A stretch of 64,000 nt of DNA, from the NCBI RefSeq assembly GCF_009601685.2, contig NZ_CP045701.2, positions 1,240,001 to 1,304,000 of the forward strand, written 5' to 3'. Source of the stretch: Pseudomonas brassicacearum. Its GTDB lineage: Bacteria; Pseudomonadota; Gammaproteobacteria; Pseudomonadales; Pseudomonadaceae. Shown in pieces: positions 1-64,000 of this stretch. The notes under the pieces were generated by a model. The model ran no database searches, had not been told where the DNA came from, and saw nothing but the letters and a program-made list of their open reading frames with translations. The stretch's first letter is position 1, and each line of letters starts with the position of its first letter. A program made the translations under genes and the position numbers.

Positions 1-438
1 GATCGGGTCGCGACGCACCATGCTGGTGTAGCCGGGCAGGTATTCGCCACTGAGCTGGCCGGTCTGGCAGCGCACCGCGCCGGCGAAGAAACGGAATACA
101 TCCACCGTGGCGCTGAGGTCATCCTGGCGCGCCAGGTGCAGCGGCTTGCCGCAGTTCAAGGATTCGAGGCGCGCCAGCTCATCGGCGTTCTTTTCGATGG
201 CGCTGGCGATGTCCAGCAGCAGGTTCGAGCGTTGTTGTGGCGTGGTGCGCGACCAGCCGTCGAAGGCCTGATGGGCGGCGAGGATCGCGGCTTCGACCTG
301 CTCGGCACTGGCCTCGGCGATGTGAGCCAGCACTTCGCCGCTGGCCGGGTTGAGGATCGGCTCGACAATGCCTTCGCCGGGAACCAGTTCCCCGTCGATT
401 AGCAACGCGGTGCACAACGGGGCTTGCGTACCAGCCAT
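1..438 (-). CDS. NAD-dependent aldehyde dehydrogenase, N-terminal part (gamma-aminobutyraldehyde dehydrogenase-like)
   Basis: Only the first 146 codons are present; the rest runs off the left edge. The start codon is supported by an upstream AGAAGG five bases away. The N-terminus (MAGTQAPL...) and the FRFFAGAVRC and SMVRRDP blocks fit the aldehyde dehydrogenase superfamily. They look closest to PatD/YdcW-type enzymes, which oxidise 4-aminobutanal to GABA in putrescine breakdown. The catalytic Cys and Glu lie outside the window, so substrate assignment is tentative. The gene sits downstream of, and in the same direction as, a LysR gene that may regulate it. Confidence 0.72.
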   Translation of the reverse strand, partial: MAGTQAPLCTALLIDGELVPGEGIVEPILNPASGEVLAHIAEASAEQVEAAILAAHQAFDGWSRTTPQQRSNLLLDIASAIEKNADELARLESLNCGKPLHLARQDDLSATVDVFRFFAGAVRCQTGQLSGEYLPGYTSMVRRDPI

Positions 439-568
439 GTTCGCCTTCTCTTTTAAGGGTGATGACTACTGCCAGTTAAAAAAAGAACCCACAGCAAGAG
501 AGTGGTGCAGTCAGATTAGTGCTCGGATCCGAGGACAACAAATTCGAAATACTCAAGGCTGCGTTCGA

Positions 569-1483
569 TTAAATAGATAGCCTGCGCCCGCCATGGGGCT
601 GTTCCCGGGCGACGGCCAGGAACGGGTCGACCGACGCCGGGCGCGCCGTGCCCCGGCGCCAAGCCAGGCCGACGTCGAGGGTCTGGTTGAGGTCGGCAAT
701 CGGTCGCGCTTCGATGATGTCGCCTTCCAGCGACCATGGGCGGTACGTCATGTCCGGTTGGATCGACACCCCCAAACCTGCCGCCACCAGGCTGCGCACC
801 GCTTCGGTCGAGGCAGTACGCAGGGTGATCCTCGGTTGCAGGCCGGCACCGCGCCACAAGCGTTGGGCGTTGCGGTCCATTTCATCGACGTTCAGCTGAA
901 TCAGCGGCTCGCGGGCCACGTCGGCCAGGCTGATGCTGTCGTGTTCCAGCAGCGGGTGCTGCGCCGGCAGCCACAAACGGTGTGGCGAATGCGTCAGGAC
1001 TTCGGTCTGCAAGGCGTGACGGTCTTCCAGGTTGGACAGGATCAACACCCCGACGTCGATTTCGCCGCTGACCAGCAAATGCTCGATATACGGCCGCTCG
1101 TCCTCCATTACGCGGATGTCCACGTTGGGATAGGCGCGCTGGAAACGGGTCAGCAGGTCCGCCAGGTAATACCCTGCGACCAGGCTGGTGACGCCAATGG
1201 TGACTTGGCCGGCGATCTGGTCGGTGCTCTGTTGCAGGCTGCGCTTGGCGTTGTCGACGGTGGCCAGGATCAGGTGGGCCTGGCGCAGGAATTGATGCCC
1301 CTGGTGTGTCAGGGTCATGCCCTTGGCGTGGCGGTTGAACAGGCTGACGCCGATTTCCTGCTCCAGTTGCTGGATGGCCAGGGTCAAGGTGGACTGGGAA
1401 ATGAATGCCGTTTGCGCAGCGGCAGAGATGGAGCCGGTTTCGGCCACGGCGATGAAATGGCGGATCTGACGCAGGGTCATCAT
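569..1483 (-). CDS. LysR-family transcriptional regulator
   Basis: 304 aa, normal length for the family. Residues 1-60 form the winged helix-turn-helix (AAAQTAFISQSTLTLAIQQL), followed by the linker helix and a substrate-binding-protein-like effector domain from about residue 90 to the end (VTIGVTSLVAGYYLADLL). It starts with two consecutive ATG codons and no strong ribosome site, so the start could be one codon later. It is co-directional with the downstream aldehyde dehydrogenase and divergent from the TerB-like gene. The 182-bp divergent gap would hold its operator. The inducer cannot be read from sequence. Confidence 0.9.
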   Translation of the reverse strand: MMTLRQIRHFIAVAETGSISAAAQTAFISQSTLTLAIQQLEQEIGVSLFNRHAKGMTLTHQGHQFLRQAHLILATVDNAKRSLQQSTDQIAGQVTIGVTSLVAGYYLADLLTRFQRAYPNVDIRVMEDERPYIEHLLVSGEIDVGVLILSNLEDRHALQTEVLTHSPHRLWLPAQHPLLEHDSISLADVAREPLIQLNVDEMDRNAQRLWRGAGLQPRITLRTASTEAVRSLVAAGLGVSIQPDMTYRPWSLEGDIIEARPIADLNQTLDVGLAWRRGTARPASVDPFLAVAREQPHGGRRLSI

Positions 1484-1665
1484 GGTCGAATACCCGATGG
1501 GCGGTTTTATCGATGTGCTTGAGTGTATATCGTTTTTTTAGAAGGGCAGGTGAGCGCTTCGCTGAAAACGTCAGGCAACATCTGGAAGCAATCTCGCCCG
1601 AGGCGCCGGGGCACTTTCGATCTAGGCTGGTGGCCTCAAGTTGACCCAATAGGTGGAGGCAACAA

Positions 1666-2373
1666 ATGAACACCCGTGGATTGCTCGATCAGCTTCTCAA
1701 GTCCGGCCAGCAAATGTTGCAGAACAAGGCTGGCTCCCAGGGCAAGTCGTCCGGCGGCCTGGGCGGGTTGCTCGGCGGCTCCGGCAACCTGGGCGGGATG
1801 CTTTCCGGCGCGGGCGGCGGAGCGCTGGCCGCCGGGGCCATGGGCCTGTTGCTGGGCAACAAGAAAGCCCGCAGCTTCGGCGGCAAGGCCCTGGCCTATG
1901 GTGGCCTCGCGGCCTTGGGCGTGATCGCCTACAAGGCCTACGGCAACTGGCAGGCCCAGCAGGGCGGCGCGCCGAAAACCGAACCGCAGACCCTCGACCG
2001 CGTGCCCCCGGCTCAGGTCGAGCAGCATAGCCAGGCGATCCTCAAGGCGCTGGTGGCGGCGGCCAAGGCCGACGGCCATGTGGACGAGCGCGAGCGGCAG
2101 TTGATCGAAGGTGAATTCACCAAGCTGGACAACGACCAGGAACTGCAACACTGGCTGCACGCCGAGCTCAACAAGCCCCTGGACCCCACCGACGTCGCCC
2201 GCGCCGCCAGCACCCCGGAAATGGCGGCGGAAATGTACATCGCCAGCGTGATGCTGGTGGACGAGGAAAACTTCATGGAGAAGTCCTACCTCGATGAACT
2301 GGCGCGCCAACTCAAGCTTGAGCCGGGGCTGAAGGCTGAACTGGAAAAGCAGGTGCGCCAGGCGACTGTATAG
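1666..2373 (+). CDS. TerB-like / DUF533 family protein
   Basis: 235 aa. Residues 25-75 are a Gly/Ser/Leu-rich stretch with a hydrophobic segment (GGGALAAGAMGLLLG), followed by a second short hydrophobic segment near residue 80. The C-terminal part (about 110-230) is helical and acidic, like the TerB tellurite-resistance fold (KADGHVDERERQLIEGEF). The family is inner-membrane associated and of unknown biochemical role (compare E. coli YebE). GGAGG lies eight bases before the ATG. The gene stands alone and is followed by a REP pair. A role in tellurite resistance is not implied by the domain name. Confidence 0.8.
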   Translation: MNTRGLLDQLLKSGQQMLQNKAGSQGKSSGGLGGLLGGSGNLGGMLSGAGGGALAAGAMGLLLGNKKARSFGGKALAYGGLAALGVIAYKAYGNWQAQQGGAPKTEPQTLDRVPPAQVEQHSQAILKALVAAAKADGHVDERERQLIEGEFTKLDNDQELQHWLHAELNKPLDPTDVARAASTPEMAAEMYIASVMLVDEENFMEKSYLDELARQLKLEPGLKAELEKQVRQATV

Positions 2374-2390
2374 AACACTCCCAACCTATC

Positions 2391-2482
2391 CCTGTGGGAG
2401 CGAGCTTGCTCGCGATGGGGCCCAGTCAGTTATAGCTTCGTTGCCTGACGCCCCGCTATCGCGAGCAAGCTCGCTCCCACAG
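2391..2482. repeat. REP/REPIN-type inverted repeat pair (type A)
   Basis: Two arms, GTGGGAGCGAGCTTGCTCGC and its reverse complement, are separated by about 45 bp. Each arm is itself a small palindrome. It lies between the TerB-like gene and wspA. This is the commonest repeat of the window (see the other type A entries) and matches what is known as REPINs in fluorescent pseudomonads. Confidence 0.9.
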
Positions 2483-2569
2483 AGGCATTGCTCATCTTGA
2501 GAAAACTACAAGCCTCGCCTTCGTCAAAATCCCCTCATACCGCCATACAGGCCCGACGCCGCCCTCGGC

Positions 2570-2575
2570 TATACT
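2570..2575 (+). promoter_or_regulatory. possible -10 hexamer of the wsp operon
   Basis: TATACT lies 33 bp before the wspA GTG. No convincing -35 hexamer is seen at the right spacing, so a sigma-70 promoter is only a suggestion. Confidence 0.35.
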
Positions 2576-2608
2576 CCCCAGCATTTTCAAGTGCCCCGAG
2601 GTTTGACT

Positions 2609-4231
2609 GTGAAGAATTGGACATTGCGCCAACGCATCCTGGCGAGTTTTGCAGTGATCATCGCCATCATGCTGTTGATGGTGGTTGTCTCCTATTCACG
2701 GTTGTTGAAGATCCAGGACAGTGAAGAAAACGTCCGGGTCGATGCGGTGCCAGGGGTGTATTACAGCTCCATGATTCGCGGTGGCTGGGTCGACAGCTAC
2801 GTCTTGACCCAACAGATCGTCGGCCTTTCAGGTAACCGGGAAGTCACCGCCGAGGACAAGGCCCGTTACCAGGGCTTCGAGCGGCACCTGCGCGAAGAAA
2901 TACAGAACTATCAAAAACTGATCCAGAACCCGGCCGACCAAGCCTCTTTCGACGAATTCGAGGCCAATCACCTGGCGTTCAACCAGGCCATGGCCAAGGT
3001 CCTGGACTTGTACCAGCGCAAGGATTACGAAGGTGCGCGGCAGGCCTTGGACAAAGAGCTGACGCCAGCATGGATCGGCGGCCGTGGGCATTTGGATCAC
3101 ATCATCGAGCGCAATCGCGAGCTGGCGGAAAACGCCACCCAGACCATTGGTGATGCGGTGACGGCAGCCAAGGTCGCCATGGGCCTGTCGTTACTGGTCG
3201 CGCTGATCGTCGCCGCACTCTGTGGCCTGTTGCTGATGCGGGCGATCATGGGGCCGATGAACCGCATCGTCGAAATCCTCGAGATCATGCGCAGCGGCGA
3301 CCTGAGCGGGCGCTTGAACCTGGCGCGCAAAGACGAATTCGGCGCCGTGGAAACCGGCTTCAACGACATGATGGCCGAGCTGACCTCACTGGTGTCCCAG
3401 GCCCAACGCTCTTCGGTGCAGGTCACCACTTCGGTGACCGAGATCGCCGCCACCTCGCGCCAGCAACAGGCCACGGCCACCGAAACTGCCGCCACCACCA
3501 CCGAGATCGGCGCGACGTCCCGGGAAATCGCCGCCACCTCCCGAGACCTGGTGCGCACCATGACCGAAGTGTCCAGCGCCGCCGACCAGGCCTCGGTGGC
3601 CGCCGGCTCCGGCCAGCAAGGCCTGGCGCGCATGGAGGAAACCATGCATTCGGTGATGGGCGCCGCCGACCTGGTGAACGCCAAGCTGGCGATCCTCAAC
3701 GAGAAGGCCGGCAACATCAACCAGGTGGTGGTGACCATCGTCAAAGTGGCCGACCAGACCAACCTGTTGTCCCTCAACGCGGCCATCGAGGCCGAAAAGG
3801 CTGGCGAGTACGGTCGCGGGTTTGCCGTGGTTGCCACTGAAGTACGACGCCTGGCTGACCAGACTGCCGTGGCGACCTATGACATCGAGCAGATGGTGCG
3901 CGAGATCCAGTCCGCGGTGTCGGCCGGGGTGATGGGCATGGACAAGTTCTCCGAAGAGGTGCGCCGGGGCATGGCCGAGGTGCAGCAGGTCGGTGAGCAA
4001 CTGTCGCAGATCATTCATCAGGTCCAGGCCCTGGCGCCGCGGGTGTTGATGGTCAACGAAGGCATGCAGGCCCAGGCCACCGGTGCCGAGCAGATCAACC
4101 ACGCCCTGGTGCAACTGGGCGATGCCAGCAGCCAGACGGTGGAGTCCCTGCGCCAGGCCAGTTCCGCCATCGACGAACTGAGCCAGGTAGCCGTAGGGCT
4201 GCGCAGCGGCGTCTCGCGTTTCAAAGTCTGA
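2609..4231 (+). CDS. wspA: WspA, membrane-bound surface-sensing methyl-accepting protein
   Basis: 540 aa from a GTG start with CGAGG seven bases upstream; an in-frame start 18 bp earlier overlaps that site and is less likely. TM1 is about residues 9-32, a periplasmic four-helix-bundle sensor follows, TM2 is about 188-209, then HAMP and a long cytoplasmic coiled coil. The highly conserved signalling tip (NAAIEAEKAGEYGRGFAVVA) is near residue 390. In Pseudomonas, WspA responds to surface contact and drives the WspE kinase. It is the first gene of wspABCDEF; its stop overlaps the wspB start by one base. Confidence 0.96.
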   Translation: MKNWTLRQRILASFAVIIAIMLLMVVVSYSRLLKIQDSEENVRVDAVPGVYYSSMIRGGWVDSYVLTQQIVGLSGNREVTAEDKARYQGFERHLREEIQNYQKLIQNPADQASFDEFEANHLAFNQAMAKVLDLYQRKDYEGARQALDKELTPAWIGGRGHLDHIIERNRELAENATQTIGDAVTAAKVAMGLSLLVALIVAALCGLLLMRAIMGPMNRIVEILEIMRSGDLSGRLNLARKDEFGAVETGFNDMMAELTSLVSQAQRSSVQVTTSVTEIAATSRQQQATATETAATTTEIGATSREIAATSRDLVRTMTEVSSAADQASVAAGSGQQGLARMEETMHSVMGAADLVNAKLAILNEKAGNINQVVVTIVKVADQTNLLSLNAAIEAEKAGEYGRGFAVVATEVRRLADQTAVATYDIEQMVREIQSAVSAGVMGMDKFSEEVRRGMAEVQQVGEQLSQIIHQVQALAPRVLMVNEGMQAQATGAEQINHALVQLGDASSQTVESLRQASSAIDELSQVAVGLRSGVSRFKV

Positions 4232-4767
4232 TGGGCGAACTCGAGACCCGGCGTGGCACCGCGCCGACGGCCCGCCAGACGTTGTTCCTGGTGTTCTGCA
4301 TCGGCCACGAACGCTACGCCCTGCAGGCCATCGATGTGGTGGAAGTGCTGCCGCGCCTGCCCCTCAAGCCGATCGCCCAGGCGCCGTCCTGGGTGGCGGG
4401 GGTGTTTGCCTGGCGTGGCACGGTAGTGCCGGTGATCGACCTGTGCGCCCTGACCTTTGGCCACAGCGCCAAGGCCCGGACCAGTACGCGACTGGTGCTG
4501 GTGCGCTATCAGGGCGACACGCAACAAACGGGACAGGTGCTGGGCCTGATCCTGGAACAGGCGACCGACACCGTGCGCTGTGACCCGGCCGATTTCAAAC
4601 CCTATGGGCTGGACAACCGGCAGGCGCCGTACCTCGGCCCGGTGCGCGAAGATGCCAAGGGGTTACTGCAATGGGTGCGGGTCAATGACCTGCTCGATGA
4701 ATCCGTTCGGGCGCTGCTGTTTCCTGCGCCGCCGCTGAACCTCGACGACCTCGAGACAACGCCATGA
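4231..4767 (+). CDS. wspB: WspB, CheW-like coupling protein
   Basis: 178 aa with one CheW domain spanning almost the whole protein (LVFCIGHERYALQAIDVVEV near the start, GVFAWRGTVVPVIDLCAL about residues 55-72). It couples the WspA receptor to the WspE kinase. It is translationally coupled to both neighbours: TGATG with wspA, and an ATGA overlap with wspC. Confidence 0.93.
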   Translation: MGELETRRGTAPTARQTLFLVFCIGHERYALQAIDVVEVLPRLPLKPIAQAPSWVAGVFAWRGTVVPVIDLCALTFGHSAKARTSTRLVLVRYQGDTQQTGQVLGLILEQATDTVRCDPADFKPYGLDNRQAPYLGPVREDAKGLLQWVRVNDLLDESVRALLFPAPPLNLDDLETTP

Positions 4768-6029
4768 ATAACGACCAGCGTTTTTTCGATTTCCTCAAGG
4801 AGCGCATCGGCCTGGATGTGACCTCCGTCGGCACCGCGATCATCGAGCGGGCCGTGCGCCAGCGCATCGGTGCCGTGCCCGGGCGAACCGCCGATGAATA
4901 TTGGCAGGGCCTGCAGCATTCGTCCCCGGAGCAGCAGGCGCTGATCGAAGCGGTGATCGTTCCGGAGACCTGGTTCTTCCGCTACCCCGAATCCTTCGCG
5001 ACCCTCGCCAGGCTGGCCGTCAAGCGCCTGGCCGAGATCAAGCACCTGCGCGCGCTGCGCATCCTCAGCTTGCCGTGTTCCACCGGCGAAGAACCTTATT
5101 CCATTGCCATGGCCTTGCTCGACGCAGGCCTGGGGCCACATCAGTTCAAGGTGGACGGCCTGGACGTCAGCCCGCTGTCGGTGGCGCGGGCCAAGGAGGC
5201 GCGCTACGGCAGGAATTCCTTCCGTGGCGCAGAGTTGGGTTTTCGCGAGCGGCACTTCGACGCCGAAGCCGAAGGCTACCGCCTCAGCGAGCGGGTGCGC
5301 GAGCAGGTGCGCTTGCAGGTGGGCAACCTGCTGGATCCGGCCTTGCTGGTAAACGAGGCTCCTTACGACTTTGTGTTCTGTCGCAACCTGTTGATCTATT
5401 TCGATCAGCCGACCCAGCAGCAGGTGTTCGAGGTGCTCAAGCGCCTGACCCATCAGGACGGTGTGCTGTTTATCGGTCCCGCCGAGGGCAGCTTGTTGGG
5501 GCGGCTGGGCATGCGCTCGATCGGGATCGCCCAATCGTTCGCCTTCAGCCGCCAGGGGGCTGCCGAGCCCCAACCGCTGCCGGCCTTGATGCCGACCCCG
5601 CTGCCGGTTCGTCAACCTGCGCCTCGCGTTGTCCCGCCGCTGATTCGGCCGCGGCCGTTTGCGGCGAACGTGACGCCGATTGTCGAGCCCAAAAGCAGCG
5701 ACGCCACGACCTTGCTGGCCAATATCGCCGCCCTGGCCAACGGTGGCAAAAGCGCCGAGGCCCGCGTGGCTTGCGAAGCCTACTTGCGCAGCCACGCGCC
5801 AAACGCCCAGGTGTTCTATTGGTTGGGCCTGCTCAGCGACATGGCTGGCAGCGCGCTTGAGGCCCAGGGTTTTTATCGCAAGGCGCTTTATCTTGAACCG
5901 CAACACGCCGAGGCCCTGGTGCATCTGGCGGCGCTGCTGGCTTCCCAGGGAGACGCGGCCGGAGCCCGTCGATTGCAGGAACGCGCCGCCCGTAGCGGGC
6001 GCGCAGCAGACAGTGAGCACAAACGATGA
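4764..6029 (+). CDS. wspC: WspC, CheR-type methyltransferase with C-terminal TPR
   Basis: 421 aa. It has a CheR N-terminal helical domain, a SAM-binding domain with STGEEPYSIAM near residue 105 and CRNLLIYFD near 205, then a Pro-rich linker (about 270-300). A tetratricopeptide segment follows (about 345-410, VFYWLGLLSDMAGSALEAQG). It methylates glutamates of WspA and so keeps the pathway responsive; the TPR is typical of WspC and absent from classical CheR. It overlaps wspB and wspD by four bases each. Confidence 0.94.
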   Translation: MNNDQRFFDFLKERIGLDVTSVGTAIIERAVRQRIGAVPGRTADEYWQGLQHSSPEQQALIEAVIVPETWFFRYPESFATLARLAVKRLAEIKHLRALRILSLPCSTGEEPYSIAMALLDAGLGPHQFKVDGLDVSPLSVARAKEARYGRNSFRGAELGFRERHFDAEAEGYRLSERVREQVRLQVGNLLDPALLVNEAPYDFVFCRNLLIYFDQPTQQQVFEVLKRLTHQDGVLFIGPAEGSLLGRLGMRSIGIAQSFAFSRQGAAEPQPLPALMPTPLPVRQPAPRVVPPLIRPRPFAANVTPIVEPKSSDATTLLANIAALANGGKSAEARVACEAYLRSHAPNAQVFYWLGLLSDMAGSALEAQGFYRKALYLEPQHAEALVHLAALLASQGDAAGARRLQERAARSGRAADSEHKR

Positions 6030-6697
6030 GCGGTTCGGCTTCTTACACCGTTACCCATGACGATGCCCAGGCAATCGACGACTGCTGGAATCGCATCGGG
6101 GTGCATGGCGACAAATCCTGTCCGTTGTTGGTCGAGCATATCCACTGCCGCAATTGCTCGGTGTATTCGGCGGCCGCCACCCGGCTGCTCGATCGTTATG
6201 CCTTGCCCCAGGATCAGCGGGATCTGTCCCTGGCCCCCGCAGACACCGAGGTGGTCACGCGCTCGCTGCTGATGTTCCGCCTCGGCGAGGAATGGCTGGG
6301 CCTGACGACGCGCAGCCTGGTGGAAGTGGCGCCGTTGCAGCCGATCCATTCCTTGCCCCACCAGCGCTCACGGGCCTTGCTGGGCGTGGCGAATGTACGC
6401 GGGGCGCTGGTGGCCTGTCTGTCGCTGGTGGAGCTGTTGGACCTGGAGCCCGGCGTGGCGGCGGTTTCCGGCGCACGGGTCATGCCGCGCATGTTGATTG
6501 TCGCGGCCAAGGGCGGGCCGGTGGTGGTGCCGGTGGATGAAGTGGACGGCATCCATGCCATCGATGAGCGCATCCTGACGAGTGCTTCGCAATCGGCGGG
6601 CAAATATACCCGTGGCGTTCTGCCCTTTAAGGGCCGCAGCCTGCGCTGGCTGGATGAAGAACAGTTGCTGTCCGCCGTGGCTCGGAGCCTGTCATGA
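6026..6697 (+). CDS. wspD: WspD, CheW-like coupling protein with N-terminal cysteine cluster
   Basis: 223 aa. The CheW domain occupies about residues 75-220 (MFRLGEEWLGLTTRSLVEVA). The first 60 residues carry four cysteines, C20, C32, C41 and C44, in the block DDCWNRIGVHGDKSCP followed by HCRNCSVY, which could bind a metal or cofactor. It acts with WspB to couple WspA to WspE. ATGA overlaps join it to wspC and wspE. Confidence 0.92.
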   Translation: MSGSASYTVTHDDAQAIDDCWNRIGVHGDKSCPLLVEHIHCRNCSVYSAAATRLLDRYALPQDQRDLSLAPADTEVVTRSLLMFRLGEEWLGLTTRSLVEVAPLQPIHSLPHQRSRALLGVANVRGALVACLSLVELLDLEPGVAAVSGARVMPRMLIVAAKGGPVVVPVDEVDGIHAIDERILTSASQSAGKYTRGVLPFKGRSLRWLDEEQLLSAVARSLS

Positions 6698-8958
6698 CCC
6701 CAGATCAGATGCGCGACGCCTCGTTGCTGGAGCTGTTCAGCCTGGAAGCCGAAGCCCAGGTCCAGGTGCTGAGCGCCGGTTTGCTGGCCCTGGAGCGCGA
6801 TCCGACCCAGGCCGATTATCTGGAATCGTGCATGCGCGCGGCGCATTCGCTCAAGGGCGCGGCGCGCATTGTCGGGGTGGACGCTGGCGTCAGCGTGGCT
6901 CACGTGATGGAAGATTGCCTGGTCAGCGCCCAGGCGCGGCGCCTGGTGTTGGGCGCCGAGCACATCGATGCCTTGCTGCAAGGCACAGACCTGCTGACGC
7001 GCATCGCCACCCCCGGCAATAGCGTCGGTGCCCCGGACATCGACGCCTATGTGGCGTTGATGGGGCGGCTGCTTGATCCCAACGCGCCACAGGCTCCGGC
7101 AGCGGCGTTGCCGAGCATCGAGACGCCGATCGAGCCGCTACGCGTCGAGCTGCCGCAAGTGCAACCGGCCGCGGCAGCGGAGCCGGCCCCCAAGCGCAAA
7201 CGGGTCACCGAAGGCGGCGAGCGGGTCTTGCGGGTCACGGCCGAACGCCTCAACAGCTTGCTTGATCTGTCGAGCAAGTCCCTGGTGGAGACCCAGCGCC
7301 TCAAGCCCTGGCTGGCGACGCTACAACGGCTCAAGCGCCAGCAAAGCACCGGCCTGCGCGCCCTTGAAGAACTGAATGTGCACCTCAAGGACCACGCCCT
7401 GAGCCTGCAAGCCCAGGAAGCCCTTGGCGATGCTCGGCGCTTGCTCGCCGAAACCCAGCAATTGCTGGCGCAGAAAACCGCCGAGCTGGATGAATTCGCC
7501 TGGCAGGCCAGTCAGCGGGCGCAGGTGCTGTACGACACGGCGCTGGCCTGCCGCATGCGGCCGTTCGCCGATGTGCTTTCGGGCCAGGCGCGAATGGTCC
7601 GTGACCTGGGTCGCAGCCTGGGCAAACAGGTGCGCCTGGAGATTGAAGGCGAGAAAACCCAGGTCGACCGCGATGTGCTGGAACAGCTCGAAGCGCCGTT
7701 GACCCATTTGCTGCGCAACGCCGTGGACCATGGCATCGAGCCCCCGGAGCAACGAGTACTGGCCGGCAAGCCCGCCGAAGGCCTGATCCGCCTGCGGGCT
7801 TCCCATCAGGCCGGTCTGCTGGTGTTGGAGCTGGCGGACGACGGCGCCGGGGTGGACCTGGAACGGGTGCGCCGCAGCATCGTCGAGCGCGGCCTTTCCC
7901 CTGAGCAAACCGCCGCCAGCCTGAGCGAAGAGGAGCTGCTGACCTTCCTGTTCCTGCCCGGTTTCAGCCTGCGCGACAAGGTCACCGAAGTGTCCGGACG
8001 CGGCGTCGGCCTGGACGCGGTCCAGCACATGGTCCGGCAACTGCGCGGCGCGGTGGTGCTGGAGCAGACGGCGGGCCAGGGCAGTCGTTTCCATCTTGAG
8101 GTGCCGCTGACGCTGTCGGTGGTGCGCAGCCTGGTGGTGGAAGTCGGCGATGAAGCCTACGCCTTTCCCCTGGCCCACATTGAACGCATGTGCGACCTGG
8201 CGCCGGAGGACATCGTCCAGGTCGAAGGCCGCCAGCATTTCTGGCACGAAGGCCGGCATATCGGGTTGGTGGCCGCCAGCCAATTGCTCAATCGCCCGGC
8301 GCCGCAAAACAGTAGCCAGACCCTCAAGGTCGTGGTGATCCGCGAGCGCGAGACGATCTACGGCGTGGCGGTGGAGCGCTTCATTGGCGAGCGGACCCTG
8401 GTGGTGCTGCCCCTGGACGAACGCCTGGGCAAGGTCCAGGACATTTCTGCCGGGGCCTTGCTCGACGATGGCTCAGTGGTGTTGATTGTCGATGTCGAAG
8501 ACCTGCTGCGTTCGGTGGACAAGTTGCTCGATACCGGACGCTTGGAGCGTATCGCCCGGCAGAACCAGGCCCAGGCCCCGCGCAAGCGGATCCTGGTGGT
8601 GGACGATTCCCTGACCGTGCGCGAGCTGCAACGCAAGTTGTTGCTCAATCGCGGCTACGACGTGGCAGTAGCCGTGGACGGGATGGACGGCTGGAACGCC
8701 CTGCGCTCGGAGGATTTCGACCTGCTGATCACCGACATCGACATGCCGCGCATGGACGGCATCGAGTTGGTGTCGCTGTTGCGGCGCGACAACCGCTTGC
8801 AATCGCTGCCGGTGATGGTGGTGTCCTACAAGGACCGCGAAGAGGATCGCCGCCGTGGCCTGGACGCCGGCGCCGACTATTATCTGGCCAAGGCGAGTTT
8901 CCACGACGACGCCTTGCTCGATGCCGTGGTCGAATTGATCGGAGGGGCGCGCGCTTGA
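6694..8958 (+). CDS. wspE: WspE, CheA-type histidine kinase with C-terminal receiver
   Basis: 754 aa. The HPt domain has phospho-acceptor His51 (AAHSLKGAARIVG). It is followed by a dimerisation/linker region, a CheA-type ATPase domain (N box HLLRNAVDHGIEPPEQR, G box VSGRGVGLDAV), a CheW-like domain, and a receiver domain from about residue 630 with predicted acceptor Asp681 (LLITDIDMPRMDG). It phosphorylates WspR and WspF. Overlaps with both neighbours show a tightly coupled operon. Confidence 0.96.
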   Translation: MTPDQMRDASLLELFSLEAEAQVQVLSAGLLALERDPTQADYLESCMRAAHSLKGAARIVGVDAGVSVAHVMEDCLVSAQARRLVLGAEHIDALLQGTDLLTRIATPGNSVGAPDIDAYVALMGRLLDPNAPQAPAAALPSIETPIEPLRVELPQVQPAAAAEPAPKRKRVTEGGERVLRVTAERLNSLLDLSSKSLVETQRLKPWLATLQRLKRQQSTGLRALEELNVHLKDHALSLQAQEALGDARRLLAETQQLLAQKTAELDEFAWQASQRAQVLYDTALACRMRPFADVLSGQARMVRDLGRSLGKQVRLEIEGEKTQVDRDVLEQLEAPLTHLLRNAVDHGIEPPEQRVLAGKPAEGLIRLRASHQAGLLVLELADDGAGVDLERVRRSIVERGLSPEQTAASLSEEELLTFLFLPGFSLRDKVTEVSGRGVGLDAVQHMVRQLRGAVVLEQTAGQGSRFHLEVPLTLSVVRSLVVEVGDEAYAFPLAHIERMCDLAPEDIVQVEGRQHFWHEGRHIGLVAASQLLNRPAPQNSSQTLKVVVIRERETIYGVAVERFIGERTLVVLPLDERLGKVQDISAGALLDDGSVVLIVDVEDLLRSVDKLLDTGRLERIARQNQAQAPRKRILVVDDSLTVRELQRKLLLNRGYDVAVAVDGMDGWNALRSEDFDLLITDIDMPRMDGIELVSLLRRDNRLQSLPVMVVSYKDREEDRRRGLDAGADYYLAKASFHDDALLDAVVELIGGARA

Positions 8959-9965
8959 AGATCGCCATCGTCAATGACATGCCCCTGGCAGTCGAAGCGC
9001 TGCGCCGTGCCCTGGCGTTCGAGCCGGCGCATCAACTGGTCTGGGTGGCCGCCAACGGGGCCGAGGCGGTGCAGCGTTGTGCCGAATACACCCCCGACCT
9101 GATCCTCATGGACTTGCTCATGCCGGTCATGGACGGCGTGGAGGCCACTCGGCGGATCATGGCCGGCAGCCCCTGCGCTATCGTGATCGTTACCGGTGAT
9201 AGCCAGCAGAACGTCCACCGGGTGTTCGAGGCCATGGGCCATGGCGCGCTGGATGTGGTCGATACCCCGGCCTTGGGCGTCGGTAACCCGGCAGATGCGG
9301 CGGCGCCGCTGCTGCGCAAGATCACCAACATCGGCTGGCTGATTGGTGAGCGCAACAAGCGTGAACGACCGGCACCGGCGGCGCAGCGTGCGGCGGTGTC
9401 GCCCAAGAGCCTGGTGGCCATCGGGTCGTCGGCGGGCGGGCCGGCGGCGCTGGAGGTGCTGCTCAAGGCGCTGCCGCGCAACTTTACCCCGGCCATCGTG
9501 CTGGTCCAACATGTGGACGAGGTGTTCGCCGCCGGCATGGCCCAGTGGCTGGGCAGTGTCTCGGGCCACACGGTGCGCCTGGCCCGGGCCGGCGAGACGC
9601 CGCAAAGTGGCACGGTGTTGCTGGCCGGGACCAACCATCATCTGCGTTTGTTGAAAGACGGCACCCTGGCCTACACCGCCGAGCCAGTGAACGAGATCTA
9701 CCGGCCCTCCATCGACGTGTTTTTTGAAAGTGTCGCCCAGTACTGGAGCGGCGACGCGGTGGGCGTATTGCTCACCGGCATGGGCCGCGATGGTGCACAA
9801 GGGCTTAAACTCATGCGCCAACAGGGCTATGTGACCATTGCTCAGGACCAGCGCAGCAGTGCGGTGTACGGGATGCCCAAAGCGGCGGCCGCCATCGACG
9901 CCGCCGCCCATATTCTCGCCCTGGACGCTATCGCGCCACGGCTGTTGGAGCTTTTTACCCCATGA
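8955..9965 (+). CDS. wspF: WspF, CheB-type receptor methylesterase and negative regulator
   Basis: 336 aa, starting at a TTG that overlaps the wspE stop (TTGA). The receiver domain has Asp53 (LILMDLLMPVMDG). The C-terminal CheB esterase domain has the catalytic serine in IGSSAGG (Ser158/159), the His region LVQHVDEVFAAGMA, and the Asp region LLTGMGRDGAQG. It demethylates WspA and resets the signal. In P. fluorescens and P. aeruginosa, loss of WspF locks the pathway on and gives wrinkly colonies. The gene here is intact. Confidence 0.95.
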   Translation: MKIAIVNDMPLAVEALRRALAFEPAHQLVWVAANGAEAVQRCAEYTPDLILMDLLMPVMDGVEATRRIMAGSPCAIVIVTGDSQQNVHRVFEAMGHGALDVVDTPALGVGNPADAAAPLLRKITNIGWLIGERNKRERPAPAAQRAAVSPKSLVAIGSSAGGPAALEVLLKALPRNFTPAIVLVQHVDEVFAAGMAQWLGSVSGHTVRLARAGETPQSGTVLLAGTNHHLRLLKDGTLAYTAEPVNEIYRPSIDVFFESVAQYWSGDAVGVLLTGMGRDGAQGLKLMRQQGYVTIAQDQRSSAVYGMPKAAAAIDAAAHILALDAIAPRLLELFTP

Positions 9966-10010
9966 ACAACCCCGCCAGCGTTACCCCAGGCCGTACTCAG
10001 GTAAGTCACC

Positions 10011-11012
10011 ATGAATGATCTGCAACTCGACGATTTCAAGCGCGATGAGAACGCCGCCATGGTCTTGCTCATCGACGACCAGGCGATGATCGGCGAGGCG
10101 GTGCGGCGCGGGCTGTCGAACGAAGACAACATCGACTTCCACTTCTGCTCCGATCCTCACCAGGCCATCGCCCAGGCTGTTCGCATCAAGCCGACAGTCA
10201 TTCTCCAGGATTTGGTGATGCCCGGCCTGGATGGCCTGAGCCTGGTGCGCGAGTACCGTAACCATCCCGCCACCCGCGATATCCCGATCATTGTCCTGTC
10301 CACCAAGGAGGACCCGCTGGTCAAGAGCGCGGCGTTCGCCGCCGGGGCCAACGACTACCTGGTCAAGTTGCCGGACAACATCGAACTGGTGGCGCGCATC
10401 CGCTATCACTCGCGCTCCTACATGATGCTGTTGCAGCGCGACGCGGCCTATCGGGCACTGCGGGTCAGCCAGCAGCAACTGCTCGACGCCAACCTGGTGC
10501 TGCAACGCTTGATGAACTCCGATGGCCTGACCGGCCTGTCCAATCGCCGGCATTTCGACGAGTACCTGGAGCTGGAATGGCGCAGGGCGATGCGTGACCA
10601 GAGTCAACTGTCGCTGCTGATGATCGATGTGGACTACTTCAAGGCCTACAACGACAACTTCGGCCACCTGGAGGGCGACGAAGCCCTGCGCAAGGTCGCC
10701 ACGGCGATCCGCGAGGCGTGCAGTCGTCCGTCCGATTTGCCGGCCCGCTACGGCGGCGAGGAGTTCGCCCTGGTCCTGCCCGGTACCTCGCCGGGCGGTG
10801 CCCGGCTGATGGCCGAGAAACTGCGCCAGGGCGTCGTCGCCCTGAAAATCCCCCACACCATGCCTGACAGTGGCGGGAACCTGACCGTCAGCATCGGCGT
10901 CTCGACCTTCACCCCCCAGCAGGGTAGCGACAGCCGGCAACTGATCTCGGCGGCGGACAAGGGGTTGTACATGGCCAAGCACAATGGGCGTAATCGGGTG
11001 GGTGTTGAATAG
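10011..11012 (+). CDS. wspR: WspR, response-regulator diguanylate cyclase
   Basis: 333 aa. N-terminal receiver with acceptor Asp67 ([13 protein letters not shown]), a helical stalk, then a GGDEF domain with active-site GGEEF at residues 248-252. An allosteric inhibitory RxxD site (RPSD, residues 239-242) sits five residues before it. It makes c-di-GMP when phosphorylated by WspE and promotes biofilm and cellulose/exopolysaccharide production. It starts 45 bp after wspF, less tightly packed than the rest of the operon, with an 18-codon mini-ORF bridging the gap. Confidence 0.96.
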
Positions 11013-11048
11013 GCCCTGGACAGGGCGCTTGCTTCCGCCGGACTGTGT

Positions 11049-11197
11049 CTGTAGGCGCTATCTAGGAACTGCGTAGGCGCTGCGTAGGAGCTGCGTAGGA
11101 GCTGTCGAGTGCAACGAGGCTGCGATCTTTCCCCAGACAATTGAGCCCTGAGCGAAAGATCAAGATCAAAAGATCGCAGGCTTCGCCAGCTCCTACA
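11049..11197. repeat. type B palindromic repeat with an 11-bp tandem array
   Basis: This fills most of the 308-bp gap between wspR and prfB. It begins with five 11-bp units of the form GTAGGAGCTGC (11051-11105, two of them degenerate), then GAGGCTGCGATCTTTCC. It ends with the mirror arm AAAGATCGCAGGCTTCGCC and AGCTCCTACA. The same element type occurs at 19848, 24856, 43115 and 55397. No coding potential is seen. Confidence 0.85.
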
Positions 11198-11275
11198 GGG
11201 CCAGCGCGAGCTGGCATATAAGGAATTGGTGTTCCTAAAGCCGCCAGGCGGGCTGCCGCTGGCGCTTGATTACGT

Positions 11276-11281
11276 TATACT
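11276..11281 (+). promoter_or_regulatory. possible -10 hexamer for prfB
   Basis: TATACT lies 40 bp before the prfB ATG. The -35 region is not recognisable. Confidence 0.35.
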
Positions 11282-11320
11282 CGCCGGCTTTCAAAAGTTC
11301 GCCAACGAGTGCTGCCCGCC

Positions 11321-12416
11321 ATGGAAATCAACCCGATCCTTAACACCATCAAGGACCTGTCCGAGCGCTCCGAAACTATTCGGGGGTATCTTTGACTACG
11401 ATCAAAAGCATGAGCGTCTGACCGAAGTCAATCGCGAGCTTGAAGATCCGAATGTCTGGAACAACCCTTCGTACGCCCAGGAGCTGGGCCGCGAGCGTTC
11501 TGCGCTGGCGCAGATCGTCGAGACCCTGGACGAGTTGTCCAGCGGCCTGGCCGATTGCCGCGACCTGCTGGACATGGCTGTCGAGGAAAACGATGAAGGC
11601 GCGGTCGGCGATGTCGTCGCCGAGCTGACACGCCTGGACGAGAACCTCGCCAAGCTGGAATTCCGTCGCATGTTCAGCGGCGAGATGGACATGAACAACG
11701 CCTACCTGGACATCCAGGCCGGTTCCGGCGGCACCGAAGCCCAGGACTGGGCCAACATCCTGCTGCGCATGTACCTGCGCTGGGCCGACAAACGCGGTTT
11801 CGACGCCACCATCATGGAACTGTCGGCCGGTGAAGTCGCCGGGATCAAGGGCGCCACCGTGCACATCAAGGGCGAATACGCCTTTGGCTGGCTACGGACC
11901 GAGATCGGCGTGCACCGCCTGGTGCGCAAGAGCCCGTTCGACTCCGGCAACCGCCGCCACACCTCGTTCTCGGCCGTGTTCGTCTCGCCGGAAATCGATG
12001 ACAACATCGAGATCGAGATCAACCCGGCGGACTTGCGCATCGACACCTACCGTTCCTCCGGGGCCGGTGGCCAGCACGTCAACACCACCGACTCGGCCGT
12101 ACGGATTACCCACGTACCGACCAACACCGTGGTCAGTTGCCAGAACGAGCGCTCCCAGCACGCCAACAAAGACACCGCGATGAAGATGCTCCGGGCCCGC
12201 CTGTACGAGCAGGAAGTGCAGAAGCGCAACGCGGCGTCCCAGGCACTGGAAGACACCAAGTCGGATATCGGCTGGGGTCACCAGATCCGTTCGTACGTGC
12301 TCGACGCCTCGCGGATCAAGGATCTGCGGACCAGCATCGAACGCAGCGATTGCGACAAGGTGCTCGATGGCGATATCGATGAATACCTGATCGCCAGCCT
12401 CAAACAAGGGCTGTAA
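11321..12416 (+). CDS. prfB: Peptide chain release factor 2 (programmed +1 frameshift)
   Basis: Read as join(11321..11392, 11394..12416), giving 364 aa. The first 24 codons end at an in-frame TGA (11393-11395) inside CGGGGGTATCTTTGAC, the classic autoregulatory slip site of RF2. A +1 shift at CTT-T restores the long frame. The SPF anticodon-like tripeptide (KSPFDSG) and the GGQ peptidyl-hydrolysis motif ([10 protein letters not shown]) are both present. RF2 ends translation at TGA and TAA; low RF2 increases shifting and hence its own synthesis. It is followed by lysS, a pairing common in proteobacteria. Confidence 0.97.
11379..11396 (+). promoter_or_regulatory. RF2 programmed frameshift site
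   Basis: An internal Shine-Dalgarno-like CGGGGG sits three bases before CTT TGA C. Ribosomes pausing at the TGA slip by one base onto TTT. This is the known feedback control of RF2, not a mutation. Confidence 0.95.
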
Positions 12417-12526
12417 CGCGACACCCATGCGGCGGGCCGGCCACGCTTGCGCCAAGGAGCGCGACTGGCCCGCAAACTCCGGCCCGGGGCCGGGGGCAAC
12501 GAACCTGTGATGGAATCCTTAAAGAC

Positions 12527-14029
12527 ATGAGCGACCTAGAACTCGACCCGCAAGCCCTGCAACAGGAAGAAAACTCCCTGATCGCCCTGCGCAAGGAAAA
12601 GCTTGCTGCCGAGCGCGTCAAGGGCCAGGCCTTCCCCAACGACTTCCGCCGCGACGCCTACTGCGACGTCTTGCAGAAGCAGTATGCGGACAAGACCAAG
12701 GAAGAGCTGGCCGAGGCAGCGATTCCAGTCAAGGTGGCCGGTCGTATCATGCTCGATCGTGGTTCGTTCATGGTGATCCAGGACATGACCGGGCGTATCC
12801 AGGTCTACGTCAACCGCAAGACCCTGCCGGAAGAAACCCTGGCCGCCGTCAAGACCTGGGACCTGGGCGACATCATTGCCGCCGAAGGCACCCTGGCCCG
12901 TTCCGGCAAGGGCGACCTGTATGTCGAGATGACCAGCGTGCGCCTGCTGACCAAGTCCCTGCGCCCGCTGCCGGACAAGCACCACGGCCTGACCGACACC
13001 GAGCAACGCTATCGCCAGCGCTACGTCGACCTGATCGTCAACGAAGACGTGCGCCAGACGTTCCGCGTGCGCTCGCAAGTCATCGCCCACATCCGCAGCT
13101 TCCTGATGAAGCGTGACTTCCTGGAAGTCGAGACGCCGATGCTGCAGACCATCCCCGGCGGTGCGGCGGCCAAGCCGTTCGAAACCCACCACAACGCCCT
13201 GGACATGGAAATGTTCTTGCGCATTGCGCCGGAGCTGTACCTCAAGCGGCTTGTTGTGGGTGGGTTTGAAAAAGTGTTCGAGATCAACCGCAACTTCCGT
13301 AACGAAGGCGTTTCGACTCGGCACAACCCCGAGTTCACCATGCTCGAGTTCTACCAGGCCTACGCCGACTACGAAGACAACATGGACCTGACCGAGGAAC
13401 TGTTCCGCGAACTGGCGCAGCTTGTTCTCGGGACTACCGACGTGCCGTACGGCGACAAGGTGTTCCACTTCGGCGAGCCGTTCGTGCGCCTGTCGGTGTT
13501 CGACTCGATCCTCAAGTACAACCCTGAACTGACGGCCGATGACCTGAACGACATCGAGAAGGCCCGCGCCATCGCCAAGAAGGCCGGTGCCAAGGTGCTC
13601 GGCTTCGAAGGCCTGGGCAAGCTGCAAGTGATGATTTTCGAAGAGCTGGTCGAGCACAAGCTGGAACAGCCGCACTTCATCACCCAGTACCCGTTCGAAG
13701 TGTCGCCGCTGGCCCGTCGCAACGACGAGAACCCAAGCGTGACCGACCGTTTCGAGCTGTTCATCGGTGGCCGTGAAATCGCCAACGCCTACTCCGAGCT
13801 CAACGATGCAGAAGACCAGGCCGAGCGTTTCATGGCCCAGGTGGCTGACAAGGACGCCGGCGACGACGAAGCCATGCACTACGATGCCGACTTCGTGCGA
13901 GCCCTGGAGTACGGCATGCCGCCGACCGCTGGCGAAGGCATCGGCATCGATCGCCTGGTGATGTTGCTGACCAACTCACCGTCGATCCGGGACGTGATTC
14001 TTTTCCCGCACATGCGGCCTCAAGCGTAA
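12527..14029 (+). CDS. lysS: Lysyl-tRNA synthetase, class II
   Basis: 500 aa, the usual bacterial length. An N-terminal OB-fold anticodon-binding domain (about 60-170) is followed by the class II catalytic core. Motif 1 is near [10 protein letters not shown], motif 2 near [11 protein letters not shown], and motif 3 near the C-terminus ([13 protein letters not shown]). It charges tRNA-Lys. It lies 110 bp after prfB and is followed at once by a strong intrinsic terminator. Confidence 0.97.
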
Positions 14030-14040
14030 GTGTTTCAACT

Positions 14041-14069
14041 AAAAAGCCGCCTGGAAGGGCGGCTTTTTA
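14041..14069 (+). terminator. intrinsic terminator of prfB-lysS
   Basis: AAAAAGCCGCC, loop TGGAAG, then GGCGGCTTTTT: a GC-rich stem with a U tract, 11 bp after the lysS stop. Confidence 0.9.
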
Positions 14070-14130
14070 TTGCCTGTCTGGTACAAACGTATCAATTGGT
14101 TACTTTTGAGAACAAGAGGGAAGACCTGTC

Positions 14131-14847
14131 GTGAATCGTGCAATGGCTTCAGAAGGTGCAGCGGGCGTCGCCACGGCTGTCGCTGAAAGTGTTCAGTACC
14201 AGGGCCGCAAGGCCAGCCGACAGGGCAGTGAGCAGCGTCGCCAGGATATTCTCGACGCGGCGATGCGCATTGTGGTGCGTGATGGCGTGCGCGCCGTGCG
14301 TCACCGCGCCGTGGCCGCCGAAGCGGGCGTGCCGCTGTCGGCCACCACGTATTATTTCAAGGACATCGATGACTTGCTCACCGATACCTTCGCCCAGTAT
14401 GTGGAACGCAGCGCGGCGTTCATGGCCAAGCTGTGGGCCAACAACGAAGGCCTGCTGCGGGAAATGGTCGCTTACGGTGACGGCAGCGCCCAATCGCGCT
14501 CGCAACTGGCGGACGACATTGCCCGGATGACCGCCGACTACGTGCAGCACCAGTTGGACAGTCGCCGCGAATACCTGATGGCCGAGCAGGCCTTTCGCCA
14601 GGAAGCGCTGCTCAACCCGCGCCTGGCGGTGTTGGTACGTTCCCACCAGCAGATTTTGCTGCACGGCACCTGTCAGTTTTTCCAGGTATTGGGCTCCCGC
14701 GAGCCGCAACAGGATGCCAAAGTGTTGACGGCGATTATCGGACGGATGGAATATCAGGGCTTGCTCAATGGCGCCGAGCCGGTAGCCGATGAAGATATGC
14801 TCGGCATCCTGACTCGCTACATGCACTTGGTACTGGCGTCGGTGTAA
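14131..14847 (+). CDS. TetR-family transcriptional regulator
   Basis: 238 aa. The DNA-binding domain lies at about residues 30-80 (RRQDILDAAMRIVVRDGVRA, then VAAEAGVPLSATTYYFKDID), followed by an all-helical ligand domain. The start is uncertain: GTG at 14131 follows a GAGGGA about eleven bases away, and an ATG at 14143 is in frame. The syntenic position after lysS matches the P. aeruginosa TetR gene PA3699. Ligand and targets are unknown. Confidence 0.85.
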   Translation: MNRAMASEGAAGVATAVAESVQYQGRKASRQGSEQRRQDILDAAMRIVVRDGVRAVRHRAVAAEAGVPLSATTYYFKDIDDLLTDTFAQYVERSAAFMAKLWANNEGLLREMVAYGDGSAQSRSQLADDIARMTADYVQHQLDSRREYLMAEQAFRQEALLNPRLAVLVRSHQQILLHGTCQFFQVLGSREPQQDAKVLTAIIGRMEYQGLLNGAEPVADEDMLGILTRYMHLVLASV

Positions 14848-14853
14848 CCCCTT

Positions 14854-14909
14854 ATGGGAGTAGGCTATGTGGGAGCAAGCTTTGCTCCCACACACACACC
14901 TGCTCCCAT
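14854..14909. repeat. nested inverted repeat, single REP-like palindrome
   Basis: An inner palindrome TGTGGGAGCAAGC/TTTGCTCCCACA (14868-14893) is nested in outer arms ATGGGAG and CTCCCAT. It looks like a solitary half-REPIN with an added outer stem. Confidence 0.75.
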
Positions 14910-14945
14910 ATGTAGGGACGAGGCGCCGTGCCATAGGGAGTTCAA

Positions 14946-15500
14946 ATGAAAGCCTGGCGTGCCGTTGTACTGGCCGTGTCGTTGCTGCTGCTCAGTGGCT
15001 GCCTGGTGTCGTTCAAGACGCCGTTGCCTGACAGCGAAGCCGCGCCTAAGGGCCTGCTCGGTCACTGGACCAGCACCAATGCCTGGGGCGAACCGTTGAA
15101 CCTGGAGCTGACGAAGGTCGGCAAGCACCGCTACCAGGCCATCAGCTACTTCAGGGCCAGGCCCCATGAGCGCGAAGCCATCCCGCTGACTGTTTCCCGT
15201 CATGGCAGCCGCTGGTACGTGTCGGCCAAGGTGCCGGCGCGGTTTGGCGGCCACTATTTGATCGCCGGTTTCGAGTTGACCGACAAGCAAGAGCTGGTGG
15301 TCTACAACCTGGACCTGGATCAGATCAGCCAGGCCATCGGCCAACAGATTCTCAGCGGCCAACCGAACCAGAGCGAGGAAGGTGACGGGGTGCTGGTGGA
15401 CAGCGACATGGACAAGGTTTTCCGCTACCTCGACGACCCGGCCAATTCCGATGTGTTCTCGGAGGCCGTGCGCTACCAACGGCTGGTCAAATCCCAATAA
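14946..15500 (+). CDS. Putative lipoprotein of unknown function
   Basis: 184 aa. A lipoprotein signal peptide ends in the lipobox LLSGC with Cys19 as the lipidated residue, so the protein is probably membrane anchored. The remainder has a mixed beta pattern (GLLGHWTSTNAWGEPLNLEL) with no motif I can name. GGGAG precedes the ATG. It lies 36 bp upstream of the DUF1704 gene in the same direction, probably an operon. The pair keeps the P. aeruginosa order PA3698-PA3697. Confidence 0.8.
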   Translation: MKAWRAVVLAVSLLLLSGCLVSFKTPLPDSEAAPKGLLGHWTSTNAWGEPLNLELTKVGKHRYQAISYFRARPHEREAIPLTVSRHGSRWYVSAKVPARFGGHYLIAGFELTDKQELVVYNLDLDQISQAIGQQILSGQPNQSEEGDGVLVDSDMDKVFRYLDDPANSDVFSEAVRYQRLVKSQ

Positions 15501-15536
15501 CAGCAACAAGCGGACGTTTTTTCACAGGAGTTCCGG

Positions 15537-16814
15537 GTGGACGATTACCAGCAGACGATACGCACCTTGTCCGATCGCATTGTGCTGGCGCAAACGCCGA
15601 TTCGCATCCTTGACGCGGTGAAGTGGGACGAGAGCATCCGCAAGGGGTTTCTCAAGGCCAAGGGCAAGGAAATGCCCGCGGTGGATCGCGACTATTACCT
15701 CAACCGGCCACTGTCCTTCGATTCGAGCAAGGTGAAGCTGGAGTTCCAGAACATCGAGCGTGACATCACTCGCCAGCTCGGACAGTTCAACCCGGTTGGC
15801 CAGATCATGCGCCGCATGTGCAAGGAATACCGCATGGTGGTACGCATGCTCGAGGCGCGTGGCACCGAGGATTTCGGGCTGATCTCCCAGGAGCTCTATG
15901 GCGCCGCCTCCGATGCCTTCCACGCCGGCGACCCGACCCTGGCCGACCTGGGCCTGATGCTCTCCGATTACCTGAACAACATCGATGGCCGTGGCGACCT
16001 CAAGGACGAGCCCAAGACGCTGGTCGCCAAGGAGGCCGTCAGCCTGCTGCAACACCGCCTCAACCGAGTGTTCGGCGAAGCCGAGGAAACCATCCGGGTG
16101 TTCGAGTCCGATGGTATCGTGGCCGACGCGGCGGCGGGTGCGGACTACATCAAGATCCGCGCCGATGCGATGTTCAACGAGCGTGACGTGCGAGCCTTGG
16201 AGGTCCACGAAGGCCTGGTGCACGTCGGCACCACGCTCAACGGCCTCAACCAGCCGATCTGCACCTTCCTGTCCAAGGGCCCGCCCTCGTCCACGGTGAC
16301 CCAGGAAGGCCTGGCGATCCTGATGGAAATCATTACCTTTGCGTCCTACCCCAGTCGCTTGCGCAAACTGACCAACCGTACCCGAGCCATTCACATGGTG
16401 GAGGAGGGGGCCGATTTCCTGCAGATCTTCGAGTTCTTCCGCGAGCAGGGCTTTGAAATGGCCGAGAGCTACGGCAACGCCAGTCGGGTTTTTCGTGGGT
16501 CGGTGCCGACGGGTCTGCCATTCACCAAAGACTTGTCCTACCTCAAAGGCTTCATCATGGTTTACAACTACATTCAGTTGGCCGTGCGCAAGGGCAAGCT
16601 GGAACAGGTGCCGCTGCTGTTCTGCGGCAAGACCACCCTCGAGGACATGCGCACGTTGCGGCAACTGGTGGACGAAGGCCTAGTCGTACCGCCCAAGTAC
16701 CTGCCCGAGCAGTTCCGCGACATGAACGCCCTGTCGGCCTGGATGTGTTTCTCCAACTTCCTGAACCACCTGAGCCTGGACCGGATCGAAGCGGATTATT
16801 CCAATATTCTTTAA
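15537..16814 (+). CDS. DUF1704 protein with QEGLA motif, putative zinc metallopeptidase
   Basis: 425 aa from GTG, with CAGGAG just upstream. Databases call this family flavohemoglobin expression-modulating QEGLA-motif protein. The QEGLA motif is present (VTQEGLAILME, Glu257). A HExxxH motif is also visible, VHEGLVHVG, with His224, Glu225 and His229. Together with Glu257 this matches the metal site expected for the DUF1704 fold shared with eukaryotic tubulin-tyrosine carboxypeptidases of the MATCAP type. A peptidase role is inference; the bacterial substrate is unknown. It is probably co-transcribed with the upstream lipoprotein. Confidence 0.82.
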   Translation: MDDYQQTIRTLSDRIVLAQTPIRILDAVKWDESIRKGFLKAKGKEMPAVDRDYYLNRPLSFDSSKVKLEFQNIERDITRQLGQFNPVGQIMRRMCKEYRMVVRMLEARGTEDFGLISQELYGAASDAFHAGDPTLADLGLMLSDYLNNIDGRGDLKDEPKTLVAKEAVSLLQHRLNRVFGEAEETIRVFESDGIVADAAAGADYIKIRADAMFNERDVRALEVHEGLVHVGTTLNGLNQPICTFLSKGPPSSTVTQEGLAILMEIITFASYPSRLRKLTNRTRAIHMVEEGADFLQIFEFFREQGFEMAESYGNASRVFRGSVPTGLPFTKDLSYLKGFIMVYNYIQLAVRKGKLEQVPLLFCGKTTLEDMRTLRQLVDEGLVVPPKYLPEQFRDMNALSAWMCFSNFLNHLSLDRIEADYSNIL

Positions 16815-16827
16815 TCGCACCACTAAT

Positions 16828-16920
16828 CCCTGTGAGCGAGCTTGCTCGCGATAGCGTCAGCACAGTCAGTACGGCTGTGACTGACCCGCCGCTATCGCGA
16901 GCAAGCTCGCTCCCACAGGG
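16828..16920. repeat. REPIN-type pair (type A), left arm with a 2-bp deletion
   Basis: The left arm reads TGTGAGCGAGCTTGCTCGCG, lacking GG relative to the right arm (CGCGAGCAAGCTCGCTCCCA). Together they form a long imperfect hairpin between the DUF1704 gene and the hydrolase. Confidence 0.85.
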
Positions 16921-16957
16921 GGGCTGCGTTTACTTCTGACTTGCGAGGTTTCACCGG

Positions 16958-17863
16958 ATGCGAACCCTCGGCATCATTTGCCTGTTGCTGGCCCTGAGCG
17001 GTTGCAGTTCCCTGTTGTTCTACCCCGAGCACGGCCTGCCGTTCACCCCGGAGCGAGCCAGGCTCGAATACCGCGACGTCACCCTGACCACCGCCGACGG
17101 TCTCAAGCTCCACGGCTGGTGGCTACCCGTCAAACCGGGTGTGCAGGTCAAGGGCACGGTGCTGCATTTGCACGGCAACGGCGGCAACCTGGCCTGGCAC
17201 CTGGGCGGGAGCTGGTGGTTGCCGGAACAGGGTTACCAGGTGTTGATGGTCGACTACCGGGGTTATGGCCTGTCCGAAGGCGAGCCGAGCCTGCCGGCGA
17301 TCTATCAGGACATCGATGCTGCGTTCCAATGGCTCGACCAGGCGCCCGAGGTGCAGGGCAAGCCGCTGGTGCTGCTCGGCCAGAGCCTGGGCGGCGCGCT
17401 GGCGGTGCATTACCTGGTCGAGCACCCGCAGCGCCAACGGCAGCTCAAGGCCCTGGTGCTCGATGGTGTGCCCGCCAGTTACCGCGACGTCGGCCGTTTT
17501 GCCCTGAGTACGTCCTGGCTGACCTGGCCGTTCCAGGTGCCGTTGTCCTGGTTGGTACCGGACGGTGACAGCGCGATCAGTTCCGTGGCGCAATTGAATG
17601 GCGTGCCGAAATTGATCTACCACAGCCTGGACGACCCCATCGTGCCCCTTTCCAACGGCATCCGGCTGTATCAAGCTGCGCCGCCGCCCCGGGTCTTGCA
17701 ACTGACCCGTGGCGGACATGTGCAGACGTTCGCCGACCCAACCTGGCGCACCGTGATGCTGCGCTACCTCGAAGACCCCCAGCATTTTGACGGCCTGCGC
17801 CGCCTGGGCGAGGTCCCGAATTACCCTAAATCACCCGTTGAATCACCAGAGAGTCCGCAATGA
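16958..17863 (+). CDS. Alpha/beta hydrolase, probable lipoprotein
   Basis: 301 aa. The signal peptide has lipobox ALSGC (Cys16). The hydrolase core includes an HLHGNGGN oxyanion region, a DYRGYGLSEG strand, and the nucleophile elbow GQSLGG with Ser143. A candidate acid is in the SLDDPIVP block and a candidate His in GGHVQTF. This resembles the ABHD13/BEM46-like group of serine hydrolases (carboxylesterase or thioesterase type); the substrate is unknown. The stop overlaps the next start by four bases. Confidence 0.85.
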   Translation: MRTLGIICLLLALSGCSSLLFYPEHGLPFTPERARLEYRDVTLTTADGLKLHGWWLPVKPGVQVKGTVLHLHGNGGNLAWHLGGSWWLPEQGYQVLMVDYRGYGLSEGEPSLPAIYQDIDAAFQWLDQAPEVQGKPLVLLGQSLGGALAVHYLVEHPQRQRQLKALVLDGVPASYRDVGRFALSTSWLTWPFQVPLSWLVPDGDSAISSVAQLNGVPKLIYHSLDDPIVPLSNGIRLYQAAPPPRVLQLTRGGHVQTFADPTWRTVMLRYLEDPQHFDGLRRLGEVPNYPKSPVESPESPQ

Positions 17864-18189
17864 GCGAAGAACGTAACGCCATCCCCCTGATCATCACCGG
17901 TATCTGCAGCATCCTCGGCACCGTCGGGGTGCTCTGGTATTACGGCTACCTGCACTTCGCCAAGCCTGAGGACGCGTTGCTGCTCAACCAATTCACCATG
18001 CTCAAGACCGTGCCCGGCGAGGACTACAAGGTTTCCCTGGAACCGGCCCCCCAGGTCGCCCAATGCATCGACGGCGTACTGGTGCTGTTCGACACCGAGC
18101 AGAAAGGCCTGACCGGCGTGCTGATCAACGAAAAGAAACGCGCGGTGCGCTGCATGGGCCAGGACACGCCGCAGAAGCTTCAGCCGTAA
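17860..18189 (+). CDS. Small single-pass membrane protein, unknown function
   Basis: 109 aa. One membrane segment at about residues 8-30 (IPLIITGICSILGTVGVLWY) is followed by a short soluble domain with two cysteines (CIDGVLVLFD and RCMGQD). Translationally coupled to the upstream hydrolase (ATGA). No family is recognised; it is conserved in position in Pseudomonas. Confidence 0.78.
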   Translation: MSEERNAIPLIITGICSILGTVGVLWYYGYLHFAKPEDALLLNQFTMLKTVPGEDYKVSLEPAPQVAQCIDGVLVLFDTEQKGLTGVLINEKKRAVRCMGQDTPQKLQP

Positions 18190-18214
18190 TCTCCTTAGCG
18201 ACACCACAACTCCG

Positions 18215-18240
18215 CTGTGGGAGCAATCTCGCTCCCACAG
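18215..18240. repeat. short REP-like hairpin
   Basis: A perfect 10-bp stem CTGTGGGAGC/GCTCCCACAG with loop AATCTC. It is a single palindrome rather than a paired REPIN. Confidence 0.75.
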
Positions 18241-18271
18241 GGATTGTGTACAGCCAAACCTCTTTGGCAAT

Positions 18272-18309
18272 AAAAAGCCCCGCCTGACGAAATCAGGCGG
18301 GGCTTTTTC
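18272..18309. terminator. bidirectional intrinsic terminator
   Basis: AAAAAGCCCCGCCTGA, loop CGAAA, then TCAGGCGGGGCTTTTT. A 16-bp stem with A and U tracts on both sides sits between two convergent operons and can stop transcription both ways. Confidence 0.93.
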
Positions 18310-18325
18310 AGTTGCACTCAGCCGA

Positions 18326-19117
18326 TCAATTGGCGCTCATGGTCGAACGCGGGGCCACTGGCTGGTTGTCGTTGGAAATGGTCACTTCCACGCGACGGTT
18401 CATGGCACGGCCCGAGACGCTGTTGTTATCGGCCACCGGGAATTCCTTGCCGTAGCCTTGGGTCACGATGCGGGCCGGGTCCACGCCCATTTTCACCAGG
18501 GCGGTGCGCACCGAGCTGGCACGGCGTTCGGAGAGCGACTGGTTGTAGGAGTCTGAGCCGGTGCTGTCGGTGTAGCCTTCGATGATCACCTTGCGGTCCG
18601 GGTTTTCCTGGAGGAACTGCGCCAGTTTGCCCACATTGGTCATGCCGCTGGCGCGCAGGTCGGACTTGTTGGTGGCGAACAGCACGTCGCCAAAGGTCAC
18701 CAGCGTACCGCGTTCGGTCTGCTTGGCGTTGAGGCTGTCCTGCAGCTGCTTGATCTGTGCGTTGCGCGCTTCGAGCAAGGCACGAGCACGTTCGTCACCG
18801 GCATTTTTCAGCTCGGCCTCGGCCTTGCGCAGGGCGATGGTCTGCTTGGCCACTTCAACGCGTTGGTTGGTCAGGTAAGCCAACTGGTCGACCTTGGCTT
18901 CGTCTTCCTTGTCCATATAGGCCTTGTCAGCCTTGGCCAGGAAGTCGGCGGCATCCTTGGTTTCCAATGCAGCCACTTTGGTCGCCGCCGGGTCAGCCTG
19001 CAGGCCGTTGTAGTTGGTCCGCGCCTGTTCCAGGTTCGCGTTTGGATCGTGGGAGCAAGCGGCCAGGGCTACGCAGGCAGCGAGCAGGGCGGGCATCATC
19101 AAGTGTTTGTGCATCAT
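18326..19117 (-). CDS. lptF: OmpA-family outer-membrane lipoprotein LptF
   Basis: 263 aa from the first of two ATG codons that follow AAAGGA; a longer reading would start on a TTG over the ribosome site. Lipobox LAAC (Cys21), an N-terminal DUF4398-like helical coiled region, then a C-terminal OmpA peptidoglycan-binding domain (GYTDSTGSDSYNQSLSERRA ... NRRVEVTI). P. aeruginosa LptF (PA3692) is an outer-membrane lipoprotein of the AlgU stress regulon. It follows the DUF4398 lipoprotein by about 50 bp, likely one operon. Confidence 0.88.
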   Translation of the reverse strand: MMHKHLMMPALLAACVALAACSHDPNANLEQARTNYNGLQADPAATKVAALETKDAADFLAKADKAYMDKEDEAKVDQLAYLTNQRVEVAKQTIALRKAEAELKNAGDERARALLEARNAQIKQLQDSLNAKQTERGTLVTFGDVLFATNKSDLRASGMTNVGKLAQFLQENPDRKVIIEGYTDSTGSDSYNQSLSERRASSVRTALVKMGVDPARIVTQGYGKEFPVADNNSVSGRAMNRRVEVTISNDNQPVAPRSTMSAN

Positions 19118-19165
19118 AGTCTGTCGTCCTTTTATCAATGAGAAGTACGTCGTGGCGTGAACGGC

Positions 19166-19579
19166 TTACTGAACCTTCTTCATGCCTTCCTGACGCAGTT
19201 CCTGAACCCCTTTCTGAGAATCCTTGAGTGCTTGTTCGGCCTTGGCGGCCTGGGCCTTGCGCTCGGCGACGCGGGCATCCCACTCGGCCTGTTCGGCCAG
19301 TCGCTTGGCTTCTTCGTAGTTCTTGTCATGCATGGCGATTTCGGCCTGCTTGAGCTTGTCCTGGGCCGACTTCATTTCCACAGCAGCGAATTCGGTACCG
19401 CCGGCGCTGACAGCGCTGTTGACCGCCGATTCGGTCACCGCGTACTGCTCCGAAGGTGGATTACCGGCGCAACCGGCGAGAATGAAGCTGCTACCGATCG
19501 CCAGGGCAGCCAACTTCAAGCCGCGCAGGCCAGTGGATGAGGGTTTGGCAGTGCAGGTATTCATAGGCTTCAACTCCAT
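19166..19579 (-). CDS. DUF4398 lipoprotein
   Basis: 137 aa, or 132 aa if the second ATG is used; both have an acceptable ribosome site. Lipobox ILAGC (Cys37 from the first ATG). The mature part is an Ala/Lys/Glu-rich coiled coil (EEAKRLAEQAEWDARVAERK) typical of DUF4398. It sits upstream of lptF, whose N-terminal half resembles it, and behind a probable AlgU promoter. A cell-envelope role is inferred from location and regulation. Confidence 0.85.
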   Translation of the reverse strand: MELKPMNTCTAKPSSTGLRGLKLAALAIGSSFILAGCAGNPPSEQYAVTESAVNSAVSAGGTEFAAVEMKSAQDKLKQAEIAMHDKNYEEAKRLAEQAEWDARVAERKAQAAKAEQALKDSQKGVQELRQEGMKKVQ

Positions 19580-19694
19580 TGGAAAACTCCTGAAAAAACT
19601 ACAAATCCATGCTGGAACCGAGGCCGTGACGTCTGATTTGGCGCTAGCGCCAAGGCGCGGTTATTTAAACGACCGTTCCAGTATGGTTACTCGG

Positions 19695-19722
19695 TGTGAC
19701 CCGAGGCGTTTTTCAAAAGTTC
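19695..19722 (-). promoter_or_regulatory. probable AlgU (sigma-22/RpoE-type) promoter
   Basis: On the minus strand, GAACTT, 17 bp, TCACA. The -35 is a perfect match to the known AlgU consensus (GAACTT-N16/17-TCTGA) and the -10 matches at three of five positions. It lies about 115 bp before the DUF4398-lptF operon. P. aeruginosa lptF is known to depend on AlgU, which fits. The rest of the 378-bp gap (19580-19957) holds only the type B repeat. Confidence 0.55.
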
Positions 19723-19847
19723 AGCGAAGATGGCCATTCGCCAAAAGAATTGCTGACTGATCGGTCAGTGGTAGAAAAGCTGAACTTTCAAGGCGCGCAG
19801 CGGTATTCCCGGTGTAGGGAGCGTGTGTTTTTTGTGGCGGGCGCGCG

Positions 19848-19953
19848 TGTAGGAGCTGCCGAAGGCTGCGATCTTTTGATCTTTTGATCTTTCGCTTGGG
19901 ACTCAAGCGTCAGGGGAAAGATCGCAGCCTCGCTTCGCTCGTCAGCTCCTACA
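19848..19953. repeat. type B palindromic repeat
   Basis: TGTAGGAGCTGCCGAAGGCT and its mirror AGCTCCTACA flank inner arms GCGATCTTTTGATC and AAAGATCGCAGCC. Downstream of the minus-strand 114-aa gene. Confidence 0.85.
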
Positions 19954-19957
19954 GGAG

Positions 19958-20302
19958 TCAGTGCTTGGATTTATCGTTCTGCGAGGAAAGTTCGTGCAGA
20001 TGCCGACGGGACAACGCGAGAAATCGCGGGGTCGGGCCTACGTCTTCATAAAGCGGGTCGCCTTCTTCATCGGTGGCGACGACTTGCGTGCCCTTGATGT
20101 AGGGGAAGCTTGCTTCCAGCTCCTCCAGTGCCGCCCCGATCAGTTCGCCCAGCAGCTCCTCGGGATGGCGCTTGGGGTACATGTCGCAGATCGCTGCCAG
20201 CCGGGCGGCGGCTTCCACGTCCAGATGAATCGTGTAGCCAGTCTGGGTCAGACGGCCCTTGGCGTTTTCTTCCCAATGCTGGGCAAGCTCACGAATTTTC
20301 AT
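19958..20302 (-). CDS. Conserved protein of unknown function
   Basis: 114 aa from MKIRELAQHWEE. A longer in-frame reading (to 20389) adds residues unlike the family and crosses the promoter region of ppc. The segment GYTIHLDVEAAARLAAICDM looks like a strand plus helix of ribbon-helix-helix type, but I would not call it DNA binding. The C-terminus is rich in Arg and His. It is divergent from ppc. No function is assigned. Confidence 0.72.
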   Translation of the reverse strand: MKIRELAQHWEENAKGRLTQTGYTIHLDVEAAARLAAICDMYPKRHPEELLGELIGAALEELEASFPYIKGTQVVATDEEGDPLYEDVGPTPRFLALSRRHLHELSSQNDKSKH

Positions 20303-20482
20303 GATGACCTCAATAAGCCTGCTCGTGGCAGGCGCGGTGAGTGACAAGCCGTTGTGTGGCTTAATCATGAGACTAGCTTTGTCCCACAAGGTTTAAAGTC
20401 CCTTCGTCGCTTGTCAGAAACGGTGGGCATCGGCACTCTCTAATCCAAGAGCTGTCCGGACTTTTTTGCTGGAGAAATGCTG

Positions 20483-23113
20483 ATGACCGATATCGATGCA
20501 CGCTTGCGCGAAGACGTTCACCTGCTCGGTGAGCTATTGGGCAACACCATCCGCGAACAATACGGGGACACGTTTCTCGACAAGATCGAGCAGATCCGCA
20601 AGGGCGCCAAGGCTGACCGACGCGGCTCCGTGGACGCCGAACTCAGCGCCAGCCTCAATCAATTGAGCGAGGACGAACTGCTGCCAGTGGCGCGGGCGTT
20701 CAACCAGTTCCTCAACCTGGCCAACATCGCCGAGCAATACCAACTTATCCACCGCCGCGAAGAGTCGGAGCCGGAACCCTTCGAGGCGCGGGTATTGCCC
20801 GAGCTGCTCGCCCGGCTGCGGGCCGAGGGCCATGGCGCCGAGTCCCTGGCCCGGCAATTGGGGCGGTTGGAGATCGAACTGGTCCTCACCGCTCACCCCA
20901 CGGAAGTGGCTCGCCGTACCCTGATCCAGAAATACGACGCCATCGCCGCGCAACTGGCCGCCCAGGATCACCGCGACCTGACCCGCGCCGAGCGCGCACA
21001 GATTCACGAACGCCTGCAACGGTTGATCGCCGAAGCCTGGCACACCGAAGAAATCCGCCGCACCCGGCCGACCCCAGTGGACGAGGCCAAGTGGGGTTTT
21101 GCGGTGATCGAGCACTCGTTGTGGCAGGCCATTCCCAATTACCTGCGCAAGGCCGACCAGGCCCTGCATGCCGCCACCGGCTTGCGCCTGCCGCTGGAGG
21201 CCGCGCCAATCCGTTTTGCCTCGTGGATGGGCGGCGACCGTGACGGCAACCCGAATGTTACCGCCACAGTGACCCGCGAGGTGCTGTTGCTCGCGCGGTG
21301 GATGGCGGCGGACCTGTACCTGCGCGACATCGATCAACTGGCCGCCGAGCTGTCGATGCAACACGCCAGCGAGGCTTTGCGTGCCCAGGCCGGCGAGAGC
21401 GCCGAACCTTATCGCGCCGTGCTCAAGCAACTGCGCGAACGCTTGCGTGCCACCCGCAACTGGGCCCACGCCTCCCTGAGCGCCGCCACGCCGCCAAGCG
21501 CCGAGGTGTTGCAGCACAACCGCGAGCTGCTGGACCCCTTGGAGCTGTGCTATCACTCCCTGCATGAGTGCGGCATGGGCGTGATTGCCGACGGGCCGCT
21601 GCTCGATTGCCTGCGCCGGGCGGTGACCTTCGGCCTGTTCCTGGTGCGCCTCGATGTACGCCAGGACTCGACGCGCCATACCGCCGCCATGACGGAGATA
21701 ACCGACTACCTGGGCCTGGGTCGCTACGAAGACTGGAACGAGGAGCAACGCATCAGCTTCTTGCTGGCGGAACTGAGCAACCGGCGTCCGCTGCTGCCGG
21801 CCCATTTCAAACCGTCGGCCGACACGGCGGAGGTGTTGGCGACGTGCCGGGAAGTGGCCGCGGCACCGGCGGCGTCCCTGGGTTCCTACGTCATCTCCAT
21901 GGCCGGGGCGGCGTCCGATGTCCTCGCCGTGCAGCTGTTATTGAAGGACGCTGGCGTGTTGCGACCGATGCGCGTGGTGCCGCTGTTCGAGACCCTGGCC
22001 GACCTGGACAACGCCGGGCCGGTGATCGAGCGGCTGTTGCTGTTGCCCGGTTATCGCTCGCGGTTGCAAGGTCCCCAGGAAGTGATGATCGGCTATTCCG
22101 ATTCGGCCAAGGACGCCGGGACCACGGCGGCGGCCTGGGCGCAGTATCGGGCCCAGGAACGGCTGGTGGACATCTGCCGCGAGCAGCAAGTCGAATTGCT
22201 GTTGTTCCACGGTCGCGGCGGCACCGTGGGCCGTGGTGGTGGTCCGGCGCACGCGGCGATCCTGTCCCAGCCGCCAGGTTCGGTGGCCGGGCGTTTCCGC
22301 ACCACAGAGCAAGGCGAAATGATTCGTTTCAAATTCGGCCTGCCGGACATCGCCGAACAGAACCTCAACCTTTATCTCGCCGCAGTGCTTGAAGCGACGC
22401 TGCTGCCACCGCCGCCGCCCACGCCGCAGTGGCGACACCTGATGGACGAACTGGCGGCCGATGGCGTCAGGGCCTACCGCGCCGTGGTGCGGGAAAACCC
22501 GCAATTCGTCGAGTACTTCCGCCAGTCCACCCCCGAACAGGAATTGGGGCGCCTGCCCCTGGGCAGCCGTCCGGCCAAGCGTCGGGCCGGCGGCATCGAA
22601 AGCCTGCGGGCGATCCCGTGGATCTTCGGCTGGACCCAGACCCGCCTGATGCTGCCGGCCTGGCTCGGCTGGGAAACCGCACTGAGCAAGGCCCTGGAGC
22701 GTGGCGAAGGAGAGTTGCTGGGACAGATGCGTGAGCAATGGCCGTTCTTCCGGACCCGCATCGATATGCTGGAGATGGTGCTGGCCAAGGCCGATGCCGA
22801 TATCGCCCGCTCTTACGACGAGCGTTTGGTGGAACCTGGGCTGCTGCCTTTGGGTGCGCATTTACGCGACCTATTGTCGCAGGCCTGCTCGGTGGTCCTT
22901 GGGTTGACCGGTCAGTCGCAGCTACTGGCACATAGCCCAGCCACGCTGGAATTCATTCGCCTGCGCAACACGTACCTCGACCCGCTGCACCTGTTGCAGG
23001 CCGAACTGTTGGCGCGCTCGCGGCGGCAGGATGTGGCCCAGGGCAGCCCCGTGGAACAGGCGTTGCTGGTGTCTGTGGCGGGGATTGCCGCCGGTTTGCG
23101 CAATACCGGCTAA
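20483..23113 (+). CDS. ppc: Phosphoenolpyruvate carboxylase
   Basis: 876 aa from the second ATG, which has GGAG eight bases upstream; an ATG six bases earlier is too close to that site. It carboxylates PEP to oxaloacetate, refilling the TCA cycle. The essential histidine motif [12 protein letters not shown] has His138, and the Gly-rich catalytic loop [15 protein letters not shown] is intact. The C-terminus ends in RNTG, the usual effector-site end. It is monocistronic, with a weak GC hairpin behind it. Confidence 0.97.
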
Positions 23114-24052
<939 letters not shown>

Positions 24053-24074
24053 AAAGTCTGATCAGTTGCATCAT

Positions 24075-24103
24075 CTACGGCCCGCTTGCGGGTCGTAGTT
24101 GTT
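24075..24103 (+). terminator. intrinsic terminator of adk
   Basis: CTACGGCCCGC, loop TT, GCGGGTCGTAG, then TTGTTTA: an imperfect 11-bp stem with a short U-rich tail. TATACT at 24103-24108 right after it may be the -10 of tsaB. Confidence 0.7.
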
Positions 24104-24145
24104 TATACTGGCGCACTTTTTTCCACCTGATCTACGGACACATCG

Positions 24146-24823
24146 ATGAGCACCTTGCTGGCCCTGGACACCGCGACTGAAGCTTGCTCCGTTGCCTTGC
24201 TGCACGACGGCAAGGTCACGAGCCATTACGAGGTGATCCCGCGCCTGCATGCGCAGAAACTCTTGCCGATGATCCAGAAACTGCTGAGCGATGCCGGGAC
24301 GACCTTGCAGGCAGTGGACGCGATTGCCTTTGGCCGTGGGCCGGGGGCTTTTACGGGGGTGCGCATCGCCATCGGCGTCGTACAAGGGCTGGCCTTTGCC
24401 CTGGAGCGGCCGGTGTTGCCGGTGTCGAACCTGGCGGTGCTGGCCCAGCGTGCCTTGCGCGAACAGGGCGCCCGCCAAGTCGCAGCGGCCATCGATGCGC
24501 GCATGGACGAGGTGTATTGGGGCTGCTATCGCGAAACCGACGGCGAGATGCGCCTGGTCGGTGCTGAAGCGGTGTTGCCGCCCGAAGCGGCGGCATTGCC
24601 AAGTGACGCCAGCGGCGATTGGTTCGGTGCCGGCACCGGTTGGGGTTACGGCGAGCGCATCGCCGTCAGCCCGAGCGGCCAGAACGCCACCCTGCTGCCT
24701 CACGCCGAAGACCTGCTGGCCCTGGCACGCTTCGCCTGGGCCCGTGGTGAAGCCATTCCAGCCGATGATGCCCAGCCGGTGTACTTGCGGGACAAGGTCG
24801 CCACGCCCAAGTCCGAGCGCTGA
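24146..24823 (+). CDS. tsaB: tRNA N6-threonylcarbamoyladenosine synthesis protein TsaB
   Basis: 225 aa, normal for TsaB. The ASKHA-fold N-terminus LLALDTATEACSVAL and the GPGAFTGVRIA motif are clear. It forms a heterodimer with TsaD and, with TsaE, transfers the threonylcarbamoyl group to A37 of ANN-decoding tRNAs. The tcdA, csdE and csdA genes for the next modification step lie about 18 kb downstream in this window. Confidence 0.93.
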   Translation: MSTLLALDTATEACSVALLHDGKVTSHYEVIPRLHAQKLLPMIQKLLSDAGTTLQAVDAIAFGRGPGAFTGVRIAIGVVQGLAFALERPVLPVSNLAVLAQRALREQGARQVAAAIDARMDEVYWGCYRETDGEMRLVGAEAVLPPEAAALPSDASGDWFGAGTGWGYGERIAVSPSGQNATLLPHAEDLLALARFAWARGEAIPADDAQPVYLRDKVATPKSER

Positions 24824-24855
24824 AAAACATCACGTCATTCTCAAGCGGGCACCGT

Positions 24856-24983
24856 TGTAGGAGCTGCCGAAGGCTGCGATCTTTCCAGCGACACTTGAAT
24901 CCCAAGTGAAAAAGTCAAAGATCAAAAGATCGCAGGCTTCGCCAGCTCCTACACCCAGCGGGGATAAATCCCCTCGCCACAAA
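24856..24983. repeat. type B repeat joined to a type C repeat
   Basis: 24856-24953 is a type B element (TGTAGGAGCTGCCGAAGG ... GCCAGCTCCTACA). It is followed at once by CGGGGATAAATCCCCTCGCC, a type C palindromic unit seen again near 49750, 50210 and 55550. Confidence 0.8.
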
Positions 24984-25157
24984 ATCACAGCACAAAGCCA
25001 TTCCCCCACCCAAAAGTCACCCCCGACATTGCCAGTCGTCACTTTTTCGGCCCGTTTTTAAACCTTTTTGACTTTATGTGCTCTAGTTATCACTTGCGCA
25101 TTTGCGCGGCTGCGAAAGTGCCGCTAAATTGCCATCATTGATACCGAGCATTCTGTT

Positions 25158-25466
25158 ATGCGTATAGACGGCGTTTCATCCCAGTCCTATCCCATCAAGC
25201 GCAAGCCTCGTCCAGGCAAAATCGCTGAGCAAGAGTCCTTCGATGACATCGATGGCGACCTGGAATTTCCGTCTGAAGAGCAATTGGCTGCCCGTGCCGC
25301 CAAAGCCTCCGCGCAACGCCTGAGCAATCTCCCTGCCCGTCAGCAAGACATGCTTTACCACCGTGCGATGAGCCGCAGTGTCGCCACGGCCCTGGCGAGC
25401 TACCTGAGCACCGCCGGTTTCGTCGATTGGGATATGGAAGTGCTGGGACTCGATCTCTACATCTGA
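25158..25466 (+). CDS. Conserved protein of unknown function
   Basis: 102 aa. The N-terminus is basic and Pro-rich (YPIKRKPRPGKIAEQ), the middle acidic, and the C-terminal half helical (RQQDMLYHRAMSRSVATALA). No signal peptide or known domain. Its stop overlaps the next gene's ATG by one base (TGATG), implying co-translation with the DUF72 protein. Confidence 0.78.
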   Translation: MRIDGVSSQSYPIKRKPRPGKIAEQESFDDIDGDLEFPSEEQLAARAAKASAQRLSNLPARQQDMLYHRAMSRSVATALASYLSTAGFVDWDMEVLGLDLYI

Positions 25467-26326
25467 TGGTCTTGCCTTACTACCTGGGCTGCCCCTCCTG
25501 GAGCGAAAACGCCTGGCGCGATTACCTTTATCCCCAGGACGCCAAAAGCACCGACTTCCTGAAGCTCTATTCCCAAGTCTTCAATGCCGTGGAAGGCAAT
25601 ACGACCTTCTATGCCAGCCCCTCTGCTGCCACGGTCCAGCGCTGGGCCGAAATCATGCCCGAGCACTTTCGCTTCACCGCCAAGTTTCCCGGTGACATCA
25701 GTCACAATGGCGACTTGCGCGAGCGCCTGACGGCCACCGAAACCTTCCTGCAATTGCTCAGCCCCCTGGGCGGGCGTGTCGCGCCGTACTGGCTGCAACT
25801 GTCCAAGGCCTTCACCCCGAATCGGTTGCCGGAGCTGGCGGGGTTCATCGACGCCTTGCAGCGCCCCTTGGCCGTGGAGGTTCGTCACGATGAGTTCTTT
25901 GCCAAGGGCGACGCTGAAAGGCGCCTCAATCGCCTGTTGCTCGATCGCGGCGTCGAACGTATCTGCCTCGATCCTCGGGCGCTGTTCAGTTGCACCTGGC
26001 TTGATCCTGCCGTGCTTCACGCGCAATCGAAAAAGCCCCGCGTGCCGCCCCGGCCTGCGGCGTTCACCCAATGTCCGCAAGTGCGCTTCATCGGTCACCC
26101 GGTACTGGAAGCCAACGAGCCGTTCCTGACGCCGTGGGTGGAGAAAATCGCCGGCTGGATCGAAGAGGGGCGCACGCCCTATATCTTCCTGCACACCGCC
26201 GACAACCTGCTGGCGGCCAAACTCGCGCAACGTTTCCACACTCGCCTGATGAGTCGTTTGCCTGGCTTGCCGGCCCTGCCTGAGCTATATAGAGAGCCCG
26301 CCGCCGAGCAACTGGGTTTGCTCTGA
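25466..26326 (+). CDS. DUF72 (YecE-like) family protein
   Basis: 286 aa from the ATG overlapping the upstream stop; an earlier in-frame start would lie inside the previous gene. TIM-barrel-like DUF72 features: YYLGCPSWSENAW at the start, FNAVEGNTTFYASPS near residue 45, then RFTAKFPGDISH. The family has no agreed biochemical function. Coupled to the 102-aa gene. Confidence 0.85.
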   Translation: MVLPYYLGCPSWSENAWRDYLYPQDAKSTDFLKLYSQVFNAVEGNTTFYASPSAATVQRWAEIMPEHFRFTAKFPGDISHNGDLRERLTATETFLQLLSPLGGRVAPYWLQLSKAFTPNRLPELAGFIDALQRPLAVEVRHDEFFAKGDAERRLNRLLLDRGVERICLDPRALFSCTWLDPAVLHAQSKKPRVPPRPAAFTQCPQVRFIGHPVLEANEPFLTPWVEKIAGWIEEGRTPYIFLHTADNLLAAKLAQRFHTRLMSRLPGLPALPELYREPAAEQLGLL

Positions 26327-26359
26327 GGCCCACTCCCTCTCTGCTCAGGAGCGAACTAC

Positions 26360-27181
26360 ATGGATGCGCAAATTCGTCGAGCCCAGGCGTTCAAGGCCTT
26401 GCACGAACGTGAAGGGGCTTTTGTCATTCCCAACCCGTGGGATGCCGGTTCGGCCAAGATGCTGGCCAGCCTCGGCTTTGAAGCCCTGGCGACCACCAGT
26501 GCCGGCCACGCTTTTTCCTTGGGCCGGCCCGATGGCGCGCTGGGCCTGGAGGACACACTGGCCAATGTGCGGGCGATTGTGGCGGCCACCGACCTGCCCG
26601 TGGCCGTGGACCTGGAAAACGGTTTTGCCGACGCCCCCGACGAGTGCGCGCGTAACCTGCTCCGTGCGGCGCAGGCCGGTGCGGTGGGTGGTTCGATCGA
26701 GGACGCCACGGGGCGTGAAGACAGCCCGATCTATTGCTTCGACCATGCCGTGGCGCGGGTCAAGGCGGCCGCCGACGCGGTGCGTAGCCTGCCGTATCCC
26801 TTCCTGCTGACGGCCCGGGCGGAGAACTTCCTGCACGGCAATCCGGATCTGGACGACACCATCCGCCGCTTGAAGGCTTTCGCAGACGCAGGTGCCGACG
26901 TGTTGTACGCCCCGGGGCTGAGCAGCGCCGAGCAAGTGCTTGCGGTGGTGCGGGCCGTGGCGCCGAAACCGGTGAACGTGCTGATGTCCGGGGCGCTGGA
27001 CCTGACCGTCGCGCAGTTGAGCGAGTTGGGCGTCAAGCGCATCAGCGTCGGATCGGCGTTGGCCCTGGCCGCGCTTGGCGAGTTCTTCCGCGCCGCCGAA
27101 GAAATCCAGCAGCAGGGCACGTTCACCTTCACGCGCCGCTCGATGCCGTTCAAGCAGGCCAACCAATTATTCAAGGGTTGA
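26360..27181 (+). CDS. Isocitrate lyase / PEP mutase superfamily protein
   Basis: 273 aa. TIM-barrel enzyme with GAFVIPNPWDAGSAKML at the N-terminus, DLENGFADAP and SIEDATGRED as the metal and substrate loops, and FLLTARAENFL. Members act on C-C or C-P bonds of oxyacids (PEP mutase, oxaloacetate or 2-methylisocitrate lyases). The KKCGH catalytic signature of true isocitrate lyase is absent, so the reaction is unassigned. It starts 33 bp after the DUF72 gene, same direction. Confidence 0.85.
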   Translation: MDAQIRRAQAFKALHEREGAFVIPNPWDAGSAKMLASLGFEALATTSAGHAFSLGRPDGALGLEDTLANVRAIVAATDLPVAVDLENGFADAPDECARNLLRAAQAGAVGGSIEDATGREDSPIYCFDHAVARVKAAADAVRSLPYPFLLTARAENFLHGNPDLDDTIRRLKAFADAGADVLYAPGLSSAEQVLAVVRAVAPKPVNVLMSGALDLTVAQLSELGVKRISVGSALALAALGEFFRAAEEIQQQGTFTFTRRSMPFKQANQLFKG

Positions 27182-27197
27182 TGCCCGAGGCAACGTC

Positions 27198-27896
27198 GTG
27201 CGGTTTTTGAAAGTTCTTGCCGTCGTGGCACTGCTCGTTGGCGTCGCAGTGCTGGGGGTATGGCGTGGCTGGGTGGCGTTGCCGCCCCAATGGAATCCCT
27301 GGGCGCCCCTGGACGTCAACCGTGCGCCCAACCTGCTGACCCGCTTCAAGCTCATGGCCCTGCGCAACGACCCGCAGCTGTGCGACCAGGCCCTCGCCAC
27401 CTCGGGCCTGCGCACCGCGCGCCAGGCGGACAGCGGTGTCAATTCGACGTGCCCGCTGACCAATGTGCTCAGGGTGCAGGGCGGTGAAGTGGCGCTGAGC
27501 AGCAGTTTCCTCGCCAGTTGCCCGCTGGCCGTGGCCTTCGCCCTGTTCGAGCGTCATGCGTTGCAGCCGGCGGCAGCGGCGGTCTACGGGCAGAAAGTGA
27601 CGCGGGTCGATCACCTCGGCAGTTTTGCCTGTCGCAACATGTACGGTCGTGAGAGCGGGTCGCGCAGTCAGCACGCCACTGCCAGTGCGCTGGACATCGC
27701 CGGATTTCGCCTGGCCGATGGGCGCACGGTCAGCGTGCTCAAGGACTGGCCCAAGGACAATGCCGACGCGCAGTTCCTGCGCCAGGTGCGCGACGGTTCC
27801 TGTGACATGTTCAGTGTGGTCTTGAGCCCGGACTACAACGCAGCGCACCGCAACCATTTTCATCTGGACGTGGGGCCTTGGTGGATCTGTCGCTAA
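27198..27896 (+). CDS. Extensin-like C-terminal domain protein (M15-like putative peptidase)
   Basis: 232 aa from a GTG with GAGG seven bases before. One N-terminal membrane segment (VLAVVALLVGVAVLGVW), then the extensin-like C-terminal domain. The blocks SQHATASALDIAGF and NHFHLDVGP give a His, Asp and His arrangement resembling D,D-carboxypeptidases of the M15/LAS type. Several cysteines (CDQAL, TCPLT, CPLAV, CRNMYG, CDMFS) suggest disulfides in the periplasm. A cell-wall role is inference. It lies close behind the PEP-mutase-family gene. Confidence 0.8.
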   Translation: MRFLKVLAVVALLVGVAVLGVWRGWVALPPQWNPWAPLDVNRAPNLLTRFKLMALRNDPQLCDQALATSGLRTARQADSGVNSTCPLTNVLRVQGGEVALSSSFLASCPLAVAFALFERHALQPAAAAVYGQKVTRVDHLGSFACRNMYGRESGSRSQHATASALDIAGFRLADGRTVSVLKDWPKDNADAQFLRQVRDGSCDMFSVVLSPDYNAAHRNHFHLDVGPWWICR

Positions 27897-27909
27897 GGTC
27901 CGGAGAGGG

Positions 27910-28530
27910 TCAGGCGGCGATACGCAGGTTCTGCAGCACGATCGGACGTGCCCAGCGGACGTCGAAATCCAGTTGTTTCTGCTGCGCCACCAGTTCCTCT
28001 TCCGGGAAGGGCGGGAACGGCTTGTCCAGCAAATCGAGTTCGAACTCGGCGATCGGCAGGTGCAATGGGCGCGGTTGCGGTGCCGGGCCGGGCTCCGGCA
28101 GCGGTTGGCCGGCGGTGAGGACGAGCGGGCGAACCCAGTTGCTTTCGAAGGTCTGTTGTTTTTGCTGGGCAGCGATTTCTTCGGCTGGGAAGGGCGGGAA
28201 GGGCTTGTCCAGCAGGTCGAGTTCGAATTCGGCGATCGGCAGGAACAACGGTTCAGGCGGCTTGACCGGTGTTTCGGTCACTTCGCAGGTGCGCTGGCTG
28301 ACGATGTGCTCCAGCAACTCGGCGCCGAGGGTCGGTTCGACCGCTTCATCGAGGGCCACTGGCTGGTAGCTGCCAGGTGCCGGTGCGTTATCACCCAGTT
28401 GATCGGCCAGGGCCCGGGCAAAAAAATCCTGCCACAGGTGACTGACGCCGCTCAGTGCTTGGGTGTTACGCAGGCTGTAATCGCCGTAAGGGGAGATAAC
28501 GCCTATCGATGTGGATTGAATGTCTGACAT
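27910..28530 (-). CDS. Unknown protein with two near-identical 45-residue modules
   Basis: 206 aa, no signal peptide. Residues 94-138 and 155-199 are close copies of one module: [19 protein letters not shown] is identical in both, then xEExxAQQKQ and a WxRPxVL end. A Pro-rich linker ([15 protein letters not shown]) separates them. The N-terminus ([20 protein letters not shown]) is unrelated. No known domain is recognised; repeated short linear motifs suggest a binding or scaffold role. Divergent from rsmJ and convergent with the extensin-like gene. Confidence 0.75.
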
Positions 28531-28622
28531 TTTTCTCGGTCGACGCTCAGCTCTGGCAAAATGCCGTTCACCGTTGTTATCGGCCGTTTTTGCCGATCCT
28601 TAATTTTTTGGGCGTGTTTTCC

Positions 28623-29405
28623 ATGAGTGAGCAACCTGCGGCCTGCCGCATCCATGTCGAGGCCCTGGCCCCGGCCTTCCAACCGCAGGCCGAGCACTGG
28701 GCCGAGCGGCTTGGCCTGCCTTTGCAAGTGGACGATGGCGAGTTTGCCTTGCAGGTCGGCGAGCAGGGGTTGCAGTTGCAGCAACTGGGCCCGGACGCGC
28801 CAGGACCGGTGCGGGTGGACTTCGTCGAGGGCGGCGCGGCCCATCGGCGCTTGTACGGCGGTGGCAGCGGCCAGATGATCGCCAAGGCGGTCGGCATTGC
28901 CCAAGGTGTGCGTCCGCGGGTGCTGGATGCCACGGCCGGGTTGGGCAAGGATGCGTTTGTGTTGGCCAGCCTGGGCTGCGAAATGAGCCTGATCGAGCGT
29001 CAACCGCTGATTGGGGCTCTGCTGGAGGATGGCCTGGCTCGCGCGGCGCAGGACTTCGACGTGGCGCCGATCGTGGCGCGCATGCGTTTGCTCAAGGGCA
29101 ACTCCATCGAGGTGATGCGCGGCTGGGAAGGCGAGCCACCCCAGGTGATCTACCTCGACCCGATGTTTCCCCATCGGGAGAAAACCGCCCTGGTGAAGAA
29201 GGAAATGCGCCTGTTCCGCCCCCTGGTGGGCGATGACCCGGACGCCCCGGCGCTGCTCGCCGCCGCCCTGGCCCTGGCGACTCACCGAGTGGTGGTCAAG
29301 CGCCCGCGCAAGGCACCGTGTATCGAAGGGCCGAAGCCGAGCCATGGGCTCGACGGCAAATCCAGTCGCTACGATATCTACCCCAAGAAAGCGCTCAAGC
29401 CCTGA
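28623..29405 (+). CDS. rsmJ: 16S rRNA (guanine1516-N2)-methyltransferase
   Basis: 260 aa from an ATG that gives the usual family N-terminus; an upstream in-frame start would overlap the divergent gene. SAM-binding motif [20 protein letters not shown], then the acceptor-strand motif [20 protein letters not shown]. It methylates G1516 of 16S rRNA in the small subunit (YhiQ/RsmJ family). Confidence 0.92.
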
Positions 29406-29441
29406 TCTGTGGGAAAAGGTGTTCTGTCGCAGAAGAATGAT

Positions 29442-29577
29442 CTGTGGGAGCAAAGCTTGCTCGCGACGAACGATGACGCGGTCTTCTGAGAGATCGCGCC
29501 GCCGCCATCGCGAGCAAGCTTTGCTCCCACAGGTCCACCTCAGTCAGCGAAACCTTTGCTCCCACAGGCCCACCCCA
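29442..29577. repeat. REPIN-type pair (type A) with a partly duplicated right arm
   Basis: Main pair at 29442-29532 (TGTGGGAGCAAAGCTTGCTC ... GAGCAAGCTTTGCTCCCACA). The last part of the right arm plus about 20 bp of flank (TTTGCTCCCACAGGTCCACC) is repeated at 29554-29577 with changes. Confidence 0.85.
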
Positions 29578-29599
29578 GTCAGAAAAAACTTTGGCAGGC

Positions 29600-30235
29600 C
29601 TAAGGCCGATAAGCCCGCACGAACAACCCCACCACTTCCTGCACATGGGCCTCGGCCGCTTGAGGTTCCAGTGGCGCGCCGCAGCCGTACAACAGGCGGA
29701 AGTTCGCCGCGCCCTTGATCAGGCAGAAGAAATGCTCGGCGGCGTTGCGCGGTTTGTCGATGCTCAGGGCACCGCTCTGGTTGACCTTGGTCAGCAGGCG
29801 TTCCATGCCTGAGAGCATCCGCTGCGGGCCGGCTTCGAAGAAAATCGACGAGAGCTTCGGATCCTGACTGCCCAGGGCCATGATCACCCGATGCAGGTTC
29901 ACCGATTCCTCGCTGCTGATGAGTTGGTGAAAGCCACGGGCGATGTTCAGCAGCACGTGCTCGATCGCAACGCCCTCCGGCCATTCGAAAAACAGCGGCG
30001 GCACCTGCTCTTCGCATTTGGCGATCACCGCCGCGGAGAACAGCGTCTCCTTGTCGTTGAAGTGGCTGTAGACCGTCAGCTTGGAGACCCCAGCCTCGGT
30101 AGCGACGGCGTCCATGCTGGTACTGGCATAACCCATGCTCACGAACAGGCGCTTCGCCGCGTCGAGAATGGCCTGGCGCTTGGCCAAGTCCTTGGGACGG
30201 CCGGGGCCGGAGGGGATTGGAGGATTGTTCGACAT
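29600..30235 (-). CDS. mexL: TetR-family repressor MexL
   Basis: 211 aa, the size of P. aeruginosa MexL (PA3678). HTH at about residues 20-65 (RQAILDAAKRLFVSMGYAST, then VATEAGVSKLTVYSHFNDKE), with a helical ligand domain behind. In P. aeruginosa MexL represses mexJK and itself from the shared intergenic region. The gene here is divergent from mexJK with the same 94-bp arrangement and an inverted repeat in between. Confidence 0.88.
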   Translation of the reverse strand: MSNNPPIPSGPGRPKDLAKRQAILDAAKRLFVSMGYASTSMDAVATEAGVSKLTVYSHFNDKETLFSAAVIAKCEEQVPPLFFEWPEGVAIEHVLLNIARGFHQLISSEESVNLHRVIMALGSQDPKLSSIFFEAGPQRMLSGMERLLTKVNQSGALSIDKPRNAAEHFFCLIKGAANFRLLYGCGAPLEPQAAEAHVQEVVGLFVRAYRP

Positions 30236-30254
30236 TTCTTCGCTTTAATACTGG

Positions 30255-30290
30255 ACTGGTGAGTTTGCTATTAATAACATACTCGCCAGT
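30255..30290. promoter_or_regulatory. candidate MexL operator
   Basis: Inverted repeat ACTGGTGAGT (30255-30264) and ACTCGCCAGT (30281-30290), nine of ten positions complementary, with an AT-rich 16-bp centre. It sits in the divergent mexL-mexJ promoter region. The AT-rich spacer probably holds the promoter elements. Confidence 0.6.
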
Positions 30291-30329
30291 ATAATTATTC
30301 CAAGCACCATTAGCGAAAGGTCACTCGCC

Positions 30330-31430
30330 ATGTTCCGCTATGCCTTGCCCCTCGCCGTGCCAGTCACCCTGGCTTTTTTATTGTCTGCGTGCGGTCATGA
30401 CGAGCCGGTGCCCGCCGCCGTGCGCCCCGCCATGGTGGTCAAACCACGGCCTTCAGCCCAGGCGATGGACAGTTATCCCGGTGAAGTGCGAGCACGGTTC
30501 GAACCTGACCTGGCCTTTCGCATTGGCGGCAAGGTGAGCCGACGACTGGTCGAAGAGGGCCAGCGGGTCAAGGCCAATCAACCCTTGGCCGAACTCGATC
30601 CCGAAGATGTGCGCCTGCAACTGGAAGCGACCCGTGCCCAGGTCGCCGCCGCCGAGGCCAACCTGAACCTGGTGCGCGCCGAGCGTGACCGCTACAAGAC
30701 CTTGATGGAACGGCAGATGGTCAGCCGCTCCCAATACGACAACGCCGAGAACCTTTACCGCTCCGGCGCCGCGCGACTCAAGCAGATCAAGGCCGAGTTC
30801 GATGTCGCCAACAACCAGGCCAGCTATTCGGTGCTGCGTGCGCCCCAGGATGGCGTGGTTGCCCGGCGATCGGTGGAAGTCGGGCAGGTGGTGTCAGCCG
30901 GGCAGACCGTCTTCACCCTGGCCACCGACGGCGAGCGTGAAGTGCTGATCAGCCTGCCGGAACAAGGTTTTGGCCGGTTCAAGATTGGCCAGCCGGTTTC
31001 GGTCGAACTGTGGAGCCAGCCTGGCCAGCGTTTCAGTGGACGCATTCGCGAACTGTCGCCGGCCGCCGACCCCAAGTCCCGCACCTTTGCCGCCCGTGTG
31101 GCCTTCACCGCCGGCAGCGTGCCGGCCGAACTGGGCCAGAGCGCCCGGGTGTTTATCCAGACCGCCGAAAAGGTGCCGCTGTCGGTGCCCTTGTCGGCCC
31201 TGACGGCTGAAAACGGTGCGACGTACGTCTGGGTGGTCAACGCCAACAACACCCTGAAAAAAGTCCCGGTGCGGGTCGGCGCCTTCGGTGAAAAGACCGT
31301 TCCGGTGCTCGAAGGCCTCAGCCCCGATGACTGGGTGGTGGCGGCCGGCGTGCATGTGCTCCTCGACGGCCAGCAAGTGCGGCCGGTGGATCGCTCCAAC
31401 CGCGTGGTCAACCTGACGGCCAAGGAGTAA
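30330..31430 (+). CDS. mexJ: MexJ, periplasmic adaptor (membrane-fusion) subunit of RND efflux pump
   Basis: 366 aa. Signal peptide with lipobox LLSAC (Cys21). The usual adaptor layout follows: beta-barrel and lipoyl halves (KVSRRLVEEGQRVKANQPLA, then SVLRAPQDGVVARRSVEVGQ) around a coiled-coil hairpin (about residues 90-165), and a C-terminal membrane-proximal domain. It links the inner-membrane transporter to an outer-membrane channel. Six bases upstream of mexK, one operon under MexL. Confidence 0.9.
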   Translation: MFRYALPLAVPVTLAFLLSACGHDEPVPAAVRPAMVVKPRPSAQAMDSYPGEVRARFEPDLAFRIGGKVSRRLVEEGQRVKANQPLAELDPEDVRLQLEATRAQVAAAEANLNLVRAERDRYKTLMERQMVSRSQYDNAENLYRSGAARLKQIKAEFDVANNQASYSVLRAPQDGVVARRSVEVGQVVSAGQTVFTLATDGEREVLISLPEQGFGRFKIGQPVSVELWSQPGQRFSGRIRELSPAADPKSRTFAARVAFTAGSVPAELGQSARVFIQTAEKVPLSVPLSALTAENGATYVWVVNANNTLKKVPVRVGAFGEKTVPVLEGLSPDDWVVAAGVHVLLDGQQVRPVDRSNRVVNLTAKE

Positions 31431-31436
31431 TCCCCG

Positions 31437-34400
31437 ATGGGTTTCAATCTTTCCGAATGGGCGCTGCGCAACCGCCAGATCGTACTGTTCCTGATGCTGT
31501 TGCTGGCCATCGTCGGCGCACTTTCCTACACCAAGCTCGGCCAGAGTGAGGACCCGCCGTTCACCTTCAAGGCCATGGTCATCCGCACCAACTGGCCGGG
31601 CGCCACGGCCGAGGAAGTCTCGCGACAGGTCACTGAACGCATCGAAAAGAAGCTGATGGAAACCGGCGATTACGAAAGAATCGTCTCGTTCTCCCGTCCG
31701 GGCGAGTCCCAGGTGACCTTCGTGGCCCGCGACTCCCTGCATTCGGTGCAGATCCCCGAGCTGTGGTACCAGATCCGCAAGAAGATCAGTGACATCCGCC
31801 ACACTTTGCCGCCGGGTATTCAAGGGCCATTTTTCAACGATGAATTCGGCACCACCTTCGGCAATATTTATGCGCTGACCGGTGACGGCTTCGACTACGC
31901 GGTGCTCAAGGACTACGCCGACCGCATCCAGATCCAGCTGCAACGGGTCAAGGACGTGGGCAAGGTCGAACTGCTCGGTTTACAAGACGAGAAGATCTGG
32001 ATCGAGCTGTCCAACGTGAAGCTGGCGACTCTAGGCTTGCCCTTGGCGGCGGTCCAGCAGGCCCTTGAGGAGCAGAACGCGGTATCGACCGCCGGCTTCT
32101 TCGAAACCGGCAGCGAGCGGGTGCAGCTACGGGTGTCCGGTAATTTCCAGAGCGTGGACGAGATCCGCAACTTCCCGATCCGGGTCGCCGATCGTACGTT
32201 CCGTATCAGTGATGTGGCGGATGTGCGCCGTGGTTTCAACGATCCACCGGCGCCACGCATGCGTTTCATGGGCGAAGACGCCATCGGCCTGGCTGTGGCG
32301 ATGAAGGACGGCGGAGACATCCTGGTACTGGGCAAGGCCCTTGAGATCGAGTTTGCCCGTATCCAGAACACGCTCCCGGCCGGCATGCAATTGCGCAAGG
32401 TGTCGGACCAGCCAGCGGCGGTGAAGACCGGAGTGGGTGAGTTCGTCCAGGTGCTGGTGGAAGCGCTGACGATTGTGTTGCTGGTGAGCTTCTTTTCCTT
32501 GGGGCTGCGCACCGGGATGGTGGTGGCCCTGGCGATCCCGCTGGTGTTGGCGATGACCTTCGCCGCGATGTACTACCTGGGCATCGGCCTGCACAAGATT
32601 TCCCTCGGCGCGCTGGTATTGGCGCTGGGGTTGCTGGTGGACGACGCGATCATCGCGGTGGAGATGATGGCGATCAAGATGGAGCAGGGCTTCGACCGGA
32701 TCAAGGCCGCCAGTTTTGCGTGGACCAGCACGGCGTTCCCGATGCTCACCGGTACGTTGATCACCGCGGCCGGCTTCCTGCCGATCGCCACCGCGCAATC
32801 GGGCACCGGCGAATACACCCGTTCGATTTTCCAGGTCGTGACCCTGGCGTTGCTGGCGTCCTGGGTGGCTGCCGTGGTGTTTGTGCCGTACCTGGGGGAA
32901 AAGCTCCTGCCGGACCTGGCGAAAATTCACGCGGCCAAACATGGCACGGCCGACGGCCAGACCGACCCTTACGGCACGCCGTTTTATCAGCGTGTCCGGC
33001 GGATGGTGGAGTGGTGCGTGCGTCGCCGCAAAACCGTCATCATCCTGACCGTGCTGTTGTTCGTCGGCTCGGTGGTGTTGTTCCGTTTCGTGCCGCAGCA
33101 GTTCTTCCCGGCATCGGGGCGGCTGGAACTGATGGTCGACCTGAAGCTGCAGGAAGGCGCCTCCCTGAGCAACACCGCCGAGCAGGTCAAGCGCCTTGAA
33201 GCGCTGCTCAAGGACCACGCCGGCATCGACAATTACGTGGCCTACGTTGGCACCGGCTCACCGCGGTTCTACTTGCCGCTGGATCAACAATTGCCGGCGT
33301 CCAGCTTCGCCCAGTTCGTGGTGCTGGCCAAGACCATCGAAGACCGCGAGCCTTTGCGCAGTTGGTTGATCGCGACCCTGAACGAACAGTTCCCAACCCT
33401 GCGCTCGCGGGTCACCCGCCTGGAAAACGGCCCGCCGGTCGGCTACCCGGTGCAGTTCCGCGTCACGGGCGAGCACATCGAAGAGGTCCGCGCCCTGGCG
33501 CGCAAAGTGGCGGCGAAAGTTCGCGAAAATCCCTACGTGACCAATGTGCACCTGGACTGGGAAGAGCCGAGCAAGGTGGTGTACCTGAACGTCGACCAGG
33601 ACCGTGCTCGAGCCCTGGGCGTGAGCACCGCCAACCTGGCGAGTTTCCTGCGCAGCTCCCTCACGGGCTCCAGCGTCAGCCAGTATCGGGAAGACAACGA
33701 ACTGATCGAAATCCTGCTGCGCGGCACGGTGCATGAGCGCACCGAGTTGTCGTTGCTGCCGAGCCTGGCGGTGCCGACCGACAATGGCAGGAGCGTTGCC
33801 CTGTCGCAGATCGCAACCCTGGAATACGGCTTCGAAGAGGGCGTGATCTGGCACCGCAACCGCCTGCCGAGCGTGACCGTACGGGCCGATATCTATGGCA
33901 AGGAGCAACCGGCGACCCTGGTGCAGCAGATCTTCCCGACCCTGGAACCCATTCGTGCGCAACTGCCGGACGGTTACCTGCTGGAGGTGGGTGGTACGGT
34001 GGAGGATTCGGCTCGCGGCCAGAAATCGGTGAATGCCGGTGTGCCGTTGTTCATCGTCGTGGTGTTGACGCTGCTGATGCTGCAACTGCGCAGTTTCTCA
34101 CGCACGGTCATGGTGTTTCTCACCGCGCCGCTGGGGTTGATCGGTGTCACCCTGTTCTTGCTGGTGTTCCGCCAGCCGTTTGGTTTCGTCGCCATGCTCG
34201 GTACGATCGCGCTGTCGGGGATGATCATGCGCAACTCGGTGATCCTGGTGGACCAGATCGAACAGGACATCAAGGCGGGGCTGGCCCCGTGGCAGGCGAT
34301 CATCGAAGCGACAGTACGCCGCTTCCGTCCGATTGTGCTCACTGCACTGGCGGCGGTGCTGGCGATGATCCCGCTGTCGCGCAGCCTGTTCTTCGGACCG

Positions 34401-34502
34401 ATGGCCGTGGCGATCATGGGCGGCTTGATCGTGGCGACGGCGTTGACACTGTTGTTCCTGCCTGCGTTGTATGCGGCGTGGTTCAGGGTCAAGAAGACCT
34501 GA
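31437..34502 (+). CDS. mexK: MexK, RND-family inner-membrane efflux transporter
   Basis: 1021 aa, full length. Twelve membrane segments in the RND pattern with two large periplasmic loops. The proton-relay aspartates Asp402 and Asp403 are present in TM4 (LLVDDAIIAVEMMAIK). In P. aeruginosa MexJK exports triclosan and, with OprM, erythromycin and other drugs. No outer-membrane channel gene follows, so the pump must borrow one, as it does there. Confidence 0.92.
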   Translation: MGFNLSEWALRNRQIVLFLMLLLAIVGALSYTKLGQSEDPPFTFKAMVIRTNWPGATAEEVSRQVTERIEKKLMETGDYERIVSFSRPGESQVTFVARDSLHSVQIPELWYQIRKKISDIRHTLPPGIQGPFFNDEFGTTFGNIYALTGDGFDYAVLKDYADRIQIQLQRVKDVGKVELLGLQDEKIWIELSNVKLATLGLPLAAVQQALEEQNAVSTAGFFETGSERVQLRVSGNFQSVDEIRNFPIRVADRTFRISDVADVRRGFNDPPAPRMRFMGEDAIGLAVAMKDGGDILVLGKALEIEFARIQNTLPAGMQLRKVSDQPAAVKTGVGEFVQVLVEALTIVLLVSFFSLGLRTGMVVALAIPLVLAMTFAAMYYLGIGLHKISLGALVLALGLLVDDAIIAVEMMAIKMEQGFDRIKAASFAWTSTAFPMLTGTLITAAGFLPIATAQSGTGEYTRSIFQVVTLALLASWVAAVVFVPYLGEKLLPDLAKIHAAKHGTADGQTDPYGTPFYQRVRRMVEWCVRRRKTVIILTVLLFVGSVVLFRFVPQQFFPASGRLELMVDLKLQEGASLSNTAEQVKRLEALLKDHAGIDNYVAYVGTGSPRFYLPLDQQLPASSFAQFVVLAKTIEDREPLRSWLIATLNEQFPTLRSRVTRLENGPPVGYPVQFRVTGEHIEEVRALARKVAAKVRENPYVTNVHLDWEEPSKVVYLNVDQDRARALGVSTANLASFLRSSLTGSSVSQYREDNELIEILLRGTVHERTELSLLPSLAVPTDNGRSVALSQIATLEYGFEEGVIWHRNRLPSVTVRADIYGKEQPATLVQQIFPTLEPIRAQLPDGYLLEVGGTVEDSARGQKSVNAGVPLFIVVVLTLLMLQLRSFSRTVMVFLTAPLGLIGVTLFLLVFRQPFGFVAMLGTIALSGMIMRNSVILVDQIEQDIKAGLAPWQAIIEATVRRFRPIVLTALAAVLAMIPLSRSLFFGPMAVAIMGGLIVATALTLLFLPALYAAWFRVKKT

Positions 34503-34529
34503 GCCGTTCAGAGACCAGAACAGATCCAA

Positions 34530-34620
34530 TGTGGGAGCGAGCTTGCTCGCGATAGCGGTGTAACAGTCAACGAAGATGTTGAAGCCAATACCGCCATCGC
34601 GAGCAAGCTCGCTCCCACAG
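34530..34620. repeat. REPIN-type pair (type A)
   Basis: TGTGGGAGCGAGCTTGCTCG ... CGAGCAAGCTCGCTCCCACA, between mexK and the convergent DUF4197 gene. Confidence 0.9.
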
Positions 34621-34636
34621 TTGTTTTGGATTGGGG

Positions 34637-35326
34637 CTAGAGAGTGCCGAAAACCTTCTTCGCCAAACTGGTCGCCGCAGCCGCCGGGTTCTGGCGAATG
34701 GTGGCTTCCTGCTTGCCGATCATCTCGAACAACCCATCCAGCGCCTGCTCGGTCACGTAGTTTTCGATGTTGGCGCTCTTGGCGTCCAGCACGCCAAAGG
34801 TCGCGGCCTGGCCGGCGAAAGCGTTGTATTTCTGCGCCAGGCCGACCTTGTCGGTGGCTTGCTTGACGATGGGCAGGAACTTGGCGCGGATCTGCTCGCG
34901 GCTGCTCTTGTTCAGGTATTGCGTGGCCGAGTCGTTGCCGCCGCTCAAGATCCCCTTGGCATCACTCACGCTCATGTTCTTCACGGCGTTGACCAGGATC
35001 GGCTGGGCCTGGACCACCGCGGCTTCGGCGGCCTGGTTCATGCTGGTTTCCAGTTGTTCGACCTGCTCCCCCATGCCGAAGGCTTTCATCTTGCTGGCGA
35101 CTTTGCCGAGCTTGCCTGGCAGTTCGATCTTCACATCCGGGTTGTTGCTGAAGCCGCCGGGTGTGCCCAGTTGCTTGACCGCCACCTGCGCACCTTGGAT
35201 CAAGGCGTCCTTGAGACCGCCCGTGGCATCCTTTTGCGACAGGTCGCCCAAGGACAGGGCCATGGCATTGGCACAGATCAGCAGGCCTGCGCACAGGCCG
35301 GTGAAACGGAGGGTTGAGCGAAGCAT
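34637..35326 (-). CDS. DUF4197 family secreted protein
   Basis: 229 aa from the ATG preceded by AAGGA. N-terminal signal peptide (LRFTGLCAGLLICANAMA). The mature protein is helical with the DUF4197 pattern (GGLKDALIQGAQVAVKQLG near the start, TDKVGLAQKYNAFAG, and a conserved C-terminus LDGLFEMIGKQEATIRQNP). Periplasmic, function unknown. It lies downstream of the YbaY-like lipoprotein in the same direction. Confidence 0.85.
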   Translation of the reverse strand: MLRSTLRFTGLCAGLLICANAMALSLGDLSQKDATGGLKDALIQGAQVAVKQLGTPGGFSNNPDVKIELPGKLGKVASKMKAFGMGEQVEQLETSMNQAAEAAVVQAQPILVNAVKNMSVSDAKGILSGGNDSATQYLNKSSREQIRAKFLPIVKQATDKVGLAQKYNAFAGQAATFGVLDAKSANIENYVTEQALDGLFEMIGKQEATIRQNPAAAATSLAKKVFGTL

Positions 35327-35359
35327 GATGGGGTCCTTGAAGAAAGTTTGAAAAAGCAA

Positions 35360-35764
35360 TCAGCGTGCGGCGTTGACGCGGATCTTCAACGGCTGCGGAT
35401 CCTTGCCATCGAGTTGCACGGCGTGTTGTTCAGTGGTGATGAACATCAACTGGCCGTCCACTTCGATGCGGGCGCTCACGGCATAACGATGGCCGGGCTT
35501 GACCTGGGCCGGATCATAACTGAGGTGGAACGGCAGCGGGACCTGGCCTTTGACCGGGCCGCTCTGTTGATCGAGTACCACGGCAGGGGCGTCGGCCAGG
35601 GAAACGTCTTGCAGGCTCACGCTCAAGGTAGCGTTGGGCGGCAGGGCGATGCGTTGCAGATAGAAGACTTCGCCATCGAGGCTCGCGACGGAGGCGGCGG
35701 GTGGCGTTGATGATTGGCACGCGGCCAGCAGTGAAGTGAATGCAAGCAGAAGAAATTTTTTCAT
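35360..35764 (-). CDS. YbaY/YscW-family lipoprotein
   Basis: 134 aa from MKKFLLLAFTSLLAAC, with GGAAAGG upstream. Lipobox LAAC gives Cys16 as the lipidated residue. The mature domain is a beta-sandwich of the YbaY/YscW type (ALPPNATLSVSLQDVSLADA, then PLPFHLSYDPAQVKPGHRY). E. coli YbaY is an outer-membrane lipoprotein of unclear role. 33 bp separate it from the DUF4197 gene, probably co-transcribed. Confidence 0.82.
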   Translation of the reverse strand: MKKFLLLAFTSLLAACQSSTPPAASVASLDGEVFYLQRIALPPNATLSVSLQDVSLADAPAVVLDQQSGPVKGQVPLPFHLSYDPAQVKPGHRYAVSARIEVDGQLMFITTEQHAVQLDGKDPQPLKIRVNAAR

Positions 35765-35857
35765 GTGGAAGTACCTTTCCTTTGACGCCAGCAACACGCT
35801 GGCGCCAAAGAGAATCTGGAGGATTCGGCACCAAAAATCCAGCCGGAACGTAACGAC

Positions 35858-36232
35858 TCAGACGTTGGGTGCGATCAGATGATCAGTTTCAATGGCCGAC
35901 GATGGCGCGAGGTTCAGATCAATGTCTACATCTTGATCGCCTCCATTCCAAATGAAGGCGTGTTCGTTATCTGCTAGAAGGTCAGTGCCTTCATGGTTGA
36001 TTTGCATCTTCACCGAAAACTCGTCCCCTGCGACAGCCGGGTCGAAATCGGGAACGATGTGGAAGGAAAAGACCAGGGGTGATCCCACCGGAAGTACGTT
36101 GGAGCTGATGCCAGGATAGGAGCCTGGCAGGCCGGTAGTTTTTTCGATGGAAATTGCATAATCACCTGCGCCTGTTTGTGGAACTTGATAATCATCTGGC
36201 AGACGCAGTGTTACGTTGATTGCGTGTTTCAT
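35858..36232 (-). CDS. Small cytoplasmic protein, possibly a divergent YbaY-like domain
   Basis: 124 aa from MKHAINVTLRLPDDYQ, with AAGGA nine bases upstream; the longer TTG reading overlaps that site. It has no signal peptide and is acidic. Its C-terminal half (PLVFSFHIVPDFDPAVAGDE) lines up by eye with the neighbouring lipoprotein (PLPFHLSYDPAQVKPGHR), including the following strand pattern. It looks less GC-rich than its neighbours. I do not recognise a named family; kinship to YbaY is inference. Confidence 0.65.
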   Translation of the reverse strand: MKHAINVTLRLPDDYQVPQTGAGDYAISIEKTTGLPGSYPGISSNVLPVGSPLVFSFHIVPDFDPAVAGDEFSVKMQINHEGTDLLADNEHAFIWNGGDQDVDIDLNLAPSSAIETDHLIAPNV

Positions 36233-36421
36233 GAATGAATTCCTTTTCAATACGTCGACATTGACGTGGGCTCATCCTAGAGGCCTGGCCCAAGTTTCTC
36301 TGTAGGTCTTTTCTTGGTTTGACGCCGCCTTAGCCGCTGCGCAGCGTCAGAGTAAGCTGGTCGATTGTCCCATCAACTCACCGCAAGCGTTCCATGCTTC
36401 TCGGTGAGTGATCGACAACCT

Positions 36422-38920
36422 TCAACTGTCGGGGCTGATGGCGACTTCCGCGGCATCTTCACTGCGATGCAGCGCCACCTGGCGGATCGACAGGCGAATT
36501 TCCGCCGGCAGCACCCGCTTGGCCGCGCCTTCGGCCAGTTCGCCCAGCAGCTCGTGGTAGCTGAGTTTGCCAGCCTCGTCGCGGCGCAGTACGTCGAGGT
36601 CCAGCATGGTCTGGATGAAGTGGCGGAACAGGCTTTTGTCGAAGAACTCCGGCGCATTCAGGCCATGCAGGATCGACAGGCGTTGGGCCATGACGGTGCA
36701 GAGGTCTTCCAGTTCTTCGGCGCTGATGGTGTTCTGGCCGCTGTTGAGCAGCAGCGAAACGGTCATGTAGAAGCGCTGCAAGGTCTGGGCGATGCTTTTT
36801 GACAGCAAGGTCAGCAGCACGAAATGCCGCGAACTCGGCGCCGGACGCAGGTACAGGTCATTTTCGAAACGCAGCAGGCCCTGTTCGACGAATGCTTCGA
36901 GCCACTGGTCGACTACCCCGTCCAACTCTTCCAGCGACCAGCGAATGAACAGCTCCGATTGCAGGTACGGGTACAGCGCATGGGTGTAGCGCAGGATCTG
37001 CTCGCGGCTCATGCGCGAGCTGCTCTGGAAGAAGCTCGCCAGCAACGCCGGCAGGGCGAAGATGTGCAGGACGTTGTTGCGGTAGTAGGTCATCAGTACC
37101 GCGTTCTGCTCATCCAGGTACAGAATCTTGCCCAGGGCATCGCTCTGTTCCGACAGCAGGTCCATGCCTTTCACATGTTCGATCAGCGCTCGACCATCGC
37201 CTTCGGGCAGCGTGGTGTGGGGCGAGTACGGGACTTTGCGCAACAACGCCAGGTACAGGTCGAGCACCCGGGCCATGGCGCGGTCGTCCAGGGCCAGGCG
37301 GCTGGTGGACAGCAGCGCCAGGGCGACGAGGTTGACCGGGTTGATCGCCGCGGCTTCGTTCAGGTGACGGGCCACGCGTTCGCCGAGGCGGTGGGTGGTC
37401 GCGTTGAGCCAGGCCGGTTTGAATTGCGGGCCCAGTTCCTGTTGGCGCCAGCCTGGCTGTTCGCCGTCGAGGAATTCCGCCAGTTTGATCGGTTCGCCGA
37501 AATTCACCGCCACCTGGCCGAAGCGTTGCTTGAGGGCGCCGATGACTTTGAAGATGTCGAAGATCGATTCTTTTTTCTTGCTGGCCCCGCGCAATTCGCC
37601 CAAGTAGGTGCGGCCTTCCAGTACCCGCTCATAACCGATGTAGACCGGCACGAACACGATGGGCATGCGCGACGAGCGCAGGAAGCTGCGCAGGGTGATG
37701 GCGAGCATGCCGGTCTTGGGTTGCAGCATGCGCCCGGTGCGCGAACGTCCGCCTTCGACGAAGTACTCCACCGGAAAACCTTTGGTGAACAGCGTATGCA
37801 GGTATTCGTTGAACACGGCGGTGTAGAGCGGGTTGCCCTTGAAGGTGCGACGCATGAAGAACGCCCCGCCACGGCGCAGCAGCCCGCCGATCACCGGCAT
37901 GTTGAGGTTGATGCCGGCAGCGATGTGCGGTGGCGTCAGGCCGTTGCGAAACAGCAGGTACGACAGCAGCAGGTAGTCGATGTGGCTGCGGTGGCACGGC
38001 ACGTAGATGACTTCGTGGCCCTGGGCGACGTTCTGCACGCCTTCGATATGGTTGACCTTGATGCCGTCGTAGATCTTGTTCCAGAACCAGCTCAGCACCA
38101 CTTCCAGGAAACGGATCGCGGTGTAGGTGTAGTCCGAGGCAATCTCGTTGCCGTAGCGCAGGGCCTGGGCCTTGGCTTTTTCCGGGGAGATTTTTTCCCG
38201 CTCGGCCTCGTCGGCAATCGCCTGTTTGACCAGCGGCTGGTTCAACAGGCCCTTGACCAGGTTGCGTCGGTGGGAGATGTCGGGGCCGATGACCGCTGCT
38301 TTCAAATTGCGGAAGTGCACCCGCAGGATCCGCTGGGCCATGCGCACGGTGCGTTCGTGGCCCTTGTCGTGTTCGATCAGCTCGCGCAGGTGGATCGGCG
38401 CGGAGAATTGCACGCGGGTCTTGCGCCCCAGGATCATGATGCTCAACAGGCGGCGCAGGCGCCCGGTGACGGCCCAACTGTCGGCGAACAACAGCTTCCA
38501 GGGGCTGGATTCGCTGTCGGGCGACTGCCCCCAGAACACGCTGACCGGAATGATCTGGGCGTCTTCGGCGGCATCGTGGGTCAGGGCGTCGACCAGTCGC
38601 GTCAGGGTCGGCGGCGCACCGCGCTTGTCCTGGCGGCCGAGCCAGTCCGGCGCTGGCGTCAGGTAGAAAAACGCCGCCGGCTCCAAAAGGTTGCCCACCG
38701 AGACCGGCAGCACCGGACGAGGCAGGCCGGCCTTGGTGCATTCGGTGTCGAGCACCGCCAGGTCAGTAAGTGAAGGATCTTGCAGGACGTAGAACACCGG
38801 ACGACTGCGGTCGAGGTTGAGGGTGAAGGACGACTGGTTGATCGTCTCGGAGCGAACCCAGAGGTACAACAGTCGGCGCAGGGTGCCAAACACAAGACGG
38901 CGGAACGGGGAGCGGGTCAT
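36422..38920 (-). CDS. plsB: Glycerol-3-phosphate 1-O-acyltransferase
   Basis: 832 aa, the PlsB length. The acyltransferase HX4D motif is HRSHID (His310 to Asp315), followed by the [15 protein letters not shown] block and the substrate-binding block [14 protein letters not shown]. PlsB acylates sn-glycerol-3-phosphate at position 1, the first step of phospholipid synthesis, at the inner membrane. Monocistronic; divergent from the cold-shock gene. Confidence 0.96.
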
Positions 38921-39161
38921 ACGGCTTCTGCATGAGTGAATGGAATAGAGCGGGCGCCAGTGTGCCGGATTCGCCGAAAATCGGCAAAAAAGCGCCGAAG
39001 TAAAGTCAGTTGAGAGTTTTCTCGGGTGTCATATACTCGGCCAGTGACTGCCGCGGCCTCCCTTGTGGAGAGCCGGATGGTGGCTAAAGTTCGTACGGCT
39101 TTGCCTTTTGTGGTTGGGCGGGAAAAGCCGACTCAAAAAAATAAAAATGGGAGTGAGCATC

Positions 39162-39371
39162 ATGGCAGTACGGGAAACCGGCAGTGTGAAGTGGTTCAAC
39201 GACGCGAAGGGCTACGGCTTCATCCAGCGTGAAGGCGGGGCGGATGTGTTCGTGCATTACCGCGCCATCCGCGGCGAAGGCCACCGTTCACTGACCGAAG
39301 GCCAGCAGGTCGAGTACGCGGTCGTGGAAGGGCAGAAGGGCTTGCAGGCTGAGGATGTGGTGGGGTTGTAA
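39162..39371 (+). CDS. Cold-shock domain protein
   Basis: 69 aa, the typical CspA size. RNP1 KGYGFIQ and RNP2 DVFVHY are intact on a single OB fold, after [18 protein letters not shown] lies just before the ATG. Binds single-stranded RNA/DNA and acts as an RNA chaperone. The preceding 150 bp include an A-rich stretch and could be a CspA-type leader, but no structure was confirmed. I cannot say which Csp paralogue it is. Confidence 0.93.
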
Positions 39372-39398
39372 CCCCACTCTTGAAGCCGTGGTAGATCC

Positions 39399-39492
39399 CT
39401 GTGGGAGCAAAGCTTGCTCGCGATCGTGGTAGGTCAGCCTGCATCGATGTTGAATGTACCTTCGCCATCGCGAGCAAGCTTTGCTCCCACAG
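39399..39492. repeat. REPIN-type pair (type A)
   Basis: CTGTGGGAGCAAAGCTTGCT ... AGCAAGCTTTGCTCCCACAG between the cold-shock gene and the convergent 125-aa gene. Confidence 0.9.
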
Positions 39493-39535
39493 CGCTCCCG
39501 CATTGGGATCTGCTTTCACATGGGGGTTGGCTGTA

Positions 39536-39913
39536 TCACGCGGTCTTCCAGGTAATCTCTTCTTCCCCATCGGCGCTGATACGTATCCAGCGATCGGCCG
39601 ACTCTTCACCTTCTTCTTCCACCCACGAGCCAGGCGCGCAGCGCACTTCGACGTTCAGCGCGGCAAAGGCTGCGCGGGCGCAGGCGATGTCGTCTTCCCA
39701 CGGGGTCTGGTCACTTTCCAGGTACAGGCTGTTCCATTTGCCCACGGCCTTGGGCAGCCAGGTCACGGGGATGCTGCCGGCCTTGCACTTGTAGGTCTGG
39801 CCTTTCTGGACCCAGTCGCTGCACGGGCCCAGGGCCTGGCCGAGCCAGGCGGCGATGGCCTTGTGGTCGACGTCGGCGTCTTTGAGGTAAATCTCGATAT
39901 CGGGTTGGCGCAT
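39536..39913 (-). CDS. Conserved small protein of unknown function
   Basis: 125 aa from MRQPDIEIYLKDAD, preceded by GAGG. Soluble, acidic C-terminus (GSWVEEEGEESADRW), with Cys and Trp residues in WLGQALGPCSDWVQKG. No known motif recognised; common in Pseudomonas genomes. It lies upstream of no clear partner: the next minus-strand gene ends 83 bp away on its other side. Confidence 0.75.
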   Translation of the reverse strand: MRQPDIEIYLKDADVDHKAIAAWLGQALGPCSDWVQKGQTYKCKAGSIPVTWLPKAVGKWNSLYLESDQTPWEDDIACARAAFAALNVEVRCAPGSWVEEEGEESADRWIRISADGEEEITWKTA

Positions 39914-39995
39914 GGATGTCCTCGCTGCGGTCTTGAAAAATCCATTCGCGGATTTAACGGGGCCCGAGCGGTTGCCCGGGACCGGAATCAAAAGG

Positions 39996-40805
39996 TTATT
40001 GAAGAACGAAATAATCGTAGCGCATCGACACCGTGACCTGGAACGGCTCGGCCTGTTCGATCACGCTGGCACGGCGTTCGGCACTGGCGCGCCAGCCGTG
40101 GGGCGTCATGGCCAGCAGGTTGGCGCGGTCCTGGCCGTTGTCGAGGGTCAGCTTGAATTCGAGGGTTTCGCTGTGATCCAGCACCATGCCCGGCGGCACC
40201 AGGGCCAGGTGCTTGTCGTCGGTGTATTCGCGCACTTCGTCGTACAGGCGCTCGCGCAACTCCATCAGGTGGCCGGCGGTGGGGCCGACTTTCATCAGGC
40301 CGCCGCCGGGGCTGAGCAAGCGCTTGGCCTCCTGCCAGTCCAGGGGGCTGAACACGCTGGCCAGGAACTGGCAGCAGCCGTCCGCCAACGGCACCCGGGC
40401 CATGCTGGCGATCAACCAGGTCAGCTGCGGGTTGCGTTTGCAGGCGCGCTTGACGGCCTCGCGGGAAATGTCCAGGGCATAACCATCAGCGTTGGGCAAC
40501 GCCTCGGCGATCTGCGCGGTGTAGTAACCCTCGCCACAGCCGATGTCCAGCCAGCGCCCGGGCGTGCGTTCGGCAGCCAGTTCCGCCAGGCGCCGGGCGA
40601 CCGGGGCGTAATGCCCGGCGTTGAGGAAGTCGCGCCGGGCTTCGACCATTGCCTGGTTGTCACCGGGTTCGCGGCTGTTCTTGTGCTGCACCGGCAACAG
40701 GTTCAGGTAACCCTGCCGCGCGCGGTCGAAGCGGTGGCCGGCCGGGCACACCACACCGTTGTCCACCGCGTTCAGCGGTTCACTGCAGATCGGGCAGGCG
40801 AGCAT
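39996..40805 (-). CDS. rlmA: RlmA-type 23S rRNA guanine-N1 methyltransferase
   Basis: 269 aa. An N-terminal zinc ribbon with Cys4, Cys7, Cys20 and His24 (ACPICSEPLN, VVCPAGHRFD) is the mark of RlmA. It is followed by a class I SAM domain (WLDIGCGEGYYTAQIAEALP). RlmA methylates G745 in helix 35 of 23S rRNA in E. coli; exact position here is inferred. Its ATG overlaps the dapE stop by one base, so it is translationally coupled downstream of dapE. Confidence 0.85.
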   Translation of the reverse strand: MLACPICSEPLNAVDNGVVCPAGHRFDRARQGYLNLLPVQHKNSREPGDNQAMVEARRDFLNAGHYAPVARRLAELAAERTPGRWLDIGCGEGYYTAQIAEALPNADGYALDISREAVKRACKRNPQLTWLIASMARVPLADGCCQFLASVFSPLDWQEAKRLLSPGGGLMKVGPTAGHLMELRERLYDEVREYTDDKHLALVPPGMVLDHSETLEFKLTLDNGQDRANLLAMTPHGWRASAERRASVIEQAEPFQVTVSMRYDYFVLQ

Positions 40806-41956
40806 CAGGCGAGCAACCTGATCAGCGTCTTGTAGTAGATCTCGGTCAGCACATCGAGATCGGCCGCCAGCACGCGTTCGTTGACCTGGTGGATGGTCGC
40901 GTTGACCGGCCCCAGTTCCACCACTTGCGTACCCATGGTGGCGATGAAGCGACCGTCGGACGTGCCGCCGCTGGTGGACGCCTGGGTTTCGCGCCCGGTG
41001 ACGTCCTTGATGCTCGATGAGACCGCGTCGAGCAGCGCGCCTGGTTCGGTGAGGAACGGCAGGCCGGACAGCGCCCAGTCGATGTGCCAGTCCAGTTGAT
41101 GCTTGTCGAGAATGTCGGCGACGCGCTGTTGCAGGCCTTCGACGGTGGATTCGGTGGAGAAGCGGAAGTTGAACACCGCCACCAGGTCACCCGGAATCAC
41201 ATTGGTCGCGCCGGTGCCGGCGTTGAGGTTGGAGATCTGGAAACTGGTCGGCGGGAAGAAGTCATTGCCGTGGTCCCAATGCTCGGCGGCCAATTCGGCC
41301 AACGCCGGGGCAGCCAGGTGGATCGGGTTCTTCGCCAGGTGTGGATAAGCCACGTGGCCTTGCTTGCCGCGCACGGTCAACTTCGCGCCGAGGGAACCGC
41401 GCCGGCCATTCTTGACCACATCGCCCACCAAGGTGGTGCTCGACGGCTCGCCGACGATGCACCAGTCCAGTCGTTCCTGGCGGGCCTTGAGGCGTTCGAC
41501 CACGGCTTTGGTGCCGTGGTGGGCCGGGCCTTCTTCATCGCTGGTGATCAGGAAGGTCAGCGAGCCCTTGTGGTCCGGGTAGTCGGCAACGAACCGTTCG
41601 GCCGCCACGACCATCGCCGCCAGGCTGCCTTTCATGTCCGCCGCGCCACGGCCGCAGAGCATGCCCTGTTCATCGATGACCGCATCGAACGGGTCGAGCT
41701 GCCAGGCCTGCACCGGACCGGTCGGCACCACATCGGTGTGCCCGGCGAAGCACAGCACCGGACCGTCATGCTTGCCATGGCTGGCCCAGAAGTTATCCAC
41801 ATCCTCGATGCGCATCGGCTCGAGCGTAAAGCCTGCGTTGCCCAGGCGCTGCATCATCAGTTTCTGGCAATCGGCATCCACTGGCGTCACGGACGGACGG
41901 CGGATCAGGTCGCAGGCGAGTTGCAGGGTCGGCGAGAGGTCGGCGTGGGCCGTCAT
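40805..41956 (-). CDS. dapE: Succinyl-diaminopimelate desuccinylase
   Basis: 383 aa from [11 protein letters not shown]20-family di-zinc hydrolase with His73 and Asp75 ([12 protein letters not shown]), Asp107 (GRGAADMKG) and Glu141/Glu142 ([13 protein letters not shown]). It releases succinate from N-succinyl-LL-DAP, giving LL-DAP for lysine and peptidoglycan. dapD and dapC, which act before it, are in this window. First gene of a dapE-rlmA pair. Confidence 0.96.
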
Positions 41957-42085
41957 GAAAGCTCCGGGAATATAGTGTGAACGCAAGGCTTGTGCAGGCG
42001 CGGGCTGGCTCGCGCAAAATGGCGGTTATCTTATAGCAAAACGACCATCATGGGCCCCTGGTGCGGGACAGGTGGAACACAAAAC

Positions 42086-42175
42086 CTGTGGGAGCGAGCC
42101 TGCTCGCGATGGCGTCGTATCTGCCGCATCAATGTTGACTGAGGCATCGCTATCGCGAGCAGGCTCGCTCCCACA
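42086..42175. repeat. REPIN-type pair (type A, CCTGCTC variant)
   Basis: CTGTGGGAGCGAGCCTGCTC ... GAGCAGGCTCGCTCCCACA. It lies in the 307-bp divergent gap between dapE and tcdA; the remainder of that gap holds their promoters. Confidence 0.9.
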
Positions 42176-42231
42176 AGGAGGATTTGGTGGGATTCAATTC
42201 GCGAACGGCTCGAATTGCCACGGCAAAGCCC

Positions 42232-42237
42232 TATAAT
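42232..42237 (+). promoter_or_regulatory. -10 hexamer for tcdA
   Basis: A perfect TATAAT lies 26 bp before the tcdA ATG. The -35 position holds no good match. Confidence 0.5.
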
Positions 42238-42263
42238 GCGCGCCGGTTTTTGGGGTAATGGTC

Positions 42264-43076
42264 ATGAGTACAGAAGATCCACGGTTTGCCGGCATCGCCC
42301 GTTTGTATGGCATCGACGGCCTGGAGCGCCTGCGGGCGGCCCATGTGGCGATTGTCGGCGTCGGTGGTGTCGGTTCCTGGGCGGCGGAAGCCATCGCCCG
42401 TTGCGGCGTGGGCGAAATCTCGTTGTTCGACCTGGACGATGTTTGCGTCAGCAACGCCAACCGTCAGTTGCACGCCCTGGACAGCACCGTCGGCAAACCC
42501 AAGGTCGAGGTGATGGCCGAGCGGCTGCGTGGGATCAACCCCGACTGCACCGTGCACGCGGTGGCCGACTTCGTCACCCGCGACACCATGGCCGAGTACA
42601 TCACGCCGAACATCGACTGTGTGATCGACTGCATTGACAGCGTCAACGCCAAGGCTGCGCTGATCGCCTGGTGCAAGCGCCGCAAGATCCAGATCATCAC
42701 CACCGGCGGCGCAGGCGGGCAGATCGACCCGACGCTGATCCAGGTCTGCGACTTGAACCGCACGTTCAACGACCCACTGGCCTCCAAGGTGCGCTCCACC
42801 TTGCGCCGCGACTACGGTTTTTCCCGCACCGTGACCCGCCACTACAGCGTGCCTTGCGTGTTCTCCACCGAACAACTGCGCTATCCGAAACCGGACGGCA
42901 GCATTTGCTTGCAGAAGAGTTTTGTCGGCGACGGCGTCAAGCTCGACTGCGCCGGTGGGTTCGGCGCGGTGATGATGGTGACGGCGACGTTCGGCATGGT
43001 CGCGGCGACCAAGGCTGTGGATAAGATCGTGGCGGGTGTGCGGCGGCCGGCAGACAGGGTCAAGCCCGGACAGTGA
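42264..43076 (+). CDS. tcdA: tRNA threonylcarbamoyladenosine dehydratase
   Basis: 270 aa from the second ATG, which has GGGG at proper spacing; the ATG two codons earlier is too close. E1/ThiF-like fold with the ATP-binding motif VGVGGVGSWAAEAIARCG. TcdA (CsdL) cyclises t6A at A37 of tRNA to ct6A. The sulfur-relay partners CsdA and CsdE follow on the opposite strand, a linkage known from other proteobacteria. Confidence 0.94.
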   Translation: MSTEDPRFAGIARLYGIDGLERLRAAHVAIVGVGGVGSWAAEAIARCGVGEISLFDLDDVCVSNANRQLHALDSTVGKPKVEVMAERLRGINPDCTVHAVADFVTRDTMAEYITPNIDCVIDCIDSVNAKAALIAWCKRRKIQIITTGGAGGQIDPTLIQVCDLNRTFNDPLASKVRSTLRRDYGFSRTVTRHYSVPCVFSTEQLRYPKPDGSICLQKSFVGDGVKLDCAGGFGAVMMVTATFGMVAATKAVDKIVAGVRRPADRVKPGQ

Positions 43077-43114
43077 CCGCTCTTGTGGTGAGGGCGCTTG
43101 CTCGCGCTGGGCTC

Positions 43115-43262
43115 TGTAGGAGCTGCCGAAGGCTGCGATCTTTTGATTTTGATCTTTGGCTTGAGATTCAAGTGTCAGGGGAAAAGATCGCAGCCTCGTT
43201 GCACTCGACAGCTACACAGCTCCTACGGGCGCAGTCCAGCGGGAGCAAGCTCCCTCGCCACG
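43115..43262. repeat. type B repeat plus adjacent type C-like unit
   Basis: TGTAGGAGCTGCCGAAGGCT ... GCTCCTACGG (43115-43228), with the right arm altered by a short CTACACAG insertion. It is followed by AGCGGGAGCAAGCTCCCTCG, the type C-like unit. Between the convergent tcdA and csdE. Confidence 0.75.
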
Positions 43263-43263
43263 G

Positions 43264-43668
43264 TTACTGCGTCAATTCGCGCATCCGCTGTAGTACCGCA
43301 TTCAACCCATTGCTACGCGACGGCGACAACTGCCGCGACAATCCCAACTGATTGAACCAGTCCGGCAAGTCCACCTGTTGTAGCTCAACGGCGGACAGCC
43401 CATTGACCCGCGCCAACAACAACGCCACCAGCCCACGGATCAACCGCGCATCGCTGCTGGCGCAAAACTGCCAGTGCCCATCGTGCAACTGTCCCACCAG
43501 CCACACCTGACTTTCACAACCGTGGACCAGATTGGCCTCGCACTTGTCCTCGTCGCTCAGCGGCGGTAGGCGCTCGCCCCATTGCATCAGCAGTCGGGCG
43601 CGTTGCTCCCAACCTGACGCGTCCTGGAAAATCTGCAGCGCTGCGGCGGCCTCGGCGGGCAGGTTCAT
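43264..43668 (-). CDS. csdE: SufE-family sulfur acceptor CsdE
   Basis: 134 aa. The sulfur-accepting cysteine is Cys51 in LVHGCESQVWL. It takes persulfide sulfur from CsdA and enhances its activity. Its ATG overlaps the csdA stop by four bases (43665-43668), so the two proteins are made together. Confidence 0.92.
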   Translation of the reverse strand: MNLPAEAAAALQIFQDASGWEQRARLLMQWGERLPPLSDEDKCEANLVHGCESQVWLVGQLHDGHWQFCASSDARLIRGLVALLLARVNGLSAVELQQVDLPDWFNQLGLSRQLSPSRSNGLNAVLQRMRELTQ

Positions 43669-44870
43669 CGCAGCATCTCCAGGGCCTGGTCCAGGGCTTC
43701 GAAGAAGCGTTCGATGTCGGCGGAGTCGTTGTACAGCGCCAGCGACACCCGGATCGCCCCGGACAGCTGCAAATGCTTGAACAACGGCATCGCGCAATGA
43801 TGCCCGGCGCGCACGGCGATGCCTTGCTCGGTCAGCAGGTGGGCCAGGTCGGCGTTGTGGATGCCTTCGACCACGAAGCTGACCAAGGCCAGGCGCGGGT
43901 TGCCCACCAGGCGCACGCCGTTGCGGGCCCGCAGGCCATGGAGCAGGTAGTCGTGCAGCGCCGCCTCGTGGTCGATGATCGCCTGCGGATCGAGGTCGGA
44001 CAGGTAATCCAGGGTTGCCCCCAGGCCGATCACGCTGGCAATCGGCGGCGTGCCGGCTTCGAAGCCCAGCGGCGCCGGACGGAAGGTGGCGCTGTGGTAA
44101 TCGGCCTGTTGCACCATTTCGCCGCCGAACTGCCAATGACGCAGGTTGCCAAGGGCCTCGGTACGGCCAAACAGCACGCCCAGCCCGTCGGGGCCGTAGA
44201 GTTTGTGGCTGGAAAATACATAAAAGTCGCAGCCCAGCGCCTCCACGTCATGGCGACCATGGACCACGCCTTGGGCGCCGTCGATCACCGTCAACGCGCC
44301 TTGGGCCTTGGCCAGCGCCAGCAGCGCCGGCACCGGCTGCCAGGCCCCCAGCACATTGGATAACTGGCTCACCGCCAGCAAGCGCGTACGCGGGCCGATC
44401 AGTTCAGCGGCTGCGCCAGAATCGATCACCCCGTCGACATCCAGCGGCAACACCACCAGTGTCAACGAACGACGCTCGGCCAGTTGCTGCCACGGCAGCA
44501 GGTTGGCGTGGTGTTCCAGGGCGCTGATGACGATCTCGTCGCCCGGGTTGAATAAATGTTCCAGCCCATAGGCCAGTAGGTTCAGCGCCGAAGTGGCGCC
44601 GTGGGTGAAGACGACTTGCCCGCAGTTTCCGGCATTGAGCCATTGCGAGACCTTGAGGCGGCTGTCCTCGAACGCCTGGGTGGCATGGGCCCCCGGCAAA
44701 TGCTGTGCACGGTGCACGTTGGCCGCGCCATTGGCGTAGTAATGCGCCAGGGCGTCCAGCAGTGCTTGGGGTTTTTGCGTGGTGGCGGCGCTGTCCAGAT
44801 AGGTCTGGCCTTGCCGTTGCAGGGCGGCGATGGCCGGGAAGTCGGTGCGCCAGGGGGAGGGAATCAACAT
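43665..44870 (-). CDS. csdA: Cysteine desulfurase CsdA (SufS-like)
   Basis: 401 aa. PLP lysine in SSHKLYGPDGLGVLFGR, aromatic-capped His in GALTVIDGAQGVVHG, and the catalytic cysteine in VRAGHHCAMPL. It removes sulfur from cysteine and passes it to CsdE; with TcdA this supports ct6A formation and possibly Fe-S assembly. Confidence 0.93.
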   Translation of the reverse strand: MLIPSPWRTDFPAIAALQRQGQTYLDSAATTQKPQALLDALAHYYANGAANVHRAQHLPGAHATQAFEDSRLKVSQWLNAGNCGQVVFTHGATSALNLLAYGLEHLFNPGDEIVISALEHHANLLPWQQLAERRSLTLVVLPLDVDGVIDSGAAAELIGPRTRLLAVSQLSNVLGAWQPVPALLALAKAQGALTVIDGAQGVVHGRHDVEALGCDFYVFSSHKLYGPDGLGVLFGRTEALGNLRHWQFGGEMVQQADYHSATFRPAPLGFEAGTPPIASVIGLGATLDYLSDLDPQAIIDHEAALHDYLLHGLRARNGVRLVGNPRLALVSFVVEGIHNADLAHLLTEQGIAVRAGHHCAMPLFKHLQLSGAIRVSLALYNDSADIERFFEALDQALEMLR

Positions 44871-44901
44871 GCTTTCGGGCCCTGCTGGAATGACGCCGGA
44901 C

Positions 44902-44929
44902 CCTGTGGGAGCAAGGGCGCTCCCACAGG
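44902..44929. repeat. short REP-like hairpin
   Basis: CCTGTGGGAGC, loop AAGGGC, GCTCCCACAGG between dapD and csdA. A single palindrome without a U tract. Confidence 0.7.
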
Positions 44930-44943
44930 TGATGGTGTGAAGC

Positions 44944-45978
44944 TTAGTTGTGAGCGTGCAGTGCTTCGTTCAGCTCGATGGCCGACTTATGCGTCTTGCA
45001 TTCCACCGCGCCGGTCTCGGAATTGCGGCGGAACAACAGGTCGGGCTGGCCGGCCAGGTCGCGGGCCTTGACCACTTTGACCAGTTGGTTGTTTTCGTCC
45101 AGCAGCTTCACTTTGGTGCCGGCGGTCACGTACAGGCCCGACTCCACGGTGTTGCGGTCGCCCAGCGGGATACCGATGCCGGCGTTGGCGCCGATCAGGC
45201 AACCTTCGCCGACCTTGATCACGATGTTGCCGCCGCCCGACAGGGTGCCCATGGTCGAGCATCCGCCGCCCAGGTCCGAACCCTTGCCGACGAACACGCC
45301 CGCCGAGACACGGCCTTCGATCATGCCTGGGCCTTCGGTGCCGGCGTTGAAGTTGACGAAACCTTCGTGCATCACGGTGGTGCCTTCGCCCACATAGGCG
45401 CCCAGGCGGATCCGCGCGGCATCGGCGATACGCACACCGGCCGGGACCACGTAGTCGGTCATTTTCGGGAACTTGTCCACCGAGAACACTTCCAGCAGCT
45501 CGCCACGCAGGCGGGCTTCGAGCTGGTGCTCGGCCAGTTCGGCCAGGTCGATCGCGCCCTGGCTGGTCCAGGCCACGTTCGGCAGCAGGGGGAAGATGCC
45601 GGCCAGGTTCAGGCCGTGGGGCTTGACCAGGCGATGGGACAGCAGGTGCAGCTTGAGGTAAGCCTCAGGGGTGGAGCTCAGTTGGGCATCTTCGGCCAGC
45701 AGCGTGGCGACCAGCGGCTTGTGGCTTTCGGCCAGGCGGGTCAGCAGCGCGGCTTGGGCGCTATCGACGCCACGGAGTGCGTCTGCCAGTTGCGAAGCCT
45801 GGGCGGTGGTGAAGGTGATGGCCTGGTTGCCCTCGCTGTAGCCGAGAATCGGCGCGATGGCAGCAACGATCTCAGCCGACGGCTTGAGCAGCGGTTGGGC
45901 GTAGAACACTTCCAGCCAGGCGCCTTCACGGTTTTGAGTGCCGACACCAAAGGCCAGGCTGAACAGGGTAGTGGACAT
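44944..45978 (-). CDS. dapD: 2,3,4,5-tetrahydropyridine-2,6-dicarboxylate N-succinyltransferase
   Basis: 344 aa, the long Pseudomonas form. C-terminal left-handed beta-helix of hexapeptide repeats (AARIRLGAYVGEGTTVMHEG, IGIPLGDRNTVESGLY). It succinylates tetrahydrodipicolinate with succinyl-CoA, committing to the succinylase DAP pathway. It lies 32 bp downstream of the ArsC-like gene. Confidence 0.95.
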   Translation of the reverse strand: MSTTLFSLAFGVGTQNREGAWLEVFYAQPLLKPSAEIVAAIAPILGYSEGNQAITFTTAQASQLADALRGVDSAQAALLTRLAESHKPLVATLLAEDAQLSSTPEAYLKLHLLSHRLVKPHGLNLAGIFPLLPNVAWTSQGAIDLAELAEHQLEARLRGELLEVFSVDKFPKMTDYVVPAGVRIADAARIRLGAYVGEGTTVMHEGFVNFNAGTEGPGMIEGRVSAGVFVGKGSDLGGGCSTMGTLSGGGNIVIKVGEGCLIGANAGIGIPLGDRNTVESGLYVTAGTKVKLLDENNQLVKVVKARDLAGQPDLLFRRNSETGAVECKTHKSAIELNEALHAHN

Positions 45979-46010
45979 GGAATTACCTCTACAAAATGGA
46001 CTGGGCAGGA

Positions 46011-46373
46011 TTACTTGATCGCTGCCGCATAAATATCTGGCTTGAAGCCAATCAGGGTTCGGTCACCGAGATCGAGCACCGGGCGCTTGATCATCGAGGG
46101 TTGGGCGAGCATCAGTTCGATGGCTTTCGTCTGGTCGAGATCGGCTTTGCGTTCGTCGTCGAGTTTGCGAAAGGTCGTACCCGCACGGTTCAACACCACT
46201 TGCCAGCCATGCTCGTTGCACCATTGGGTCAGGTGCTCACGGTCGATGCCGGCAGTTTTGTAATCGTGATAGTCGTAGTGCACAGCGTGATCATCGAGCC
46301 AGGTACGCGCTTTTTTCATCGTATCGCAGGCTTTGATGCCGAAAAGGTGCAACGTTTTGCTTGAATCGGTCAA
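46011..46373 (-). CDS. ArsC/Spx-like (YffB-type) thioredoxin-fold reductase
   Basis: 120 aa. Redox cysteine Cys16 in FGIKACDTMKKA, single rather than CxxC; the C-terminal half keeps the RPVLDLGDRTLIGF substrate-loop pattern. YffB-like proteins bind glutathione and often sit beside dap genes, as here next to dapD and as known for E. coli yffB-dapE. Arsenate reduction is not implied. Confidence 0.87.
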   Translation of the reverse strand: MTDSSKTLHLFGIKACDTMKKARTWLDDHAVHYDYHDYKTAGIDREHLTQWCNEHGWQVVLNRAGTTFRKLDDERKADLDQTKAIELMLAQPSMIKRPVLDLGDRTLIGFKPDIYAAAIK

Positions 46374-46480
46374 GGAACTGCCCCCTTTGCAGGTGCTGAA
46401 AGTAAAAGGTGAAGGATTATGCCATGACCGGACGGTTTCGCGGCGGCCCAGATCGGCTTGCCTCCAAACCCGTGGGCGAG

Positions 46481-46574
46481 CCTGTGGGAGCTTAGCTTGC
46501 TCGCGATACAGGCGACACGGTTCAACTGCAAGACTGCGCCATCGTTCATCGCGAGCAAGCTAAGTTCCCACAGG
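46481..46574. repeat. REPIN-type pair (type A, CTTAGCTTG variant)
   Basis: CCTGTGGGAGCTTAGCTTGC ... GCAAGCTAAGTTCCCACAGG. Unlike the other copies the stem carries CTTAG/CTAAG, matched in both arms (with one G/T change at the end), so the change was compensated. It lies in the 321-bp gap before the antiporter; the rest shows no gene. Confidence 0.88.
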
Positions 46575-46694
46575 CTCATTCCACAGGGCGGACTGCGACA
46601 TTGGTACAACGGCCAGACCCATGCTAAGCGGCTAATATGGCACTTCAACGGCAAGCTGTTGCCGGATGTGTATCGCTGTAGTTGGAAAACCGTC

Positions 46695-48341
46695 ATGCAA
46701 AGCGCCTATACCGTCCTGATCCTGTTGATGCTGGTGGGCGTTTCGCGCCTGATCGGGCGGTTGATCCCGCTGCCGTTGCCCCTGGTGCAGATCGGCGCCG
46801 GTGCCTTACTGGCCTGGCCGTCCCTGGGCCTGCATGTGGTGCTCAATCCCGAGTTGTTCCTGTTTCTCTTCTTGCCACCTTTGCTGTTCTCCGATGGCTG
46901 GCGCATGCCCAAGCGCGAATTGTGGCGCCTGCGCGGACCGATCCTGACGCTGGCGGTGGGTTTGGTGTTGTTCACGGTGGTGGGCGCCGGCTATTTCATT
47001 CACTGGCTCTTGCCGAGCATCCCACTGGCTGTGGCTTTCGCCTTGGCAGCAGTGTTGTCGCCGACCGACGCGGTGGCGGTGTCGGCGATAGCCCGTGACC
47101 GCCTGCCGGCGCCGTTGATGCACATGCTCCAGGGCGAGGCGCTGATGAATGATGCGTCGGGTCTGGTGACCTTCAAGTTCGCCTTGGCAGCGGCGATCAC
47201 CGGCGTGTTTTCCCTGGCGAATGCCAGCCTGACCTTCGTCCTGGTGGCGGTTGGCGGCCTGTTGGTGGGCGTGGGCTTGAGTTGGCTGGTGGGGCGTCTG
47301 CGGGCCTGGATGATTGCCCGGGGCTGGGACGATCCGGCCACCCACGTGGTGTTCATGTTGCTGCTGCCGTTCGCGGCCTATGTGTTGGCCGAACGCTTGG
47401 GCGCCTCGGGCATTCTCTCGGCGGTGGCGGCGGGGATGATGCAGAGCTGGCTTGACCTGCTGCCGCGCCAGACCGGCACGCGGCTGCTCAATCGCAGTGT
47501 CTGGTCGCTGTTGGAATTCGCCTTCAACGGCTTGATCTTCCTGCTGCTGGGCCTGCAATTGCCGGACATCATCAAGGCGGTGGCCAGCCACGAAGCCACG
47601 CTTTGGCCGACGTTGCTCTACCGTTGCCTGGATTTGGTGGCGATTTTCCTGGTGTTGCTGGTGCTGCGGTTTGTCTGGGTGCAAAGCATCTGGCGCTTGT
47701 CCGGGCTGCTGCGGCGCTGGCGCGGCAAGGGCGAGTTGACCTTGGTGCCGGACGCGCGCTCCTGCTGGCTGCTCACCTTTGGCGGCGTGCGCGGGGCGGT
47801 AACACTGGCGGGCGTACTGTCGGTGCCATTGTTGTTGGCCGCAGGCGAGCCGTTTCCCGAGCGAGATCTGCTGATCTTCATTGCTGCTGGGGTGATTCTG
47901 TTGTCGTTGATAGCGGCCTGCATCGCCTTGCCATTGCTGCTGCGGGGCATCGAGAGGAGCCCCGACGACAAACGTCGTACCGAAGTGCGTGATGCCTGGC
48001 GCAAAACCGCTGAAGCGGCGATTCATGCGCTGGAAGTGGAGGAGCCGGCTGAAACGACCAGTACGCCGGATGCGGCCCAGGCGGCACTGGCGACCGAGGT
48101 CAAGGCGCGGCTGATGTCTGAGTATCGCCATCAGTTGGAGGTGTTCAACGACTCCGCCGAAGCCCAGGCGTTGGCGTTGGAGATGGACCTGCTGGAACGC
48201 CGGCTGCGCTTGAAGGCCTACCGGGCGCAGCGGTTGGAGTTGTATCGCCTCAGCCGCCATCACCAGATTGGCGATGACGTGTTGCGTGAGGTGCTGGGGG
48301 AGTTGGATTTGGCGGAGGCTAATTTGGGGTTGGGTAAATAA
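46695..48341 (+). CDS. CPA1-family Na+/H+ antiporter
   Basis: 548 aa from an ATG giving MQSAYTVLILLMLVGVSRL; a longer in-frame reading runs through the REP repeat. About 12 membrane segments, with the ion-site block LSPTDAVAVSAIARDRLP near residue 120 and GEALMNDASGLVTFKFAL. The cytoplasmic tail (about 415-548) is charged and helical. Exchanges Na+ (or K+) for H+ across the inner membrane. Its stop is eight bases from the convergent pemK-like stop. Confidence 0.9.
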   Translation: MQSAYTVLILLMLVGVSRLIGRLIPLPLPLVQIGAGALLAWPSLGLHVVLNPELFLFLFLPPLLFSDGWRMPKRELWRLRGPILTLAVGLVLFTVVGAGYFIHWLLPSIPLAVAFALAAVLSPTDAVAVSAIARDRLPAPLMHMLQGEALMNDASGLVTFKFALAAAITGVFSLANASLTFVLVAVGGLLVGVGLSWLVGRLRAWMIARGWDDPATHVVFMLLLPFAAYVLAERLGASGILSAVAAGMMQSWLDLLPRQTGTRLLNRSVWSLLEFAFNGLIFLLLGLQLPDIIKAVASHEATLWPTLLYRCLDLVAIFLVLLVLRFVWVQSIWRLSGLLRRWRGKGELTLVPDARSCWLLTFGGVRGAVTLAGVLSVPLLLAAGEPFPERDLLIFIAAGVILLSLIAACIALPLLLRGIERSPDDKRRTEVRDAWRKTAEAAIHALEVEEPAETTSTPDAAQAALATEVKARLMSEYRHQLEVFNDSAEAQALALEMDLLERRLRLKAYRAQRLELYRLSRHHQIGDDVLREVLGELDLAEANLGLGK

Positions 48342-48349
48342 CGGCAGGG

Positions 48350-48745
48350 TCAGAGCGGAAGGTAGGCCTTCACACCGGCGATCACGCCTTGCATGTCTTC
48401 AGAGCCCAGGCGAGGAACGAAGTACTCTCGACCCTTGGATCGAGTCTTTCTGTGCAGCTTGTCCAGACGTTCAAAACTCACGGTATAGATCATGTCGCAC
48501 TTTACCCACAGTTCTTTGTAGCCATCGGACTGGAGGGGATTGGTGCGGAGCAGGTGGTGCCAGTCCTGCTGAGTCTGTGGCGTTGTGGAGGAGATCGGCA
48601 CCACGGTACAGAGCTTGCGACTGTGTGTGGCAGTAGGGGAGATCACCACCACCTTGCGGATCTTCAGCATTTCAGGCGCAACAAAGCCCCGCGTGAAGTC
48701 ACAAAGAAGAACATCGCCTTGCTTGGGATGGTAATAAAGAGGCAT
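48350..48745 (-). CDS. PemK/MazF-family toxin, no protein antitoxin adjacent
   Basis: 131 aa. PemK-type core: KQGDVLLCDF at the start, EMLKIRKVVVISPT strand, CTVVPISST near residue 48, and VKCDMIYTVSFERLDKL. These are the usual MazF/PemK ribonuclease blocks. Known members are mRNA interferases held in check by a co-encoded antitoxin. Here I see no antitoxin: the next gene is convergent, and upstream 482 bp hold no reading frame of 60 codons or more. Instead a structured RNA with a terminator ends 12 bases before the ATG. GAGG lies seven bases before the start. Confidence 0.85.
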   Translation of the reverse strand: MPLYYHPKQGDVLLCDFTRGFVAPEMLKIRKVVVISPTATHSRKLCTVVPISSTTPQTQQDWHHLLRTNPLQSDGYKELWVKCDMIYTVSFERLDKLHRKTRSKGREYFVPRLGSEDMQGVIAGVKAYLPL

Positions 48746-48756
48746 TCCTTATCCTC

Positions 48757-48960
48757 ATAAAAAAGCAAAGCCGCCCGAAGGCGGCTTCAATCGACACGCA
48801 GTTGAGCTTGCTTCGCCCTTTCTGCGCCGCTGGGTCAACCCCGAGAGGGACCCAGACTCCTGCCAGCTTTCGCTGGTGACAGGGTCGATTATGGCTACCG
48901 GCGATAGCGAATTCAAGCCAGCTTGAACCCTCGTAACAGGGTTGAATGAGATATGTCGGT
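48757..48960 (-). ncRNA. structured leader RNA upstream of the pemK-like toxin gene
   Basis: Minus-strand element. A 7-bp stem AATCGAC/GTCGATT (48789-48795 with 48884-48890) closes a multi-branch loop. Inside are CTGGGTC/GACCCAG (48830-48836 with 48849-48855) and a CCTG-CCAGC/GCTGG-CAGG hairpin with a GAAA-type loop (48859-48883). Upstream, 5' hairpins use GCTA/TAGC and AACCCT/AGGGTT. It ends in a terminator. Boundaries at the 5' end are a guess. A PemK-associated RNA motif has, as I recall, been reported by comparative genomics; I could not test whether this is that motif. Confidence 0.65.
48759..48787 (-). terminator. intrinsic terminator inside the pemK leader
   Basis: On the minus strand AAGCCGCC, loop TTCG, GGCGGCTT, then TGCTTTTTT: an 8-bp GC-rich stem with a stable UUCG loop and six U. 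It ends 13 bases before the toxin ATG, so toxin expression needs read-through or a regulated switch. Confidence 0.88.
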
Positions 48961-49017
48961 GTACAAAGTAAGCGAAATCAATGGTTTGGCGTTCGCGGTA
49001 TGTTTTATGTCTTTTCT

Positions 49018-49227
49018 TGTCTGAGTAGACAGATCGTGGTCTGTCAGACGCACCGAAGTTTCCGACAAGTTTTTAAGGTTGTCCGTCGGAAGCGAGGGCT
49101 CTAGCCTCTGGGTGTCGCTGCCAATTCAGCGACCGGACGTGAGAATCCGAACATCTCTAGGAGCACGGGCTTCTGCACAATCCAAGTGCAGGGTTTACAT
49201 CTTCAGCTCTAGGGAGCAAGCAATTCG
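49018..49227 (+). promoter_or_regulatory. structured 5' leader of the DUF6124 gene
   Basis: Plus-strand leader. GTCCG (49081-49085) and CGGAC (49134-49138) close a three-way junction holding GAGG/CCTC (49094-49108) and a perfect GTCGCTG/CAGCGAC hairpin (49114-49133). A further CTGCAC/GTGCAG hairpin lies at 49173-49191, and GACAGA/TCTGTC near 49028-49045. CTCTAG occurs three times (49099, 49155, 49207), the last two next to GGAG or GGGAG ribosome-site-like sequences. Confidence 0.55.
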
Positions 49228-49587
49228 ATGATTAAAGAACCCCAAAATCCACCAAAACCTGCCTCCACTTTCCCCTACGGCGACTACGCCCCGGAAAAGC
49301 TGCAAGAGGCCGCTGACCGTGTGCTGGATCAATACCTCAAACCTGACGACAGCAAGTCAGAACCCAAGCCCTCAGTGCAGTTATTCACTGTGGCTGACGG
49401 TATCGACACCGAAGTGTTGCTGGCCAACCTCAGTGAAACCCTGGCTTCGGCCAATGCAATGCTCAACGACCTTGCCTTCGATCAGGACGGCTCGCGACGA
49501 CATGTAGCGTTGGGAGTGGCCCAGATGATTGAGTTGGGGATGTTGTTGGCGAACAAGTGCCTGGATCGGGTAGAGCTTCGGGTGTGA
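49228..49587 (+). CDS. DUF6124 family protein
   Basis: 119 aa. Matches the small Pseudomonas-restricted DUF6124 pattern: Pro-rich start (KEPQNPPKPASTFPYGDYAP), AADRVLDQYL helix, then FTVADGIDTEVLLANLSETL and a helical C-terminus (HVALGVAQMIELGMLLANK). Function unknown; genomes often carry several copies. GGGAG lies eleven bases before the ATG. Its last two codons already belong to the left copy of a 300-bp duplication. Confidence 0.82.
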   Translation: MIKEPQNPPKPASTFPYGDYAPEKLQEAADRVLDQYLKPDDSKSEPKPSVQLFTVADGIDTEVLLANLSETLASANAMLNDLAFDQDGSRRHVALGVAQMIELGMLLANKCLDRVELRV

Positions 49588-49897
49588 GGTAATAAGTGCT
49601 GGCCTCATCGCGAGCAAGCTTTGCTCCCACAAGATCTGGTGTCGATCACAAGCTCTGTGAACGACACCAAACCACTGTGGGAGCAAAGCTTGCTCGCGAT
49701 GAATCGAAAGGCAATTACAAAAATACCAGTGAAGCACTGAACCTGTGGCGAGGGGATTTATCCCCGCAGGGGCGCGAAGCGGCCCCAAAACCAGGCGACG
49801 CGGTTCTATCAGGCAAATTGAGTTGACTTGCTGGGGGCTGCTTCGCAGTCCAACGGGGCGGTGCGACGTTTCGCTAAATCCCCTCGCCACAACAGCG
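49581..49897. repeat. 300-bp composite repeat, left copy
   Basis: Begins GGTGTGAGG(T)AATAAG at the DUF6124 stop and ends CCTCGCCACAACAGCG. It contains a REPIN-type pair (about 49610-49702) and then a type C stretch (TGTGGCGAGGGGATTTATCC ... CCCCTCGCCAC). The right copy is at 50037-50336. No gene is supported inside. Confidence 0.9.
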
Positions 49898-50036
49898 CCT
49901 CTGCGTGAGCCTCTTCCTGCTCAGGCACCAACCGTACTTCCACCCTCTGACCCAATGCACGTGCTGCGCTGGCAAGCGTCGCCAGCGTCATTCCCGCATC
50001 GTTCTGATCCAACGCACGATCAACAGCAGTGCGACT
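49898..50036 (-). pseudogene. remnant of an XRE-family antitoxin-like gene
   Basis: The 139 bp between the two repeat copies read on the minus strand as SRTAVDRALDQNDAGMTLAT followed by LASAARALGQRVEVRLVPEQ. This is the recognition helix and C-terminal part of an XRE helix-turn-helix protein of the antitoxin type. The first HTH half and any start codon are missing at the right repeat edge; at the left edge the frame runs into the other repeat copy. Confidence 0.7.
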
Positions 50037-50336
50037 GGTGTGAGGCAATAAGTGCCGGCCTCATCGCGAGCAAGCTTTGCTCCCACAAGATCTGGTGTCG
50101 ATCACAGGTTTTGTGAGCCACACAAATCCACTGTGGGAGCAAAGCTTGCTCGCGATAAATCGAAAGGCAAATACACAAATACCTGTGAAGCACTGAACCT
50201 GTGGCGAGGGGATTTATCCCCGCAGGGCGCGAAGCGGCCCTGAAACCGGACAACGCGATACGTCAGGCAGATTGAGTTGACTGCTTTGGGGCCGCTGCGC
50301 AGCCCAGCGGGAGCAAGCTCCCTCGCCACAACAGCG
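50037..50336. repeat. 300-bp composite repeat, right copy
   Basis: Same order and orientation as the left copy, starting GGTGTGAGG(C)AATAAG and ending CCTCGCCACAACAGCG, with scattered substitutions. The last third differs: AGCGGGAGCAAGCTCCCTCG replaces the GCGACGTTTCGCTAAAT stretch. With the left copy it fills the 774-bp gap between DUF6124 and dapC. Confidence 0.9.
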
Positions 50337-50361
50337 GTCCGCTTCAGCGCGATACAGCCAA

Positions 50362-51561
50362 TTAACCCCGACGCTGGATGAACGCGCGAATCCGCTCCGC
50401 CGCTTCCACGCATTCGGCCAATGGCGCAACCAGGGCCATGCGCACGCGCCCGGCGCCCGGGTTGACGCCATCCACATCGCGGGACAGGTACGAGCCTGGG
50501 ACGACCGTCACGTGTTCCTGTTCGAACAGGTCCCGGCAGAACGCCGCGTCATCGCCCGCTACGTTCGGCCACAGGTAGAAGCTGCCATCGGGGCGCTGTA
50601 CATCCAGCACCGGGCTGAGGATCTCCAGCACCGCGTCGAATTTCTCCCGGTACAGCGCGCGGTTGGCGCGTACGTGCACTTCGTCGTTCCACGCCGCGAT
50701 GCTCGCCAGTTGGGTCTGAACCGGCATCGCGCAGCCGTGGTAGGTGCGGTACAGCAGGAAACCCTTGAGGATGTCCGCGTCGCCAGCGACGAAACCGGAG
50801 CGCAGGCCGGGCAGGTTGGAGCGTTTGGACAGGCTGTGGAACACTACGCAGCGCTTGAAATCCTTGCGACCGAGTTCGACGCAGGCGCTGAGCAGCCCCG
50901 GCGGCGGGGTTTGTTCGTCGAAGTACAGTTCGCTGTAGCACTCGTCGGCGGCGATGACGAAGTCATATTCGTCAGCCAGCGCGATGAGTTTCTTCAGCAC
51001 GTCCACCGGGATCAGTGCGCCGGTCGGGTTGCCAGGGGAGCACAGGAACAGGATCTGGCAGCGTTTCCAGATGTCCGGCGAGACGGCATCGAAATCCGGG
51101 TTGAAGCCGTTCGCGTCCAGGCACGGCAGGTAGTGCGGCTTGGCCCCGGCCAGGAACGCCGCGCCTTCGTAGATCTGATAGAACGGGTTCGGGCTGACCA
51201 CCAGGGCGTCATCGCCACGGTTGACCACCGTCTGGGTGAAGGCGAACAGGGCTTCGCGGGTGCCATTGACCGGCAGCACATGGCGCGCTGGGTCCAACCA
51301 GCCGTTCGGCACGTTGAAACGGCGCTCGCACCAGCCGGTAATGGCTTCACGCAACTCCGGAATGCCGAGAGTGGTCGGGTACACCGCCATCTTTTCCAGA
51401 TTGCTGGCCAGGGCTTCAGCCACGAAGCTGGGCGAGCGATGCTTGGGTTCGCCGATGGACAGGGCGATCGGGCGTTTGTCCGGGTTGGGTGTGACGCTGC
51501 CAAGCAAGGCGCGGAGCTTTTCGAACGGGTAGGGCTGGAGCTGGTTCAGAGCGTTGTTCAT
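50362..51561 (-). CDS. dapC: Succinyldiaminopimelate transaminase
   Basis: 399 aa from MNNALNQLQPYPFEKL; a longer frame runs through the REPIN upstream. Class I/II aminotransferase with PLP lysine in FHSLSKRSNLPGLRSGFVAG, NPTG motif (CSPGNPTGALIP), and the D/Y block VIAADECYSELYF. It converts N-succinyl-2-amino-6-ketopimelate to N-succinyl-LL-DAP, between DapD and DapE. Confidence 0.94.
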   Translation of the reverse strand: MNNALNQLQPYPFEKLRALLGSVTPNPDKRPIALSIGEPKHRSPSFVAEALASNLEKMAVYPTTLGIPELREAITGWCERRFNVPNGWLDPARHVLPVNGTREALFAFTQTVVNRGDDALVVSPNPFYQIYEGAAFLAGAKPHYLPCLDANGFNPDFDAVSPDIWKRCQILFLCSPGNPTGALIPVDVLKKLIALADEYDFVIAADECYSELYFDEQTPPPGLLSACVELGRKDFKRCVVFHSLSKRSNLPGLRSGFVAGDADILKGFLLYRTYHGCAMPVQTQLASIAAWNDEVHVRANRALYREKFDAVLEILSPVLDVQRPDGSFYLWPNVAGDDAAFCRDLFEQEHVTVVPGSYLSRDVDGVNPGAGRVRMALVAPLAECVEAAERIRAFIQRRG

Positions 51562-51590
51562 CGAGGGCCTCGTCAATGTGGGCGCGGTCC

Positions 51591-51683
51591 TTGTGGGAGC
51601 CGAGCTTGCTCGCGATGGCGGTGAGTCAGGCAACATCAATGCTGGATGTTCCGTCGCTATCGCGAGCAAGCTCGCTCCCACAG
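51591..51683. repeat. REPIN-type pair (type A)
   Basis: TTGTGGGAGCCGAGCTTGCT ... AGCAAGCTCGCTCCCACAG, between glnD and dapC. The left arm has one extra C. Confidence 0.88.
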
Positions 51684-51698
51684 AGGGGGATTGTTCGT

Positions 51699-54401
51699 TC
51701 AGATGCTGATACGTGTCAGGTGAGCATCGGGTTCCTGGTTGACGCTCAAGTGCTGCACGATCGCTTCCTGCAGGCGGCTGCACAGCTGCGGATCGGACAG
51801 CGGCTGGTTATGCGCGTCGGTGATGAAGAAGACGTCTTCCACCCGTTCGCCGAGGGTGGCGATCTTGGCGTTTTGCAGCGACAGGTCGAACTCCAGGAAG
51901 ATATGACCGATCCGCGCCAGCAGGCCCGGGCGGTCCGGGGCGCTGAGTTCCAGTACGGTGACCTGGCGCTGGGCGTCGTTGTGGATCGTCACCTGGGGCG
52001 CGAAGGCGAAATGCTTGAGCTGGCGCGGCACCCGGCGCTGGATGATGGTCGGGTAGTCCGCCGGGTTGCGCAGGGCTTCGGTCAGGCCGTCGCGAATCTG
52101 CTTGACCCGCGCCGGGTTGTCGCCAATCGAGTCGCCATCGGTGTCGAGCACGATGTAGGTGTCGAGGGTGAACTGGCTGCTGGAGGTAATGACCCGTGCG
52201 TCATGGATGTTGAGGTTGAGCTGGTCCATCGCTGCCACGGTCACGGCGAAGAAGTCGTGCTGGTCCGGGGCGTAGATGAAAATCTGCGTGCCACCCTCGA
52301 ACTCGCGCTGGGTGGTTTCCTTGATCAGCACCAACGGCCCGCCATCGGCCGGTTGCTGCAGGATCGCATCGCTGTGCCAGGCCACGTCGCCGGCGGTGTG
52401 CCGCAGGAAATAGTCATCGCCCAATTGCGACCAGAGCTGCTCGACGTCGTCCGGGTCGGTGCCACCGCGCACCAGGATGTCCAGGGCGGCACTTTGGGTG
52501 CGGCGGATCTGCTCTTCGCGGTCCACCGGGTTTTCCAGGCCACGGCGCAAGGCGCGCTTGGTCTCGGTGTAGAGCTGGCGCAACAGGCTGGCGCGCCAGG
52601 AGTTCCACAGGGTCGGGTTGGTCGCGTTGATGTCGGCCACGGTCAGCACGTAGAGGTAATCCAGGCGCGTTTCATCGCCGACGATCTGGGCGAAGTCGTG
52701 GATCACCTGCGGGTCGGACAAGTCCTTGCGCTGGGCGGTGGTGGACATGACCAGGTGGTTCTGCACCAGCCAGACGATCAGCCGGCTGTCCCAGAGGGGC
52801 AGTTGATGGCGCTGGCAGAATGCCTCGGCATCCACCGCGCCGATCTCGGAGTGGTCGCCCTGGCGGCCCTTGCCGATGTCGTGATACAGCCCGGCCATGT
52901 AGATCAGTTCAGGCTTGGGCAACTTGCCCATGAGCTTGCTGGCCAGCGGGAATTTCTCCGACACCTGGGTGTACTGGAGCTTACGCAGGTGCTTGATCAG
53001 GTTCAGGGTGTGGGCATCGACCGTATAGATGTGGAACAGGTCGTGCTGCATTTGCCCGACGATGAAACCGAACTCCGGCAGATAGCGCCCGAGGATCCCG
53101 TAGCGGTTCATGCGCCGCAGGTTGCGGTGCACGCCGATCTTGCACTTGAACAACTCGATGAACAGGCTGGTGTTGCGGATGTCGTGGCGGAAATCGTCAT
53201 CGATCAGGTGACGGTTTTCCCGCAGCAGGCGAATGGTATCGGCACGTACACCCTTGATTTCCGGCTGCTGGGCCATGAGTACGAAGATTTCCAGCATGGC
53301 GAAGGGCGTGCGGCGGAACACATTGGCGTTGCGCGCCTCGATGTAGCCATCGTGCAGTTGGAAACGAGAGTTGACCGGCTGCGGCGGTTCTTCGTCTTCG
53401 GGGGCGAGGATGACTTCCTCGAAGTGCTGGATGATCAGTTCGCTGAGCTGGGCGATGCTCATCACCACGCGGTAGTACTGCTGCATGAAGTTTTCGATGG
53501 ATTGCTTGGCGTCCTGGCCCTCGAAACCCAACAGGCTCGCAATGGAGCGCTGGTGATCGAACAGCAGGCGGTCCTCGGCGCGCCCGGCCAGCATGTGCAG
53601 GGCGTAGCGGACCTTCCACAGGAATTCCTGGGACGAGGCCAGCAAGGCGTTTTCGCTTTCCACCAGGAAACCTTCGCCGGCCAGGGCGCGCAGGTTCAGC
53701 GTGCCGTACTGGCGCCGGGCGACCCAGAGGATCGTCTGGATGTCCCGCAGCCCGCCGGGCGAGCCCTTGACGTTGGGCTCCAGGTTGTATTCGGTGTCGT
53801 TGTACTTGTGGTGGCGGGCCTTCTGCTCGGCGCGCTTGGCCAGGAAAAAGTCCTTGCTGGGCCACATGTGCTCTGTGCTGGTGACATCGAGCATGCGCTG
53901 GCGCAGGTGCTCGGGGCCGGCGATGGTACGGCTTTCCATCATGTTGGTGATCACCGTCAGGTCGGCGCGGGCCTCGTCGGCGCATTCCTGCACCGAGCGC
54001 ACGCTCTGGCCGACTTCCAGGCCAATGTCCCACAACAGCGTCAGGAACCGCTCGATGGAGTCGCGAAAAACCTCGTGATCGGCGCTGTCCAGCAGGATCA
54101 ACAGGTCGATGTCGGAGTAGGGGTGCAGCTCGCCGCGCCCATAACCGCCCACCGCCACCAGGGCGATGTCGGCATCTTCGCTCCAGTCGAACTGCTCCCA
54201 GGCCTTTTGCAGGATGTTATCGACGAACCAGGCACGGTCCTCGATCAGCCGCCGAATGTCCCGGCCATTGCGAAAACGCTGGTCGAGCACTTCGTGGGCC
54301 TGGCGGATCGCCTTCTTGAACGCCGAGATGGGGCTTGCCTTCAAGGCCAGTTCAGCCTGGAACTGGCCGCGGTCGAAGAGTTCGGGATCCACCTGCGGCA
54401 T
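51699..54401 (-). CDS. glnD: Bifunctional uridylyltransferase/uridylyl-removing enzyme
   Basis: 900 aa. Nucleotidyltransferase motif [18 protein letters not shown] with Asp97 and Asp99. An HD phosphohydrolase domain near residue 507 ([18 protein letters not shown]) and two C-terminal ACT domains ([40 protein letters not shown]). It senses glutamine and adds or removes UMP on PII proteins, setting nitrogen control. Downstream of map in the same direction. Confidence 0.96.
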
Positions 54402-54445
54402 TGAATGGCTTTCCTTTCTATCTATAGCTATAGGCTGGGTTCGGA

Positions 54446-55228
54446 TCAGGCGGAAACGCGAGGGATGGTGTCATCGCTGCGCAGGGTGAAGATCTCGTAT
54501 CCGGTCTCGGTGACCAGCAAGGTATGTTCCCACTGGGCCGACAGCTTGCGATCCTTGGTGATGGCAGTCCAGCCGTCGCCCAGCACCTTGGTGTCGGCGC
54601 GGCCCTGGTTGATCATCGGCTCGATGGTGAAGGTCATGCCCGCCTGCAGCTCCATGCCCGTGCCGGCACGACCGTAGTGCAGGATCTGCGGTTCTTCGTG
54701 GAACACCTTGCCGATGCCATGGCCGCAGAACTCACGCACCACCGAGAAGCCGTTCTTTTGCGCGTGCTTCTGGATCACCTCGCCGATGTCTCCCAGGCGG
54801 CAGCCGGGCTTCACCAGTTCGATGGCCATGTACATGCATTCCTGGGTGACCTTGGACAGGCGCTGGGCCCACTCCGGTACGTTGCCGACATGGAACATGC
54901 GGCTGGTGTCGCCGTGAAAGCCGTCCTTGATGACGGTGACGTCGATGTTCAGGGTGTCGCCATCCTTCAACGGTTTTTCGTTGGGGATACCGTGGCAGAC
55001 CACGTGGTTGATCGAGGTGCAGATCGACTTCGGGAAGCCTTTGTAGTTGAGCGGGGCCGGGATGGCCTTCTGCTCGTTGACGATGTAGTCGTGGCAGATG
55101 CGGTCCAGCTCTTCGGTGGTCACGCCAGGCTTGACGTAGTCGGCGATCATCTCCAGCACATCGGCGGCGAGCTTGCCGGCGACACGCATTTTGGCGATGT
55201 CCTCGGGGGTCTTGAGGGTAACGGTCAT
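54446..55228 (-). CDS. map: Methionine aminopeptidase, type I
   Basis: 260 aa. Pita-bread fold with the two-metal ligands in the usual blocks: [19 protein letters not shown] (both aspartates), [17 protein letters not shown] (His), TFTIEPMIN and [11 protein letters not shown] (both glutamates). Removes the initiator methionine from nascent proteins. Divergent from rpsB, an arrangement shared by many proteobacteria; glnD follows it. Confidence 0.96.
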
Positions 55229-55396
55229 ACAGGCTCTCTCTGCGCCCGACGGCGCTGTTCAAAGCGAAATGGGCGGCGGATGATGATTCACGTGGCCCTG
55301 TAAAGAGCCGATTCTAACAGACGATCGGCACAAAGAGCTCCCCAGCCCGAACTCTGTGGCAAGGGGAACCCCGCTGGCACGCGCCCGCAGATCCCC

Positions 55397-55572
55397 GTAA
55401 GAGCTGTGTAGGAGCTGTGTAGGAGCTGTGTAGGAGCTGTCGAGTGCAACGAGGCTGCGATCTTTCCCCAGGCACTTGAGTCTCAAGCGAAAGATCAAAA
55501 GATCGCAGGCTTCGCCAGCTCCTACAAAGTCCAGCGGGCGGTGCGACGTTTCGCTAAACCCCCTCGCCACAG
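55397..55572. repeat. type B repeat with four 11-bp tandem units, plus type C unit
   Basis: 55397-55440 is four head-to-tail 11-mers (GTAAGAGCTGT, then GTAGGAGCTGT three times) forming the left edge of a type B element that ends at 55526 (AGCTCCTACA). A type C piece follows (GGGCGGTGCGACGTTTCGCT ... CCCCTCGCCAC). Part of the 532-bp map-rpsB gap. Confidence 0.88.
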
Positions 55573-55591
55573 AGGATTTCAGAATCCGTGT

Positions 55592-55760
55592 TCCGTTTTC
55601 GCCCTTGCTGTGGTATAAAATGCGCCGCTTTCCGGGGATGACCCCGTAAGCTTAAATCCACACACGTGTCGACACGATGACCTGGGTGCCTTTGGCTATA
55701 TAGCCGCTGGTTGGTCATTGGGATACGTGGAGGCCAAACCCGACTTATCAAGGAACTATC
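55592..55760 (+). promoter_or_regulatory. rpsB promoter and structured leader
   Basis: TATAAAAT (-10 type) at 55614-55621 is followed by about 140 bp of leader with CGGGG/CCCCG (55633-55646) and GGCTATATAGCC (55694-55705). In E. coli, S2 represses its own rpsB-tsf mRNA through the leader; a similar control here is inference. AAGGA lies just before the rpsB ATG. Confidence 0.55.
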
Positions 55761-56498
55761 ATGTCCCAAGTCAATATGCGCGATATGCTGAAGGCCGGTG
55801 TGCACTTCGGTCACCAGACCCGTTACTGGAACCCGAAAATGGGCAAGTACATTTTCGGCGCGCGTAACAAGATCCACATCATCAACCTTGAAAAAACCCT
55901 GCCGATGTTCAACGAAGCACTGACCTTCGTAGAGCGCCTGGCCCAGGGCAAAAACAAGATTCTGTTCGTCGGCACCAAGCGTTCCGCTGGCAAGATCGTT
56001 GCTGAAGAAGCAGCACGTTGCGGTTCGCCGTACGTCGATCACCGCTGGTTGGGCGGCATGCTGACCAACTTCAAGACCATTCGCGCTTCCATCAAGCGTC
56101 TGCGTGACCTTGAAGTCCAGTCCGAAGACGGTACTTTCGCCAAGCTGACCAAGAAAGAAGCGCTGATGCGCACTCGCGATCTTGAGAAGCTGGACCGCTC
56201 CCTGGGCGGTATCAAGGACATGGGCGGTCTGCCTGACGCACTGTTCGTGATCGACGTTGACCACGAGCGCATCGCGATCACCGAAGCCAACAAGCTGGGT
56301 ATCCCGGTCATCGGCGTTGTCGATACCAACAGCAGCCCGGAAGGCGTTGACTACATCATCCCAGGCAACGATGACGCCATCCGCGCCATCCAGCTGTACA
56401 TGGGTTCGATGGCTGACGCTGTTATCCGTGGTCGCAACAACGTGAATGGCGGCACCGAAGTCTTCGCTGAAGAAGCTCCGGCAGCAGCCGCTGAGTAA
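55761..56498 (+). CDS. rpsB: 30S ribosomal protein S2
   Basis: 245 aa. Conserved S2 blocks [37 protein letters not shown] and [20 protein letters not shown]. Part of the small subunit, needed to load S1. First gene of the rpsB-tsf unit; codon use is strongly biased, as expected for high expression. Confidence 0.98.
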
Positions 56499-56526
56499 TT
56501 GACGCCCTGGCGTTGACTCAGTAAGC

Positions 56527-56552
56527 AAAAAGGGGGCTTGGCCCCCTTTTTG
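56527..56552 (+). terminator. intrinsic terminator/attenuator between rpsB and tsf
   Basis: AAAAAGGGGGC, loop TTG, GCCCCCTTTTT, 28 bp after the rpsB stop. It would lower tsf relative to rpsB transcription. Confidence 0.88.
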
Positions 56553-56692
56553 CCACCTCGAAAACCATTTGCCGCCAGCGCAGTGATTTGTTTGTAACCT
56601 GCCGCGGCCTATAAGCAGTGGTTTTCCAGGAAGAATTGATCGCCCGTTCGATCGGGTGGAATGGTTGAAAACCTATCCAAGAGGATTTTGAA

Positions 56693-57559
56693 ATGGCAGA
56701 GATTACTGCAGCGTTGGTCAAAGAACTGCGCGAGCGTACCGGCGAAGGCATGATGGACTGCAAGAAAGCCTTGACCAAGGCTGGCGGCGACATCGAAAAA
56801 GCCATTGATGACATGCGTGCTTCGGGCGCCATCAAGGCTGCCAAGAAAGCGGGCAACGTCGCCGCTGAAGGCGCCATCGCCATCAAGGACGACGGCAAGG
56901 CTGCCGTCCTGCTGGAAGTTAACTCCCAGACCGACTTCCTGGCTCTGCAGGATGACTTCAAGGCATTCGTCGCTGCCAGCGTCGACAAAGCCTTCGCTGA
57001 CAAACTGACCGACGCAGCTCCGCTGATCGAAGCTCAGGAAGAAGCGCGCCTGGTCCTGGTTGGCAAGACCGGCGAGAACGTCAACATCCGCCGTCTGGTT
57101 CGCGTTGAAGGCGACGTGGTCGGTACTTACCTGCACGGCAACAAGATCGGTGTTGCGGTTGTCCTGAAGGGCGGCGATACCGACCTGGCGAAAGACATCG
57201 CCATGCACGTGGCTGCAACCAACCCTGAGTTCCTGCTGCCTTCGGACGTTTCGGCTGAAGCGATCGAGCGCGAGAAGGGCGTCTTCCTGCAGTTGAACGA
57301 AGAGAAGCTCAAAGGCAAGCCTGCTGAAATCGCAGAAAAAATGGTCAGCGGCCGTATCGCCAAGTTCCTGGCCGAAGCCAGCCTGGTTGAGCAGGCTTTC
57401 GTCAAGAACCCGGAAGTCAAAGTTGGCGACCTGGCGAAGAAAGCCGGTGCTGAAATCGTTTCTTTCACCTACTTCAAAGTGGGCGAAGGTATCGAGAAGC
57501 CGGTCGACAACTTCGCTGAAGAAGTTGCTGCCCAGGTAGCTGCTGCCAGCAAGCAATAA
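56693..57559 (+). CDS. tsf: Elongation factor Ts
   Basis: 288 aa. N-terminal UBA-like domain (MAEITAALVKELRERTGEGM), the TDFLALQDDF core signature for EF-Tu binding, and two subdomains. Exchanges GDP for GTP on EF-Tu. Followed by its own terminator. Confidence 0.98.
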   Translation: MAEITAALVKELRERTGEGMMDCKKALTKAGGDIEKAIDDMRASGAIKAAKKAGNVAAEGAIAIKDDGKAAVLLEVNSQTDFLALQDDFKAFVAASVDKAFADKLTDAAPLIEAQEEARLVLVGKTGENVNIRRLVRVEGDVVGTYLHGNKIGVAVVLKGGDTDLAKDIAMHVAATNPEFLLPSDVSAEAIEREKGVFLQLNEEKLKGKPAEIAEKMVSGRIAKFLAEASLVEQAFVKNPEVKVGDLAKKAGAEIVSFTYFKVGEGIEKPVDNFAEEVAAQVAAASKQ

Positions 57560-57584
57560 GACGGTTTCACGACTGTCGCCCAGA

Positions 57585-57620
57585 AGAGGCTGCCCGCTTA
57601 ACGCGCGCAGCCTCTTTTTG
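57585..57620 (+). terminator. intrinsic terminator of tsf
   Basis: AGAGGCTGC, 13-base loop, GCAGCCTCT followed by TTTTT. Confidence 0.9.
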
Positions 57621-57772
57621 GATGGGGATGCCGATTTATATTGGTTTCCTGTCGGAACTGGCTTACAAAGCCGTGTTCCGATGACGCTGTGTCAGCGTCA
57701 AGCTAGAGTGAACGCAGGCTGCAAACAGCTGCAGAGAATTTTTTGACAAATACGCCGCAGGAGAGATTCGCA

Positions 57773-58516
57773 ATGGCTCAGCAGGGCAGTGGTTATCAGG
57801 CTCGCTATAAACGCATTCTACTCAAGCTTAGCGGCGAGGCCCTGATGGGCTCGGAAGAGTTCGGGATCGATCCGAAAGTGCTGGATCGAATGGCCCTGGA
57901 AGTCGGCCAGTTGGTCGGGATCGGCGTTCAGGTCGGCCTGGTCATAGGCGGCGGCAACCTGTTCCGCGGCGCAGCGCTGAGCGCGGCCGGCATGGATCGG
58001 GTCACGGGCGACCACATGGGCATGCTGGCCACTGTGATGAACGCCCTGGCTATGCGTGACGCGCTGGAGCGTGCCAATATCTCGGCCATCGTGATGTCGG
58101 CCATTTCCATGGTTGGCGTAACCGATCACTACGACCGCCGCAAAGCCATGCGCCACCTCAATTCCAAGGAAGTGGTGATTTTTGCCGCCGGTACCGGTAA
58201 TCCGTTCTTCACCACGGATTCGGCCGCCTGCCTGCGAGCGATCGAGATCGATGCCGATGTCGTGCTCAAGGCAACCAAGGTCGATGGCGTGTATACCGCT
58301 GACCCGTTCAAGGACCCGCATGCCGAGAAGTTCGATCATCTGACCTACGATGAAGTGCTGGATCGCAAGCTGGGTGTCATGGACCTGACGGCTATCTGCC
58401 TGTGCCGCGACCACAAGATGCCGCTGCGCGTCTTTAACATGAACAAGCCCGGTGCCCTGCTCAATATCGTCCATGGCGGCGCCGAAGGAACACTGATCGA
58501 GGAAGTTCAACAATGA
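57773..58516 (+). CDS. pyrH: UMP kinase
   Basis: 247 aa from [15 protein letters not shown], with AGGAGA upstream; a further upstream start adds residues outside the family. Amino-acid-kinase fold with [23 protein letters not shown] and [13 protein letters not shown]. Phosphorylates UMP to UDP. Overlaps frr by four bases; start of the pyrH-frr-uppS-cdsA-dxr run. Confidence 0.97.
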
Positions 58517-59070
58517 TCAACGAAATCAAGAAAGACGCCGAACAGCGCATGCAGAAATCCGTGGAATCGCTGGCGCACAACTTCGGTCGCATCCGTACCG
58601 GCCAGGCGCACCCAAGCATCCTCGAAGGTGTGATGGTGCCGTACTACGGCTCCGATACCCCGATCAAGCAAGTGGCCAACATCACCGTCAAGGACGCGCG
58701 TACCCTGCAGGTCGTGGCCTTCGAGCGCAACATGCTGGCCGCGGTCGACAAGGCTATCGGCAGTGCCGGTCTGAACCTGAACCCGACCAACCTGGGTGAA
58801 CTGCTGCTGATCTCCATGCCGGCCCTGACCGAGGAAACCCGCAAGGGCTTCACCAAGCAGGCCCGTGATGTGGCTGAAGACGCCCGTGTTGCCGTGCGCA
58901 ACATCCGTCGCGATGCCAACAGTCAGCTCAAGGACTTGGTCAAGGAAAAGGAAATCAGCGAAGACGAAGAGCGTCGTGCCACTGGCGAGATCGACGAGTT
59001 GACCAAGAAGTACGTGGCACAGATCGACGCGAATCTGGCGCAGAAAGAAAAAGACCTGATGGCCGTATAA
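58513..59070 (+). CDS. frr: Ribosome recycling factor
   Basis: 185 aa. Three-helix-bundle pattern with the conserved [20 protein letters not shown] near the start and the [20 protein letters not shown] helix. Splits post-termination ribosomes with EF-G. ATGA overlap with pyrH. Confidence 0.98.
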
Positions 59071-59083
59071 GGGTCTCGTTTTC

Positions 59084-59839
59084 ATGGAAAAGACCAAGCA
59101 GGCTGTGCCGTTCGCGGTGCCGCGCCACGTGGCGATCATCATGGACGGCAACAACCGCTGGGCCAAGAAACGCTTTATGCCTGGCGTCGCCGGGCACAAG
59201 GCGGGGGTTGATGCGGTTCGTGCGGTCATCGAGGTGTGCGCCGAGGCCGGGGTCGAAGTGCTGACCCTGTTCGCCTTCTCCAGCGAGAACTGGCAGCGTC
59301 CGGCCGATGAAGTCAGTGCCTTGATGGACTTGTTCCTCAAGGCCCTGCGTCGCGAGGCCAAGCGCCTCAACGAAAACAGGATCAGCCTGCGGATCATCGG
59401 TGATCGCTCGCGTTTCCATCCTGAGTTGCAGGCTGCGATGCGCGAGGCCGAGGCCGCGACGACGGGCGCCGATCGGTTTGTCCTGCAGATCGCCGCCAAC
59501 TATGGCGGCCAGTGGGACATCGCCCAGGCTGCCCAGCGGCTGGCGCGAGAAGTCCAGGCCGGGCATTTGCGCCCGGAAGACATCACGCCGGAACTGCTGC
59601 AGACCTGCCTGGCGACCGGCGACCTGCCGTTGCCGGACCTGTGCATCCGTACCGGTGGCGAACATCGCATCAGCAACTTCCTGCTCTGGCAGTTGGCTTA
59701 TGCCGAGTTGTACTTCTCCGACCTGTTCTGGCCGGACTTCAAACACGAAGCCATGCGCACCGCACTGGCCGATTTCGCTTCCCGTCAGCGTCGCTTCGGT
59801 AAAACGAGCGAGCAGATCGAAGCTGGAGCCCGGGTTTAA
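59084..59839 (+). CDS. uppS: Undecaprenyl diphosphate synthase
   Basis: 251 aa. Catalytic Asp21 in AIIMDGNNRWAKKR, LFAFSSENWQRP, and the C-terminal DLCIRTGGEHRISNFLLWQL block. Makes the C55 lipid carrier for peptidoglycan and O-antigen from FPP and IPP. Ends one base into cdsA. Confidence 0.97.
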   Translation: MEKTKQAVPFAVPRHVAIIMDGNNRWAKKRFMPGVAGHKAGVDAVRAVIEVCAEAGVEVLTLFAFSSENWQRPADEVSALMDLFLKALRREAKRLNENRISLRIIGDRSRFHPELQAAMREAEAATTGADRFVLQIAANYGGQWDIAQAAQRLAREVQAGHLRPEDITPELLQTCLATGDLPLPDLCIRTGGEHRISNFLLWQLAYAELYFSDLFWPDFKHEAMRTALADFASRQRRFGKTSEQIEAGARV

Positions 59840-60645
59840 TGCTTAAACAACGAATCATCACCGCCTTGATCCTGTTGCCCATCGCCCTGGGTGGTTTCTT
59901 CCTGCTCGAAGGCGCCAGTTTTGCGCTGTTCATTGGGCTGGTCGTGACCTTGGGGGCGTGGGAGTGGGCGCGGCTGGCGGGTTTTCCTGCGCAGTCGGCG
60001 CGGGTGGCCTACGCAGCGGCCGTGGCGGCCATGCTGTTGATCATGTACGTGGTACCCGGCCTCGCGCCTTGGGTGCTGGGTGCCGCGGTGCTGTGGTGGG
60101 CGACAGCGACCTTCCTGGTCCTGACCTATCCGCAGACTACCCATCATTGGGCCAACGCGGCGACCAAGCTGGTGATCGGCCTGTTGATCCTGCTGCCGGC
60201 CTGGCAGGGGCTGATCTGGATCAAGCAAGGCCCGCTGGGCAACTGGCAGATCATGGCCGTGATGGTGCTGGTCTGGGGCGCCGACGTCGGCGCCTATTTT
60301 TCCGGCAAGGCCTTCGGCAAGCGCAAGCTGGCGCCGAAGGTCAGCCCGGGCAAGAGCTGGGAAGGGGTCTATGGTGGCCTGGCCTTGAGCCTGGTGATCA
60401 CCACTGTGGTCGGCTTCGTGCGGGACTGGACCGTCGCGCAGCTGTTGATGGGCCTTATTGGTGCCGCCCTGATCGTATTTGTGTCCGTGGTCGGCGACCT
60501 GACCGAAAGCATGTTCAAGCGTCAATCGGGGATCAAGGACAGCAGTAACCTGCTGCCCGGTCACGGTGGCGTGCTCGATCGCATCGACAGCCTTACCGCC
60601 GCGATTCCAGTCTTTGCCGTGCTGTTGTGGGTGGCGGCATCGTGA
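59839..60645 (+). CDS. cdsA: Phosphatidate cytidylyltransferase
   Basis: 268 aa, about eight membrane segments. The CDP-alcohol signature [19 protein letters not shown] is present near the C-terminus. Makes CDP-diacylglycerol from phosphatidate and CTP, the step after PlsB/PlsC. Overlaps uppS by one base and dxr by four (GTGA). Confidence 0.96.
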
Positions 60646-61832
60646 GTCGCCCCCAGCAGATTACAGTCCTTGGCGCGACCGGTTCGATCGGCCTGAGTAC
60701 GCTCGATGTCATCGGCCGGCACCCGGAGCGGTACCAGGTGTTCGCCCTCAGTGGCTTCACGCGCTTGAGTGAATTGCTGGCATTGTGCATACGCCACACG
60801 CCGAGGTTTGCCGTGGTGCCTGAGGCCGATGCGGCGCGGGCATTGCAGGACGATCTGCGCGCCGCTGGCCTGCAAACCCGTGTGCTGGTGGGGGAGGAGG
60901 GGCTCTGCCAAGTGGCGTCCGACCCCGAGGTCGACGCCGTGATGGCGGCAATTGTCGGTGCGGCAGGCTTGCGTCCGACGCTGGCGGCGGTGGAGGCCGG
61001 CAAGAAGATCCTGCTGGCCAACAAAGAAGCGCTGGTGATGTCCGGCGCGCTCTTCATGCAGGCTGTGCGTAAAAGTGGCTCGGTGTTGCTGCCCATCGAC
61101 AGCGAGCACAATGCGATTTTTCAATGCATGCCGCAGGATTTTTCCCGAGGCCTCGGCGCGGTAGGGGTTCGGCGGATTTTGCTGACAGCCTCCGGTGGTC
61201 CGTTCCGGCAGACACCGCTGGAAGAATTGGTGCATGTTTCACCCGAGCAGGCCTGTGCGCACCCGAACTGGTCCATGGGGCGCAAGATTTCCGTGGATTC
61301 GGCCAGCATGATGAACAAGGGGTTGGAGCTGATCGAGGCCTGCTGGCTGTTCGATGCCAAGCCATCCCAGGTCGAGGTGGTGATTCATCCCCAGAGCGTG
61401 ATTCACTCCCTGGTGGACTACGTCGACGGTTCGGTGCTGGCCCAGTTGGGCAATCCGGACATGCGCACGCCGATCGCCAATGCCCTGGCCTGGCCGGAGC
61501 GCATCGATTCGGGCGTTGCGCCGCTGGACCTGTTCGCCATCGCTCGCCTGGATTTCCAGGCGCCCGATGAGCAGCGCTTCCCCTGCCTGCGCCTGGCGCG
61601 CCAGGCGGCCGAGGCGGGCAACAGTGCCCCGGCCATGCTTAACGCCGCCAACGAAGTGGCGGTTGCAGCGTTTCTCGATGGACGTGTCCGTTACCTCGAG
61701 ATCGCGAGTATCATCGAGGAAGTCTTGAATCTCGAGGCCGTGGTTTCGGTCAATGACCTCGATACGGTGTTTACGGCCGATGCCAGGGCTCGTGAGTTGG
61801 CGGGCCAATGGCTGCAGCGCCACGGGCGTTGA
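60642..61832 (+). CDS. dxr: 1-deoxy-D-xylulose 5-phosphate reductoisomerase
   Basis: 396 aa from a GTG that overlaps the cdsA stop. NADPH-binding [16 protein letters not shown] at the N-terminus, the metal/substrate motif [11 protein letters not shown], and the flexible-loop block near [15 protein letters not shown] and [20 protein letters not shown]. Second step of the MEP isoprenoid pathway, feeding UppS. Confidence 0.97.
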
Positions 61833-61884
61833 AGCTGCGATACGTTAGCCAGGGTTGCCCTGGACAGGATTGCGGAGAAAACAG

Positions 61885-63237
61885 ATGAGCGCGCTCTATA
61901 TGATTGTCGGCACCCTGGTTGCCTTGGGGGTGTTGGTCACATTTCACGAATTCGGTCATTTCTGGGTCGCGCGTCGCTGTGGCGTCAAGGTCCTGCGTTT
62001 TTCCGTGGGCTTTGGCATGCCATTGCTGCGCTGGCACGACAAGAAAGGCACCGAGTTCGTCGTAGCGGCCATCCCGCTGGGCGGCTACGTCAAGATGCTC
62101 GACGAGCGCGAAGGCGAAGTCCCGGCCGATCAGCTCGATCAATCCTTCAATCGCAAGACCGTCCGTCAGCGTATCGCCATCGTCGCGGCGGGGCCAATCG
62201 CCAACTTCCTGCTGGCCATGGTGTTTTTCTGGGGCCTGGCGATGCTGGGCAGCGAGCAGGTGCGTCCGGTCATCGGTGCGGTGGAATCGGGTAGCATTGC
62301 CGCCCGTGCCGGGCTGGGTGCCGGGCAGGAAATCGTGGCGATCGATGGAGAGCCGACGACGGGCTGGGCGGCGGTCAATCTGCAACTGGTGCGTCGCCTG
62401 GGTGAGAGCGGCTCGTTGCAATTGATGGTGCGCGAGCAGGGCTCCACGGTGGATTCACCTCGCGAACTGGCCTTGGACAACTGGCTCAAGGGCGCCGACG
62501 AGCCGGATCCGATCCGGTCCCTGGGGATCCGGCCATGGCGTCCGGCGATGCCGCCAATACTTGCCGAGCTCGATCCGAAAGGCCCGGCCCATGCTGCCGG
62601 CCTGAAGACCGGCGATCGGTTGCTGGCACTCGACGGCCAGCCGGTCGGTGACTGGCAACAGGTGGTCGATTCAGTTCGCGTACGTCCCGATAGCAAGATT
62701 GTGCTGCGCGTCGAGCGCGACGGTGCTCCAATCGATGTCCCGGTGACCCTGGCCGCCCGTGGCGAGAGCAAGGCGCCGACCGGTTACCTGGGGGCGGGCG
62801 TCAAGGCAGTGGACTGGCCGCCGGAAATGATTCGCGAGGTCAGTTTCGGCCCCGTGGCGGCGATTGGCGAGGGTGCGCGTCGTACCTGGACCATGAGTGT
62901 CCTGACGCTGGACTCGCTCAAGAAAATGTTGTTCGGCGAGCTCTCGGTAAAAAACTTGAGTGGACCGATAACCATTGCTAAAGTGGCGGGCGCTTCTGCC
63001 CAGTCGGGCGTCGCTGATTTCCTGAATTTCCTTGCTTATCTGAGCATTAGCCTGGGGGTTCTGAATTTGCTGCCCATCCCGGTACTGGATGGGGGGCATC
63101 TGCTGTTTTATCTGATCGAGTGGGCGCGTGGTCGTCCCTTGTCGGATCGGGTGCAGGGTTGGGGGATACAGATCGGTATCAGCTTGGTGGTCGGGGTCAT
63201 GTTGCTTGCCCTCGTCAACGATCTGGGCCGTCTGTAA
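61885..63237 (+). CDS. rseP: Site-2 zinc protease RseP (MucP)
   Basis: 450 aa from MSALYMIVGTLVALG, with GGAGAA upstream. Zinc site HEFGH (His21, Glu22, His25) in TM1 and the NLLPIPVLDGGHLLFY motif in a later membrane segment. Two PDZ domains lie between (about 115-200 and 215-300). In Pseudomonas, MucP cleaves anti-sigma MucA to free AlgU. The lptF pair in this window has a probable AlgU promoter. Confidence 0.96.
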   Translation: MSALYMIVGTLVALGVLVTFHEFGHFWVARRCGVKVLRFSVGFGMPLLRWHDKKGTEFVVAAIPLGGYVKMLDEREGEVPADQLDQSFNRKTVRQRIAIVAAGPIANFLLAMVFFWGLAMLGSEQVRPVIGAVESGSIAARAGLGAGQEIVAIDGEPTTGWAAVNLQLVRRLGESGSLQLMVREQGSTVDSPRELALDNWLKGADEPDPIRSLGIRPWRPAMPPILAELDPKGPAHAAGLKTGDRLLALDGQPVGDWQQVVDSVRVRPDSKIVLRVERDGAPIDVPVTLAARGESKAPTGYLGAGVKAVDWPPEMIREVSFGPVAAIGEGARRTWTMSVLTLDSLKKMLFGELSVKNLSGPITIAKVAGASAQSGVADFLNFLAYLSISLGVLNLLPIPVLDGGHLLFYLIEWARGRPLSDRVQGWGIQIGISLVVGVMLLALVNDLGRL

Positions 63238-63257
63238 CGCTTCGCTGAATTGCGAAT

Positions 63258-63286
63258 CTGCCGCATTTTGCGGCAGTTTGTTTATT
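63258..63286 (+). terminator. hairpin between rseP and bamA, possible attenuator
   Basis: CTGCCGC, loop ATTTT, GCGGCAG followed by TTTGTTTATT. A 7-bp GC-rich stem with a U-rich tail, 21 bp after the rseP stop. Confidence 0.6.
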
Positions 63287-63311
63287 GCCAGTTGGAATAA
63301 GAAAGGACTTC

Positions 63312-64000
63312 ATGAAACGTCTGCTGCTAACTGCGGTTCTCACCGTATTGATGATCGCCGAAGTTCACGCCGAGTCCTTCACTATCTCTGATATTCGCGT
63401 CAATGGCCTCCAGCGGGTCTCCGCGGGTAGCGTCTTTGGTGCCTTGCCGTTGAACGTCGGCGAGCAGGCGGATGATCGGCGCCTGGTGGAATCCACGCGT
63501 GCGCTGTTCAAGACCGGCTTCTTTCAAGATATCCAACTGGGCCGTGACGGCAATGTCCTGGTCATCACCGTGGTCGAGCGTCCGTCGGTCGCCAGTATCG
63601 AGATCGAAGGCAACAAGGCGATCTCCACCGAAGACCTGATGAAGGGCCTCAAGCAATCCGGCCTGGCCGAAGGCGAGATCTTCCAGCGCGCCACCCTCGA
63701 GGGTGTGCGTAACGAACTGCAACGCCAGTACGTTGCCCAGGGCCGCTACTCGGCCACCGTCGACACCGAAGTGGTGCCGCAACCGCGCAACCGCGTCGGC
63801 CTGAAGGTCAATATCAACGAAGGCACCGTGGCGGCCATCCAGCACATCAACGTGGTGGGCAACACGGTTTTCCCTGACGAAGACCTGATGGACCTGTTCG
63901 AGCTCAAGACCACCAACTGGCTGTCGTTCTTCAAGAACGACGACAAGTACGCCCGTGAAAAACTCTCCGGTGACCTGGAGCGCCTGCGTTCCTACTACCT
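63312..64000 (+). CDS. bamA: Outer-membrane protein assembly factor BamA, N-terminal part
   Basis: Only the first 229 codons are in the window. Signal peptide MKRLLLTAVLTVLMIAEVHA with cleavage after Ala20, then POTRA 1 (FTISDIRVNGLQRVSAGSVF), POTRA 2 (SVASIEIEGNKAISTEDLMK) and the start of POTRA 3 (AIQHINVVGNTVFPDEDLMD). BamA folds beta-barrel proteins into the outer membrane. GAAAGGA precedes the ATG. The barrel lies beyond the right edge. Confidence 0.97.
   Translation, partial: MKRLLLTAVLTVLMIAEVHAESFTISDIRVNGLQRVSAGSVFGALPLNVGEQADDRRLVESTRALFKTGFFQDIQLGRDGNVLVITVVERPSVASIEIEGNKAISTEDLMKGLKQSGLAEGEIFQRATLEGVRNELQRQYVAQGRYSATVDTEVVPQPRNRVGLKVNINEGTVAAIQHINVVGNTVFPDEDLMDLFELKTTNWLSFFKNDDKYAREKLSGDLERLRSYY

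Follow-up and report, generated by a model that had tools for sequence, protein, structure and literature searches.

How is a PemK/MazF-family toxin kept in check when no protein antitoxin is found beside its gene, and what is the folded RNA that precedes it? These questions are raised by a locus of Pseudomonas brassicacearum, which we analysed within a window of 64,000 nt (the whole stretch of DNA considered here: NZ_CP045701.2, assembly GCF_009601685.2, positions 1,240,001 to 1,304,000 of the forward strand). The initial annotation had offered three roles for the RNA, namely an RNA antitoxin, an attenuator and a regulatory leader. Of these, the antitoxin is the best supported, while attenuation or a leader function fits poorly as a general role. 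With a probability of about 0.6, we interpret the locus as a two-gene toxin-antitoxin module, in which a folded RNA with its own promoter and terminator inhibits a PemK/MazF-type ribonuclease in a type III-like manner.

The open reading frame behind the RNA is indeed a PemK gene, with a PF02452 domain at E 1.8e-15 (57.5 bits, cut-off 23.1), and it is rightly called a lone toxin: it is the sole PF02452 match in its genome, in which no MazE-family antitoxin exceeds the cut-off (the best match, with 23.3 against 24.7 bits, lies about 56 kb away). Scanning 29 relatives of the toxin against Pfam returned PemK_toxin only, in 29 of 29. Residue R30 is invariant across 29 relatives and falls within the stretch that is aligned to MazF by profile, which makes it probable that the toxin is an active endoribonuclease. 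Its fold is probably that of the PemIK/MazEF family, given that Foldseek, run with the toxin model, returned MazF-type entries throughout the best 50 rows; confidence in the AlphaFold model itself is low (mean pLDDT 66.1, with residues 1-27 below 50). The flanks of 31 loci, counted after setting aside readings over the toxin and the RNA themselves, hold no recurrent protein family beside the toxin, except in small lineage groups (dnaN/recF in three). In these three (L066, L067 and L082) the PemK-RNA pair lies between dnaN-like and recF-like genes. A protein antitoxin encoded elsewhere had been named beforehand as grounds for refutation, and none came up, either in the flanks or in the MazE-family search of the genome. 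The idea that a PemK gene with an abutting protein gene would have no RNA was dropped, as Fluviibacter, Polaromonas and Aquitalea have both.

The elements of the locus are collected in Table 1. The promoter scan gave one site at the locus, compared with 0.4 expected in shuffles, and from its position we infer that the RNA starts near 48881 on the minus strand, just 5' of hairpin 1. The UUCG-loop terminator noticed in the initial annotation was recovered; about 12 bases separate it from the toxin start region, an order that is kept in the class A relatives described below. A palindrome, TTCAAGC-TG-GCTTGAA (48912-48927, minus strand), overlaps the −35 box of the RNA promoter and is a possible operator; the CAAGC..GCTTG form occurs in many class A promoters and is absent from L024, L051 and L058. 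A 53-aa open reading frame runs across the RNA, and a coding role for it was rejected because of gaps of 1-2 nt in the same three loci.

Table 1 Features of the toxin locus, in window coordinates
Feature	Position	Strand	Basis and remarks
PemK/MazF-family toxin gene, 131 aa	48350..48745	-	PF02452
Predicted RNA gene, about 120 nt	48758..48881	-	Start from promoter, end from terminator, both inferred
Terminator tail UUGCUUU, complementary to the loop of hairpin 3 (possible pseudoknot)	48762..48768	-	Loop-tail covariation
Intrinsic terminator of the RNA, directly 5' of the toxin	48766..48789	-	Scan; nearly invariant in 29 relatives
Conserved structured core, 90 nt, model R1	48791..48880	-	Alignment; best R1 match in the genome
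Hairpin 3, with inner helix and GAAGCAA loop (48814-48808)	48796..48827	-	Outer helix 99.3% of cells paired, one two-sided pair
Hairpin 2	48830..48855	-	10 pairs, 99.2% of cells paired
Hairpin 1	48863..48876	-	5 pairs, 100% of cells paired, one two-sided pair
Sigma-70-like promoter, TTGAAT (48916-48911), 17 nt, CATAAT (48893-48888)	48888..48916	-	Scan

No Rfam 15 family matched the RNA. The sole candidate on its stretch, rnk_pseudo (E 1.5), ends on the terminator and was rejected. Two other Rfam elements lie in the window: a c4-a1b1 element (C4 antisense RNA target; 49101-49153, plus strand, 56 bits), upstream of a DUF6124 gene at 49228-49587, and a t44 RNA (55641-55739, plus strand, 71 bits). 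The window holds no match to C4 RNA; in L026, C4 and c4-a1b1 adjoin each other.

To evaluate the structure, base pairs were counted in an alignment of 24 Pseudomonas relatives with the three-hairpin structure, leaving out the MAFFT alignments of distant RNAs, in which the hairpins were misplaced. Pairing is preserved in 99.5% of 600 cells, with two-sided changes in 3 of 25 pairs; the covariation score was matched by none of 500 shuffles, and the number of two-sided pairs by 12 of 500. One pair of hairpin 2 occurs as AU, GC, GU and CG among the relatives, and the inner helix of hairpin 3 is invariant within class A and varied across lineages. The compensatory changes across homologues, whose absence had been set out as a reason to discard the structure, are thus present, and we regard the structured RNA as real, mainly on the strength of this covariation. 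Folding energy is weak evidence, because the excess is absent for the 90-nt core (z −1.21) and modest for the predicted 123-nt transcript (z −2.15); the 204-nt stretch originally drawn gave z −3.29 (0/200 shuffles). Of that drawing, the two inner hairpins correspond to hairpins 1 and 2, and a third, longer one was found beside them. The 7-bp closing stem (48789-48795 with 48884-48890) did not survive: only 51.7% of 203 cells pair in 29 relatives, with no two-sided change, pairing does not exceed that of shuffles, and the −10 box is overlapped by the 5' half of the stem. Nor do the hairpins drawn further 5' belong to the conserved RNA; both sit within the −35/spacer region of the promoter, so they are probably absent from the transcript.

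The 3' end of the RNA may fold back on hairpin 3. Many of the terminator tails are of the CUUUGUC or CUUUGC type rather than a plain U run, and the tail type follows the loop type (Fisher p 1e-4): loops ending in ACAA go with a UUGU tail in 15 of 18 cases and with UUGC in 2, whereas loops ending in GCAA go with UUGC in 7 of 10 and with UUGU in none. Loop and tail match at 22 of 31 loci, against 12.0 with permuted tails (0/5000), and at 17 of 26 after removal of near relatives (4/5000); the match is absent at 9 of the 31. The set of 31 comprised 38 loci minus L054 and L065, for which the terminator was not found, and minus L024, L026, L039, L058 and L154, dropped beforehand as near relatives. 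In the window, the loop and the tail could form 7 bp, and tail bases 48768-48766 could alternatively extend the terminator stem. These observations point to a possible pseudoknot in which the tail pairs with the loop of hairpin 3; shared ancestry may account for some of the signal. The proposed pairing makes a simple test by compensatory mutation feasible.

The relation of RNA and toxin was followed in 398 Pseudomonas genomes, 75 of which contain toxin matches, mainly of two classes: class A, orthologues with 72-100% identity, and class B, with about 42-48%. Two loci with another PemK kind (31-34% identity) and no RNA, L158 and L159, were left out of class B. The RNA lies upstream of 18/18 intact class A toxins, and class A RNA is found at E <1e-15 in 35 of the 398 genomes. 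In front of class B toxins there is no match to the class A RNA; a related RNA lies 62-80 nt past the end of the toxin match, on the same strand, at all 46 of the 46 intact toxins. Its structure is equally well preserved, with 98.9% of 371 cells paired, three two-sided pairs, and a covariation score reached by 0/500 shuffles. Promoters scoring at least 8 of 12 precede 33 of 34 class A RNAs, at a constant place (6% of shuffles), and 24 of 41 class B RNAs (4% of shuffles), for which the promoter ends 6 nt 5' of the RNA. Many class A toxins (L014, L024, L039-L053) apparently begin with TTG, or with CTG in L024, so their translation may be weak.

Outside Pseudomonas, model R2 found the RNA after PemK in Kingella, Neisseria, Citrobacter, Sphingomonas, Azospirillum and Fluviibacter (E 3e-8 to 8e-6). 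The class A model R1 found it upstream of the toxin in Alysiella (E 1e-4) and downstream in Fluviibacter (E 2e-7), and as the Fluviibacter RNA is matched by both R1 and R2, it ties the class A and class B RNAs together. The association of RNA and toxin is therefore kept across changing positions, upstream in class A and Alysiella and downstream in class B and six other genera. A third model, R3, gave weak matches to distant RNAs (E 0.007-0.08 for 8 loci) and none at L057, L063, L064, L068, L073 and L080. We also used a descriptor, consisting of [AG]AG[AT]C, a hairpin, and a second hairpin that contains a short inner helix and has a loop of the GAYNNCAA type, which located the RNA at 26 of 39 toxin loci and in none of 7800 shuffled strand-regions. 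All 26 matches are on the toxin strand, 22 downstream and 4 upstream. Since the descriptor was devised after many of the 39 loci had been seen, it was applied unchanged to ten distinct later loci, of which 7 matched (L167, L168, L172, L173, L174, L184 and L185; 2/5600 shuffles). Visual inspection of the three that it missed showed the loop in L170, a variant loop in L175 and, on the opposite strand, a partial form in L169. Left out of the ten were L177 (a short partial match), L176 (toxin and flank as in L175), L178 and L179 (which duplicate the Kingella and Neisseria loci) and the unscanned L180-L183.

Among the 13 of the 39 loci without a descriptor match, the RNA was recognised in Alysiella (L054) by R1, in a Vibrio phage (L079) weakly by R3 and in L164 by eye. 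The phage record, PQ189291.1, placed in Tectiliviricetes, has at 1495-2129 a PemK gene followed by a probable RNA of this family (E 0.026), and on the E. coli plasmid p5217 (L078) the RNA is apparently on the opposite strand, behind TTGATA-16-TATAAT, with weak model support (E 0.08). Of the records, 17 of 34 plasmid ones and 1 of 11 phage ones were taken in. The PemK-RNA pair was also found in IMG/VR viral contigs, and scans of viral contigs with the RNA pattern and the toxin of the window found nothing. In an even sample of the phylum (398 genomes), the RNA lies beside 10 of 11 toxins with E <1e-15, L063 being the one at which it was not found, and R2 gave matches only in four Pseudomonas genomes of this sample. 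Models R1-R3 do not cover the whole RNA family, because the descriptor finds RNAs in other genera where R2 gave none. With more distant PemK genes (L069, L070, L083, L162, L163, L165 and L166) the descriptor gave no match. Short CCCGAAAGGG-type hairpins and terminators lie 3' of distant PemK genes in L162, L163, L081 and L166, and may be diverged members of the RNA family.

The order in which the two genes are lost was compared in Pseudomonas. Among the 35 genomes with class A RNA at E <1e-15, 17 have no intact toxin, the gene being present as remnants, interrupted by a stop codon (L020) or not found, and six further genomes lack a class A toxin and carry a weaker class A RNA (E 1e-13 to 1e-7). 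Six class B loci have kept the RNA with the toxin broken or missing (L006, L121, L122, L137, L157 and L160), and the two that have lost it (L155 and L156) both have a broken toxin. For classes A and B together, 64 intact toxins have the RNA and none is without it, 23 RNAs have no intact toxin, and at 8 loci neither is whole. The Fisher p of 6e-5 (0.03 for class A alone) is a guide only, because shared ancestry is uncorrected, L121 and L122 derive from the phylum scan, and of the two RNA classes only class A was scanned for across all 398 genomes. The RNA may thus outlive the toxin, and no intact toxin was seen without the RNA, a direction that fits an antitoxin; it is suggestive only, because a short RNA is a smaller mutation target than a toxin gene and relatedness is uncorrected.

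If the RNA is an antitoxin, it would bind the toxin and block its nuclease, as type III RNA antitoxins do, possibly in a form closed by the loop-tail pseudoknot described above. In this lineage toxin mRNA would also be kept low, as the terminator would restrict transcription running on into the toxin gene; the downstream placement of the RNA elsewhere shows that this effect is not its sole role. A stop in transcription, for example on phage infection, could free the toxin. The arrangement in the window and in class A, with the terminator so close to the toxin start region, would suit a cis-acting leader or attenuator. In that case the toxin mRNA would begin with the RNA, which would govern termination or translation of the toxin, perhaps because the toxin binds or cleaves it. 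This explanation fits poorly with the other lineages, because in most relatives the RNA comes after the toxin and has its own promoter, and in one or two it is apparently on the opposite strand: it follows every intact class B toxin, most descriptor matches are downstream, RNAs remain where the toxin is gone, and the L078 RNA apparently faces the toxin. We judge it quite improbable, and conclude from promoter and position that the RNA is a separate gene, not just a toxin leader, with its own promoter and usually downstream in the same PemK subfamily.

The tight co-occurrence and the conserved loops, in turn, fit any RNA-protein complex, including one in which the RNA is a working part of a PemK ribonucleoprotein (a guide, a sensor or a substrate), needed for activity and not for inhibition, and the occurrence of the pair in the Vibrio phage record and in viral contigs would suit such a role. 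However, intact toxins that had lost a required RNA should persist as harmless relics, and 0/64 were seen, while both class B loci without the RNA have broken toxins; a ribonucleoprotein is therefore unlikely. A separately promoted small RNA adjoining a toxin could also be an antisense regulator (type I or VIII-like), which pairs with the toxin mRNA or represses the toxin promoter. At 16 loci the RNA pairs no more strongly with the toxin start region than with shuffled targets, judged by duplex energy (z −1.8 to +1.4), in a weak test that covers the start region only and in which the class A region includes the terminator itself; we give antisense regulation very little credence. Inhibition of the toxin by the RNA thus remains our preferred reading.

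Its extension to the other lineages is, in our estimate, a little better than an even chance: a widespread class of PemK/MazF-type ribonucleases would be restrained by one pseudoknotted RNA without repeats, transcribed from a promoter of its own and placed before, after or facing the toxin gene, on chromosomes, plasmids and phages of alpha-, beta- and gammaproteobacteria. In that case, protein-based annotation would be blind to the RNA partner of many "orphan" PemK genes, and a partner would be supplied for PemK/MazF toxins annotated as type II without a recognisable protein antitoxin. As the RNA comes after the toxin in most lineages seen, searches only in front of toxins would miss it.

Compared with known systems, the module shares with type II PemIK/MazEF the toxin domain and probably the fold, and differs from it in having no conserved adjacent protein partner among 31 relatives and no MazE-family match over the cut-off in the genome. 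A "pemK" RNA motif, mentioned in the initial annotation, does exist (Rfam RF02913), and was reportedly described in a 2017 paper; its suggested match to the RNA of the window did not materialise. Both are RNAs associated with PemK genes, after which the curated family is named, but RF02913 has 61 positions and matched neither the RNA of the window nor its relatives (none at the gathering score, at E up to 5 in 1 kb, or at E up to 1 in 10 relatives), although a distant relation may exist. Run on the genome itself, RF02913 returned nothing, and the controls were silent as well. In a figure legend, the pemK RNA is cited to illustrate RNAs that are predicted close to defence genes (PMC11061315). 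In the open-licence PMC literature searched, as far as its accessible text goes, no RNA partner of PemK is described; an earlier description may exist.

A functional parallel is offered by AbiF/RCd22 of Clostridioides difficile, whose RNA, in the excerpted text, binds the protein and is active both in cis and in trans (PMC12373285). There too a structured non-coding RNA with a terminator stands in front of a toxin gene; by that description, the toxin belongs to another family, and the RNA carries two motif copies and lies upstream of the gene. There is also a likeness to the type III systems ToxIN, CptIN and TenpIN, described in the available part of the source as an RNA repeat array, a terminator and then a toxin of one of three families (PMC5086642). 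On that account, the window has the same order of promoter, RNA, terminator and ribonuclease of MazF-like fold, and also a possibly pseudoknotted RNA (PMC5086642). The type III gene order holds in the window and class A, and not in class B and most other relatives. In contrast to type III, no tandem repeats were found in 48700-49100, and the toxin carries PF02452 in 29/29 relatives, with a model that matches MazF, and is not ToxN, CptN or TenpN. With repeats and toxin family both differing, we do not file the module as type III, though it may still work alike; it would then widen RNA-antitoxin systems beyond the search definition of a repeat array before a toxin, as given in the same partial source (PMC5086642).
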